Part shown: piece after piece, positions 1-41,463 of the stretch | Position numbering within the stretch: the first letter of the stretch is position 1 | Layout of the letters: each line of letters opens with the position of its first letter | From: Frankiales bacterium | GTDB taxonomy: Bacteria > Actinomycetota > Actinomycetes > Mycobacteriales > SCTD01 | DNA: 41,463 nt | Assembly: GCA_025965475.1 (NCBI GenBank) | Contig: JAOPWV010000075.1 | Location: forward strand, 1-41,463 | Direction of reading: 5' to 3' | Notes under the pieces: model-generated | What the model saw: only the letters and a program-made list of their open reading frames with translations | Told to the model about the DNA's origin: nothing | Database searches by the model: none | Position numbers and translations under genes: made by a program

Positions 1-2
1 CC

Positions 3-626
3 TCGCCGCAGTCCCGGGCGGCCGCCGCTGCGCGGACACCGGCCCGGCCCGGCGGTGCTCCCTCCGGTACCGGAGGGACGACCCCGGCGCCCGGGCAGAG
101 CCCTCCACCGGTCGCCCGCCCCGGTCAGCCGACTGGCAGCGCCGGGGCACGAGCGACCGGCGTACCGCCGCGTGCGTCGGGCTTGGCGGGGTCCGCGGCG
201 ACGGCGCCGATCCGTGCCGCTCGCCCCGCGCCGCCCGTCCGTCCCGCCGGCAACGGCACCCGCAAGGCCCGGCTCACGCTCAAGCGGGTCGATCCCTGGT
301 CGGTGTTCCTCTTCTCGCTGCTGGCCTCGGTGTGTCTTGCGGTCGCCCTGCTGGTGGCCGTCGGCGTGCTGTACGCCGTCCTGTCCAAGCTCGGGGTCCT
401 GACCTCGGTGAACACGCTGATCGGCGACGTCACCTCCGACCCGGCGAGGCCGGCCACCCCCTCCCAACTGTTGAGTGCCGGCCGGGTGATGACGCTGACC
501 GCCCTCATCGCGGCGGTGAACATCGTCCTGCTCACGGCGCTCGCGACGCTCGGGGCCTTCCTGTACAACCTGTGTGCCTCACTGACCGGGGGCATCGAGG
601 TCACGCTGGGGGACACCGATCAATGA
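3..626 (+). CDS. DUF3566 membrane protein, 5' end outside window
   Basis: The reading frame is open from the first bases of the window, so the start lies upstream and only the last about 207 codons are seen. The N-terminal half is a low-complexity Pro/Ala/Gly/Arg-rich cytoplasmic stretch. Then follow a basic VDPWSVF-type entry motif and two hydrophobic segments, one starting at FLFSLLAS and one at LTALIAAV. This layout matches the DUF3566 family of actinobacterial two-helix membrane proteins, usually encoded directly after gyrA. Its molecular role is unknown; a link to division or to DNA gyrase is only suggested by position. The following tRNA-Ile, DLW-39 and tRNA-Ala genes are its usual neighbours and strengthen the call. 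An internal TTG at 183 could be mistaken for the start, but the upstream codons are in frame and of family-like composition. Confidence 0.85.
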   Translation, partial: SPQSRAAAAARTPARPGGAPSGTGGTTPAPGQSPPPVARPGQPTGSAGARATGVPPRASGLAGSAATAPIRAARPAPPVRPAGNGTRKARLTLKRVDPWSVFLFSLLASVCLAVALLVAVGVLYAVLSKLGVLTSVNTLIGDVTSDPARPATPSQLLSAGRVMTLTALIAAVNIVLLTALATLGAFLYNLCASLTGGIEVTLGDTDQ

Positions 627-646
627 GCGCCGCGCGGCCGTTCGTG

Positions 647-652
647 TAGGCT
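647..652 (+). promoter_or_regulatory. Possible -10 box of tRNA-Ile
   Basis: TAGGCT lies 26 bases before the mature 5' end of tRNA-Ile and fits the actinobacterial TANNNT -10 consensus. No good -35 hexamer is visible at 16-18 bases upstream, so this is a weak call based on position and hexamer only. Confidence 0.35.
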
Positions 653-678
653 CGCGAACCGTGCCGAGAGGCGCACTG

Positions 679-752
679 GGGCCTGTAGCTCAGTTGGTTA
701 GAGCGCATCCCTGATAAGGATGAGGCCGGAGGTTCAAGTCCTCCCAGGCCCA
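679..752 (+). tRNA. tRNA-Ile (anticodon GAT)
   Basis: A full cloverleaf can be drawn. The 7-bp acceptor stem pairs 679-685 with 745-751, and the discriminator is A752. The D stem is GCTC/GAGC. The 5-bp anticodon stem 706-710/718-722 encloses loop CTGATAA with anticodon GAT at 713-715. The T stem GGAGG/CCTCC carries the TTCAAGT loop. The 3' CCA is not encoded. It sits between the DUF3566 gene and a DLW-39 gene, the standard actinobacterial arrangement after gyrA. Confidence 0.98.
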
Positions 753-789
753 CCCCCTGTGCGTTCACGGCGAGACCCGAGGAGTACGC

Positions 790-927
790 GTGACGTCCCG
801 AACCAGGCGCCCGTTCCTCGCTCTCGCCGTGCTGGGTGCGGTGCTCGCTGTGGTCCGTCGCAAGAAGGCGGGGCGCGCCGAGGCCGACCTGTGGAACGAG
901 GTCACGACCGCACCCGACCTGCGCTGA
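790..927 (+). CDS. DLW-39 family small protein
   Basis: A 45-residue protein starts at GTG 790, with a GGAG-type ribosome binding site at 779-784. One hydrophobic segment (about residues 9-22) is followed by a basic RRKK cluster. The C-terminal half carries the family-defining D-L-W triplet in the context ADLWNEVT. DLW-39 proteins are tiny actinobacterial proteins of unknown function, normally encoded between the tRNA-Ile and tRNA-Ala genes downstream of gyrA, exactly as here. The helix plus a basic stop-transfer patch suggests a single-pass membrane peptide. Family membership is confident; no function can be given. Confidence 0.85.
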   Translation: MTSRTRRPFLALAVLGAVLAVVRRKKAGRAEADLWNEVTTAPDLR

Positions 928-958
928 CCGCTCCGGTGACCCACGGTCGGCACACCCC

Positions 959-1031
959 GGGGACATAGCTCAACTGGCAGAGCACCGCGTTTGCAACGCG
1001 GGGGTTGGGGGTTCGAGTCCCCCTGTCTCCA
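959..1031 (+). tRNA. tRNA-Ala (anticodon TGC)
   Basis: The acceptor stem pairs 959-965 with 1024-1030 and includes the G3-U70 wobble pair that marks alanine tRNAs. The discriminator is A1031. The anticodon stem CCGCG/CGCGG (985-989/997-1001) encloses loop TTTGCAA with anticodon TGC at 992-994. The T arm carries the TTCGAGT loop. The 3' CCA is not encoded. The 167 bases after it (1032-1198) hold no feature I can recognise. Confidence 0.98.
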
Positions 1032-1198
1032 CCCTTGATCTCCCTCGCCTCCCCACGGCAGCGAGCGCCGGCGACTAGGTCACCGGGCGCCGGGTAGCCG
1101 CGAAGGGACGGCGGGAGGACCCCCTTCCGCGCCCCACCCAGCGGCAGTGAGTGCGTGATGACGCGCCCCCAGGCCGCGTTCGCGTACGGGAGACGACC

Positions 1199-1756
1199 AT
1201 GGCTCAGGACCTGCAGGGCCGGCGGGTTGCGTTCCTCGCCACCGACGGCGTCGAGCGGATCGAACTCGAGCAGCCGCGCGGCGCGATGCACGGCGCCGGG
1301 GCCAGGACAGACGTGATCTCGATCCATCCGGGCGAGATCCAGGCCCGGCAGTTCGACATGGTCTCGGCCGGCACCTTCCCGGTGGACCGGCTCGTCACCG
1401 ATGTGTCCGTCGGCGACTACGACGCCCTGATCCTGCCCGGTGGCACCGTGAACCCCGATCAGTTGCGCATCAACGCCAACGCCGTCACGTTCGTGAAGGA
1501 CTTCGTCGCCACCGGCAAGCCGGTCGCCGCCATCTGCCACGGCCCCTGGACGTTGCTGGAGGCCGACGCCGTACGCGGCAAGCGGATGACGTCCTGGCCC
1601 AGCCTGTGGACCGACCTGCGGCGCGCCGGCGCCGAGGTGCTCGACCAGGAGGTCGTGATGGACGGCCAGTTCACGACGAGCCGTTCCCCGGCCGACCTGC
1701 CCGCCTTCTGTGCCGCGATCGTCGGGCAGTTCAGCAAGGCCACGCAGCACGCCTGA
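1199..1756 (+). CDS. DJ-1/PfpI-family glutamine amidotransferase-like protein
   Basis: The 185-residue protein starts at ATG 1199, seven bases after a GGGAG ribosome binding site; the in-frame upstream codons are not needed. The whole length is a class-I glutamine amidotransferase-like (DJ-1/ThiJ/PfpI) fold. Visible features are the ILPGG turn (residues 78-82), the nucleophile elbow AICHGPW with Cys113-His114, and an early acidic residue (Glu19) where the family keeps its catalytic Glu. Length and motifs are closest to the YhbO/PfpI subgroup, to which peptidase, deglycase and general stress roles have been assigned; the true substrate is debated. It is cytosolic with no signal peptide. It sits alone between tRNA-Ala and a diguanylate cyclase gene, so context gives no substrate clue. 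Confidence 0.9.
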   Translation: MAQDLQGRRVAFLATDGVERIELEQPRGAMHGAGARTDVISIHPGEIQARQFDMVSAGTFPVDRLVTDVSVGDYDALILPGGTVNPDQLRINANAVTFVKDFVATGKPVAAICHGPWTLLEADAVRGKRMTSWPSLWTDLRRAGAEVLDQEVVMDGQFTTSRSPADLPAFCAAIVGQFSKATQHA

Positions 1757-1855
1757 ATCCGGCCCCTCGCCGTACTCAGTCCGCGGCCGAGCCGAGCCGA
1801 TGCACCACACAGGCCCGCTGTACCTGGGCCGTGACACGGCTCGGGAGGGGGAGCG

Positions 1856-3010
1856 GTGGGACCTGCACGCGAGCTGCTCGCCCTGGCCACCTCGCTGCGC
1901 AGCGGCCTACGTGGGCGGCGCGAACTGGAGGCCTTCTCCACCTTGGCGGAGACGCTGACCCGCAGCACGGACTCGGCAGCCGTCGCCCGCACGCTCCTCG
2001 ACTCCCTGCTCACCACCTTCGGCTTCGGGCGTGGGGTCGTGCTGGCCGGACCGGAGGGACAGCTCTCGCTGCTCGCCGATGTAGGACTGGACGCGCAGGC
2101 CCAGCGGCGTCCTGGCGGTAGCGCCGTCAGTCCCGCCGTCCGCCTCGCGCAGGCGTCCGGCCGTCCCCTGACCGTGGTCGCGCTGGATCCCGAGCGTGAG
2201 CCGTGGCTGACGCGCCTGCTGCCCGCTACTTCCGGCCTCGTCGTCGTCCCGCTGCAGGACGACGCCCGACACCTGGGTGCTGTGGTGCTGCAGCTGCGCG
2301 CCGGTCACCGGTTGCCGCGCCGTACCGAGGCCGCTCTCGGCCGGTCCGCGTCGTACGCCGCACTGACCCTGCGCAACGTCTGGGCGTTCGAGCAGCTGCA
2401 GCGGCTGGCGGCCACCGACGGCCTGACGAAGATCGCCAACCGGCGCACCTTCGAGGCGACCCTCGAGCGGGAGGTGGCGCGCGCCGCCCGGCAGCAGGAG
2501 CCCCTGTCCCTCGTCCTGCTCGACCTCGACCACTTCAAGCGGCTGAACGACGAGCACGGCCACCAGGCCGGGGATGACGTCCTGCGCAACGTCGCGGCTG
2601 CCCTGTCGTGCGCCTGTCGTGACTTCGACACCGCGGCGCGGTACGGCGGGGAGGAGTTCGCCGTCGTCCTTCCCGGCTGCGAGCCGGTGGAGGCCCTGCT
2701 CATCGCCGACCGGCTGCGCGAGGCGGTGGCGGCCGCACCAGGTGTCGTGCCGGTCACCGCCAGCGCCGGCGTGGCGACGTACCCAGTCCACGGACGCGAC
2801 GCAGCTGCGCTCGTGCGGGCCGCCGATGAGGCGCTGTACGCGTCGAAAGCGCAGGGCCGCAACCGCACGACCGGGCCCATCGGCGGGACGGAGGTGGAGG
2901 GGACCGATGAGGTCCTGCGCCGCCGGCTGCGGGACCGGCTCAACCTGGACAGCCCACCGGCTGAGGAGACGGCGCCGCGGCCGGAGCCGGCTAGATCCCG
3001 TGATCGATGA
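1856..3010 (+). CDS. GAF-GGDEF diguanylate cyclase
   Basis: The 384-residue protein starts at GTG 1856, behind a purine-rich GGGAGGGGGAG ribosome binding site. Residues about 25-175 look like a GAF-type sensor domain without membrane helices, so the protein is cytosolic. Residues about 180-340 are a GGDEF domain with an intact active-site motif GGEEF (264-268) and metal-binding aspartates in LLDLDHF (223, 225). An inhibitory-site RxxD (RDFD, 255-258) stands at the usual spacing ahead of the motif. It should make cyclic di-GMP from two GTP and be product-inhibited. No EAL domain follows. The C-terminal 45 residues are charged and low in complexity. The last bases overlap the convergent gene at 2991-3278. 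The ligand of the GAF domain cannot be inferred. Confidence 0.93.
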   Translation: MGPARELLALATSLRSGLRGRRELEAFSTLAETLTRSTDSAAVARTLLDSLLTTFGFGRGVVLAGPEGQLSLLADVGLDAQAQRRPGGSAVSPAVRLAQASGRPLTVVALDPEREPWLTRLLPATSGLVVVPLQDDARHLGAVVLQLRAGHRLPRRTEAALGRSASYAALTLRNVWAFEQLQRLAATDGLTKIANRRTFEATLEREVARAARQQEPLSLVLLDLDHFKRLNDEHGHQAGDDVLRNVAAALSCACRDFDTAARYGGEEFAVVLPGCEPVEALLIADRLREAVAAAPGVVPVTASAGVATYPVHGRDAAALVRAADEALYASKAQGRNRTTGPIGGTEVEGTDEVLRRRLRDRLNLDSPPAEETAPRPEPARSRDR

Positions 3011-3278
3011 CGGCCTGCACCTCGTCCGGCTCCTGCGCACCGGGTGCGTCCTGGTGCGTCAGCCGCCGGACGAGGACGGCCACCGCGACCCCGGCGGTCG
3101 CACCGGCCACGGCGGCGCCGAGTGCCCAGGGCCACCGGCGTACGGCGACCGGTGGGCCGACCCGCTCACCGCGCAGGGCCCCCCAGGCGGCTTCACCCCG
3201 GTGCCGTGCCTCCTCCAGCGCGCCGCCCAGGTCGGGGACGACGTTCTCGGTCAGGACGGCGGGGGCGGCTGCACGCAC
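2991..3278 (-). CDS. Small single-pass membrane protein, unknown function
   Basis: The 95-residue protein starts at GTG 3278 with a GAGGAGA ribosome binding site about 8 bases upstream. An amphipathic, Ala/Glu-rich N-terminal half (about 45 residues) precedes one strong hydrophobic helix (residues about 50-70), then a basic VRRL stop-transfer and a short acidic tail. The architecture resembles the small DUF5324-like membrane proteins found beside ppiA in some actinobacteria, but I cannot confirm that family by sight. It lies between the diguanylate cyclase gene, whose 3' end it overlaps by 20 bases in convergent orientation, and the divergently transcribed ppiA. Coding status rests on the good ribosome binding site and the plausible membrane topology. 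Confidence 0.65.
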   Translation of the reverse strand: MRAAAPAVLTENVVPDLGGALEEARHRGEAAWGALRGERVGPPVAVRRWPWALGAAVAGATAGVAVAVLVRRLTHQDAPGAQEPDEVQAVIDHGI

Positions 3279-3402
3279 GGCCAGGTCTCCTCGGGGAAGC
3301 GGTGATGCTCAGCCTGCCACGCTGCCTGCTCGCTGCCTGCTCCCTCCCGGCGCCGATGCGTCCGCCGGCGGACCGGGCCCGCCCGCGTGGGGCCCAGCAT
3401 GC

Positions 3403-3408
3403 GAGAAT
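3403..3408 (+). promoter_or_regulatory. Possible extended -10 element for ppiA
   Basis: TGC followed by GAGAAT gives an extended -10-like sequence about 50 bases upstream of the chosen ppiA start. No convincing -35 hexamer is visible. The 179-base gap between the divergent genes (3279-3457) holds nothing else that I can recognise. Confidence 0.3.
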
Positions 3409-3457
3409 CTTCAGACACCTTCCCCTTGTGACCGCCTCTTCGATCGGAGCTTCCGAC

Positions 3458-3988
3458 GTGGCCCGTGAGCTGTTCGCCACCCTGCAGACCAACCGCGGCC
3501 CGATCCGGGTCCAGTTGTTCCCGGACCACGCGCCGAAGACCGTGCAGAACTTCGTCGGACTCGCCGACGGCAGCGGCGAGTGGACGGACCCGAAGACCGG
3601 CAAGAAGGGCGAGGGCCCGCTCTACGACGGCACCGTCTTCCACCGGGTCATCAACGGCTTCATGATCCAGGGCGGCGACCCGCTCGGCACCGGCACCGGC
3701 GGTCCCGGCTACCGATTCAAGGACGAGATCCACCCTGAGCTGGTCTTCACCAAGCCGTATCTGCTGGCCATGGCCAACGCCGGCCCGGGCACGAACGGCT
3801 CGCAGTTCTTCATCACGGTCGCCCCCACGACCCACCTCACCGGCAAGCACACGATCTTCGGCGAGGTCGCCGACCAGGCCAGCCGCGACGTCGTCGACGG
3901 CATCGCCACGACGCCGACCGCCGCCATGGACCGGCCGAAGGACGACGTCGTCATCGAGAAGATCGAGATCGAGCAGGTCGACAGCTGA
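3458..3988 (+). CDS. ppiA: Peptidyl-prolyl cis-trans isomerase (cyclophilin)
   Basis: The GTG at 3458 gives a 176-residue protein beginning MARELFATLQTNRG, which lines up with known actinobacterial PpiA N termini and has GGAG 9 bases upstream. A GTG at 3428 is in frame but less likely. The single cyclophilin domain covers the whole protein. The catalytic FHR (residues 61-63), the QGGDP turn (71-75) and the GTNGSQFF substrate-groove motif are intact. It catalyses proline isomerisation in protein folding in the cytosol, as no signal peptide or membrane helix is seen. It belongs to the gyrA-pknB neighbourhood, where ppiA is a standard member. Its stop overlaps the likely start of the rhomboid gene, suggesting co-translation. 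Confidence 0.95.
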   Translation: MARELFATLQTNRGPIRVQLFPDHAPKTVQNFVGLADGSGEWTDPKTGKKGEGPLYDGTVFHRVINGFMIQGGDPLGTGTGGPGYRFKDEIHPELVFTKPYLLAMANAGPGTNGSQFFITVAPTTHLTGKHTIFGEVADQASRDVVDGIATTPTAAMDRPKDDVVIEKIEIEQVDS

Positions 3989-4848
3989 GCGAGGTAGCGA
4001 GCCCGCCGGTCTGCTACCGGCACCCGGATCGCGAGACCTACGTCCGCTGCACGCGGTGCGAGCGGCCGATCTGCCCGGACTGCATGCGGTCCGCCTCGGT
4101 GGGCTTCCAGTGCCCCGAGTGCGTCAACGACGGCGCGAAGAACGTCCGGGCCGCCCGCACCGTCTTCGGTGGCCGCGTCACCCTCGACACCGCGCGCGTC
4201 ACCACGGCCCTCATCGGCCTGAACGTCGTGGTGTTCCTGCTCGGCTTCGCGGTCCCGGACCTGCAGCAGCGGTTCGGCAACCTCGGGCTCGCCGTCACCC
4301 TGGACGGCCACGTCATCGGGGTCGCGAACGGCGAGTACTACCGGCTGGTCTCGGCCGCGTTCCTGCACGCCGGCATCTTCCACATCCTGTTCAACATGTT
4401 CGCCCTGGCCCAGATCGGGCCGGTCCTCGAGAACGCCCTGGGCCGGGTGCGCTTCCTCGCGCTGTACGTACTCTCCGCGCTCGGCGGATCGACCCTGGCG
4501 TACGTGCTCGCCCAGCCCAACCAGCCCAGCGTCGGAGCCTCGGGCGCGATCTTCGGCCTGTTCGGCGCGTACTACGTCGTCGTACGCCGGCTCGGCGGCG
4601 AGACCAACCAGATCGTGGTCCTGCTCGTGATCAACCTGGTGATCACCTTCACGGTGCCGAACATCGACTGGCGCGCACACGTCGGCGGGCTGGTCACCGG
4701 CGCCGCGCTCGCGGCCGCGTTCGCCTATGCGCCGCGGGGGCCGCGGCAGACCGGCTGGCACGTGGGCGCCTGTGTCGCTGTCGCGGCGCTCATCGCCGTG
4801 GCCGTCGTGCTGCGGACGCATGCGCTCACGGGCGCCTTCATCGGCTGA
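3985..4848 (+). CDS. Rhomboid family intramembrane serine protease with N-terminal zinc ribbon
   Basis: The protein has an N-terminal Cys/His-rich module (CYRHP ... CTRC ... CPDC ... CPEC) that probably binds zinc, then six or more hydrophobic helices. The rhomboid signature is complete: HAGIFHILFN in helix 2, the nucleophile in GASGAIFGLFG (GxSG) and the catalytic His in RAHVGGL. It should cleave membrane proteins within their transmembrane segments. The first ATG (4084) would start inside the zinc module and lose most of its cysteines. The frame is open back to CTG 3985, which overlaps the ppiA stop codon and has AGCAGG upstream; starting there (287 residues) restores a family-like N terminus. 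I therefore prefer CTG, with the start itself at moderate confidence. The 3' end overlaps the convergent PH-domain gene by 11 bases. Confidence 0.9.
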   Translation: MSEVASPPVCYRHPDRETYVRCTRCERPICPDCMRSASVGFQCPECVNDGAKNVRAARTVFGGRVTLDTARVTTALIGLNVVVFLLGFAVPDLQQRFGNLGLAVTLDGHVIGVANGEYYRLVSAAFLHAGIFHILFNMFALAQIGPVLENALGRVRFLALYVLSALGGSTLAYVLAQPNQPSVGASGAIFGLFGAYYVVVRRLGGETNQIVVLLVINLVITFTVPNIDWRAHVGGLVTGAALAAAFAYAPRGPRQTGWHVGACVAVAALIAVAVVLRTHALTGAFIG

Positions 4849-5233
4849 GGTCGCGCACCGCCAGCAGGTCGGTCAGGACGTCCTCCGGCCAGCGGCCCAG
4901 CCGGTTCCGGGACAGGACCACGACGGTGACGCCGAGATCGAGCTCGAGCAACGCCGCCCGCCGATCGCGGACGACCCGCATCCGCTCCACCCGGTCCCAC
5001 GGGACCGACACCCGTCGCCAGCCGTCCCGGACGGTGATGCTGCCCGGATCGGCGACGAGCAACGGCCGGGGGTCGAACTCACGCAGGGCCAGGACGAGCG
5101 CGGCCAGAGCGGCCGGCACCGCGAGCAGCCGCCCGGCCGCGTCCGTCAGGACCGCGACCACGGTGAGGAAGGCCGCCAGCGCGAGCAGGCCGTACCCGCT
5201 GCGGCGCTGCGGCGTCACGACCAGCTCCCTCAC
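4838..5233 (-). CDS. PH domain-containing membrane protein
   Basis: The 131-residue protein starts at GTG 5233. Two hydrophobic segments near the N terminus (about residues 14-45) are followed by a bacterial PH-like domain with a typical tryptophan-rich strand (VSVPWDRVERMRV) and the closing LLAVRDL helix. The same small PH protein lies between ppiA and crgA in mycobacteria (the Rv0010c position), so synteny supports it. It is probably membrane-anchored with a cytosolic PH domain, and its ligand is unknown. It is convergent with the rhomboid gene (11-base overlap) and divergent from the thiolase gene. Longer starts upstream would run back into the thiolase regulatory region and are less likely. 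Confidence 0.82.
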   Translation of the reverse strand: MRELVVTPQRRSGYGLLALAAFLTVVAVLTDAAGRLLAVPAALAALVLALREFDPRPLLVADPGSITVRDGWRRVSVPWDRVERMRVVRDRRAALLELDLGVTVVVLSRNRLGRWPEDVLTDLLAVRDLSR

Positions 5234-5267
5234 CTGGCCCAGCCTGCCACCCGCCCGCGCGTACGCT

Positions 5268-5289
5268 GATGTGAACCGTGACTCACATC
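5268..5289. promoter_or_regulatory. Inverted repeat upstream of thiolase, candidate operator
   Basis: GATGTGA-N8-TCACATC is a perfect 7-bp inverted repeat ending 17 bases before the thiolase ATG and just ahead of its AGGAGG. A TACGCT hexamer at 5262-5267 could be a -10 box, which would place the repeat over the transcription start, as expected for a repressor site. The half-site resembles CRP/FNR half-sites, but the spacer is 8 rather than 6. Confidence 0.45.
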
Positions 5290-5306
5290 CGCACAGGAGG
5301 TACCCC

Positions 5307-6449
5307 ATGCGCGACGCCGTGATCGTCGAGGCCGTCCGGACACCGACCGGCAAGCGCAACGGGGGTCTGGCCGGCATCCACTCGGCCGACCTGTCCGCGC
5401 ACGTGCTGCAGGCCATCGTCGAGCGCACCGGCATCGACCCGGCCCTCGTCGACGACGTCGTCTGGGGCTGCGTGAGCCAGATCGGCGAGCAGACCTTCGA
5501 CATCGCCCGGACCGCCGTGCTCTCCGCGGGCTGGCCCGAGTCGGTGCCCGGCACGACCGTGGACCGTCAGTGCGGCTCCAGCCAGCAGGCCGTCCACTTC
5601 GCCGCCGCCGGGGTGATCGCGGGGCAGTACGACCTCGCCGTCGCCGGCGGGGTCGAGATCATGAGCCGTACGCCGATGGGGTCGACCTTCACGGCCAACC
5701 CGCTGGGTGAGCGCTACATCGCCCGCTACGGCGAGGAGTTCCCCAACCAGGGCATCGGTGCCGAGCAGATCGCGGACCGCTGGGGCTTCTCCCGCCAGCA
5801 GCTCGACGAGTTCGCGCTGGCGTCCCACGAGAAGGCGGCGGCCGCCATCGATGCGGGCCGGTTCACGCGGCAGATCGCGCCTGTCACCGCGCCCGACGGC
5901 ACCGTCGTCGACACCGACGAGGGGGTGCGCCGCGGCGGGACGCTGGACAAGCTCGCCTCGCTCAAGCCGGCCTTCAAGGAGGACGGCAAGATCACCGCGG
6001 CCAACTCGTCGCAGATCTCGGACGGGTCGGCCGCCCTGTTGATCACGACCAGTGAGTTCGCGGCCGCGCACGGCCTGACGCCGATCGCCCGGGTCCACAC
6101 GGCGGTGCTCGCCGCGGCCGAGCCGATGCCGATGCTGCACGCGCCGATCCCGGCCACGATCAAGGCGCTGAAGAAGTCAGGCCTGTCGATCGACGAGATC
6201 GGGGCGTTCGAGGTCAACGAGGCCTTCGCCTCCGTACCCCTGGCCTGGCTCAAGGACCTTGGCGCGGACGAGAAGGCGCTCAACCCGAACGGCGGCGCGA
6301 TCGCGCTGGGCCACCCGCTCGGCGGATCCGGCGCCCGGCTGATGACCACGCTCGTCCACCACATGCGCGACAACGGGATCCGCTACGGCCTGCAGACGAT
6401 GTGCGAGGGCGGCGGCCAGGCGAACGCGACCATCCTCGAGCTGCTCTGA
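5307..6449 (+). CDS. Thiolase family acetyl-CoA C-acyltransferase
   Basis: The 380-residue protein starts at ATG 5307 with a perfect AGGAGG six bases upstream. It is a full-length thiolase. The acyl-accepting nucleophile is Cys89 in DRQCGSSQQA, the active-site His336 lies in IALGHPLGGSGAR, and the second Cys366 in MCEGGGQ activates the CoA. Reactions of this type either cleave 3-ketoacyl-CoA in beta-oxidation or condense two acetyl-CoA. The N terminus RTPTGKRNGG and the overall pattern are nearer FadA/steroid-degradation thiolases than PhaA, but specificity is not readable here. It is an isolated gene inserted into an otherwise conserved division neighbourhood. The inverted repeat just upstream suggests dedicated repression, perhaps by a TetR- or CRP-type regulator. 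Confidence 0.95.
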   Translation: MRDAVIVEAVRTPTGKRNGGLAGIHSADLSAHVLQAIVERTGIDPALVDDVVWGCVSQIGEQTFDIARTAVLSAGWPESVPGTTVDRQCGSSQQAVHFAAAGVIAGQYDLAVAGGVEIMSRTPMGSTFTANPLGERYIARYGEEFPNQGIGAEQIADRWGFSRQQLDEFALASHEKAAAAIDAGRFTRQIAPVTAPDGTVVDTDEGVRRGGTLDKLASLKPAFKEDGKITAANSSQISDGSAALLITTSEFAAAHGLTPIARVHTAVLAAAEPMPMLHAPIPATIKALKKSGLSIDEIGAFEVNEAFASVPLAWLKDLGADEKALNPNGGAIALGHPLGGSGARLMTTLVHHMRDNGIRYGLQTMCEGGGQANATILELL

Positions 6450-6523
6450 TCCGGGCTCTCCGTGCCGATAGATGATCGCCGAGGTTTGGACCGGGCCCGC
6501 GTGGGAGATCAGCTGCTCACGAT

Positions 6524-6542
6524 TCGTCCACAGTGTGGACAA
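6524..6542. other. Pair of inverted DnaA-box-like sequences
   Basis: TGTGGACAA at 6534-6542 is the exact complement of TTGTCCACA, the actinobacterial DnaA box. TCGTCCACA at 6524-6532 is one base off the same box in the opposite orientation. Together they form a 15-base odd palindrome, GTCCACA-G-TGTGGAC (6526-6540). They lie in the 215-base gap between thiolase and crgA. Whether DnaA binds here is an inference. Confidence 0.4.
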
Positions 6543-6565
6543 CGGCTGGGGAGAACCACAGCCGT
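6542..6565. terminator. Hairpin downstream of thiolase
   Basis: ACGGCTG (6542-6548) pairs with CAGCCGT (6559-6565) around a 10-base loop. There is no U-tract, so this is at best a weak factor-independent stop for the thiolase transcript. Confidence 0.3.
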
Positions 6566-6640
6566 GTAGTTCGTGGACTGCGTGGTGCCCGGGGGGTGTG
6601 GCTCAGCGAGCGGACAGCGCGCGCACAGAACGCGCCAGCG

Positions 6641-6670
6641 CCGGTCAGCGCCGGTCAGCGCCGGTCAGCG
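6641..6670. repeat. Three perfect 10-bp tandem repeats at the crgA stop
   Basis: CCGGTCAGCG is repeated three times without a mismatch (6641-6650, 6651-6660, 6661-6670). The last copy contains the crgA stop codon (6665-6667). A partial copy precedes the array. Confidence 0.8.
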
Positions 6671-6922
6671 CCACTGCGTGGACAGCGCGAAGCCGACGAC
6701 GATGAACCCGAAGCCGACGACGAGGTTCCAGTTGCTGAGGGCGCCGACGACCGGCATGTTGCCCTGGGTGATGTAGAAGACGACCAGCCACAGGATGCCG
6801 ATCACGAACATCGCCAGCATGAGCGGGGCGAGCCACACCGGGCTCGGCTTGCGCTTGCGCGGGGCGCCGGGAGCGGCCGGCGGGGTGTAGACGGCTTTCT
6901 TGCGCTTCTTCGACTCGGGCAC
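6665..6922 (-). CDS. crgA: Cell division protein CrgA
   Basis: The start is GTG 6922, which has GGAGGGG about five bases upstream and gives 85 residues, the normal family length; a TTG at 6952 is less likely. The protein begins with a basic MPESKKRKKAVYTPP, as in other CrgA proteins. It has two transmembrane helices (about residues 29-51 and 65-81) and ends STQWR, the conserved C-terminal motif. CrgA is an actinobacterial septal membrane protein that contacts FtsZ, FtsI, FtsQ and CwsA and tunes septum assembly. The gene lies in its conserved place, divergent from the DUF881 gene. Its stop codon is embedded in a short tandem repeat. Confidence 0.95.
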   Translation of the reverse strand: MPESKKRKKAVYTPPAAPGAPRKRKPSPVWLAPLMLAMFVIGILWLVVFYITQGNMPVVGALSNWNLVVGFGFIVVGFALSTQWR

Positions 6923-6986
6923 GTCGGCCCCTCCACTCTCTCGGCCTGACAACTCGGGTCAACGATTAGCGTAAAGGACTGACGAC

Positions 6987-7877
6987 ATGCGGGAGGCGCA
7001 GGTGGACGGGCAGCTGGACGGTTCCGCCTCCGATGCTGCCCCCCGCGCAGGTGGGAAGGCTGTCGCCGACCCCGCGGCCGGCCCTCTGACCGACCCTGTG
7101 ACCGACCCTGTGACCGGCCAGGCTGCCGGTTCCCGGTGGTCCGGGCGACCGTCCGGACGAACCGCCTGGCGGGTGCTGGTCCCGCTGACGGCACTGCTGG
7201 CCGGTCTGCTGTTCGCGACCAGTGCCGCGACCGCCAAGGGGACCGATCTGCGGGCCGGCCGCCGCACGCAGGTCACCGACCTGATCAGCGAGCAACGCAA
7301 GGACGTCGCGGTGCAGGAGCGGCTGGCCGCCGGCCTGCGCCGCCAGGTCGCCGACATCCAGCGTGTGGCGGCCGCCGGCGACTCGCGGGTTGCCGTCGAG
7401 CGCGCACGCGGGGACGTACTGGCCGTTCCCGCCGGGCTCACCGCGGTCCGCGGGCCGGCCGTCACCGTCACGCTCAACGACGCGCCGCGCCGGTCGGGCG
7501 TCACGCCGGCGTCCGCCAACCCCGACGACCTCGTCGTCCACCAGCAGGACGTACAGGCGGTGGTCAACGCGCTGTGGGCCGGCGGCGCTGAGGCCATGAC
7601 GCTCATGGGCCAGCGGGTGATCTCCACCAGCGCGGTGCGCTGCGTGGGCAACACGGTGGTCCTGCACGGCCGGGTCTACAGCCCGCCCTTCGTCGTCAGC
7701 GCGATCGGAGACACCAGCGGCATGAAACAGGCGCTCGAGCAGGAGCCGGGGGTGGCCTTCTTCCGAAGCTTCGTCGACAGGTTCGGCCTCGGCTACTCCG
7801 TCCACAGCGACAAGGACCTCCGGCTGCCGGCGTACGACGGGCCGCTCGAGCTGCCGCACGTGACAGGTACCTCGTGA
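6987..7877 (+). CDS. DUF881 family membrane-anchored protein
   Basis: The 296-residue protein starts at ATG 6987 after an AAAGGA ribosome binding site. The first 60 residues are cytoplasmic and low in complexity, with a TDPVTDPV repeat encoded by two exact 12-bp units at 7092-7115. One transmembrane helix (about 61-81) follows, then a coiled-coil-like stretch (about 90-135) and the DUF881 domain with its VTVTLNDAP strand and HQQDVQAVVNALW motif. DUF881 proteins resemble FtsB/DivIC-like anchors in topology and stand between crgA and pabA/trpG in many actinobacteria (the Rv0012 position). The role is unproven but probably lies in envelope or division. Its stop overlaps the sortase GTG (GTGA), indicating translational coupling. 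Confidence 0.9.
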   Translation: MREAQVDGQLDGSASDAAPRAGGKAVADPAAGPLTDPVTDPVTGQAAGSRWSGRPSGRTAWRVLVPLTALLAGLLFATSAATAKGTDLRAGRRTQVTDLISEQRKDVAVQERLAAGLRRQVADIQRVAAAGDSRVAVERARGDVLAVPAGLTAVRGPAVTVTLNDAPRRSGVTPASANPDDLVVHQQDVQAVVNALWAGGAEAMTLMGQRVISTSAVRCVGNTVVLHGRVYSPPFVVSAIGDTSGMKQALEQEPGVAFFRSFVDRFGLGYSVHSDKDLRLPAYDGPLELPHVTGTS

Positions 7878-8554
7878 CCGGGCGCGGGGATGCGGGACGC
7901 ACGGTGCTGCGCGGGGTGGGCCAGACGCTCGTCACCGCCGGCATCGTGGTCCTGCTGTTCACCGTCTACGAGCTGTACTTCACCGGCGTCTACACCGGAC
8001 GCGAGCAGAGCCGGCTCGGTGACGGACTGCGCCAGAGCTGGGCGGCGCCGGCGGCCCCGGCCGCCCGGGTCCTCCCGGGCGGCGCGCTGGCCGAGATCTG
8101 GATCCCCCGGATCGGCATGGTCGGCGACAAGGCCAAGGTCGTCATCGAAGGTGTCGACCACGAGGACCTGAAGAAGGGGCCGGGGCACTACCCGGGCACC
8201 GCGCTTCCCGGCCAGGTCGGCAACACGGTCATCAGCGGGCACCGCACGACGTACGGCGCGCCGTTCAACCGCCTCGACGAGGTCCTGCCCGGCGACCCGG
8301 TCGTGATCGAGACGCGCGACACCTGGTTCACCTACAAGGTGACCAGCCAGCAGGTCGTCCCGCCGACGGCGGTCGACGTGACCTACCCGGTGCCGGGCAA
8401 TGCCACGGCCAAGCCCACCCAGCGGCTGCTCACCCTGACGACCTGCAATCCCAAGTACTCCGCCCAGACCCGGCTGATCCTGCACGGCGTGCTGCTCGGC
8501 ACGCTGGCCAAGGCGGGTGGCGGCCGACCCCCCGCGCTGAACGGGAAGGCCTGA
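7874..8554 (+). CDS. Class E sortase
   Basis: The 226-residue protein starts at GTG 7874, overlapping the DUF881 stop. An N-terminal signal anchor (about residues 14-36) precedes the extracellular sortase domain (about 70-210). The catalytic residues are visible: His123 in ISGHRTTYG, Cys191 in TLTTCNPKY and Arg200 in AQTRLILHG. The spacing TLTTC-N8-R is typical of sortases. Class E enzymes of actinobacteria anchor LAXTG-type proteins to the cell wall, and some assemble aerial structures or pili. No sortase substrate gene is next to it. Position between DUF881 and pabA is widely conserved, suggesting a housekeeping sortase. Confidence 0.93.
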   Translation: MTGRGDAGRTVLRGVGQTLVTAGIVVLLFTVYELYFTGVYTGREQSRLGDGLRQSWAAPAAPAARVLPGGALAEIWIPRIGMVGDKAKVVIEGVDHEDLKKGPGHYPGTALPGQVGNTVISGHRTTYGAPFNRLDEVLPGDPVVIETRDTWFTYKVTSQQVVPPTAVDVTYPVPGNATAKPTQRLLTLTTCNPKYSAQTRLILHGVLLGTLAKAGGGRPPALNGKA

Positions 8555-8555
8555 C

Positions 8556-8750
8556 GTGTACGGCTGGCTGTGGCGACAGTTCCCCGGCGGCGTGCCGGGC
8601 AAGGTGCTGTGCAGCGTCGTGATGGCGGTCGCCGCGGTCGCCTTGCTGTTCCTGGTGGTCTTCCCGCGGATCGAACCGTTGGTGCCGTTCGGGAACGTGA
8701 CCGTGGACAGTCCGGCGCAGACCTCGGCCCCGTCGCCCGTCGGCGGATGA
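8556..8750 (+). CDS. Small conserved membrane protein
   Basis: The 64-residue protein starts at GTG 8556, one base after the sortase stop, so it is almost certainly co-translated. It begins MYGWLWRQFPG, has one hydrophobic helix (about residues 17-37) and ends in a short extracytoplasmic tail with PFGNVTVD followed by a Pro/Ser-rich end. Similar short proteins with a YGWLWR start and a PFG.VTV motif occur beside sortase and pabA genes in other actinobacteria, as I recall them. Function is unknown; a helper of the sortase is a guess from adjacency. Confidence 0.75.
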   Translation: MYGWLWRQFPGGVPGKVLCSVVMAVAAVALLFLVVFPRIEPLVPFGNVTVDSPAQTSAPSPVGG

Positions 8751-8763
8751 CACCCGGACGTCG

Positions 8764-8769
8764 TAGCGT
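8764..8769 (+). promoter_or_regulatory. Candidate -10 box for leaderless pabA
   Basis: TAGCGT ends six bases before GTG 8776, which would place transcription start at or next to the start codon. The GGAGG at 8770-8774 is only one base from the GTG, too close to act as a normal ribosome binding site, so a leaderless transcript is likely. Confidence 0.5.
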
Positions 8770-8775
8770 GGAGGC

Positions 8776-9429
8776 GTGAACCAGCGCGCGAAGGTCCTCG
8801 TCGTCGACAACTACGACAGCTTTGTCTTCAACCTGGTCCAGTACCTCGGGCAGCTCGGGGCCGAGTGCGTCGTACGCCGCAATGACGAGGTCGGGCCGGC
8901 CGACGTGGACGGGTACGACGGCGTCCTGCTCTCGCCCGGCCCGGGTACGCCGGAGGACGCGGGCTGCTCGGTCGAGATGGTGGGCGCCTGCGAGGACCGC
9001 GGTGTGCCGCTGCTCGGCGTCTGCCTCGGGCACCAGGCGATCGCCGTGGCGCACGGTGCCACGGTCAGCCGGGCCCCCGAGCTGCTGCACGGCAAGACGA
9101 GCCAGGTCGAGCACTCCGGCGCCGGGGTGCTGCACGGCCTGCCGACCCCGTTCACGGCCACCCGCTACCACTCGCTCGCGGTGGAGGAGGAGACCCTGCC
9201 GGCCGAGCTGGCGGTCACCGGGCGTACCGCGAGCGGCGTCGTGATGGCGGTGCGGCACCGCGACAAGCCCATCGAGGGCGTGCAGTTCCACCCCGAGTCG
9301 GTGCTCACACAGGGCGGCCACACGCTGCTCGCGACCTGGCTCGGGCAGTGCGGCGACCGGGAGGCGGCCGCCCTCGCGCCGGCGCTCGCGCAGAAGGTCG
9401 AGGACAAGCGCCTCGCCGCCTTCGGCTGA
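8776..9429 (+). CDS. pabA: Anthranilate/aminodeoxychorismate synthase component II
   Basis: The 217-residue glutamine amidotransferase starts at GTG 8776. The class-I triad is complete: Cys83 in GVCLGHQAI, His172 and Glu174 in QFHPESVLT. The N terminus VLVVDNYDSFVFNL is typical of TrpG/PabA. It releases ammonia from glutamine for chorismate amination, supplying p-aminobenzoate (folate) and possibly anthranilate (tryptophan). Motifs alone do not separate PabA from TrpG, and the gene in this place is called trpG or pabA in different genomes. The matching component I is not in the window. It converges on pknB with a 71-base gap. Confidence 0.92.
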   Translation: MNQRAKVLVVDNYDSFVFNLVQYLGQLGAECVVRRNDEVGPADVDGYDGVLLSPGPGTPEDAGCSVEMVGACEDRGVPLLGVCLGHQAIAVAHGATVSRAPELLHGKTSQVEHSGAGVLHGLPTPFTATRYHSLAVEEETLPAELAVTGRTASGVVMAVRHRDKPIEGVQFHPESVLTQGGHTLLATWLGQCGDREAAALAPALAQKVEDKRLAAFG

Positions 9430-9440
9430 TCCCCTTTCGC

Positions 9441-9489
9441 GCGTGATCATGGGCCTGCTGGGCCTACAGCCCTAGCGACTCCATCACGC
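9441..9489. terminator. Hairpin between convergent pabA and pknB
   Basis: GCGTGAT (9441-9447) pairs with ATCACGC (9483-9489), and the interior contains smaller GGC/GCC complementarity. It lies between two convergent stop codons, as expected for a shared terminator, but no clear U-tract follows on either strand. Confidence 0.45.
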
Positions 9490-9500
9490 CGGGGCCGTGG

Positions 9501-11231
9501 CTAGCTGGGTGCCGGGGTCGGCTGCGGGCTGCCGGTCTGCCCGGGTGACGGCGACGGCTGCGCACTGGCGGCCGGCGCTGACGGAGACGGCCTCGGGGTC
9601 GGGCTGGGCAGCGGCGTGCGGGCGACGTCGATCACGATCGTCGACCCGCGGGGCGCGAGCTGGTTGACCGGCCGCTGGCCGAGGACGGTGCCGACCGGCT
9701 GGGTGCTGTCGGTGGGCACGGCCTCGACCACGAAGCCGAGCTGTTGCAGGGCGGCGACGGCCTGATCCTGCGTCGTAGCCCGGACGTCCGGGACCTGGAC
9801 CTGGCCGGAGGAGACGACGAGGTCGACCGAGGAACCGGCCGCGAGCTTCGTGCCGGGACCCGGCGCGACGTCGAGCACCTCGCCCGGCGGCAGGTTGACG
9901 TCGCGGGTCACGACGTTGCCGAGCGTCAGCTTGGCGTCCTTCAGACCCAGCTCCGCCTCGGCGCGTGACTGACCGAGGATCTGCGGGACCTCCGTCATCT
10001 CGACGCCCTTGGACACGGTCAGGTCGACGGCACCGTCCCGGCCGATGAGGAACCCGGACTCCGGGCTCTGTCCCACGACGACATCCTCCGGCTTGGCGCT
10101 GAACGTCAGGGTGATCTTCCCGAGCTTCAGCCCGGCGGTGGTCAGCTGTCGCTGCGCCTCCTGCTTCGACAGGCCCACCAGCGCCGGCGCCGGGACGAGT
10201 CCGGGGGAGTTGCCCAGGAGGCCTTTCACCGTGAAGGCCACGATGAGCACGATCGCCAGCAGCAGCGCGCCGAACAGGGCGAGCAGCGGTCCGCGGCGGC
10301 GGCCGGTCGGCCGGTGCAACGTGGGTACGTCGACCGGGATCCGGCCGCTCTCGGCCTCATTCAGGACCGGGACCGCCAGCACCGGCTGACCGGCGGCGGC
10401 CCGCAGCAGGTCCTCGCGCATCTCCCCGGCGGACTGGTAGCGGTTGGCCGGGTTCTTGGCCATGGCCTTGAGGATGACCGCGTCGACCTGCGGCGGCAGC
10501 GAGTCGTCGTACGCCGACGGCGGGACGGGGTCCTCGCGCACGTGCTGGTAGGCCACCGCGACCGGGCTGTCCCCGGTGAACGGCGGCGCGCCGGTCACGA
10601 GCTCGTAGAGCAGGCAGCCGGTCGAGTAGATGTCCGAGCGCGCGTCGACATGCTCGCCGCGAGCCTGCTCCGGGGACAGGTACGCCGCGGTGCCGATGAC
10701 CGCGGCGGTCTGCGTCATGGTCGAGGAGGTGTCGGACACCGCGCGGGCGATGCCGAAGTCCATCACCTTGACCTCGCCGCGCCCGGTGAGCATGACGTTC
10801 GCGGGCTTGATGTCGCGGTGCACGATCCCGGCGGTGTGCGCGACGTCGAGCGCGGCGCAGATGTCGGCGACGACCTCCAGTGCGCGCTGCGGCAGCAACC
10901 GGCCCTCGGTCTGCAGCACGTCGCGCAGGGTGCGCCCCTCGACGTACTCCATGACGATGTACGGCACGGCGCCCCGGGCGCCGTCGGCATGCTCCTCGCC
11001 GGTGTCGTACACCGAGACGATGCACGGGGCGTTGAGGGAGGCGGCGGACTGCGCCTCGCGGCGGAAACGGCCCTGGAACGACGGGTCGCGGGCCAGGTCG
11101 GCGCGGAGCACCTTGACGGCCACGTCCCGGCCGAGCCGGATGTCGGTGCCGCGGAAGACCTCGGCCATGCCGCCGGTACCGACCGTCTCACCGAGCTGGT
11201 ACCGGCCACCGAGCATTCGCGGCTCAGTCAC
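9501..11231 (-). CDS. pknB: Ser/Thr protein kinase PknB with PASTA domains
   Basis: The start GTG 11231 (MTEPRMLGGRYQL) gives 576 residues and overlaps the pknA stop by 8 bases. The kinase domain (about 10-280) has Lys40, the catalytic loop HRDIKPANV (138-146), the DFG motif (158-160) and activation-loop threonines 171 and 173, which match the autophosphorylation sites of mycobacterial PknB. One transmembrane helix (about 314-336) leads to three extracellular PASTA repeats (about 344-540) and a Pro/Ser-rich tail. PASTA repeats sense muropeptides or lipid II. The kinase controls peptidoglycan synthesis and division, and the PP2C phosphatase in the same operon reverses it. Mycobacterial PknB has four PASTA units, so one fewer here is within family variation. 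Confidence 0.96.
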   Translation of the reverse strand: MTEPRMLGGRYQLGETVGTGGMAEVFRGTDIRLGRDVAVKVLRADLARDPSFQGRFRREAQSAASLNAPCIVSVYDTGEEHADGARGAVPYIVMEYVEGRTLRDVLQTEGRLLPQRALEVVADICAALDVAHTAGIVHRDIKPANVMLTGRGEVKVMDFGIARAVSDTSSTMTQTAAVIGTAAYLSPEQARGEHVDARSDIYSTGCLLYELVTGAPPFTGDSPVAVAYQHVREDPVPPSAYDDSLPPQVDAVILKAMAKNPANRYQSAGEMREDLLRAAAGQPVLAVPVLNEAESGRIPVDVPTLHRPTGRRRGPLLALFGALLLAIVLIVAFTVKGLLGNSPGLVPAPALVGLSKQEAQRQLTTAGLKLGKITLTFSAKPEDVVVGQSPESGFLIGRDGAVDLTVSKGVEMTEVPQILGQSRAEAELGLKDAKLTLGNVVTRDVNLPPGEVLDVAPGPGTKLAAGSSVDLVVSSGQVQVPDVRATTQDQAVAALQQLGFVVEAVPTDSTQPVGTVLGQRPVNQLAPRGSTIVIDVARTPLPSPTPRPSPSAPAASAQPSPSPGQTGSPQPTPAPS

Positions 11232-12774
11232 CGTGATCCCCGTTGTCGCCGCTGTAGGTGTTGCCGTTCTTCTTGTCGCCCTTGCCCCAGGGCAGGATCT
11301 GCACGGGTTGAGGGGCCGGGACGACATGCACGGTGATGGGGGCGCCGTAGGCGAGCGAGCCGGCCGGCGTCACGTCACTGACCGTACCTGCGGCGCGCCC
11401 GCTGCCGTCGTAGGCGACCGTGGGCTTGAGGCCCCGTGCGGTGAGTGCCGCGGTCGCCGCGCTCTCGCTCATCCCGACGTACGTCGCCGCGTCGACCGTC
11501 ACGTCCGGCGCGCCTGCGGAGACCAGCAGGTGGACGGTGTCGCCGTCGCGCGCGCTGGCCCCGGCGCCCGGCGCGGTGGCGATCACCGCGCCCTTCGGGA
11601 CCGACATCGACATGGCTGGGGTCTGCGCGACGACGAAGTTCTGCGCGGTCAGCAGGGCCGTCGCGGCGGCGACCGTGCTGCCGGCAGCGACCGGCGGGAC
11701 CCGGACGGTCTTCTCGGCCAGGCAGGAGCGCGCTGTGAGGGCGAGGACCACGACCGCCAGCAGCGCGGCGGCGAGCCGGACCGATCGCTGATGGTTCGGC
11801 GCGGGCGCCGGAACCGTCCGACGGGCCGGCCGCGGGAGGCCGACCGACGGTACCGGTGATGAGGGGGGTGCCGCGTCCAGGACCGGCGTCGCACCGGGAT
11901 CGGCCACGGGCAGCACGGCCGTCGCAGGGCTGACGCCGGCGCGCAGATCGAGGGCGTCCCTGGCCAGCTCGCCGGCGTGAGCCGGTCGCCTGGCGGGGTC
12001 CTTGTCCATCGCGCGCAGGACGAGGTCGCGTACGGGCGCGGGGACGTCGGGTGGCAGCGGCGGGGGCGCGGAGCTCAGGTGGGCGCTCGCCACCGCCACC
12101 GGGTTGTCACCCGTGAACGGGCGCCGGCCGGCGAGGCACTCGTACGCCACGACGCCCAGGGAGTAGACGTCGCTCGCCGGCGTGACCGGACGACCGGAGG
12201 CCTGCTCCGGCGACAGGTAGTACGCCGTACCGACCACGGTGCCTGTGCGGGTCAGCGGGACCGCGTCCGTCGCGCGGGCGATGCCGAAGTCGGTGACCTT
12301 GACGACGCCGTCCGGCCGGACGAGCAGGTAGCCCGGCTTCACGTCCCGGTGCACCACGCCCGCCGTGTGCGCGGCCTCGAGAGCGAGGGCCACCTGGCCG
12401 ACGAGGTCCAGCGTCCGGTCGGGGTCGAGCCGGCCGCTGCGGTGCAGCAGCGCCGACAGGGGCTCGCCCTCGACGAGTTCCATGACCAGCCAGGCGGCCA
12501 CGTCCGGCTCGACCTGCTCGCCGTAGTCGTAGACCGACGCGATGCCCGGGTGGGACAGGCCGGCCGCGTGCCGCGCCTCGGCGCGGAACCGCTCGCGGAA
12601 CTCCGGGTCGTGCACGTACTCCGGCTTCAGGCACTTCACCGCGATGGCCCGTCCGAGCACGATGTCCTCGCCGCGCCAGACCTCGCCCATGCCGCCGACG
12701 GCGATGCGGGAGTCGAGCCGGTACCTCCCGGCGAGCAGGCCGTCGACGCAGCCGGCGGGAACGACCACCGTCAC
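11224..12774 (-). CDS. pknA: PknA-position Ser/Thr kinase with PASTA repeats and altered catalytic loop
   Basis: The start GTG 12774 overlaps the pbpA stop (GTGA), giving 516 residues. The kinase domain (about 16-275) keeps the Gly-rich loop, Lys47, HRD (142-144), Lys146, TDFG (161-164) and the activation segment ending TAYYLSPE. The invariant Asn of HRDxKxxN is Tyr149 (codon TAC, 12330-12328); this residue normally binds magnesium, so activity is doubtful. A transmembrane helix (about 332-350) is followed by two PASTA-like repeats (about 356-490), absent from mycobacterial PknA, and a charged Gly/Asp/Asn-rich tail. Position between pbpA and pknB supports the pknA assignment. It may work as a lipid-II- or muropeptide-sensing partner of PknB. 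Alternatively Tyr149 is a sequencing error or a tolerated change. Confidence 0.9.
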   Translation of the reverse strand: MTVVVPAGCVDGLLAGRYRLDSRIAVGGMGEVWRGEDIVLGRAIAVKCLKPEYVHDPEFRERFRAEARHAAGLSHPGIASVYDYGEQVEPDVAAWLVMELVEGEPLSALLHRSGRLDPDRTLDLVGQVALALEAAHTAGVVHRDVKPGYLLVRPDGVVKVTDFGIARATDAVPLTRTGTVVGTAYYLSPEQASGRPVTPASDVYSLGVVAYECLAGRRPFTGDNPVAVASAHLSSAPPPLPPDVPAPVRDLVLRAMDKDPARRPAHAGELARDALDLRAGVSPATAVLPVADPGATPVLDAAPPSSPVPSVGLPRPARRTVPAPAPNHQRSVRLAAALLAVVVLALTARSCLAEKTVRVPPVAAGSTVAAATALLTAQNFVVAQTPAMSMSVPKGAVIATAPGAGASARDGDTVHLLVSAGAPDVTVDAATYVGMSESAATAALTARGLKPTVAYDGSGRAAGTVSDVTPAGSLAYGAPITVHVVPAPQPVQILPWGKGDKKNGNTYSGDNGDHGD

Positions 12775-14243
12775 CGTCCCAGCACCGCCCGCATGACGTC
12801 GCGGGCGATCGGGGCGGCCACCGCGCCACCGGTCGCCTCCGGGCCCGCGGTCCCGCCGTCCTCCACGAGCACCGCGACCGCCACCTGCGGGTCGTTCGCC
12901 GGCGCGAACCCGATGAACCATGCGTGCGGCGCCTGGCCGACCGCGTGCTGCGCGGTCCCGGTCTTCCCGGCGACAGGTACGCCGGGAATCTGTGCGCCCG
13001 TACCGGTTCCGCTGGCGACGACCAGCTGCATCATCGCGTTCAGCTGGTCGGCGACCGGCCGGTCGACGGCGTGCCGGTAGACGCTCGGGCGCGCGCGGTC
13101 CAGCACGCTGAGGTCGGGTGCCTGCACCTCCCGGACGAGGTACGGCTTCATCACGTCGCCGCCGTTGGCCACGCCCGCCGCGACCATCGCCATCTGCAGC
13201 GGCGTCACCTGGACGTCGAACTGGCCGATGGAGGACTGCGCGAGCTGCGGCGGGTTGAGGCTGCCCGGGAAGACGCTCCTCGCGACCGTGGTGGGAAGGG
13301 CGAGCTCGCCCTGGCCGAACCCGAACTTCTCCGCCTGGCTGCGCAGCGTGTCCTGCCCGAGGTCCAGGCCCAGCTGGGCGAAGGCCGTGTTGCACGAGAT
13401 GCGCAGTGAGTCGGCCAGCGTGTCGACCTTGCCGTCACCGCAGGTCTCGCCACCGAAGTTGCGGATCGTGCTCGACGTCTGCGGAAGCTTCAGCTCGTTC
13501 GGTGCCGGGATCGTGCTGTCCGGGGTGAACTTCCCGGAGGACAACGCGGCAGCCGAGGTGATGACCTTGAACGTCGAGCCGGGCGGATACGTCTGCTGGA
13601 TCGCCCGGTTGAGCAACGGCTGCGCGGGATCGGCCTGCAGGGCCTTCCAGTAGGAGCGGATCTGGGTGGCGTCGTGCGACGACAGTTTCGCCGGGTCGTA
13701 CGACGGCGTGCTGACCATCGCGAGCACCGCGCCGGTCCGCGGGTCGAGAGCAACCGCGGCACCTCGCTTGCCCTGCAGACCGGCGTACGCCGCCTGCTGC
13801 GCCGCCTGGTTGAGGGTCAGCACGATCCGGCCGCCCTCCTGCTTGCGTCCGGTGATGTAGTCCGAGAGGCGGTGCACGAACAACCGGTCGTCCTGGCCGG
13901 AGAGCACGGAGTTCTCGCTCTGCTCGACGCCGCTGCGTCCGTAGATGTACGAGGAGAAGCCGGTGACCTCCCCGTACGTCGGACCACCCGGGTAGGTGCG
14001 CAGGAACTTGAAGCGTTCCTGCGGCGTGGGCTTGTCCACGGCCAGGGGGCTGGCGCCACCACCACCGGTACCGAGCAGGATCGGCCCGCGCTCGCGCTGG
14101 AACTGGCTGAGCAGGGTGCGGGAGTTGCGCGGGTCGTCGCGCAACGAGGAGGCCCTGACCACCTGCAGGTAGTTGACGTTCACGAGGAGCAGGCCGAACA
14201 ACAGCAGGCAGGCGACGGCCACCCGGCGCAGCGGGGCGTTCAT
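12771..14243 (-). CDS. pbpA: Penicillin-binding protein A (transpeptidase)
   Basis: The ATG at 14243 overlaps the rodA stop (ATGA) and gives 490 residues. An N-terminal membrane anchor (about residues 6-25) precedes a short dimerisation region and a class B transpeptidase domain (about 160-485). All three active-site motifs are present: STFK (Ser223, Lys226), SCN (283-285) and KTG (427-429). It cross-links peptidoglycan at the septum together with the RodA/FtsW-type polymerase encoded just upstream. A Gly-rich insertion (about residues 57-65, GTGGGGASP) is slightly longer than in other family members I recall. In mycobacteria PbpA is regulated by PknB phosphorylation, which fits the operon. 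Confidence 0.96.
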   Translation of the reverse strand: MNAPLRRVAVACLLLFGLLLVNVNYLQVVRASSLRDDPRNSRTLLSQFQRERGPILLGTGGGGASPLAVDKPTPQERFKFLRTYPGGPTYGEVTGFSSYIYGRSGVEQSENSVLSGQDDRLFVHRLSDYITGRKQEGGRIVLTLNQAAQQAAYAGLQGKRGAAVALDPRTGAVLAMVSTPSYDPAKLSSHDATQIRSYWKALQADPAQPLLNRAIQQTYPPGSTFKVITSAAALSSGKFTPDSTIPAPNELKLPQTSSTIRNFGGETCGDGKVDTLADSLRISCNTAFAQLGLDLGQDTLRSQAEKFGFGQGELALPTTVARSVFPGSLNPPQLAQSSIGQFDVQVTPLQMAMVAAGVANGGDVMKPYLVREVQAPDLSVLDRARPSVYRHAVDRPVADQLNAMMQLVVASGTGTGAQIPGVPVAGKTGTAQHAVGQAPHAWFIGFAPANDPQVAVAVLVEDGGTAGPEATGGAVAAPIARDVMRAVLGR

Positions 14244-15655
14244 CGGCGGACCACCTGGGTCTGTGCCTCCTGCAGCGCGGCGCGCGCCTTGTCGGGTGTC
14301 ACGGGTGCCGGCCCGGGTCGGCGACCCGCGTCGCTGATGCGCAGCAGCAGGGCGACGAGCACCCAGTTCATGACGACGGAGCTGCCGCCGTACGACAGCC
14401 AGGGCAGGGTGACGCCGGTCAGGGGGATCAGTCCGGTGACGCCGCCGACGATGACGAACACCTGCAGGGCAAGGGAGAACGACAGACCGACCGCGAGCAG
14501 CTTGCCGAACGAGTCGCGACAGCCGAGGCCCGCGCGCAGACCGCGCTCGACGATCAGCCCGAACAGGACGAGCACCGCCATGACGCCGACGAGCCCGAGC
14601 TCCTCGCCGATCGCGGCCATGATGAAGTCCGTCTTCGCGAACGGCACGATCCCCGGCATCCCCTCGCCGAGGCCGGTGCCGGTGATGCCACCCGTGCCGA
14701 ACCCGAACAGCCCCTGCACCAGCTGGTAACTCGCGCCTTGGGGATCGCGGAACGGGTGCAGCCAGGTGTCGACGCGGCTCGTCACGTGGGGGATCAGGTG
14801 GTACGCCGCCAGCGACCCGAGCACGAACAGGCCGAGGCCGATGAGCAGCCAGGACGTGCGCTCGGTCGCGACGTAGAGCATGACCAGGAAGATCGAGAAG
14901 AACAGCAACGACGAGCCGAGGTCGCTCTCGCCGATGAGGACGACCAGGCTGGCCGCCCACGCCACCAGCACCGGGCCGAGGTCGCGGGCGCGCGGCAGGT
15001 CGAGGCCGGCGACCCGGCGGCTGGCCAGGGACAGCACGTCGCGTTTGCTGACGAAGTAGGCGGCGAAGAAGACCATCAGCAGGATCTTGGCGACCTCGCT
15101 GGGCTGCACCGTGATCGGTCCGAGCCGGATCCACAGCCGGGCACCGTTGATGGTGGAGCCGATCCCCGGCAGTCCCGGCAGCACCAGCAGGATCAGGCCG
15201 GCCGCCGCGCTCGTGTAGGCGTAGCGGGCCAGCCGCGTGTGGTCTCGGATGACGATGAGCACGACGACGAACCCCGCGATGGCGATGGCCGTCCAGACCA
15301 GTTGCAGCGGGGCGTCGGCCCGCGGCATGAGACGCCCGTTCTGCCGGGCGGTCTCGGCGGCCGCCAGATCGAGCCGGCGGATCATCACCAGCCCGAGCCC
15401 GTTGAGCAGCGCGACGCACGGCAGGATCAGCGGGTCGGCGTACGGCGCGAAGCGGCGCACCACCAGATGGGCGACGCCGAACAGCACCGCGAGCCCGGCG
15501 CCGTAGCCGATCGTGCCGGGCGGAACGTGCCCGTCCTGGGCCAGTCCGACGGCGGCGTAGGCGACGAGCACGAGGCCGACCGCGAAGCCGAGCAGCAGCA
15601 GTTCGGTGCCGCGGCGGGTCGGCGGTGCGGGCACGCCGGTCGTTGCCGCGGTCAC
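14240..15655 (-). CDS. rodA: SEDS peptidoglycan polymerase RodA/FtsW
   Basis: GTG 15655 overlaps the phosphatase stop (GTGA) and gives 471 residues. The protein has about ten to twelve hydrophobic helices. SEDS hallmarks include the GPITVQPSE loop, KTDFIMAAIGEELG in the large extracellular loop and LPWLSYGGSS near the C terminus. It polymerises lipid II into glycan strands and is paired with the PbpA transpeptidase encoded next. The first 20 residues and the last 30 are cytoplasmic and low in complexity. The gene is in its conserved place in the fhaA-pknB operon. Confidence 0.96.
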   Translation of the reverse strand: MTAATTGVPAPPTRRGTELLLLGFAVGLVLVAYAAVGLAQDGHVPPGTIGYGAGLAVLFGVAHLVVRRFAPYADPLILPCVALLNGLGLVMIRRLDLAAAETARQNGRLMPRADAPLQLVWTAIAIAGFVVVLIVIRDHTRLARYAYTSAAAGLILLVLPGLPGIGSTINGARLWIRLGPITVQPSEVAKILLMVFFAAYFVSKRDVLSLASRRVAGLDLPRARDLGPVLVAWAASLVVLIGESDLGSSLLFFSIFLVMLYVATERTSWLLIGLGLFVLGSLAAYHLIPHVTSRVDTWLHPFRDPQGASYQLVQGLFGFGTGGITGTGLGEGMPGIVPFAKTDFIMAAIGEELGLVGVMAVLVLFGLIVERGLRAGLGCRDSFGKLLAVGLSFSLALQVFVIVGGVTGLIPLTGVTLPWLSYGGSSVVMNWVLVALLLRISDAGRRPGPAPVTPDKARAALQEAQTQVVRR

Positions 15656-16962
15656 GACGAGCCGCCCGCGCAGCCAGGGCTCGTGTTCGGCGCCGCGTAA
15701 GCCGTGGGAGTGGGCGCGGCGGTGGGCACAGCGGTGGGCACAGCGGTGGCCGCCGGAATCGGCGCGCCGCACTGCACGAGTGCCTTGAGCCGGTCGACGA
15801 TCTGCAGGGCGTCGGACTTGTTCTTGGCGACGATGCCCTGATGCACCCGGCCGGCGTCGAGCTCGCCGAGCTGGTCGGTCATGAGCGCCGTGCGCTCCTC
15901 CACCGAGGACAGCCGCATGCCTGCGAACGAACCGGTCACGCCGCGGAACACCGCGACCTGCCGGCCGTCGGCGCCGACGAAGTACTGCGCCCGGACGTAG
16001 GTCCACCCCGCACCTATGCCGGCCAGCACCACCAGGCCGGTGAGCAGGGCGCCGGCCGTGCGCCGGCCGTGCCGCCCGTGCGGGTGGGGAGCGGCGGCCA
16101 GCGCGGCCGGTGGCTCCTCGATGTCCCGGCCTTCGGCGACGCGGGCCCGGCTGGCGGGACTGTCGGCGATCCCCGGCGGTGGGGGCTGCGGGGCCTCGGC
16201 CGCCGCGCCGGCGACGACCGGCGCGGCCGTCGGCTGATGGTCGCTGTCGACGGCGTCCGCGACGATCACGGTCACGTTGTCGGGACCGCCTCCGCGCAGC
16301 GCCAGCTGGACGAGCCGGTCGACCGCCTCCTGCGGGTCCTTGATGGCCAGCGCGTCCCGCAGCGTGTCGTTGCTGCCCACCGGCCCGGTGAGGCCGTCGC
16401 TGCAGAGCAGGTAGCGGTCCCCGGCCCGGACCTCGCGCACCGACAGGTCGAGGTCGAGGCCGTCCCGCCCATCGAGGACGCGGGTGATCACCGAGCGCTG
16501 CGGGTGGGTGCTCGCCTCCTCCTCGGTGATCCGTCCTTCGTCGACGAGGGCCTGCACGAGGGTGTGGTCGTGGGTGATCTGGGCCAGCTCGCCGTCGCGC
16601 AGGAGATAGCAGCGCGAGTCGCCGATGTGCAGCAGGCCGAGACGGCTGCCCGCCGACAGGATCGCCGTCAGGGTGGTGCCCATGCCGTCCAGGGCGGGAT
16701 CGCCGTCGACCATGTCGCGCAGGTGCGCATTGGCCGACAGCGCGGCCTGGCGCAGGGCGTCGAGCAGGTCCGCGCCGGGGGCGTCCTCGTCGAGCGGGGC
16801 GAGCGCGGCGATGGCCACCGCACTGGCCACCTCGCCCGCGGCATGACCGCCCATGCCGTCGGCGACCGCGAGCAGCCGCGGACCGGCGTACACGGAGTCC
16901 TCGTTGCCGTCGCGGAGCAGACCGGTGTGCGAGCGCGCCGCGAAGCGCAGGGCCAGCGTCAA
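15652..16962 (-). CDS. pstP: PP2C-type Ser/Thr protein phosphatase
   Basis: The start is TTG 16962, with GAGGG upstream; the resulting MTLALRFAARSHTG matches other PstP N termini, so the rare start is well supported. The 436-residue protein has a PP2C domain (about 1-235) with the metal ligands in GNEDS (19-23), ADGMGGHAAGE (Asp35), LCSDGLTG and GGPDNVTV. A Pro/Ala-rich linker, one transmembrane helix (about 305-326) and a short extracellular domain ending in an AVPTAVPTAAPT-type repeat follow. It removes phosphate from PknA/PknB targets. The stop overlaps the rodA start, and fhaB ends 10 bases upstream. Confidence 0.95.
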   Translation of the reverse strand: MTLALRFAARSHTGLLRDGNEDSVYAGPRLLAVADGMGGHAAGEVASAVAIAALAPLDEDAPGADLLDALRQAALSANAHLRDMVDGDPALDGMGTTLTAILSAGSRLGLLHIGDSRCYLLRDGELAQITHDHTLVQALVDEGRITEEEASTHPQRSVITRVLDGRDGLDLDLSVREVRAGDRYLLCSDGLTGPVGSNDTLRDALAIKDPQEAVDRLVQLALRGGGPDNVTVIVADAVDSDHQPTAAPVVAGAAAEAPQPPPPGIADSPASRARVAEGRDIEEPPAALAAAPHPHGRHGRRTAGALLTGLVVLAGIGAGWTYVRAQYFVGADGRQVAVFRGVTGSFAGMRLSSVEERTALMTDQLGELDAGRVHQGIVAKNKSDALQIVDRLKALVQCGAPIPAATAVPTAVPTAAPTPTAYAAPNTSPGCAGGSS

Positions 16963-16972
16963 CGGGCAGCCC

Positions 16973-17437
16973 TCATCGGCGGAGCTCCAGAACGGTCTTC
17001 CCGATCCGGATCGGCTGGCCCAACGGCACCGGCGTCGGGCGGGTCACCTTGTTCTGCCCGAGGTACGTGCCGTTCGTGGAGCCGAGATCCTCGACGAGCC
17101 AGGAGCCGTCACCAGGGACCAGCCGCGCGTGCCGGCTGCTCGCGTAGTCGTCGGTCAGGACGAGCGTCGAGTCGTCGGCCCGCCCGAGGGTCACCGCGGC
17201 CTCGCCGAGGCTGATCGTCGTACCGGCCAGGGAACCTTCGGTCACGACCAGCCGGCGGGCCTGGGTACGCCGGGTCGGCTTGGCCGCCCGCGGTGCCGCG
17301 GCCGGTACGGGAGCGCGGACGGCGCTGCGCGTGCCCCACAGGTCGGCCCGCATCGTCCGTACCGCGGAGATGACGAAGAGCCAGAGCAGGGCGAGCAGGC
17401 CGTACTTGACGACGCCGACCACGAGTGCCGAAGCCAT
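16973..17437 (-). CDS. fhaB: FHA-domain protein FhaB (FipA)
   Basis: The 154-residue protein starts at ATG 17437, overlapping the fhaA stop (ATGA). An N-terminal membrane helix (about residues 5-25) and a basic linker precede an FHA domain (about 62-150). The domain has the phosphothreonine-binding elements GRADDS, SSRHARL and LGSTNGTYL. FHA domains read phosphothreonine marks laid by PknA/PknB. In mycobacteria FhaB/FipA links FtsZ and FtsQ under oxidative stress. Membrane anchoring and operon position fit that role. Confidence 0.93.
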   Translation of the reverse strand: MASALVVGVVKYGLLALLWLFVISAVRTMRADLWGTRSAVRAPVPAAAPRAAKPTRRTQARRLVVTEGSLAGTTISLGEAAVTLGRADDSTLVLTDDYASSRHARLVPGDGSWLVEDLGSTNGTYLGQNKVTRPTPVPLGQPIRIGKTVLELRR

Positions 17438-18138
17438 CAGGCACCCTGCCGGTAGACGAGAACGGTCGTCCCGATCCCGATACGGTCACCGTCGGACAGC
17501 TGGACGCGCTCGAGCCGCTGCCCGTTGACCGTCGTGCCGTTCGTCGAGCTCAGGTCCACGAGGGTCACTGCTCCATCCTGCAGGTGGAGTTCCGCATGTC
17601 GGCGGGAGACCCCGGTGTCGGGCAGGCGGAGGTCGGCGTCGGCGCCTCGGCCGAGTACGAACACCGGCGGTGTCAGCGGGATCGGGCGGCCGCCCATCTC
17701 CAAGCGCGGTGCGCCGCCGAAGGCAGCCTGGGCAGGGACGACCGGAGAACGGTGGGCGCCGGTCGCGTCGGCAACCACGCTGCTGCGCACCCGGAACACG
17801 CCGGTGGCCAGGTCGTCGATGTCCTCGAACGCGATCGTGACCGGCCCGACGAAGGACCAGCCCTGCTCCTGCGCGTGCTCGAGGACCATGTCGGCCAGCT
17901 CCTTGCGCAGCTCGGCGTCGTACTCCCGCAGGCGCTCCGCGTCGGAGCTGCCGAGCTCGACGACGTACGCGTTGGGGACGAGCACCCGGCCCTGCCCCAC
18001 GATCGCCTTCTTGTCCGCGGCCTCCCGCTGGAGGGCGGCGGCCACCTCGACCGGCTGGACCACGCCGCCGAAGGCGCGCGCGAACGCGCCTTCGACAAGG
18101 CCTTCGAGCCGGCGCTCGAAGCGCTGGAGCACTCCCAC
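17437..18138 (-). CDS. fhaA: FhaA: DUF3662 plus FHA domain protein
   Basis: GTG 18138 gives 233 residues starting MGVLQRFERRLEGLVEGAF, which matches the FhaA N terminus; GGAAGGGGG lies upstream. Residues 1-125 are the DUF3662 (FhaA N-terminal) domain and residues about 150-230 an FHA domain with GRGADAD, VSRRHAEL and SSTNGTTVNG. In mycobacteria the FHA domain binds the phosphorylated pseudokinase domain of MviN and restrains lipid II export at the poles and septum. The linker between the two domains is only about 30 residues, far shorter than in M. tuberculosis FhaA (527 residues). It heads the operon that runs to pknB. Confidence 0.93.
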   Translation of the reverse strand: MGVLQRFERRLEGLVEGAFARAFGGVVQPVEVAAALQREAADKKAIVGQGRVLVPNAYVVELGSSDAERLREYDAELRKELADMVLEHAQEQGWSFVGPVTIAFEDIDDLATGVFRVRSSVVADATGAHRSPVVPAQAAFGGAPRLEMGGRPIPLTPPVFVLGRGADADLRLPDTGVSRRHAELHLQDGAVTLVDLSSTNGTTVNGQRLERVQLSDGDRIGIGTTVLVYRQGA

Positions 18139-18164
18139 GCCAGCCCCCTTCCCTCGAACCGCCG

Positions 18165-18170
18165 ATGGTA
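18165..18170 (-). promoter_or_regulatory. Possible -10 box of the fhaA-pknB operon
   Basis: On the minus strand TACCAT (a TANNNT hexamer) lies about 27 bases before GTG 18138, leaving room for a short leader with the GGAAGGGGG ribosome binding site. No clear -35 element is seen. Confidence 0.35.
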
Positions 18171-18220
18171 TCCGTGAACGTGATCCGGTCCGCTCCTCCG
18201 GCACCCCCCGGCGCGGGTGC

Positions 18221-18226
18221 TAGCCT
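18221..18226 (+). promoter_or_regulatory. Possible extended -10 of tRNA-Leu
   Basis: TGC followed by TAGCCT forms an extended -10-like sequence 26 bases ahead of the mature tRNA-Leu 5' end. No good -35 hexamer is visible. Confidence 0.4.
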
Positions 18227-18252
18227 CGGTTCCGCCAAACCAGTAGGTGCTC

Positions 18253-18335
18253 GGGCGAGTGGCGGAATGGCAGACGCGCACGGTTCAGGTCCGTGTGTCC
18301 GAAAGGACGTGGGGGTTCAACTCCCCCCTCGCCCA
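18253..18335 (+). tRNA. tRNA-Leu (anticodon CAG)
   Basis: This is an 83-base class II tRNA. The acceptor stem pairs 18253-18259 with 18328-18334, and the discriminator is A18335. The anticodon stem CACGG/CCGTG encloses loop TTCAGGT, with anticodon CAG at 18286-18288. A long variable arm follows, then a T arm with GGGGG/CCCCC around TTCAACT. The 3' CCA is not encoded. It decodes CTG, the dominant leucine codon in this DNA. Confidence 0.97.
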
Positions 18336-18701
18336 CAAGAAGAGAAGGCCCCTGACCTGCGAAGCCGCAGGCGAGGGGCCTTCTTCATGTCGCCGTGACG
18401 CGGCTCTGTGCTCCCGGGCCACCAGGTTGGCGAGCATCGCCTCGAAGCCCTCGCGGCGACGCCACTGGGCATAGTTCGTGACCTGGGTACCGTCCAGGCT
18501 CGCGTGCAGGTTCGCGGACACGAACCCGGGCTGGTGCCGCATGACCTGCTCGGTTGCCTCCTCCGGCACGTCGAGGAGCTGCCGTTGCACCGTCGGGTCG
18601 ACGGTGAAGACGTTGATCGGCGTGACCAGTTCGTCGCCTGCCTTGATCACCCTGGTGGGGGCTGCGACGCGCAACGAGTCCGTGTTCGGATGCTCCGTCA
18701 T
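18285..18701 (-). pseudogene. C-terminally truncated ABM-fold (antibiotic biosynthesis monooxygenase-like) gene
   Basis: ATG 18701 has GGGAGG upstream. The first about 100 codons look like an ABM ferredoxin-like domain: a strand VTPINVFTVD, then EEATEQVMRHQPGFVSANLH, then SLDGTQVTNYAQWRRREGFEAML. After about residue 102 the family pattern stops. The frame then runs through the hairpin at 18344-18383 and antisense through tRNA-Leu, ending at a TGA opposite the anticodon (18285-18287). The tail is thus antisense tRNA sequence and not a natural C terminus. If transcription ends at the hairpin, the message has no in-frame stop. I read it as a gene cut by a past rearrangement, although the short domain could still fold. 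It is the last gene of the stress run. Confidence 0.65.
18344..18383. terminator. Strong bidirectional hairpin terminator after tRNA-Leu
   Basis: GAAGGCCCCT (18344-18353) pairs perfectly with AGGGGCCTTC (18374-18383). An inner stem CCTGC/GCAGG (18356-18360/18367-18371) stacks within the loop. Pyrimidine-rich TTC tracts follow on both strands, so it can stop the tRNA transcript on plus and the stress operon on minus. Confidence 0.8.
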
Positions 18702-18738
18702 GTCCCTCCCACCTGTTCGCATCCACCTGCACCCACCT

Positions 18739-19014
18739 CTACACGTAGGCCTCGTCGACGTAGCACCAGCGCCAGTCCTCTCCGGGCTCGAACGACTGCA
18801 CGATCGGGTGTCCGACGACCATCGCGTGAGCCCGGGCGTGCCGGTTCGGGGAGGAGTCGCAGCAACCGACGTGCCCGCAGGTGAGGCATTCGCGCAGGTG
18901 CACCCACGGTGATCCGATGCGCAGGCAGTCCTCGCAGCCCGCGGCGGACGGCACGACGTCGTCGCGGATCATGGTCACGTGCGGGTCCGGGACCGCGCCG
19001 GTCGGGTAGGTCAT
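18739..19014 (-). CDS. UBP-type zinc finger protein
   Basis: The 91-residue protein starts at ATG 19014. Almost the whole length is one UBP-type (ubiquitin-hydrolase-like) zinc finger, with ligands in CEDCLRIGSPWVHLREC, TCGHVGCC, NRHARAH and VGHPIVQS. The terminal EDWRWCYVDE is also typical. In eukaryotes such fingers bind the free C terminus of ubiquitin; bacteria lack ubiquitin, so here the finger may bind another C-terminal tail or work with the oxidoreductase encoded 55 bases upstream. Stand-alone bacterial members often sit beside FAD oxidoreductases with cyclic-nucleotide-binding domains, as here. Function is unknown. Confidence 0.9.
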   Translation of the reverse strand: MTYPTGAVPDPHVTMIRDDVVPSAAGCEDCLRIGSPWVHLRECLTCGHVGCCDSSPNRHARAHAMVVGHPIVQSFEPGEDWRWCYVDEAYV

Positions 19015-19069
19015 GTCGCCTCCGGTGCTCTGGTGACGGTCGTCCTGACGGATGGCCGCGGGAGGGCGG

Positions 19070-20767
19070 TCACCGCTGGCTCACAGCCGGGTGTTCCAGT
19101 TCCCGTACGCCGGCGAGGTGATCGTGCACGAGACGTACGGCCATCGCTCCTTCACCGACCGCGGAGGCCACCCGCTTGATCGATCCGCTGCGTACGTCGC
19201 CGGCCGCGAACACGCCGGGCAGGCTGGTCTCCAGGGGTGCCGGCTCGCGGGCGGCGGGGACGGCGCCGTTCGCCGCGGCCGAGGCTCCGGTGAGGATGAA
19301 CCCGTGGTCGTCGAGGGCAACCTGACCGGCCAGCCAGTCGACGTGTGGGTCGGCCCCGATGAAGACGAACAACGCGCGGGCGTCCAGCCGCCGCTGCTCG
19401 CTGGTGCGTCTGTCGTGGAGGACAAGGCCCCGCAGTTCGGCGTCGTCGCCGACCAGCTCGCTTACCTCCGTGGAGGTGAGCACCTCGATGGCCGGGTTCT
19501 GCCCGATCCGGTTGATCAGGTAGCGCGACATGCTCTTGCCGAGGTCCTCGTCGCGGACGAGCAGGCTCACCCGCCCGACCTTGCGGGCGAGGAAGAGGGC
19601 GGCCTGGCCGGCCGAGTTGCCACCGCCCACCACCGCGACCGAGTGCCCGGTGCACATCTGCGCCTCGACTTCGGTCGCGGCGTAGAACACGCTCTTGCCC
19701 TCGAACTCGTCCAGCCGGGGCACGGGTAGGCGCCGGTAGTGCACGCCGGTGCAGATCACGACGGACCGCGCCGGGACGGAGCCGCCGTCCTCCAGGCGGA
19801 CGACGAAGTGGCCGTCCCGCGTCCCGAGCCCGACCGCGGATCCCGGCACACCGAACTGCGCCCCGAACTTCTCGGCCTGCACGAGGGCCCGCTCCGCGAG
19901 TTCGCCGCCCGAGACGCCGGCCGGGAAGCCGAGGTAGTTCTCGATCTTCGACGAGGTCCCGGCCTGACCGCCGGTGGCGACCGCGTCCAGGGCCATCGTG
20001 GTCAGGCCCTCGGAGGCGCCGTACACGGCCGCTGCCAGCCCGGCCGGACCCGCGCCCACGACGACGAGGTCTGCCGGGCTGTCCGCCGCCGCCGGGACCG
20101 GAAGACCGATGAGCGTCGCCAGTTCCGCGGTGCTGGGGTTGCGGAGCACGTGACGGGCGCCCCAGACGACGACCGGCGTCTCCTCCGGCTGTACCCCGAG
20201 GTGGCGCAGCAGGTCCTCGGCGCCGCGGTCCTCCTCCAGATCGATCCAGGTGTGCGGCAGCCGGTTGCGGGCGGCGAACTCCCGCAGCCGCCGGGTGTCC
20301 GGCGAGAACCGGGAGCCGATGATCCGCAGTCCGGCACCCAGCTTGATGAGCAATGACCGGCGCAGCAGGAACGCGCGCAGCACGAGGTCCCCGAGGGCCG
20401 GATCCTGATCGACGAGTTCGCGCAGTGTCTGTATCGGGATGGACAGCACCTGCCCGGGCGCCGTCACCACTGCGGTGAGGAACATCGCCTCGCCGGTCAG
20501 CAGCCCCAGGCCACCGAGGAAGCGCCCACGCCCGTGCACACCGACGACCTGCTCGTCTGCGCCGTAGCCGCTCACCAGCGCGACGGCGCCGCTCAGCACC
20601 ACGAGGAACGCGTTCGAACGCTCGCCCTCCCGGTACAGCACGTCGCCCCGGTCCACCGCCCGCACCTCGCCGTGCGGCATCAGCGCGGCGAGCTGCTCGT
20701 CCGACAGCCGGGGGAACGCCCCCACCGGGTCGGGCGTCTCCGCGACCGGAAGGGGCTGGGTCGTCAT
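19070..20767 (-). CDS. Cyclic-nucleotide-binding / thioredoxin-fold / FAD-NAD(P) oxidoreductase fusion
   Basis: The 565-residue protein starts at ATG 20767, overlapping the HdeD gene stop (ATGA). Residues about 18-130 form a cNMP-binding (CAP effector-like) domain. Residues about 145-225 resemble a thioredoxin/glutaredoxin-fold module without a CxxC. Residues about 232-550 form a thioredoxin-reductase-like FAD domain with GAGPAGLAAA (from 238), GGQAGTSSKIENYLGFP, an NAD(P) site VVGGGNSAGQAA and a terminal GVFAAGDVR. The CxxC redox pair of thioredoxin reductases is missing: the segment reads YAATEVEAQMC. Electrons must therefore go to an acceptor other than a protein disulfide by the usual route, or the protein is a redox or nucleotide sensor. 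It is cytosolic, and the adjacent zinc finger may be a partner. Confidence 0.9.
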   Translation of the reverse strand: MTTQPLPVAETPDPVGAFPRLSDEQLAALMPHGEVRAVDRGDVLYREGERSNAFLVVLSGAVALVSGYGADEQVVGVHGRGRFLGGLGLLTGEAMFLTAVVTAPGQVLSIPIQTLRELVDQDPALGDLVLRAFLLRRSLLIKLGAGLRIIGSRFSPDTRRLREFAARNRLPHTWIDLEEDRGAEDLLRHLGVQPEETPVVVWGARHVLRNPSTAELATLIGLPVPAAADSPADLVVVGAGPAGLAAAVYGASEGLTTMALDAVATGGQAGTSSKIENYLGFPAGVSGGELAERALVQAEKFGAQFGVPGSAVGLGTRDGHFVVRLEDGGSVPARSVVICTGVHYRRLPVPRLDEFEGKSVFYAATEVEAQMCTGHSVAVVGGGNSAGQAALFLARKVGRVSLLVRDEDLGKSMSRYLINRIGQNPAIEVLTSTEVSELVGDDAELRGLVLHDRRTSEQRRLDARALFVFIGADPHVDWLAGQVALDDHGFILTGASAAANGAVPAAREPAPLETSLPGVFAAGDVRSGSIKRVASAVGEGAMAVRLVHDHLAGVRELEHPAVSQR

Positions 20768-21321
20768 GCGATCACCGCGGCGGGAGGCAGTTCCAGCCGG
20801 CGCACGCGCCAGGCGAGCATCAGGAGCAACGCGGCCGCCACGAGCGCATAGAGGCCGATCACCCGCGCAACCGTGACGGCGCCGATGTCCGGCCGTACGA
20901 CGAGGAGCAGGCCGACCAGGACGGAGACGAGGCCGATCAGGGCGAGAAGCAGTTCGCCGGCGATGACCCGTCGGAGGCGGATCGCGGCCCAGATCTCCGT
21001 AGCCCCGGAGAGGACGGCCCAGACGCCGATGAGCACCGCCAGCGCCAGCGCCGTGGCCCCCGGCCAGAGCAGGGTCACGATTCCGAGCACGATTCCGAGC
21101 AGACCCCCGGTGAGCTCGGCCATCCGACGGCCGCCCGGATGAACGGGACGCAGGACGGCGAGGAGCCGGCTGACTCCGTCGACGAGGGCGTACGCGCCGA
21201 ACAGCAGGACCAGCGCGTAGACGGTGACGTCCGGCCAGGCCAGGGCAACGCAGCCGAAGAGCAGGGCGAGCAGGCCTCGCACCGCGAGGACGGGCCAGAG
21301 GCGGACGGTCACGGTCACCAC
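20764..21321 (-). CDS. HdeD family membrane protein
   Basis: The 185-residue protein starts at GTG 21321. It has about six hydrophobic helices in three helical-hairpin pairs, with the repeated GxxxLxxGxxxLxWP pattern (FGCVALAWPDVT, LGIVTLLWPGAT, VGLLLVVRPDIG) that defines the HdeD/DUF308 family. HdeD of E. coli aids acid resistance at high cell density, and HdeD homologues are cargo of proteobacterial heat-resistance islands. The exact activity is unknown. The gene overlaps the oxidoreductase gene and follows htrA by 26 bases, so it belongs to the same transcription unit. Confidence 0.9.
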   Translation of the reverse strand: MVTVTVRLWPVLAVRGLLALLFGCVALAWPDVTVYALVLLFGAYALVDGVSRLLAVLRPVHPGGRRMAELTGGLLGIVLGIVTLLWPGATALALAVLIGVWAVLSGATEIWAAIRLRRVIAGELLLALIGLVSVLVGLLLVVRPDIGAVTVARVIGLYALVAAALLLMLAWRVRRLELPPAAVIA

Positions 21322-21347
21322 CGGTTCGGAGGGTCAGGGACGGGCAG

Positions 21348-22406
21348 CTAGCTCGGGCGGTCGCCCACCGTCAGGGTCACGTCGCTCTTCGCCGGCCCCC
21401 GCAGGATCGTGAGGCGTACGCGGTCACCGGGATGGTGTTTACGCAGCGCCGCGAGGAAGTCCTCGACGCGCGTCAGGGGCATGCCGTCGAGCGCCACCAG
21501 CACGTCGCCGGGCCGGATGCCCGCGTGGTCGGCGGGGCCGCCCTTGGCGACGGAGAGGACGACGATGCCGGTGGAGGAGCCCACGCCGAGCTGTCGGGCG
21601 ATCTCCGGGGTGAGCGGCGCGGGCTGAAGGCCGGCGTACGCGTGCTGCGCCGTGCCGGTGGCCAGCAACTGACCGACGATGTCCAGGACCGTGCCGGACG
21701 GCGTCGCGAAGCCGATCGACACCGCGCCGGCGGACGGCGGGATGTAGGCCTCGTTGATCCCGATCACCCGACCGTTCCCGTCCAGCAGAGCCCCGCCGGA
21801 GTTGCCGGGCGAGATCGCCGCGTCGGTCTGCAACAGGTCGATCAACGGGGCGGACCGCCCGGTGCCGGCGGGGATCACCCGGTGCTGGCCGGACACGATG
21901 CCGCTCGTCACCGTCTCCTCGAGGCCGAGCGGGCTGCCCATGGCGATCGCGGTCTCGCCGACCACCGGCAGATCCGAGCGGAACTGTGCGGCGGGCAGCC
22001 CGGTCCGGTCGGCGCGGACGGCCGCCAGATCGGTCAGCGGATCGGTCGCGGTCACGTGGCCGGTCGCGTGCCGCCCGTCGGCGAACGAGATGTCGAGGGT
22101 GGTCGCGCCGTGCACGACGTGCTCGTCGGTGACGATCGTCCCGTCGGCGTTGAACACCACGCCGCTGCCCAGGCCGTGGGGCGTGATGATGGTGACGATC
22201 GAGGGTTCGACGGACCGGACCACCCGCGGGATGTCGACCCCGTTGGCGGTCGCCGCCGTGTCGGACGACGAGCCTCCGGTGGCCGACCGGGTGTCCGGTC
22301 CGGGGGTGCAGCCCGTGAGGGAAAGTAGGAGCACGGTGAGGAGGACGCCGGCAGTGGCGTCCTGGTGAGGTCGGAGCCGCCAGCTGGGTGCGGGGGCTGC
22401 TGTCAC
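21348..22406 (-). CDS. HtrA/DegP-type S1C serine protease, lipoprotein
   Basis: GTG 22406 has AGGAGA at ideal spacing and gives 352 residues. The N-terminal hydrophobic segment ends in a lipobox LTGC (Cys33), so the protein is probably a lipid-anchored extracytoplasmic enzyme. The trypsin-like domain has the full triad: His96 in TDEHVVHG, Asp126 in DPLTDLAAV and Ser203 in SPGNSGGAL. One PDZ domain (about 265-350) follows, with the carboxylate-binding region near LGVGSSTG. It would degrade or refold damaged envelope proteins. It lies in a run with cytosolic chaperone genes, 13 bases after the CbpM-like gene. Confidence 0.93.
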   Translation of the reverse strand: MTAAPAPSWRLRPHQDATAGVLLTVLLLSLTGCTPGPDTRSATGGSSSDTAATANGVDIPRVVRSVEPSIVTIITPHGLGSGVVFNADGTIVTDEHVVHGATTLDISFADGRHATGHVTATDPLTDLAAVRADRTGLPAAQFRSDLPVVGETAIAMGSPLGLEETVTSGIVSGQHRVIPAGTGRSAPLIDLLQTDAAISPGNSGGALLDGNGRVIGINEAYIPPSAGAVSIGFATPSGTVLDIVGQLLATGTAQHAYAGLQPAPLTPEIARQLGVGSSTGIVVLSVAKGGPADHAGIRPGDVLVALDGMPLTRVEDFLAALRKHHPGDRVRLTILRGPAKSDVTLTVGDRPS

Positions 22407-22419
22407 GTTCCGTCTCCTG

Positions 22420-22878
22420 TCATGCACCGCCCCTTCCGTTGGTGATGTCCGGCCCGCCGGCCCCCCGACCGGCCACGGAGGCCTCGAGCGCGTGCACCCG
22501 GTCGACGAGGTCGAGCAGGACCAGAACCGCCCCTGCACCGGAGATCGGTGGCGACGTACCCGGTGGCGCGGCGCCCGGGCCCGGCGGCCGTGCGTACCCG
22601 GGATCCAGCAACCCGTACGCGACGAACTGCCGGACGAGCTGCGGCTGGAGGCCGGCCCGGCAGGCGAAACTGTCCAGGCGCGCCGCCTCGGCGGTCAGCT
22701 CGTCGCACAGGGCGCCGAGGCCTGCCCCGGTCCGGACCAGGAGGTGCTGCACGGTGGCGGGCGGCGCGAAGGCCTGCGGATCGGCCAACTGCGGCTCGGG
22801 CCCGGCGGACAGCCGTACGTCCAGCGGGCCCTCGAGAAGGACCGCGTGCGCCGCACGGGGCTGAAGGGGGGTGTTCAC
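22420..22878 (-). CDS. Degenerate CbpM/MerR-like protein
   Basis: The 152-residue protein starts at GTG 22878 with GAGGAGG about 8 bases upstream. A short region, LQPQLVRQFVAYGLLDP, closely resembles [16 protein letters not shown] in the CbpM-like protein at 25590-25961. The last helix (VLVLLDLVDRVHALEASV) also matches that protein's C-terminal helix. The middle recognition helices are replaced by a Pro/Gly-rich linker, and the first 65 residues are extra. It looks like a diverged paralogue, probably unable to bind DNA like a MerR protein but perhaps still able to bind a J-domain. It stands between clpB and htrA in the operon. The function is inferred only from similarity inside this window. 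Confidence 0.65.
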   Translation of the reverse strand: MNTPLQPRAAHAVLLEGPLDVRLSAGPEPQLADPQAFAPPATVQHLLVRTGAGLGALCDELTAEAARLDSFACRAGLQPQLVRQFVAYGLLDPGYARPPGPGAAPPGTSPPISGAGAVLVLLDLVDRVHALEASVAGRGAGGPDITNGRGGA

Positions 22879-22938
22879 GGGGGCGCCTCCTCGTCGCGTG
22901 ATCCCGGACGGCTGTGCCTCTGCGTCATGGCGTCTGCG

Positions 22939-25589
<2,651 letters not shown>

Positions 25590-25599
<10 letters not shown>

Positions 25600-25961
25600 G
25601 GCGGGTCACTCCTCGGTGTGGAACGCTCCGAAGCGCCCCGATCGGTTTCGGGGAGACGGTCGTACCGGCGACGGCGCAGTTGGCTCTCCAGCACGTCGAT
25701 GCGTTCGAGCAGGTCCAGCACCAGGCCGATGGAGGCGTAGTTCAGGGCGAGCCCGGCCCGCAGCCGCTGGACGCGGGCGACCCTGGCCAACTGGGGGAGG
25801 GCGAAGCGCAGGTCACCGCGGGAGTCCCGGCTCGGGTCGAGCAGCCCCAGGGCAACGAACCGGCGTACGAGGTCCGGGTGCAGGGCCGCCCCGCGGGAGA
25901 AGCGGTCCAGACTCATCCCTGGGAGGGGGACCATCGGGTAGCTACGCCGCTGGTCGGTCAT
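25590..25961 (-). CDS. cbpM: Chaperone modulator CbpM-like / MerR-type HTH protein
   Basis: The 123-residue protein starts at ATG 25961, overlapping the dnaJ stop (ATGA). The region around [43 protein letters not shown] and [18 protein letters not shown] matches the MerR-like winged helix of CbpM and HspR proteins. CbpM inhibits the CbpA co-chaperone by binding its J-domain; HspR represses dnaK operons. Direct pairing with a CbpA-type dnaJ favours CbpM, but a repressor role cannot be excluded. I found no HspR (HAIR) operator upstream of dnaK or trxC. Confidence 0.8.
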
Positions 25962-26944
25962 GAGCTCCTCCTCGGGTCGAAGGTCGAGACCCGGCTGAGT
26001 TCCTCGAACAGCTCCCGTTCACGCGGTTCGAGCGTGCGCGGGACCAGGATCCGGACCTCGGCGTACAGGTCGCCTGGCTTCCCGCGCGCGTTCGGCATGC
26101 CCTGCCCGCGCAGCCGGAGTCGCCGGCCGCTCGAGGAGCCGGGCGGTACCTGGACCTTGGTCTCGCCGCCGGGTGTGTCCAACGGGACCGTCGCACCGAG
26201 CGCGGCCTCCCACGGCGCGACCGGCAGGTCCACGTAGATGTCGCGCCCGACCAGCCGGTACCGGCGATGCGGCGCGATCCGGATCACCAGGTACAGGTCG
26301 CCGGCCGCCCCGCCCCCGCCGCCCCGTCCGCCCTCGCCCGCGAGCCGGATGCGCTGGCCGTCCGTGACACCGCGCGGGATGTCGACCTCGAAGCTGCGCT
26401 CGCCTCCGGGGCCGGGCAGGGTGATGCGGCGGTGCCCCCCGCTGTATGCCTCCTCGACCGAGAGCGTGAGCTCGGCCTCCTGGTCGGCCCCGGGCATGGG
26501 GCCGTAACCGCCGCGGCCACGACCGCCGAACATCCCGCCGAACAACTCCTCGAGGTCGATGCCGCCGAGGTCCTCCTCGGTGTACACGTTGCCCCCTGCA
26601 CCACCACCTGCACCACCTGCACTGCCGCCGAACGGATCGCCCGGACGCCCACCCCGCCCGGCCCGGGAGCCCCGCCCGGTGCGTGCCCCGCCTCGGGGGG
26701 CGGCCCGCTCGTACCCCTCGGGGATCGAGCGGAAGTCCGGGCCGAACCGGTCGTAGCGCGAGCGCTGGTCCGGGTCCTTCAGCACGTGGTACGCCTCGTT
26801 GACCTCCTTGAAGCGGTCCTCCGCGTCAGGCGCCTTGTTGATGTCCGGGTGGCTGGTCCTGGCGAGCTTGCGGTACGCCGCCTGGAGTTCGTCGGAGGAC
26901 GCGTTCCGCGAGACCCCGAGTACGTCGTAGTAGTCGCGCGCCAC
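25958..26944 (-). CDS. DnaJ/CbpA-type co-chaperone (type II, no zinc finger)
   Basis: The 328-residue protein starts at GTG 26944. An N-terminal J-domain with HPD (residues 32-34) precedes a Gly/Arg-rich region (about 75-150) and two C-terminal substrate-binding domains (about 155-320). The CxxCxGxG zinc-finger repeats of classical DnaJ are absent, making it a CbpA-like type II protein. It stimulates the DnaK ATPase and delivers clients. It is followed immediately by the CbpM-like modulator. Most actinobacteria also carry a zinc-finger DnaJ elsewhere, so this may be an accessory copy. It follows grpE by 6 bases. Confidence 0.93.
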   Translation of the reverse strand: MARDYYDVLGVSRNASSDELQAAYRKLARTSHPDINKAPDAEDRFKEVNEAYHVLKDPDQRSRYDRFGPDFRSIPEGYERAAPRGGARTGRGSRAGRGGRPGDPFGGSAGGAGGGAGGNVYTEEDLGGIDLEELFGGMFGGRGRGGYGPMPGADQEAELTLSVEEAYSGGHRRITLPGPGGERSFEVDIPRGVTDGQRIRLAGEGGRGGGGGAAGDLYLVIRIAPHRRYRLVGRDIYVDLPVAPWEAALGATVPLDTPGGETKVQVPPGSSSGRRLRLRGQGMPNARGKPGDLYAEVRILVPRTLEPRERELFEELSRVSTFDPRRSS

Positions 26945-26950
26945 GACCGG

Positions 26951-27496
26951 TCACTCCGGCTGACGGGCTACGGCCACGGCGGACGGACGCAGTTGGCGGT
27001 CCTGCTGCCCGTAGCCCGGGCGCAGGACGGACACCACGGTGCCCGGCTCCGCGTCGGGCGCGTCCACCACGCTCAGCACCTCGTGCCTGGCCGGGTCGAA
27101 GGGAACTCCCACGTCGTCCTGCCGTGGATAGCCGAGCCGCTCGAGCACCCCGACCGCCTGGTCGCGGACCGCCCGGATCCCCGTGACGACCGCGGCCGGA
27201 TCGGCGTCGGAGTGGGTCAGCGCGAGTTCCAGGTTGTCCAGCACCGGAAGCCATTGCGACGCGACGCGGCTCCGCTCGCTGCCGCGCTCCCGGTCGAGCT
27301 CTCGGGCATACCGCTTGCGCAGGTTGTCGAGGTCGGCGAGGGCCCGCTTGAGCTGGTCCTGGAGCGTGGCCAGGGCGGACTCGGGCTCCTCCTGCGCTTC
27401 GCCGCTGGGGGGCGCGGGTCCGCCGCCGTGCTCGGCAGCCTCGTCCGTGGCGGCCGAGGGGCCGGGTTCGGGCTGCTGGTGACCGGTGGTCGTCAT
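26951..27496 (-). CDS. grpE: Nucleotide exchange factor GrpE
   Basis: The 181-residue protein starts at ATG 27496, one base after the dnaK stop. A disordered acidic N terminus (about 40 residues) is followed by a long helix (LATLQDQLKRALADLDNLRKR), the dimerisation stalk and the C-terminal beta domain with VPFDPARHEVLSVV and VLRPGYG. It releases ADP from DnaK. The C terminus is somewhat abbreviated after RPSAVAVAR but within family range. Confidence 0.93.
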   Translation of the reverse strand: MTTTGHQQPEPGPSAATDEAAEHGGGPAPPSGEAQEEPESALATLQDQLKRALADLDNLRKRYARELDRERGSERSRVASQWLPVLDNLELALTHSDADPAAVVTGIRAVRDQAVGVLERLGYPRQDDVGVPFDPARHEVLSVVDAPDAEPGTVVSVLRPGYGQQDRQLRPSAVAVARQPE

Positions 27497-27497
27497 G

Positions 27498-29396
<1,899 letters not shown>

Positions 29397-29474
29397 GGAG
29401 CTTCCGTCCTTCGCGCGTGTCCTTCGCCTGTCCGCCGGTGGGCGGTGTGGTCACCAGGTGGTGTGTGTCGTCCG

Positions 29475-29960
29475 TCAACCCCCGGTCGGGCCGGTGGACG
29501 ACGCGGTCGTCTTCTCCAGCGCGGACTCGATCCAGCGCAACAGCTGGTCGGGCGGGACCGCCCCGATCTGCCTGGACACCTCGCGGCCGTGGTCGAGCAC
29601 GAGCAGCGTCGGGATCGACTGCGCACCGAAGCGGGCCGCGACACCGGGCGCCTTGTCCACGTCGACCTTGACCGCCTTGAGCCGGCCGGCCAGTTCCTTC
29701 GCCGCGCGTTCCACGCCCGGCGCCACCATCCGGCACGGCCCGCACCAGGTGGCCCAGAGGTCCACCAGCACCGGCACGTCGGCCGCCCCGGCGACGACGT
29801 CGAAGTCGTCGTCGCCCGCGTCGGTCAGCCACGGCAGCGGGGTCTGGCAGGACCCGCAGCGCGGGATCCCTTCCGCGGCAACCGGGACGCGGTTGCGTCT
29901 GCCACAGTTCAGGCAGGCGACGACCGACGAACGCTGGACCGATGTCGCCGATGTCGTCAC
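29475..29960 (-). CDS. trxC: Thioredoxin 2 (zinc-ribbon thioredoxin)
   Basis: The 161-residue protein starts at GTG 29960 with AGGAGG six bases upstream. An N-terminal zinc ribbon with CLNC (Cys16, Cys19) and CGSC (Cys35, Cys38) precedes a thioredoxin fold with active site WCGPC (Cys73, Cys76) and cis-proline SIPT. This two-part layout is that of TrxC/Trx2, an oxidative-stress-induced disulfide reductase whose zinc ribbon responds to oxidation. It heads the stress run 78 bases ahead of dnaK. The 172 bases upstream (29961-30132) contain no promoter that I can assign with confidence, although they probably hold one. Confidence 0.93.
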   Translation of the reverse strand: MTTSATSVQRSSVVACLNCGRRNRVPVAAEGIPRCGSCQTPLPWLTDAGDDDFDVVAGAADVPVLVDLWATWCGPCRMVAPGVERAAKELAGRLKAVKVDVDKAPGVAARFGAQSIPTLLVLDHGREVSRQIGAVPPDQLLRWIESALEKTTASSTGPTGG

Positions 29961-30132
29961 GACGTCCTCCTACGCAGGGGGCAGCGAGGAAGCGCACCGG
30001 AAGGGGGCAGGAACCAGCCGCCGGGCGCATCTCAGGGACGCGCTGATCGGGCTTCGCTGCCGAACCCGTCGGGTCGCTACCCGGGGTCACCTGAGGCAAA
30101 CAGCGTTGGCCCGGAGCGCGGGCGGCCCCCGG

Positions 30133-30915
30133 TCAGCCGCGCGAAACCCCCTGCGATTGCTCACGAGTCACCGGTCGCGTGACCGGTCGCAGCATCGCGG
30201 GATGCAGCAGGGTGGCCGGCCCCCTGCGGTACAGCGCCGCCGGCCGCCCGCCCTCCGGTCCGACGGGTGCGGGCTTGCCGACGGGGACGAGGAACCCCGG
30301 TGTGCCGGTGACCTTGCGGTGGAAGTTGCGGGGGTCCAGTGGCACGCCCCACACTGCTTCGTAGACCTTGCGGAGCTCCCCGACGGTGAACGCGTCGTCG
30401 CAGAACGCGGCGGCCAGCGGGGTGTACTCGAGCTTCGCGCGGGCCCGCTCGACACCGGCCGCGAGGACGCGGGCATGGTCGAAGGCCAGCCGGTCGCCGT
30501 CCACGTCGTCCACGGGCACCCACGAGACGGACCTCGCACCGGCCGCCGGCAGCGGGGCCGGCAGGTCGGGCGCGAACACCAGGTAGGCCACGGACACGAC
30601 GCGCATCCGGGGGTCGCGGTGCGGGTCACCGAAGGCGCCGAGCTGCTCGACGTACGCCGCATCCCGCCGGATGCCCGTCTCCTGCTCGAGACGTCGTACG
30701 GCGGCGGCGTCGAGGTCCTCACCCTCCTGGACGAACCCGCCAGGGAGCGCGCCGAAACCGCGGAACGGGTGGGTGTCCCGCTCGACCATCAGGACCGAGA
30801 ACCGGTCCTCACGGACCGTGAGCAGGACCATGTCGACCGTGACCCCGAACGGCGGGAACGCCCGCGGGTCGTAGTCGCCGAGCCAGTCCTGCTCGGCGTC
30901 CGGTGGACCGGTCAC
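30133..30915 (-). CDS. nrtR: NrtR-type Nudix regulator of NAD metabolism
   Basis: GTG 30915 overlaps the pncA stop (GTGA) and gives 260 residues. A Nudix-fold domain (about 24-160) is followed by a winged helix-like C terminus containing FTVGELRKVYEAVWG and RNFHRKVTGTPGF, the layout of NrtR repressors. The Nudix box (residues 60-82) keeps Gly60, Glu66, Arg74, Glu79 and Gly81, but two catalytic glutamates are changed: Arg75 and Gln78. It should therefore bind rather than hydrolyse ADP-ribose-like ligands, the known logic of NrtR, which represses NAD salvage genes and releases DNA on binding ADP-ribose. Co-transcription with pncB and pncA fits autoregulation. The C-terminal tail (about 235-260) is not conserved. 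Confidence 0.85.
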   Translation of the reverse strand: MTGPPDAEQDWLGDYDPRAFPPFGVTVDMVLLTVREDRFSVLMVERDTHPFRGFGALPGGFVQEGEDLDAAAVRRLEQETGIRRDAAYVEQLGAFGDPHRDPRMRVVSVAYLVFAPDLPAPLPAAGARSVSWVPVDDVDGDRLAFDHARVLAAGVERARAKLEYTPLAAAFCDDAFTVGELRKVYEAVWGVPLDPRNFHRKVTGTPGFLVPVGKPAPVGPEGGRPAALYRRGPATLLHPAMLRPVTRPVTREQSQGVSRG

Positions 30916-31454
30916 GGCACCAGTTCGGCCCCGGCCTCCGCCATCTGGGCGAGGGCCGCCTGGGTCGTCCCGGGCGCCACGCCGGCGCAGGCCTCGAGCA
31001 GGACGCGGACCGGCAGCCCCGCGGCGCGGGCGTCGAGGACGGACGCGCGCACGCAGTGGTCCGTCGCGATCCCGCACACGTCGAGTGCGTCCACGCCGCG
31101 CTCGCGCAACCAGTCCTCGAGCCGGGTTCCGCCGACAGTGCCCTGGAAGGCGCTGTACGCCGCCGCGTGCTCGCCCTTGCGGACCACCGCGTCGACCGCG
31201 TCCTCGGTCAGCGGCTCCTGCAGCCGGGACCCGGCAGTCCCGACCACGCAGTGCGCCGGCCACGTGGCGACGTAGTCGGGCTCGTTCGCGAAGTGGTCGC
31301 CCGGGTCGACATGCCAGTCGGCGCTGGCCACGACCACGTCGTACGACGGCAGCAGGCCGACGACCGTGCGGGCCACCTCACGGCCGCCCTGTACGGCGAG
31401 GGATCCGCCTTCGCAGAAGTCCTCCTGGACGTCGACGATCAACAGCGCGCGCAT
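30912..31454 (-). CDS. pncA: Nicotinamidase
   Basis: ATG 31454 overlaps the pncB stop (ATGA) and gives 180 residues. The isochorismatase-fold triad is visible: Asp8 in IVDVQEDF, Lys93 in VRKGEHAAAY and Cys134 in GIATDHCVRAS. Metal ligands Asp46, His48 and His54 lie in ADWHVDPGDHF. It hydrolyses nicotinamide to nicotinate, which the upstream gene product pncB then ribosylates. Together they form the Preiss-Handler salvage route to NAD. This is also the enzyme that activates pyrazinamide in mycobacteria. Confidence 0.95.
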   Translation of the reverse strand: MRALLIVDVQEDFCEGGSLAVQGGREVARTVVGLLPSYDVVVASADWHVDPGDHFANEPDYVATWPAHCVVGTAGSRLQEPLTEDAVDAVVRKGEHAAAYSAFQGTVGGTRLEDWLRERGVDALDVCGIATDHCVRASVLDARAAGLPVRVLLEACAGVAPGTTQAALAQMAEAGAELVP

Positions 31455-32704
31455 CAGTCCTCCTCCAGCACGGTACGCAGCTCGGGCTGGCCCTTGGCCA
31501 GCCTGCGGGCCCTGGCGGGGAGTTCGGCGAGCGAGGCCGCGCTGCGGCGCCGGGCGGCCTCGACGTCGCCGGGGCCCAGCGGTCCCTGGAGCATCCGGGC
31601 CTCGGGCGGGAAACCCTGCGGTGTCAGGCGCAGCAGCTCGCGGTCCGGCAGCCGGCCCGCCCACTTGCGCCCACCCGTCGTCGCCTTGCCCAGGGAGGTC
31701 TTGGCCACCGCGCGCATGCGCGCGTCCGGGGCGTCGCTCTCGGCGATCGCCACCAGCTTGTAGACGAACCCGACCGTCGGCGCCCCCGAACCGGTGACGA
31801 CGGATGTCCCGACGCCGTAGCCGTCGGCGGGCGTGGCGGCCAGCGCGGCGATCGAGAACTCGTCCAGGTCCCCGGTCACGACCACCCGCGTGTTCTTCGC
31901 GCCGAGCTCGTCGAGAAGGGCACGCGCCCGGCGCGTCTCCTCGGCGAGGTCGCCGGAGTCCAGCCGGATCGCGCCGAGCTCCGGGCCCGCGACCTCGATG
32001 GCGTTGCGGATGCCCTGCTCGGTGTCGTAGGTGTCCACGAGCAACGTCGTGCCCAGACCCTGCGTGGCGATCTGCGCCCGGAAGGCGGCCTTCTCGTCGT
32101 CGGCCGCCAGGGTGAACGCATGGGCGCTCGTCCCCGCGGTCTCGATGCCGTACCGGCGACCCGCCTCGAGGTTGCTGGTCTTCGCGAACCCGGCGATGAC
32201 GGCGGCGCGGGCCGCCGCGACCGCCGCCTGCTCCGACGTGCGGCGGCTGCCCATCTCGATGAGCGACCGTCCCTGCGCGGCGACCACCATGCGGGCCGCC
32301 GCCGAGGCGACCGCGCTGTCGTGGTTGAGGACCGAGAGCACGAGGGTCTCGAGCAGCAGCCCCTCGCCGAAGCAGCTCTCCACGGTCAGCACCGGGGAGC
32401 CGGGGAAGAACGTCTCGCCCTCCGCGTACGCCGTGATGTCCGCGCCCAGCCGCCGCTCCGCGAGCCAGTCGCGGGTCTGCGCCCCGACGACGTCCCGGAC
32501 CGCGTCGAGCTCCTCGGGGCCGAAGGTGAAGTCCTCGAGCAGGGCGTGCAACCGGCCCTGCCCCGCGACCACGCCGTACCGCCGGCCCTCGGGCAGCCGG
32601 CGCGCGAAGACCTCGAACACCGCACGCCGCCCGGCCAGCCCGGCATGCAGCGCCGACTCCAGCATGGTCAGCTCGTAGCGGTCGGTGAGCAGCGCGGAGG
32701 ACAT
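31454..32704 (-). CDS. pncB: Nicotinate phosphoribosyltransferase
   Basis: ATG 32704, with AAGGAGAGG upstream, gives 416 residues. Family features include SALLTDRYELTML at the N terminus, SVLNHDSAVASAAARM, the MGSRRTSE motif, FAKTSNLEAGRRYGI and IRLDSGDLAEETR, which form the phosphoribosyl- and nicotinate-binding pockets. It converts nicotinate and PRPP to nicotinate mononucleotide, with ATP coupling. It is first in the pncB-pncA-nrtR operon, divergent from the DNA glycosylase gene across 55 bases. Confidence 0.95.
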   Translation of the reverse strand: MSSALLTDRYELTMLESALHAGLAGRRAVFEVFARRLPEGRRYGVVAGQGRLHALLEDFTFGPEELDAVRDVVGAQTRDWLAERRLGADITAYAEGETFFPGSPVLTVESCFGEGLLLETLVLSVLNHDSAVASAAARMVVAAQGRSLIEMGSRRTSEQAAVAAARAAVIAGFAKTSNLEAGRRYGIETAGTSAHAFTLAADDEKAAFRAQIATQGLGTTLLVDTYDTEQGIRNAIEVAGPELGAIRLDSGDLAEETRRARALLDELGAKNTRVVVTGDLDEFSIAALAATPADGYGVGTSVVTGSGAPTVGFVYKLVAIAESDAPDARMRAVAKTSLGKATTGGRKWAGRLPDRELLRLTPQGFPPEARMLQGPLGPGDVEAARRRSAASLAELPARARRLAKGQPELRTVLEED

Positions 32705-32738
32705 GCCTCTCCTTATCGTCCGCTCGACGCTAACAGGG

Positions 32739-32750
32739 GTCACAGGTCAC
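32739..32750. promoter_or_regulatory. GTCAC direct repeat in the pncB/fpg divergent region
   Basis: GTCACAG followed directly by GTCAC gives two GTCAC units 7 bases apart in the 55-base region between the divergent pncB and glycosylase genes. It could be an operator for NrtR or another factor, but it is not the inverted repeat expected for NrtR. Confidence 0.25.
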
Positions 32751-32759
32751 ACTGGCGCC

Positions 32760-33620
32760 ATGCCGGAACTCCCCGAGGTCGAGGCCCTCGTGACCTTCCT
32801 GCGCGAGCGCGCCATCGGGCGCGTGGTCGCGCGGGTGGATGTCGCCGGGATCGAGGTGCTCAAGACGTACGACCCGCCGGCGACCGCACTCGCCGGCCTC
32901 GAGATCACCGACGTCGCCCGGCACGGCAAGTTCCTCGACCTCGACGTGTCGGGCCTGCACCTCGTGACCCATCTGGCCCGCGCCGGCTGGCTGCGCTGGA
33001 ACGACGCGCTGCCCACGGCGCCGCCGCGCCCCGGCAAGGGACCGCTCGGCCTGCGGGTCCATCTGGACGACGGCAGCGGCTTCGACCTCACCGAGATGGG
33101 CACCCGCAAGCGGCTGGCCGTCTACGTGGTGAAGGACCCGGAGACGGTGCCGGGGATCGCCCGGCTGGGCATCGATCCGCTGTCCCCGGAGTTCACGGCG
33201 GAAGCACTCGGCGCGCTGCTCGCGGGCGTGCGCGCGCAGGTGAAGGGGGTGCTCACCGACCAGTCGCGGATCGCCGGCCTGGGCAACGCCTACAGCGACG
33301 AGGTGCTGTGGGAGGTCGGGCTGTCGCCCTTCAAGCCGGCCGCCAACCTTGCGCCGGCCGACGTCGGGCGGTTGCACGCGGCCATCGTCGGCACGCTGCG
33401 CAGCGCCGTCGCACGGGCCAGCGGGCTGGCGGCGAAGGACCTCAAGTCGGAGAAGAAGAGCGGGTTGAACGTGCACGGCCGCACCGGCCTGCCGTGCCCC
33501 CGCTGCGGAGACACGGTGCGCGAGGTGTCTTTCGCCGACACGTCGCTGCAGTACTGCCCGACCTGCCAGACCGGGGGTCAGCCGCTCGCGGACCGGCGGC
33601 TGTCCCGGCTGCTCAAGTGA
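32760..33620 (+). CDS. Fpg/Nei family DNA glycosylase
   Basis: The 286-residue protein starts MPELPEVEAL at ATG 32760; Pro2 and Glu3 are the catalytic residues exposed after Met removal. Lys57 in RHGKFLDL is the conserved beta-clamp lysine. The helix-two-turn-helix with DQSRIAGLGNAY and a C-terminal zinc finger (CPRC, then CPTC) complete the fold. It excises oxidised bases and nicks the strand by beta,delta-elimination. Substrate choice (8-oxoguanine versus oxidised pyrimidines) cannot be read; the KKSGLNVHGRTGLPCPRC segment is of the actinobacterial Fpg-like group. A CACACT hexamer ends six bases before the ATG and no ribosome binding site is seen, so the message may be leaderless. Confidence 0.94.
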   Translation: MPELPEVEALVTFLRERAIGRVVARVDVAGIEVLKTYDPPATALAGLEITDVARHGKFLDLDVSGLHLVTHLARAGWLRWNDALPTAPPRPGKGPLGLRVHLDDGSGFDLTEMGTRKRLAVYVVKDPETVPGIARLGIDPLSPEFTAEALGALLAGVRAQVKGVLTDQSRIAGLGNAYSDEVLWEVGLSPFKPAANLAPADVGRLHAAIVGTLRSAVARASGLAAKDLKSEKKSGLNVHGRTGLPCPRCGDTVREVSFADTSLQYCPTCQTGGQPLADRRLSRLLK

Positions 33621-33675
33621 GCTCGCGGGGCAGGGTTCCCGCGGACCCGCCGTACGGCAGTGGAATGCTCGTGGG

Positions 33676-33987
33676 GTGAACCCCGAACAGGTCCCCACGG
33701 TCGCTCCCGGCGAGGTCGGCGAGGACTTCCTGCTCGACGTCCGCGAGGACGACGAGTGGGCGGCCGGGCACGCACCGGGAGCCGTGCACGTACCGCTGCA
33801 CGATCTGCCCGCCCGCCTCGACGCGGTGCCCGCCGGCACGCGCGTGGCAGTGGTCTGCAGAGTCGGCGGCCGGTCGGCGCAGGCGACGATGTGGTTGCGT
33901 CAGCAGGGCTACGACGCGCACAACGTGGCCGGCGGAATGTACGGCTGGCAGGCGGCCGGACTGCCGGTCGAGGGCCGCGTTCTGTAG
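33676..33987 (+). CDS. Single-domain rhodanese
   Basis: The 103-residue protein starts at GTG 33676. One rhodanese domain spans the protein, with LLDVREDDEWAAGHAPGA, the active-site loop VVCRVGGRS (Cys61) and the closing GGMYGW. It would carry sulfur as a persulfide on Cys61, for example in sulfur trafficking or thiosulfate/cyanide handling. The active-site loop CRVGGR is slightly unusual compared with the common CRSGxR. It is cytosolic. The start has no ribosome binding site, but an AATGCT hexamer ends six bases upstream. Confidence 0.92.
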   Translation: MNPEQVPTVAPGEVGEDFLLDVREDDEWAAGHAPGAVHVPLHDLPARLDAVPAGTRVAVVCRVGGRSAQATMWLRQQGYDAHNVAGGMYGWQAAGLPVEGRVL

Positions 33988-34060
33988 CGGCTGATCCGAC
34001 GCGCTGCGGCGACCTCGCCGAATCCCGTCGGAAGCGTGCGGAACCAGGCAGGATGGAGCC

Positions 34061-34864
34061 GTGCTTCCCGTCCAGGTGGTCGCCCACCGCGGCTCGTCGG
34101 CAGCCCACGCGGAGCACACGCTGGCCGCCTACGAGCTCGCGCTCGAGGAAGGCGCCGATGCTCTCGAGTGCGACGTCCGGCTGACCCGCGACGGCGTCCT
34201 CGTCTGCGTCCACGACCGCAAGGTCGACCGGACCTCCGACGGCCGCGGGGTGGTCTCCGCGCTCGAGCTCGCCGAGCTCGCCGAGCTGGACTTCGCATCG
34301 TGGAAGCAGCGCCGGGACGACGCCGCGTTGCGCGCCTCGTGGGAGGAGGTGGACCGCGACCGGTCGCGCGTCCTGACGCTCGAGCGGCTCGTCATGCTGG
34401 CCCTCGACCACGAGCGGCCGGTGCAGCTCCACGTCGAGACGAAGCACCCCACCCGGTACGGCGGGTTGGTGGAGCGGGCCCTCGTCGACCTGCTGGTGAG
34501 GTACGGCCTCGCCACGCCGCCGTCGCGGGCCGGGTCGCGGGTGACGGTGATGAGCTTCGCGCCGACGTCGCTGCGCCGGATCCACACGATGGCGCCGGCG
34601 ATCCCGACCGTCCTGCTGATGGAGCGGGTCCCCGTGCGCTACCGCGACGGCAGCCTGCCGAGCCGGGTGCAGCTGGCCGGCCCGTCGCTGGAGCTGCTGA
34701 AGGCGAACCCGGCCTACGTACGGCGCGCGCACGACCAGGGCCACCGGGTCCACGTGTGGACCGTCGACGAGCCGGCGGACATCGAGTACGTCCTGTCGCT
34801 GGGCGTCGATGCGGTCATCAGCAACCTCCCGGACCGGGTCCTGGCCCAGCTCGGGCGCGTCTGA
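34061..34864 (+). CDS. Glycerophosphodiester phosphodiesterase
   Basis: The 267-residue protein starts at GTG 34061. The GDPD barrel shows HRG (His9, Arg10), Glu36 and Asp38 in ALECDVR, the catalytic His51 in VCVHDRKVDRTSDGRG, a substrate-region LHVETK and the C-terminal VHVWTVDEP. It cleaves glycerophosphodiesters to glycerol-3-phosphate and an alcohol during phospholipid turnover. No signal peptide is present, so it acts in the cytosol. It stands alone on plus between the rhodanese and the ATP-binding protein genes. Confidence 0.93.
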   Translation: MLPVQVVAHRGSSAAHAEHTLAAYELALEEGADALECDVRLTRDGVLVCVHDRKVDRTSDGRGVVSALELAELAELDFASWKQRRDDAALRASWEEVDRDRSRVLTLERLVMLALDHERPVQLHVETKHPTRYGGLVERALVDLLVRYGLATPPSRAGSRVTVMSFAPTSLRRIHTMAPAIPTVLLMERVPVRYRDGSLPSRVQLAGPSLELLKANPAYVRRAHDQGHRVHVWTVDEPADIEYVLSLGVDAVISNLPDRVLAQLGRV

Positions 34865-34982
34865 CGTCTCGTGACGGCACTGCCCGGTACCGCCCGGTTA
34901 CTGCGGCCGTAGGACTGGGCACACTGGGAGGCGGACAACTGTCGCGGCCGCACGGGTCGCCCCGGACCGGGGAGGTGAGCGC

Positions 34983-35438
34983 GTGAGCAACATGCTGGTC
35001 CCACACGCTCCCCCGAGTGCCGGGATCGCCCGTCGTCGGTGCACCGACGAGCTGCGCGCCCGTGGCTTCTCCGGCCGCCTCGTCGACGACGCCGCGCTGG
35101 TGATGTCCGAGCTCGTGGGCAATGCCATCCGGCACGGCGTGCCGCTCCCCGTGGGCGGCATCCGCGTCGTCTGGGAGGTGCACGGCGCGGTGCTCCGGCT
35201 CGAGGTGCACGACGGCGGCACCGGCCCCCAGCGTCAGGCGTCCGCGGCGTGGCCTGGCGGCGGCTCGACCGACGCCGAGCACGGCCGCGGCCTCGGCATC
35301 GTCGCCATGCTCACCGACGTGTGGGGCACTTCCTTCGACGGCGACTGCGCGATCGTGTGGGCCGAGCTCCCGCTGCGGCGCAGCCCCGGCGCCGAGGGCG
35401 AGCTCGAAGGGCAGTGGGACATCCGCCAGGAGGCGTGA
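34983..35438 (+). CDS. Anti-sigma-factor-type ATP-binding protein (HATPase_c_2)
   Basis: The 151-residue protein starts at GTG 34983 behind GGGGAGG. It is a GHKL ATPase of the RsbW/SpoIIAB group: N-box ELVGNAIRHG (Glu43, Asn47), VHDGG (Asp77) and G-box HGRGLGIV (about 100-107). There is no second domain. Such stand-alone proteins, abundant in streptomycetes and relatives, act as serine kinases or anti-sigma factors against STAS partners. No partner sigma factor or antagonist gene is adjacent, so the target is unknown. Confidence 0.9.
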   Translation: MSNMLVPHAPPSAGIARRRCTDELRARGFSGRLVDDAALVMSELVGNAIRHGVPLPVGGIRVVWEVHGAVLRLEVHDGGTGPQRQASAAWPGGGSTDAEHGRGLGIVAMLTDVWGTSFDGDCAIVWAELPLRRSPGAEGELEGQWDIRQEA

Positions 35439-35553
35439 GCCCACCGGCTGCAACGGCCGGCACTAGGGTCGTCCGGGTCCGACGAACCCGGGAGTCCAGA
35501 TCAGCAGCCGTCGCAAGAGCCGTCCCCGTCCCGCCGACCGCGAGGACCGCCGG

Positions 35554-36354
35554 TTGGTGTCCCGCCCCTTCGCGGGACGTGTCGACGAGACCGACTGGGT
35601 CGCGCTGCGCGAGGTGGTCCCGGCGGCCACCGCGCCTCTCACGCTGCGCGACGACCCGGCCCGCAAGGTCACGCTCTCGACGGTGCTGCCACTGGCCTGG
35701 CCCGCGCTGGTGCGCGCCGGCGGCGAGGTGCTCCTCGGCCTGCAGGTCGGCACCCGGTCCGGCGACGTCAGCCGGGACCTCGCCGCCGCCCTCGAGCAGG
35801 CGCTGGTGACCGAGCCGGGCAACCCGGTCCAGCTGGTCGGCCTGCCCGGACCTGGTCCGCGGCTGCAGGACCTGCTCACCGACGACCCGATCCAGGTCAC
35901 CGTGCACCCGGGGTTCGACTACTGGGTGGAGGGGGCCGGCGAGCTCGAGGGGGAGGTCGCCGAGTCCCTGGAAGTCGCGAACGCGAGCGTCGTCCCCACG
36001 GTCCGGCTGGCCTCGGTGACCTCGGCGTACTGGTGCCGGATGCACGAGCGCAGCCACCTGCGCTGGGTGCTGCCGGACGACGAGGAGCCGCTTCTCGACG
36101 CGCTCGCGCGGCTGTCCGCCGTCCGCGGCCTCGAGATCGGGCCGGACACGCGGTACGTCGGCTCGTTCCGCGCCCACGGCCTGCTCGTCCCGGTCTGGGA
36201 TCTGCCGCGCGACCTGGACGCGGCCGCGCTGGAGGAACCGGTCGCCGCCCTGCGGGCCCGGCTCGACGAGGAGCTCGCCTCCCCGCGCCCCCTGAGCACG
36301 GACGAGCGGCGGGCCCGCGCCGAGCTGATGAGCCGGCAGCTCACCCTGCGCTAG
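35554..36354 (+). CDS. DUF5926 family protein
   Basis: From TTG 35554 (GAGGA upstream) the protein is 266 residues, cytosolic and without helices. It matches the actinobacterial DUF5926 pattern: [25 protein letters not shown], the [10 protein letters not shown] strand and EARAEL-like C-terminal helices. The family is sometimes mislabelled as SecA-like because some members carry an N-terminal SEC-C zinc motif; that motif is absent here. The frame is open further upstream, and an ATC at 35500 with GGGAG five to seven bases ahead would add a basic SSRRKSRPRP segment typical of relatives. The function is unknown. Confidence 0.82.
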
Positions 36355-37586
36355 AGACTCGAGGTCGGGGGGCAGGCCGGCAACGGCGCGCGGTCGACCG
36401 GGCAGGACATGCACCGCGGTCCGCCGCGGCCGCTGCCCAGCTCGCTGCCGGCGATCCGGACCACCTCGATGCCGGCCTGCTCGAGGCGCGCGTTGGTCTC
36501 GGTGTTGCGCTCGTAGGCGACGACCAGCCCGGGGGCCAGCGCCAGGGTGTTGTTGCCGTCGTCCCACTGCTCGCGTTCGGCGGTGACCGGGTCGAGCCCG
36601 GTGTCGATGACCCGCAGGCGGTCGATGCGCATGGCGTCCGCGGCGGCCTCGAGGAACGGACGAGGGTCGCCCACGAGCAGTCCCTCGCCGTCCGGGTCGG
36701 GGGTCACCGGATACGCCGCGAGCGTGTCGGCCACCGCGGGGAACATCACGACCGCGTCGACGTCGACCATCGTGCAGACCGTGTCGAGGTGCATCGTCGC
36801 CCGTTCCTGGGCGATGGGCACCGCCAGCACCGTGTGCGCCACGCCGGACGCGAACGCGCGCAGCGCAAAGGCCTCCGCCCCCGCCGGCGTCGTGCGCTGG
36901 CCGGTTCCCACGGCCACCACGCCGGGGGCCATGACCAGGACGTCGCCGCCCTCGAACCAGGCCTCCTCCCGGCTGCCGCCGTACAGCAGCGGGCTGCCGG
37001 CGAACCGCGGATGGTGCCGGTACACCGCCTTGGTCAGCGACGTCTCCCGCTGCCGGGCCTGCATCGACGGGGCCGTCACCGCCACGTGGTCGTCGACCCA
37101 GACCGACGAGTCGCGGGTGAACATCAGGTTGGGCAGCGGGGGGACGACGAACTCGCCGCGGCCGGCCAGGCGGGCCACCACCCCCTCCGGCCCGGCGTGC
37201 GGCAGCTCCTCGTGGGTGAGGCCGGCGGCCACGATCCGGCCCAACTCGTCGCTGGGCAGGCCGAGCAGCATCTGGCGCAGGACGGCGGCCAGCGACGGGC
37301 CGACCGTCGTCGGCGTGACCATGGCGTGGACCACCTCGGCGCGCGCCTCGGGCTGCTCCAGCGTCTCGACGAGCAGGTCGGCCAGGTACAGCACCTCGAC
37401 CCCGCGGTCCCGCAGCGCCTGCGCGAACGCGTCGTGCTCCTCCTGGGCGCGGACGACCCACGGCAGGCCGTCGAACAGCAGGTCCGCACTGTTGCTCGGG
37501 GTCAGGCGCTTGAGCTCCGGACCTGGCCGGTGCAGGAGCACTGAGCGCAGCGGTCCCACCTCGCTGGTGACGCGGTGGCTTCCCAT
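36351..37586 (-). CDS. arcA: Arginine deiminase
   Basis: ATG 37586 gives 411 residues. The guanidine-modifying fold has the full catalytic set: Asp159 in FTRDSSVWV, Glu212 in AWFEGGDV, His266 and Asp268 in TMHLDTV, and nucleophile Cys392 in GGPRCMSCP. It hydrolyses arginine to citrulline and ammonia, the first step of the ADI pathway, which can supply ATP and raise pH. The partner genes arcB and arcC are not in the window. It follows the diiron-protein gene by 37 bases on the same strand, an apparent two-gene operon. Its 3' end overlaps the end of the convergent DUF5926 gene by 4 bases. Confidence 0.95.
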
Positions 37587-37623
37587 CGCGCCACCCTGAC
37601 AGACGGCCTCGCCTCGGACGGGG

Positions 37624-38637
37624 CTACGCGGCGTTCCCGTGGTCGGCCCGCTCGCTGAGCAGGTCCTGCCGCAGCGCCTCGAAGAAGGCCAGGTTGACCG
37701 AGGAGCGCCACCAGGCCCCCTTGATGATGCGCGGCCCCCAGGCGGGGTTCTCCGCGACCGTCGGGACGATCGCCTTGTCGACCCAGTCCTTGCCGTGGCG
37801 CGGATCGACCTCGGCGTGCTCGGCGTAGAACGGGTAGGCCTCCGCGGGAGCACCCAGCCGGTCGAAGGCCTGGAGGACGAGCCGGCAGCGCGGGCCGGCC
37901 TGGAGCTCGAGCAGGCCCAGCGCGCCGAGCATCTCCGGCTGCAGCCACCGGTTCGTGGCGAGGAGGCCGCCGAGCGCCGCCCTCTCGAGGGCCTCGACCG
38001 GCTGGTCGTCGCGGGCGACCCGGGGCATCCGCACGGCCTGCACGAGCCGGTCGTGCAGGACGGTGTGCACCGCGTCAGGGTTGCCGTTGCCCATCTCGTC
38101 CCAGTAGTTCTGGGCCAGCTCGAGCTTCGCGCTGCCGGCCAGGCCGATCTGGCAGGCCGCGACGAGGTCGTCGAACCCGCCGTCCGGGCCGCCCTCGAGG
38201 GCGAGGAAGTCGACGAGCTCCGACCAGGTGGCGTCCTTGGCGAGCCACCTGTACGCCGCCGGCAACCGGTCGCGGGCCGCGACGCTGCGCATCGCCTGCA
38301 CCACCTTGTCCGGGTCGTCGGCGTCGGCGAGCCGGCCGGCCTGCTGCCAGGCCAGCTCGAGCTCACCGAGCCACTCCGACTCGAGCCGGTGCTTGAGGTC
38401 GGCGACGGCGGGGTGGCCCTGGAACCGCGCGGCGGTCCCGACCACCTCGAGGGGCGCCGTGTGCAGGTCGTAGACGGCGAGCAGGGTGAGGAAGCGGTCG
38501 CGTCGGTCGACGGGCTGAGCGCCGTACAACCGGGCGAGGCCCGCCTCGTCCCCGGCGACCGCCTCGGCCAGGGCCGAGGCCAGTGCCTGGGAGAGCGCGG
38601 TGCGCAGGACGGGTGCGCTGGAAAGGGGCGGGGTCAT
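37624..38637 (-). CDS. Haem-oxygenase-like diiron (iron-containing redox) protein
   Basis: The 337-residue protein starts at ATG 38637 with GGAGG upstream. It is all-helical and matches the iron-containing redox enzyme group of the haem-oxygenase-like superfamily. Candidate iron ligands are Glu173 and His191 in the helix around [13 protein letters not shown] and DAVHTVLH, and Glu276, Asp278 and His281 in [13 protein letters not shown]. Characterised relatives (HDOs such as UndA, SznF and BesC) use two irons and oxygen to cleave or hydroxylate small molecules. No substrate is known for this subgroup. Transcription with arcA suggests a guanidino or amino-acid substrate, which is inference. It has no signal peptide. 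Confidence 0.85.
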
Positions 38638-38690
38638 GACCGGTCGGTCCTCCGTGCGGCGTCGAACGGCTGGGCGTGCTCGGTTCTGTT

Positions 38691-38707
38691 GCCCCCTCCG
38701 GGGGGCG
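38691..38707. other. G/C hairpin in the HDO/SDR divergent region
   Basis: GCCCCC pairs with GGGGGC around a 5-base loop in the 122-base region between divergent genes. It could be an operator-like inverted repeat or a leader hairpin of the minus-strand gene; nothing distinguishes these. Confidence 0.3.
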
Positions 38708-38747
38708 GACTAACAACTCCGTGCGGCAACCGGTGTCGCAGGCGCGT

Positions 38748-38753
38748 TACATT
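38748..38753 (+). promoter_or_regulatory. -10 box for leaderless SDR transcript
   Basis: TACATT (TANNNT) ends exactly six bases before ATG 38760 and no ribosome binding site lies between them, so transcription probably begins at the start codon. Confidence 0.55.
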
Positions 38754-38759
38754 CCGCGG

Positions 38760-39659
38760 ATGGGACTTCTTGACGGCAAGGTCGCCATCGTCACCGGCGC
38801 GGGGCGTGGCATCGGACGAGGCGAGGCCCTCGAACTGGCCGCCCAGGGGGCCGGCGTCGTCGTGGGCGAGGTCGACGCGGACGCCGGCCAGGCGGTCGTG
38901 GACGAGATCACCGCCGCGGGCGGCGCCGCCGTCGTGCAGGTCGGCGACTGCGCGGAGGTCGAGGCGGCCGAGGCCATCGTGGCGCGCGCCGTCGACGAGT
39001 TCGGCCGGCTCGACGCGCTGGTCAACAACGCGGGCATCCTGCGGGACCGGACGCTGGCCAAGATGACGCCGGAGGAGTGGGACGCGGTCATCCGGGTCCA
39101 CCTGCGCGGTCACTACGCGCCGACGCACGCCGCGGTCAACCACTGGCGCGCGGCCGGCCAGCCGGGTCACGTCGTCTGCACGGCAAGCACCAGCGGGGTA
39201 CTGGGCAACTTCGGGCAGGCCAACTACGGCGCCGCCAAGGCCGGCATCGCGGCGTTCGCCCAGATCGTCGCCCAGGAGAACTGGAAGCACGGCATCACCG
39301 TCAACGCGATCTGCCCGGCTGCGCGCACCCGGATGACCGAGGGCGCCTACGGCTCGATCGGCAGCGCCGACGACGACTTCGACTTCTGGCACCCGGACAA
39401 CGTGGCGCCGTTCGTGACCTTCCTGTGCAGCGACGCGGCCGCGCACATCAGCGGCAAGGTGTTCGGTGTGCAGGGCGACACCGTCGAGTTGTACCGGCCG
39501 TGGACGAGCGAGGCCGTCATCGAGAACGGCGGCAACCGCTGGGACCCCGCCGTCTTCGCCGACCGGGTCGGGAACCTCTTCGAGGAGACCGGCATCAACC
39601 CGGCGGCCGAGAACGGGATGGCGCGGCTGCGCTACTCGATGACCAACCGGACCCCCTGA
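38760..39659 (+). CDS. SDR family NAD(P)-dependent oxidoreductase
   Basis: The 299-residue protein starts at ATG 38760. The Rossmann motif TGAGRGIG (12-19), NNAG (89-92) and the catalytic YGAAK (Tyr156, Lys160) with Ser143 or Ser145 upstream define a classical short-chain dehydrogenase. Insertions after the active site and the terminal WTSEAVIENGG region resemble SDRs linked to the MFE-2/17-beta-hydroxysteroid type, which act on 3-hydroxyacyl-CoA or sterols. It may work with CoA-ester metabolism such as the thiolase at 5307-6449, but they are not neighbours. No MaoC hydratase domain is fused. Confidence 0.92.
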   Translation: MGLLDGKVAIVTGAGRGIGRGEALELAAQGAGVVVGEVDADAGQAVVDEITAAGGAAVVQVGDCAEVEAAEAIVARAVDEFGRLDALVNNAGILRDRTLAKMTPEEWDAVIRVHLRGHYAPTHAAVNHWRAAGQPGHVVCTASTSGVLGNFGQANYGAAKAGIAAFAQIVAQENWKHGITVNAICPAARTRMTEGAYGSIGSADDDFDFWHPDNVAPFVTFLCSDAAAHISGKVFGVQGDTVELYRPWTSEAVIENGGNRWDPAVFADRVGNLFEETGINPAAENGMARLRYSMTNRTP

Positions 39660-39729
39660 CCGCAGGCTCCCGCAGCCGGTCGCTGGGCCGGCCGCGCGTC
39701 GACCTGGGCATTTCAGGCTAGACGACCGG

Positions 39730-39762
39730 GTCACAGGAACGTCACGAAAGGGTCACGCGAAG
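39730..39762. promoter_or_regulatory. Three GTCAC repeats at 11-bp period (PhoP-box-like)
   Basis: GTCAC starts at 39730, 39741 and 39752, an exact 11-bp period, just upstream of a TAGAGT -10 box. Tandem TCACA-type half-sites spaced 11 bp apart are the binding pattern of actinobacterial PhoP regulators. The third unit overlaps the expected -35 position, fitting activation. Confidence 0.5.
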
Positions 39763-39777
39763 GACGCGGTGCATCCC

Positions 39778-39783
39778 TAGAGT
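39778..39783 (+). promoter_or_regulatory. -10 box for leaderless epimerase transcript
   Basis: TAGAGT (TANNNT) ends six bases before GTG 39790, consistent with transcription starting at the start codon. It lies downstream of the GTCAC repeat array. Confidence 0.5.
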
Positions 39784-39789
39784 GGGCTG

Positions 39790-40794
39790 GTGCGCGTCTT
39801 CCTCACCGGTGGCACCGGTTTCCTCGGGGCGGAGATCGCGCGCCGTCTACGGGCCCGCGGCGACGACGTGCGGGCCCTGGTGCGCACCCCGGCCAGAGCG
39901 GTTCGCCTGGAGGAGCTCGGCTGTGAACTGGTCGTCGGCGACCTGGCCGACGAGGCCCTGCTCACCGAGGCGTGTCGCGGGATCGATGTCGTCGTCCATG
40001 CTGCGGCGCTGACGCAGATCGGCGTGCCGACCGAGGGTCGGGCCGCCATGGTGGACGCCAACGTCGCGGGCACCGAGCGGGTGCTCGGCGCGGCCCTCGC
40101 CGCGGGCGTCCGCCGGGCCGTCTACGTCTCGACCGTCGCCGTGTTCGGCGACACCCGGGGGCAGGTGGCGGACGAGACCTGGGTGCGTCTCGAGGAGGCC
40201 AGGTACACGTCCGTCTACGAGCAGACGAAGGTCCTCGCGCAGCGGCGGGCTCACGAGATCGCCGCCCGCGGCCTCGCGCTGGTGACCGTCCAGCCCGGCC
40301 TCGTGTACGGACCGGGGGACACCGGCCCGGTCGGCGACCTGCTCCGGCGGTTCCTGGACCGGCGGCTGGGCGCGCTGCCCTTCGCCCGTCTCGGGGTGTC
40401 GCCGGTGCATCGTGACGACGTGGCCGCCGGGGTCCTGCTGGCCCTGGACGAGGGCGTGCCCGGCGAGTCGTACGTCCTGGCCGGACCCCCGGTCCGGATG
40501 GGCGAGCTCGTGGCGCGGCTGGCAGCGGTGAGCGGCCGCCGTCCGCCCCGGCTCCTGCCGACGGCGGTCGTGCGGGCGGCCGCGCCGTTCGGGCGGTTCG
40601 CCGGGCAGGCGCTGGGTCTGCCGCCCAACCTGCGGGAGGTGCTGACCTCCGCGGACGGCGTGACCTACTGGGCGAGCGCCGAGAAGGCCCGCGAGCAGCT
40701 CGGCTGGACGAGCCGGTCGCTCGACCAGGGACTGCGCCAGCTGGCCGGGGCAACCCCGGCTCCCGGTCAGCCGGTGGGCCGACTGCCCGCCTGA
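39790..40794 (+). CDS. NAD-dependent epimerase/dehydratase (extended SDR)
   Basis: The 334-residue protein starts at GTG 39790. TGGTGFLG (6-13), Asp51 in VVGDLAD, Ser114 in YVSTVAVFG and the catalytic YEQTK (Tyr143, Lys147) define an extended SDR. PGLVYGPGD and the VHRDDVA motif are typical of nucleotide-sugar epimerases, dihydroflavonol reductases and 3-beta-hydroxysteroid dehydrogenase-like enzymes. The exact substrate is unknown. Its 3' end overlaps the convergent larC end by 28 bases. Confidence 0.9.
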   Translation: MRVFLTGGTGFLGAEIARRLRARGDDVRALVRTPARAVRLEELGCELVVGDLADEALLTEACRGIDVVVHAAALTQIGVPTEGRAAMVDANVAGTERVLGAALAAGVRRAVYVSTVAVFGDTRGQVADETWVRLEEARYTSVYEQTKVLAQRRAHEIAARGLALVTVQPGLVYGPGDTGPVGDLLRRFLDRRLGALPFARLGVSPVHRDDVAAGVLLALDEGVPGESYVLAGPPVRMGELVARLAAVSGRRPPRLLPTAVVRAAAPFGRFAGQALGLPPNLREVLTSADGVTYWASAEKAREQLGWTSRSLDQGLRQLAGATPAPGQPVGRLPA

Positions 40795-41463
40795 GCGGCG
40801 CCGAGCGCCTCGGCCAGGACCTGCTTGACCGGCCGGCCGAGCGCCGCGGCGGCCGCCTCGACGTCGTCGTACTCCGGCATGGCGTTCACGACCCGGCCGT
40901 CGTGGACCGCCGTCTTGACCCGGATCGTCCGGCCGCCGACCTCGACCGTCGTCTCGCTCCGGTCCAGGGCCCGCTTGCCGACCCGCTGCTCCCGCAGCCC
41001 GATCGTCGAGGTCTCCTCGAAGACCACCCGCCGAACGCCGTCGGCGACCGTGTCGCCGCACAGGACGCTCAGCGTGTGCGCCGGCCGGCCCTTCTTCATG
41101 AGGATCGGCGTCAGCCAGGCGTCCGCCGCGCCGACCTCGAGCAGCCGTTGCAGCACCGCCGGCCACAACCGCGGGTCGAGGTCGTCGACGTTGGTCTCGA
41201 GCAGGAGCGCCGTGCCGGCAGCCGCGCGGAGCGGTTCACCGACCACGAGTCGCAGGACGTTGGCGACCTCGTCCGGATCCCGGCCGCCGGCCCCGACCCC
41301 GACCCGGGTGACCGTCATCGGCGGCAGCTCGCCCCAGCGGCCGACCAGGGTCGCGAGCAGTGCGGCGCCGGTCGGCGTGGTCATCTCGTACGGCGCCGCG
41401 CCCGCCCGCACCGGCACGCCGGCCAGCAGGGCGAGGACGGCGGGGGCCGGCACGGGCAGCGGG
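40767..41463 (-). CDS. larC: Nickel pincer cofactor biosynthesis protein LarC, N-terminal part outside window
   Basis: The frame is open to the window edge and begins mid-protein (PLPVPAPAVLALLAGVPV), so the N-terminal part is cut off; GTG 41453 is internal. Family motifs are PYEMTTPTGAALL, GVGAGGRD, ETNVDDLDPR and TPILMKKGRPAHTL, followed by the C-terminal CTP-dependent cyclometallase region with FEETSTIGLR. LarC inserts nickel into the pyridinium-dithiocarboxylate cofactor used by lactate racemase and related enzymes. The C-terminal region is continuous here, without the programmed frameshift known from Lactobacillus larC. Neither larB nor larE is visible, but they may lie beyond the edge. 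Confidence 0.9.
   Translation of the reverse strand, partial: PLPVPAPAVLALLAGVPVRAGAAPYEMTTPTGAALLATLVGRWGELPPMTVTRVGVGAGGRDPDEVANVLRLVVGEPLRAAAGTALLLETNVDDLDPRLWPAVLQRLLEVGAADAWLTPILMKKGRPAHTLSVLCGDTVADGVRRVVFEETSTIGLREQRVGKRALDRSETTVEVGGRTIRVKTAVHDGRVVNAMPEYDDVEAAAAALGRPVKQVLAEALGAAQAGSRPTG

Follow-up and report, generated by a model that had tools for sequence, protein, structure and literature searches.

A conserved 11-bp direct-repeat box ahead of an epimerase-family gene in Frankiales looks more like an MtrA site than a PhoP site

Which regulator, if any, reads three copies of GTCAC that stand one helical turn apart ahead of an epimerase-family gene? The copies lie in a contig of an uncultured Frankiales bacterium (JAOPWV010000075.1), and we call the whole stretch of 41,463 nucleotides that was analysed the window. 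A first-pass annotation took the copies for a PhoP-like box that would place the gene under phosphate or envelope stress control. The repeats themselves are as it described them: GTCAC begins at 39730, 39741 and 39752, an exact 11-bp period. It also put them directly ahead of the hexamer TAGAGT. The hexamer is indeed downstream, but "directly" is loose, since 21 bp separate it from the third unit. The features of the locus are the following.

39730..39734, forward strand: repeat unit 1, GTCAC, exact letters
39741..39745, forward strand: repeat unit 2, GTCAC, 11 bp downstream of unit 1
39752..39756, forward strand: repeat unit 3, GTCAC, ending 21 bp upstream of the -10 element, over the -35 region
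39763..39767, forward strand: possible degenerate unit 4, GACGC, weak, in register with units 1 to 3
39778..39783, forward strand: -10 element TAGAGT; the pattern TANNNT is kept in 12 of 12 orthologous promoters
39790..40794, forward strand: HpnA-like gene of the NAD-dependent epimerase/dehydratase family; GTG start, probably leaderless

The box lies between the epimerase-family gene and a short-chain dehydrogenase gene (38760-39659), which are 130 bp apart, and TAGAGT stands 6 nt upstream of the GTG start at 39790. At the place that matches the weak fourth unit, two orthologues have GACAC, 10 bp upstream of the -10 element. The protein matches the Pfam family Epimerase (118 bits). Model comparison suggests HpnA as the best model for it (NCBIfam TIGR03466, 213.7 bits), though this is far under the cut-off of 367.65 and the assignment of a function is weak.

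Taken alone, the single sequence makes a moderate case. The exact GTCAC triple at an 11-bp period occurs once in the 3.89-Mb genome (reversed pattern: 0), and about 0.04 exact triples are expected from the 5-mer frequencies of the window. Three results would suit chance repeats without function. First, exact triples of any 5-mer at periods 6 to 30 number 44 in the window; six have at least two A/T letters, and the GTCAC triple is the only one of the 44 with period 11. Second, when three mismatches are allowed, the window has 5 matches against a shuffled mean of 3.00, and 19 of 100 shuffles reach 5, which is near chance. Third, GTCAC pairs at the 11-bp period show no genome-wide enrichment: we found 19 and expected about 22.5 from 5-mer frequencies. 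The reversed pattern gives 4 pairs, a control that understates the background, because the 19 forward pairs exceed it and still do not reach the expected 22.5. The reality of the box rests on conservation and not on one-sequence statistics.

To define orthologues we used a cut-off of E <= 1e-70, which 11 of 24 family genomes pass, including our own. A copy in a further genome (G014) was matched in two pieces. Alignment of nine orthologues with the window protein gave identities of 60-73%. Those relatives that have names are metagenome-assembled genomes labelled Frankiales, Frankineae or Frankiaceae. From the 12 promoters (100 bp each) we counted all 4-letter words at periods 6-25 and compared the counts with 500 dinucleotide-shuffled sets. 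TCAC at period 11 is found in 8 of the 12 promoters, CACG likewise, and the two are joint top of all words and periods. No shuffled set exceeds 4 promoters. The longer word TCACG recurs at period 11 in 7/12. The promoters are related, so the eight are not independent cases; nonetheless, the spacer letters differ among them. Of the other four, two have units without an exact pair (L067 with one unit plus a variant, L068 with a single unit) and two have no unit at all (L072, L013). L013 is the G014 orthologue (G014:C30); its two pieces lie in different frames, one with a TGA, and its promoter has the -10 element without repeat units. When inspected by eye, the more distant homologues (10 of 19 rows, the other 9 being Frankiales) have no such box.

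Retention of the repeats in orthologous promoters, whose absence the first-pass annotation would have counted against its reading, is thus what we see. Because word and period are conserved across these promoters, the box is real, and the repeats are almost certainly a conserved regulator box of the OmpR/PhoB type.

The geometry of the promoters is just as regular. TANNNT lies 6-9 nt upstream of the start codon in 12/12 promoters (range searched 5-10 nt), hence the epimerase promoter is probably leaderless. In each of the ten promoters (of 12) that bear units, one unit ends 19-21 bp upstream of TANNNT, over the -35 region. The remaining units stand about one turn up or down, at 8-10, 31-32 or 42-43 bp from TANNNT. 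Nothing resembling a -35 hexamer was seen in the orthologous promoters at a spacer of 17 bp; the repeats cover that place. Tandem repeats one helical turn apart at a fixed position relative to the promoter are what marks an OmpR/PhoB-type box, and this unit placement is the activator geometry of the class. Such activators are placed over the -35 region, and their promoters depend on them; by analogy, the epimerase promoter may depend on an activator as well. In E. coli, the pho box of PhoB takes the place of the -35 element. It too consists of tandem 11-bp units (according to the available text of PMC4832192), but core and regulator are different ones, and the epimerase promoter is predicted to be leaderless. 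Chance repeats are extremely unlikely to produce this picture: 8/12 promoters share the word and the period, the shuffled maximum is 4, and the phase to the -10 element is fixed.

Where else does the box occur? The pattern GTCACN6RTCACN6-28TANNNT has 25 matches in the 24 family genomes and 2 in reversed form. With the units one base closer, the same genomes give 3 matches and 1 reversed; this spacing control is better than the reversed one and covers our own family alone. A stricter form, TCACN6RTCACN7-11TANNNT, has 6 matches in 24 genomes (control 0), of which 3 are epimerase orthologues. It misses the window's own site because 21 bp separate the -10 element from the final exact unit there. 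A looser form, applied to 4 genomes of the genus, yields 9 matches, 1 of them in our own genome (control 0). The genes behind the 25 family matches comprise epimerase orthologues (6), rimP (4, Pfam RimP), HAMP-domain proteins (2), one NlpC/P60 gene, and leuS, cysS, otsA and others. The names leuS, cysS, otsA, senX3, TrkA and GlnR are read from the sequences. The rimP sites (L119, L120, L121, L123) are GTCAC/RTCAC pairs from four genomes in two genera of our own family, and their distance to the -10 element varies.

Across the order (150 genomes), forward and reversed matches number 22 vs 2 in 20 genomes of our own family, 35 vs 2 in 17 genomes of one other family, and 113 vs 61 in the remaining 113 genomes. 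In the other family, 21 of the 35 sites precede PAP2 (9), NlpC/P60 (7) or M23 (5) genes, as assigned by BLAST clusters and Pfam. In a third family, RipA-like proteins lie behind two sites; one of these (L222) matches RipA chains at E 2e-71 and the other (L220) clusters with it. In four genomes of one family (L266, L269, L272, L274) the match overlaps a conserved CGAACTTGTGTTCTATT before one small protein, which we take to be LexA-box-like.

Altogether, 170 sites were examined among the matches listed (25 from our own family, 30 loci and 115 stretches order-wide). Two had no reading frame and another 23 were set aside as short or non-coding-like, leaving 145 proteins for a Pfam scan. They match 111 families, of which we considered the best 25. 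The second unit is preceded by G in 9/9 PAP2 sites, 7/7 M23 sites (with the riboswitch-led secreted proteins L165 and L195 counted among them), 6/6 epimerase, 4/4 rimP and 4/4 senX3-like sites, in 5/8 NlpC sites and in 0/4 sites before solute-binding proteins. G or A follows the first GTCAC in all those clusters, and 126 other sites have no such bias. Because each cluster groups related members, the counts represent few independent cases. The four senX3-like sites (L148, L150, L175, L177) all come from a single other family, where four genomes share a conserved GTCACGTTAGGGTCAC box ahead of the histidine kinase gene.

Candidate readers are plentiful. Our genome encodes 16 Trans_reg_C matches over the cut-off. 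MtrA is among the regulators encoded (NF040689, 373 bits, cut-off 300; structure match 2gwr). A homologue of PhoP, without which the original reading would have been in trouble, is also present: L037 resembles M. tuberculosis PhoP (E 1e-106; structure matches 9ji3 and 3r0j), and L033 is RegX3-like (2oqr, E 3.2e-104), which we take to be the orthologue of Streptomyces PhoP. One further protein reads as GlnR from its sequence. The strict pairs near the 16 Trans_reg_C loci are of the GTTCA type only and are found at two of them. Neither our own mtrA locus nor our own phoP locus showed a strict pair.

Phosphate control, as the first-pass annotation implied, would involve the RegX3-like protein. 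That protein is encoded, and the 11-nt direct repeat units of the Streptomyces PhoP/RegX3 PHO box share the period and the location at promoters. The classical PHO box, however, is made of GTTCACC units (available text of PMC6988585). We looked for it at pstS. PstS-like proteins occur in 23/24 family genomes and exceed the cut-off in 20; from each of these we took the best locus and the 420 bp upstream of the profile match, leaving out 10 further pstS-like loci. GTTC recurs at period 11 in 16/20 of these regions and GTTCA in 12/20 (raw counts, own genome included). In our genome the PHO box reads GTTCACTCGTCGTTCAT (L325, contig C87, before pstS at 31068) and lies next to the OmpR-type gene L046. 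TCAC at period 11 is present in 6/20 pstS regions too, because GTTCAC contains TCAC. Yet the letter before TCAC is T at pstS, whereas the epimerase promoters have G, A or C there, so the epimerase units never read TTCAC. The PHO core is a feature of pstS in this family and not of the epimerase gene. No phosphate-uptake family is among the 25 of 111 Pfam families considered, each with at least 2 of the 145 box-downstream proteins. The sole link to Pho is the GTCAC pairs upstream of 4 kinases, read as senX3-like and confined to one other family. The proposed link to phosphate control is therefore not supported, since the pstS regions carry a different box, and we consider a RegX3-like reader very unlikely.

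PhoP of the M. tuberculosis type comes closer. L037 is very near to that protein, and the TCAC core and the 11-bp period fit: in the available text of PMC4832192, M. tuberculosis PhoP binds pairs of the 7-bp motif TCACAGC at a strict 4-bp spacer (an 11-bp period), extending to three and four repeats. But PhoP needs the whole of TCACAGC, and the AGC is not conserved in the epimerase units, where TCACG is the word that recurs in 7/12. Our phoP locus also lacks a strict pair. We think it unlikely that PhoP reads the box.

Another OmpR-family regulator, such as an AfsQ1-like protein, GlnR or one more of the 16 Trans_reg_C proteins, could read it instead. The box is an exact fit to the AfsQ1 pattern GTnAC-n6-GTnAC (PMC6988585, available text), and a congeneric species has a pair with CTCAC before glnR. 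That site (L318, G002:C17:104437-104463) is a pair ending in CTCAC, followed by TATCTT, before a gene read as glnR. Against GlnR, no nitrogen-assimilation family is among the best 25 of the 111 Pfam families downstream of boxes. The b-site of GlnR is GAAAC, and it was not seen at the box. This group of readers seems improbable to us.

The best candidate is MtrA, a cell-wall and osmotic-stress regulator. In M. tuberculosis its motif is a 9-nt repeat with 2 nt between the units, and ripA is a confirmed target (PMC6265350, available text); motifs include CACGCCG and CACGAGG at dnaA as well as GTCACAgcg (excerpts of PMC2945938). In C. glutamicum, an 8-bp repeat with a 3-bp linker is found at mepA, mepB, nlpC, betP and proP (PMC3353115; also PMC9602371 and PMC9960051, all as far as their available text goes), and MtrA represses from near the -10 element and activates from upstream of the -35 element (PMC3353115, likewise). 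The parts of PMC5650626 and PMC13189361 available to us describe the Streptomyces sites as loosely conserved pairs. The period of the direct repeat in M. tuberculosis and C. glutamicum, the GTCAC and CACG cores in M. tuberculosis, the envelope-gene targets and, in C. glutamicum, activation by binding upstream of the -35 element are all like what we describe or propose here. In contrast, the GTCAC units of the present box are nearly perfect, number two or three and lie over the -35 region of a promoter predicted to be leaderless, with an epimerase-family gene as the target, whereas the spacing in Streptomyces is 5 or 6 nt and the C. glutamicum units are GTAAC-like (on the same partial sources). 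A GTCAC/GTnAC-like direct repeat of matching spacing is what we find, a form that is not specific to MtrA.

The NlpC loci, a known type of MtrA target, give a mixed picture. A box before known MtrA-type targets is clear only in the other family. Of the NlpC-like loci in our own family, 1/23 (L297) showed, within the stretch examined, a strict pair with TANNNT behind it, and the pattern search adds L140. The NlpC/P60 gene of our own genome (contig C19, 12290-13447) is headed by a c-di-AMP riboswitch (RF00379, 66.6 bits), an arrangement that relatives share. The GTCAC pair found there (L049/L288) was considered as an MtrA box and rejected, because it lies inside the 5' part of the riboswitch aptamer. 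In the other family, the riboswitch follows the box at 3/7 NlpC loci, and also at L165 and L195.

MtrA is favoured because GTCAC pairs elsewhere precede PAP2, NlpC/P60 and M23 genes, which are partly MtrA-type targets. It is weakened because the NlpC loci of our own family are mostly without the box, because our own mtrA locus has no strict pair, and because the MtrA sites of C. glutamicum and Streptomyces are GTAAC- or GTnAC-like and not fixed on GTCAC. Counting against it as well, we know of nothing about MtrA that would explain the rimP (4) and senX3-like (4) targets, and the reversed-pattern control, which sets the background too low, slightly lowers our confidence in MtrA. We observe a conserved box in fixed phase to the -10 element, a different PHO box at pstS and an encoded MtrA. 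On balance, the box looks more like an MtrA landing site than a PhoP site, and judged from sequence its most likely reader, by a modest preference, is MtrA of the MtrAB system. The first-pass annotation was right about the kind of box, an OmpR/PhoB-type direct repeat conserved in 8/12 promoters; it is PhoP as the reader that gives way to MtrA. Similarly, envelope control stays likely, through MtrA rather than through PhoP.

We infer a mechanism, from the binder and its signal to activation and a leaderless start, that would work as follows. The box would be a head-to-tail, multi-unit binding site with a unit of about gGTCACG and an 11-bp period for a response regulator of the OmpR/PhoB family. 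The phosphorylated regulator would bind over the -35 region, either as a dimer in tandem or with one copy on each of the three units. Bound there, it would replace the -35 element that the promoter lacks and activate leaderless transcription (TAGAGT, with a transcript from about the GTG). The epimerase gene would then be switched jointly with envelope genes. More tentatively still, GGTCACG-repeat boxes may define a class of leaderless, -35-less promoters in Frankiales and their relatives that is switched by MtrA, and the HpnA-like epimerase gene would be one of its core members, with strong binding, alongside hydrolases, a PAP2 phosphatase and rimP.

The value of the result lies in useful annotation more than in surprise. 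It provides a well-defined candidate binding site for a regulator in a group that has been little studied, and one genome with two distinct 11-bp repeat boxes, GTTCA at pstS and GTCAC at the epimerase gene. If MtrA reads the box, then the epimerase-like gene would be a new target of a well-known kind of control. The prediction is that an uncharacterised HpnA-like enzyme is part of the envelope-stress programme. If true, a membrane-lipid or envelope-sugar step would be tied to a cell-wall stress regulator.
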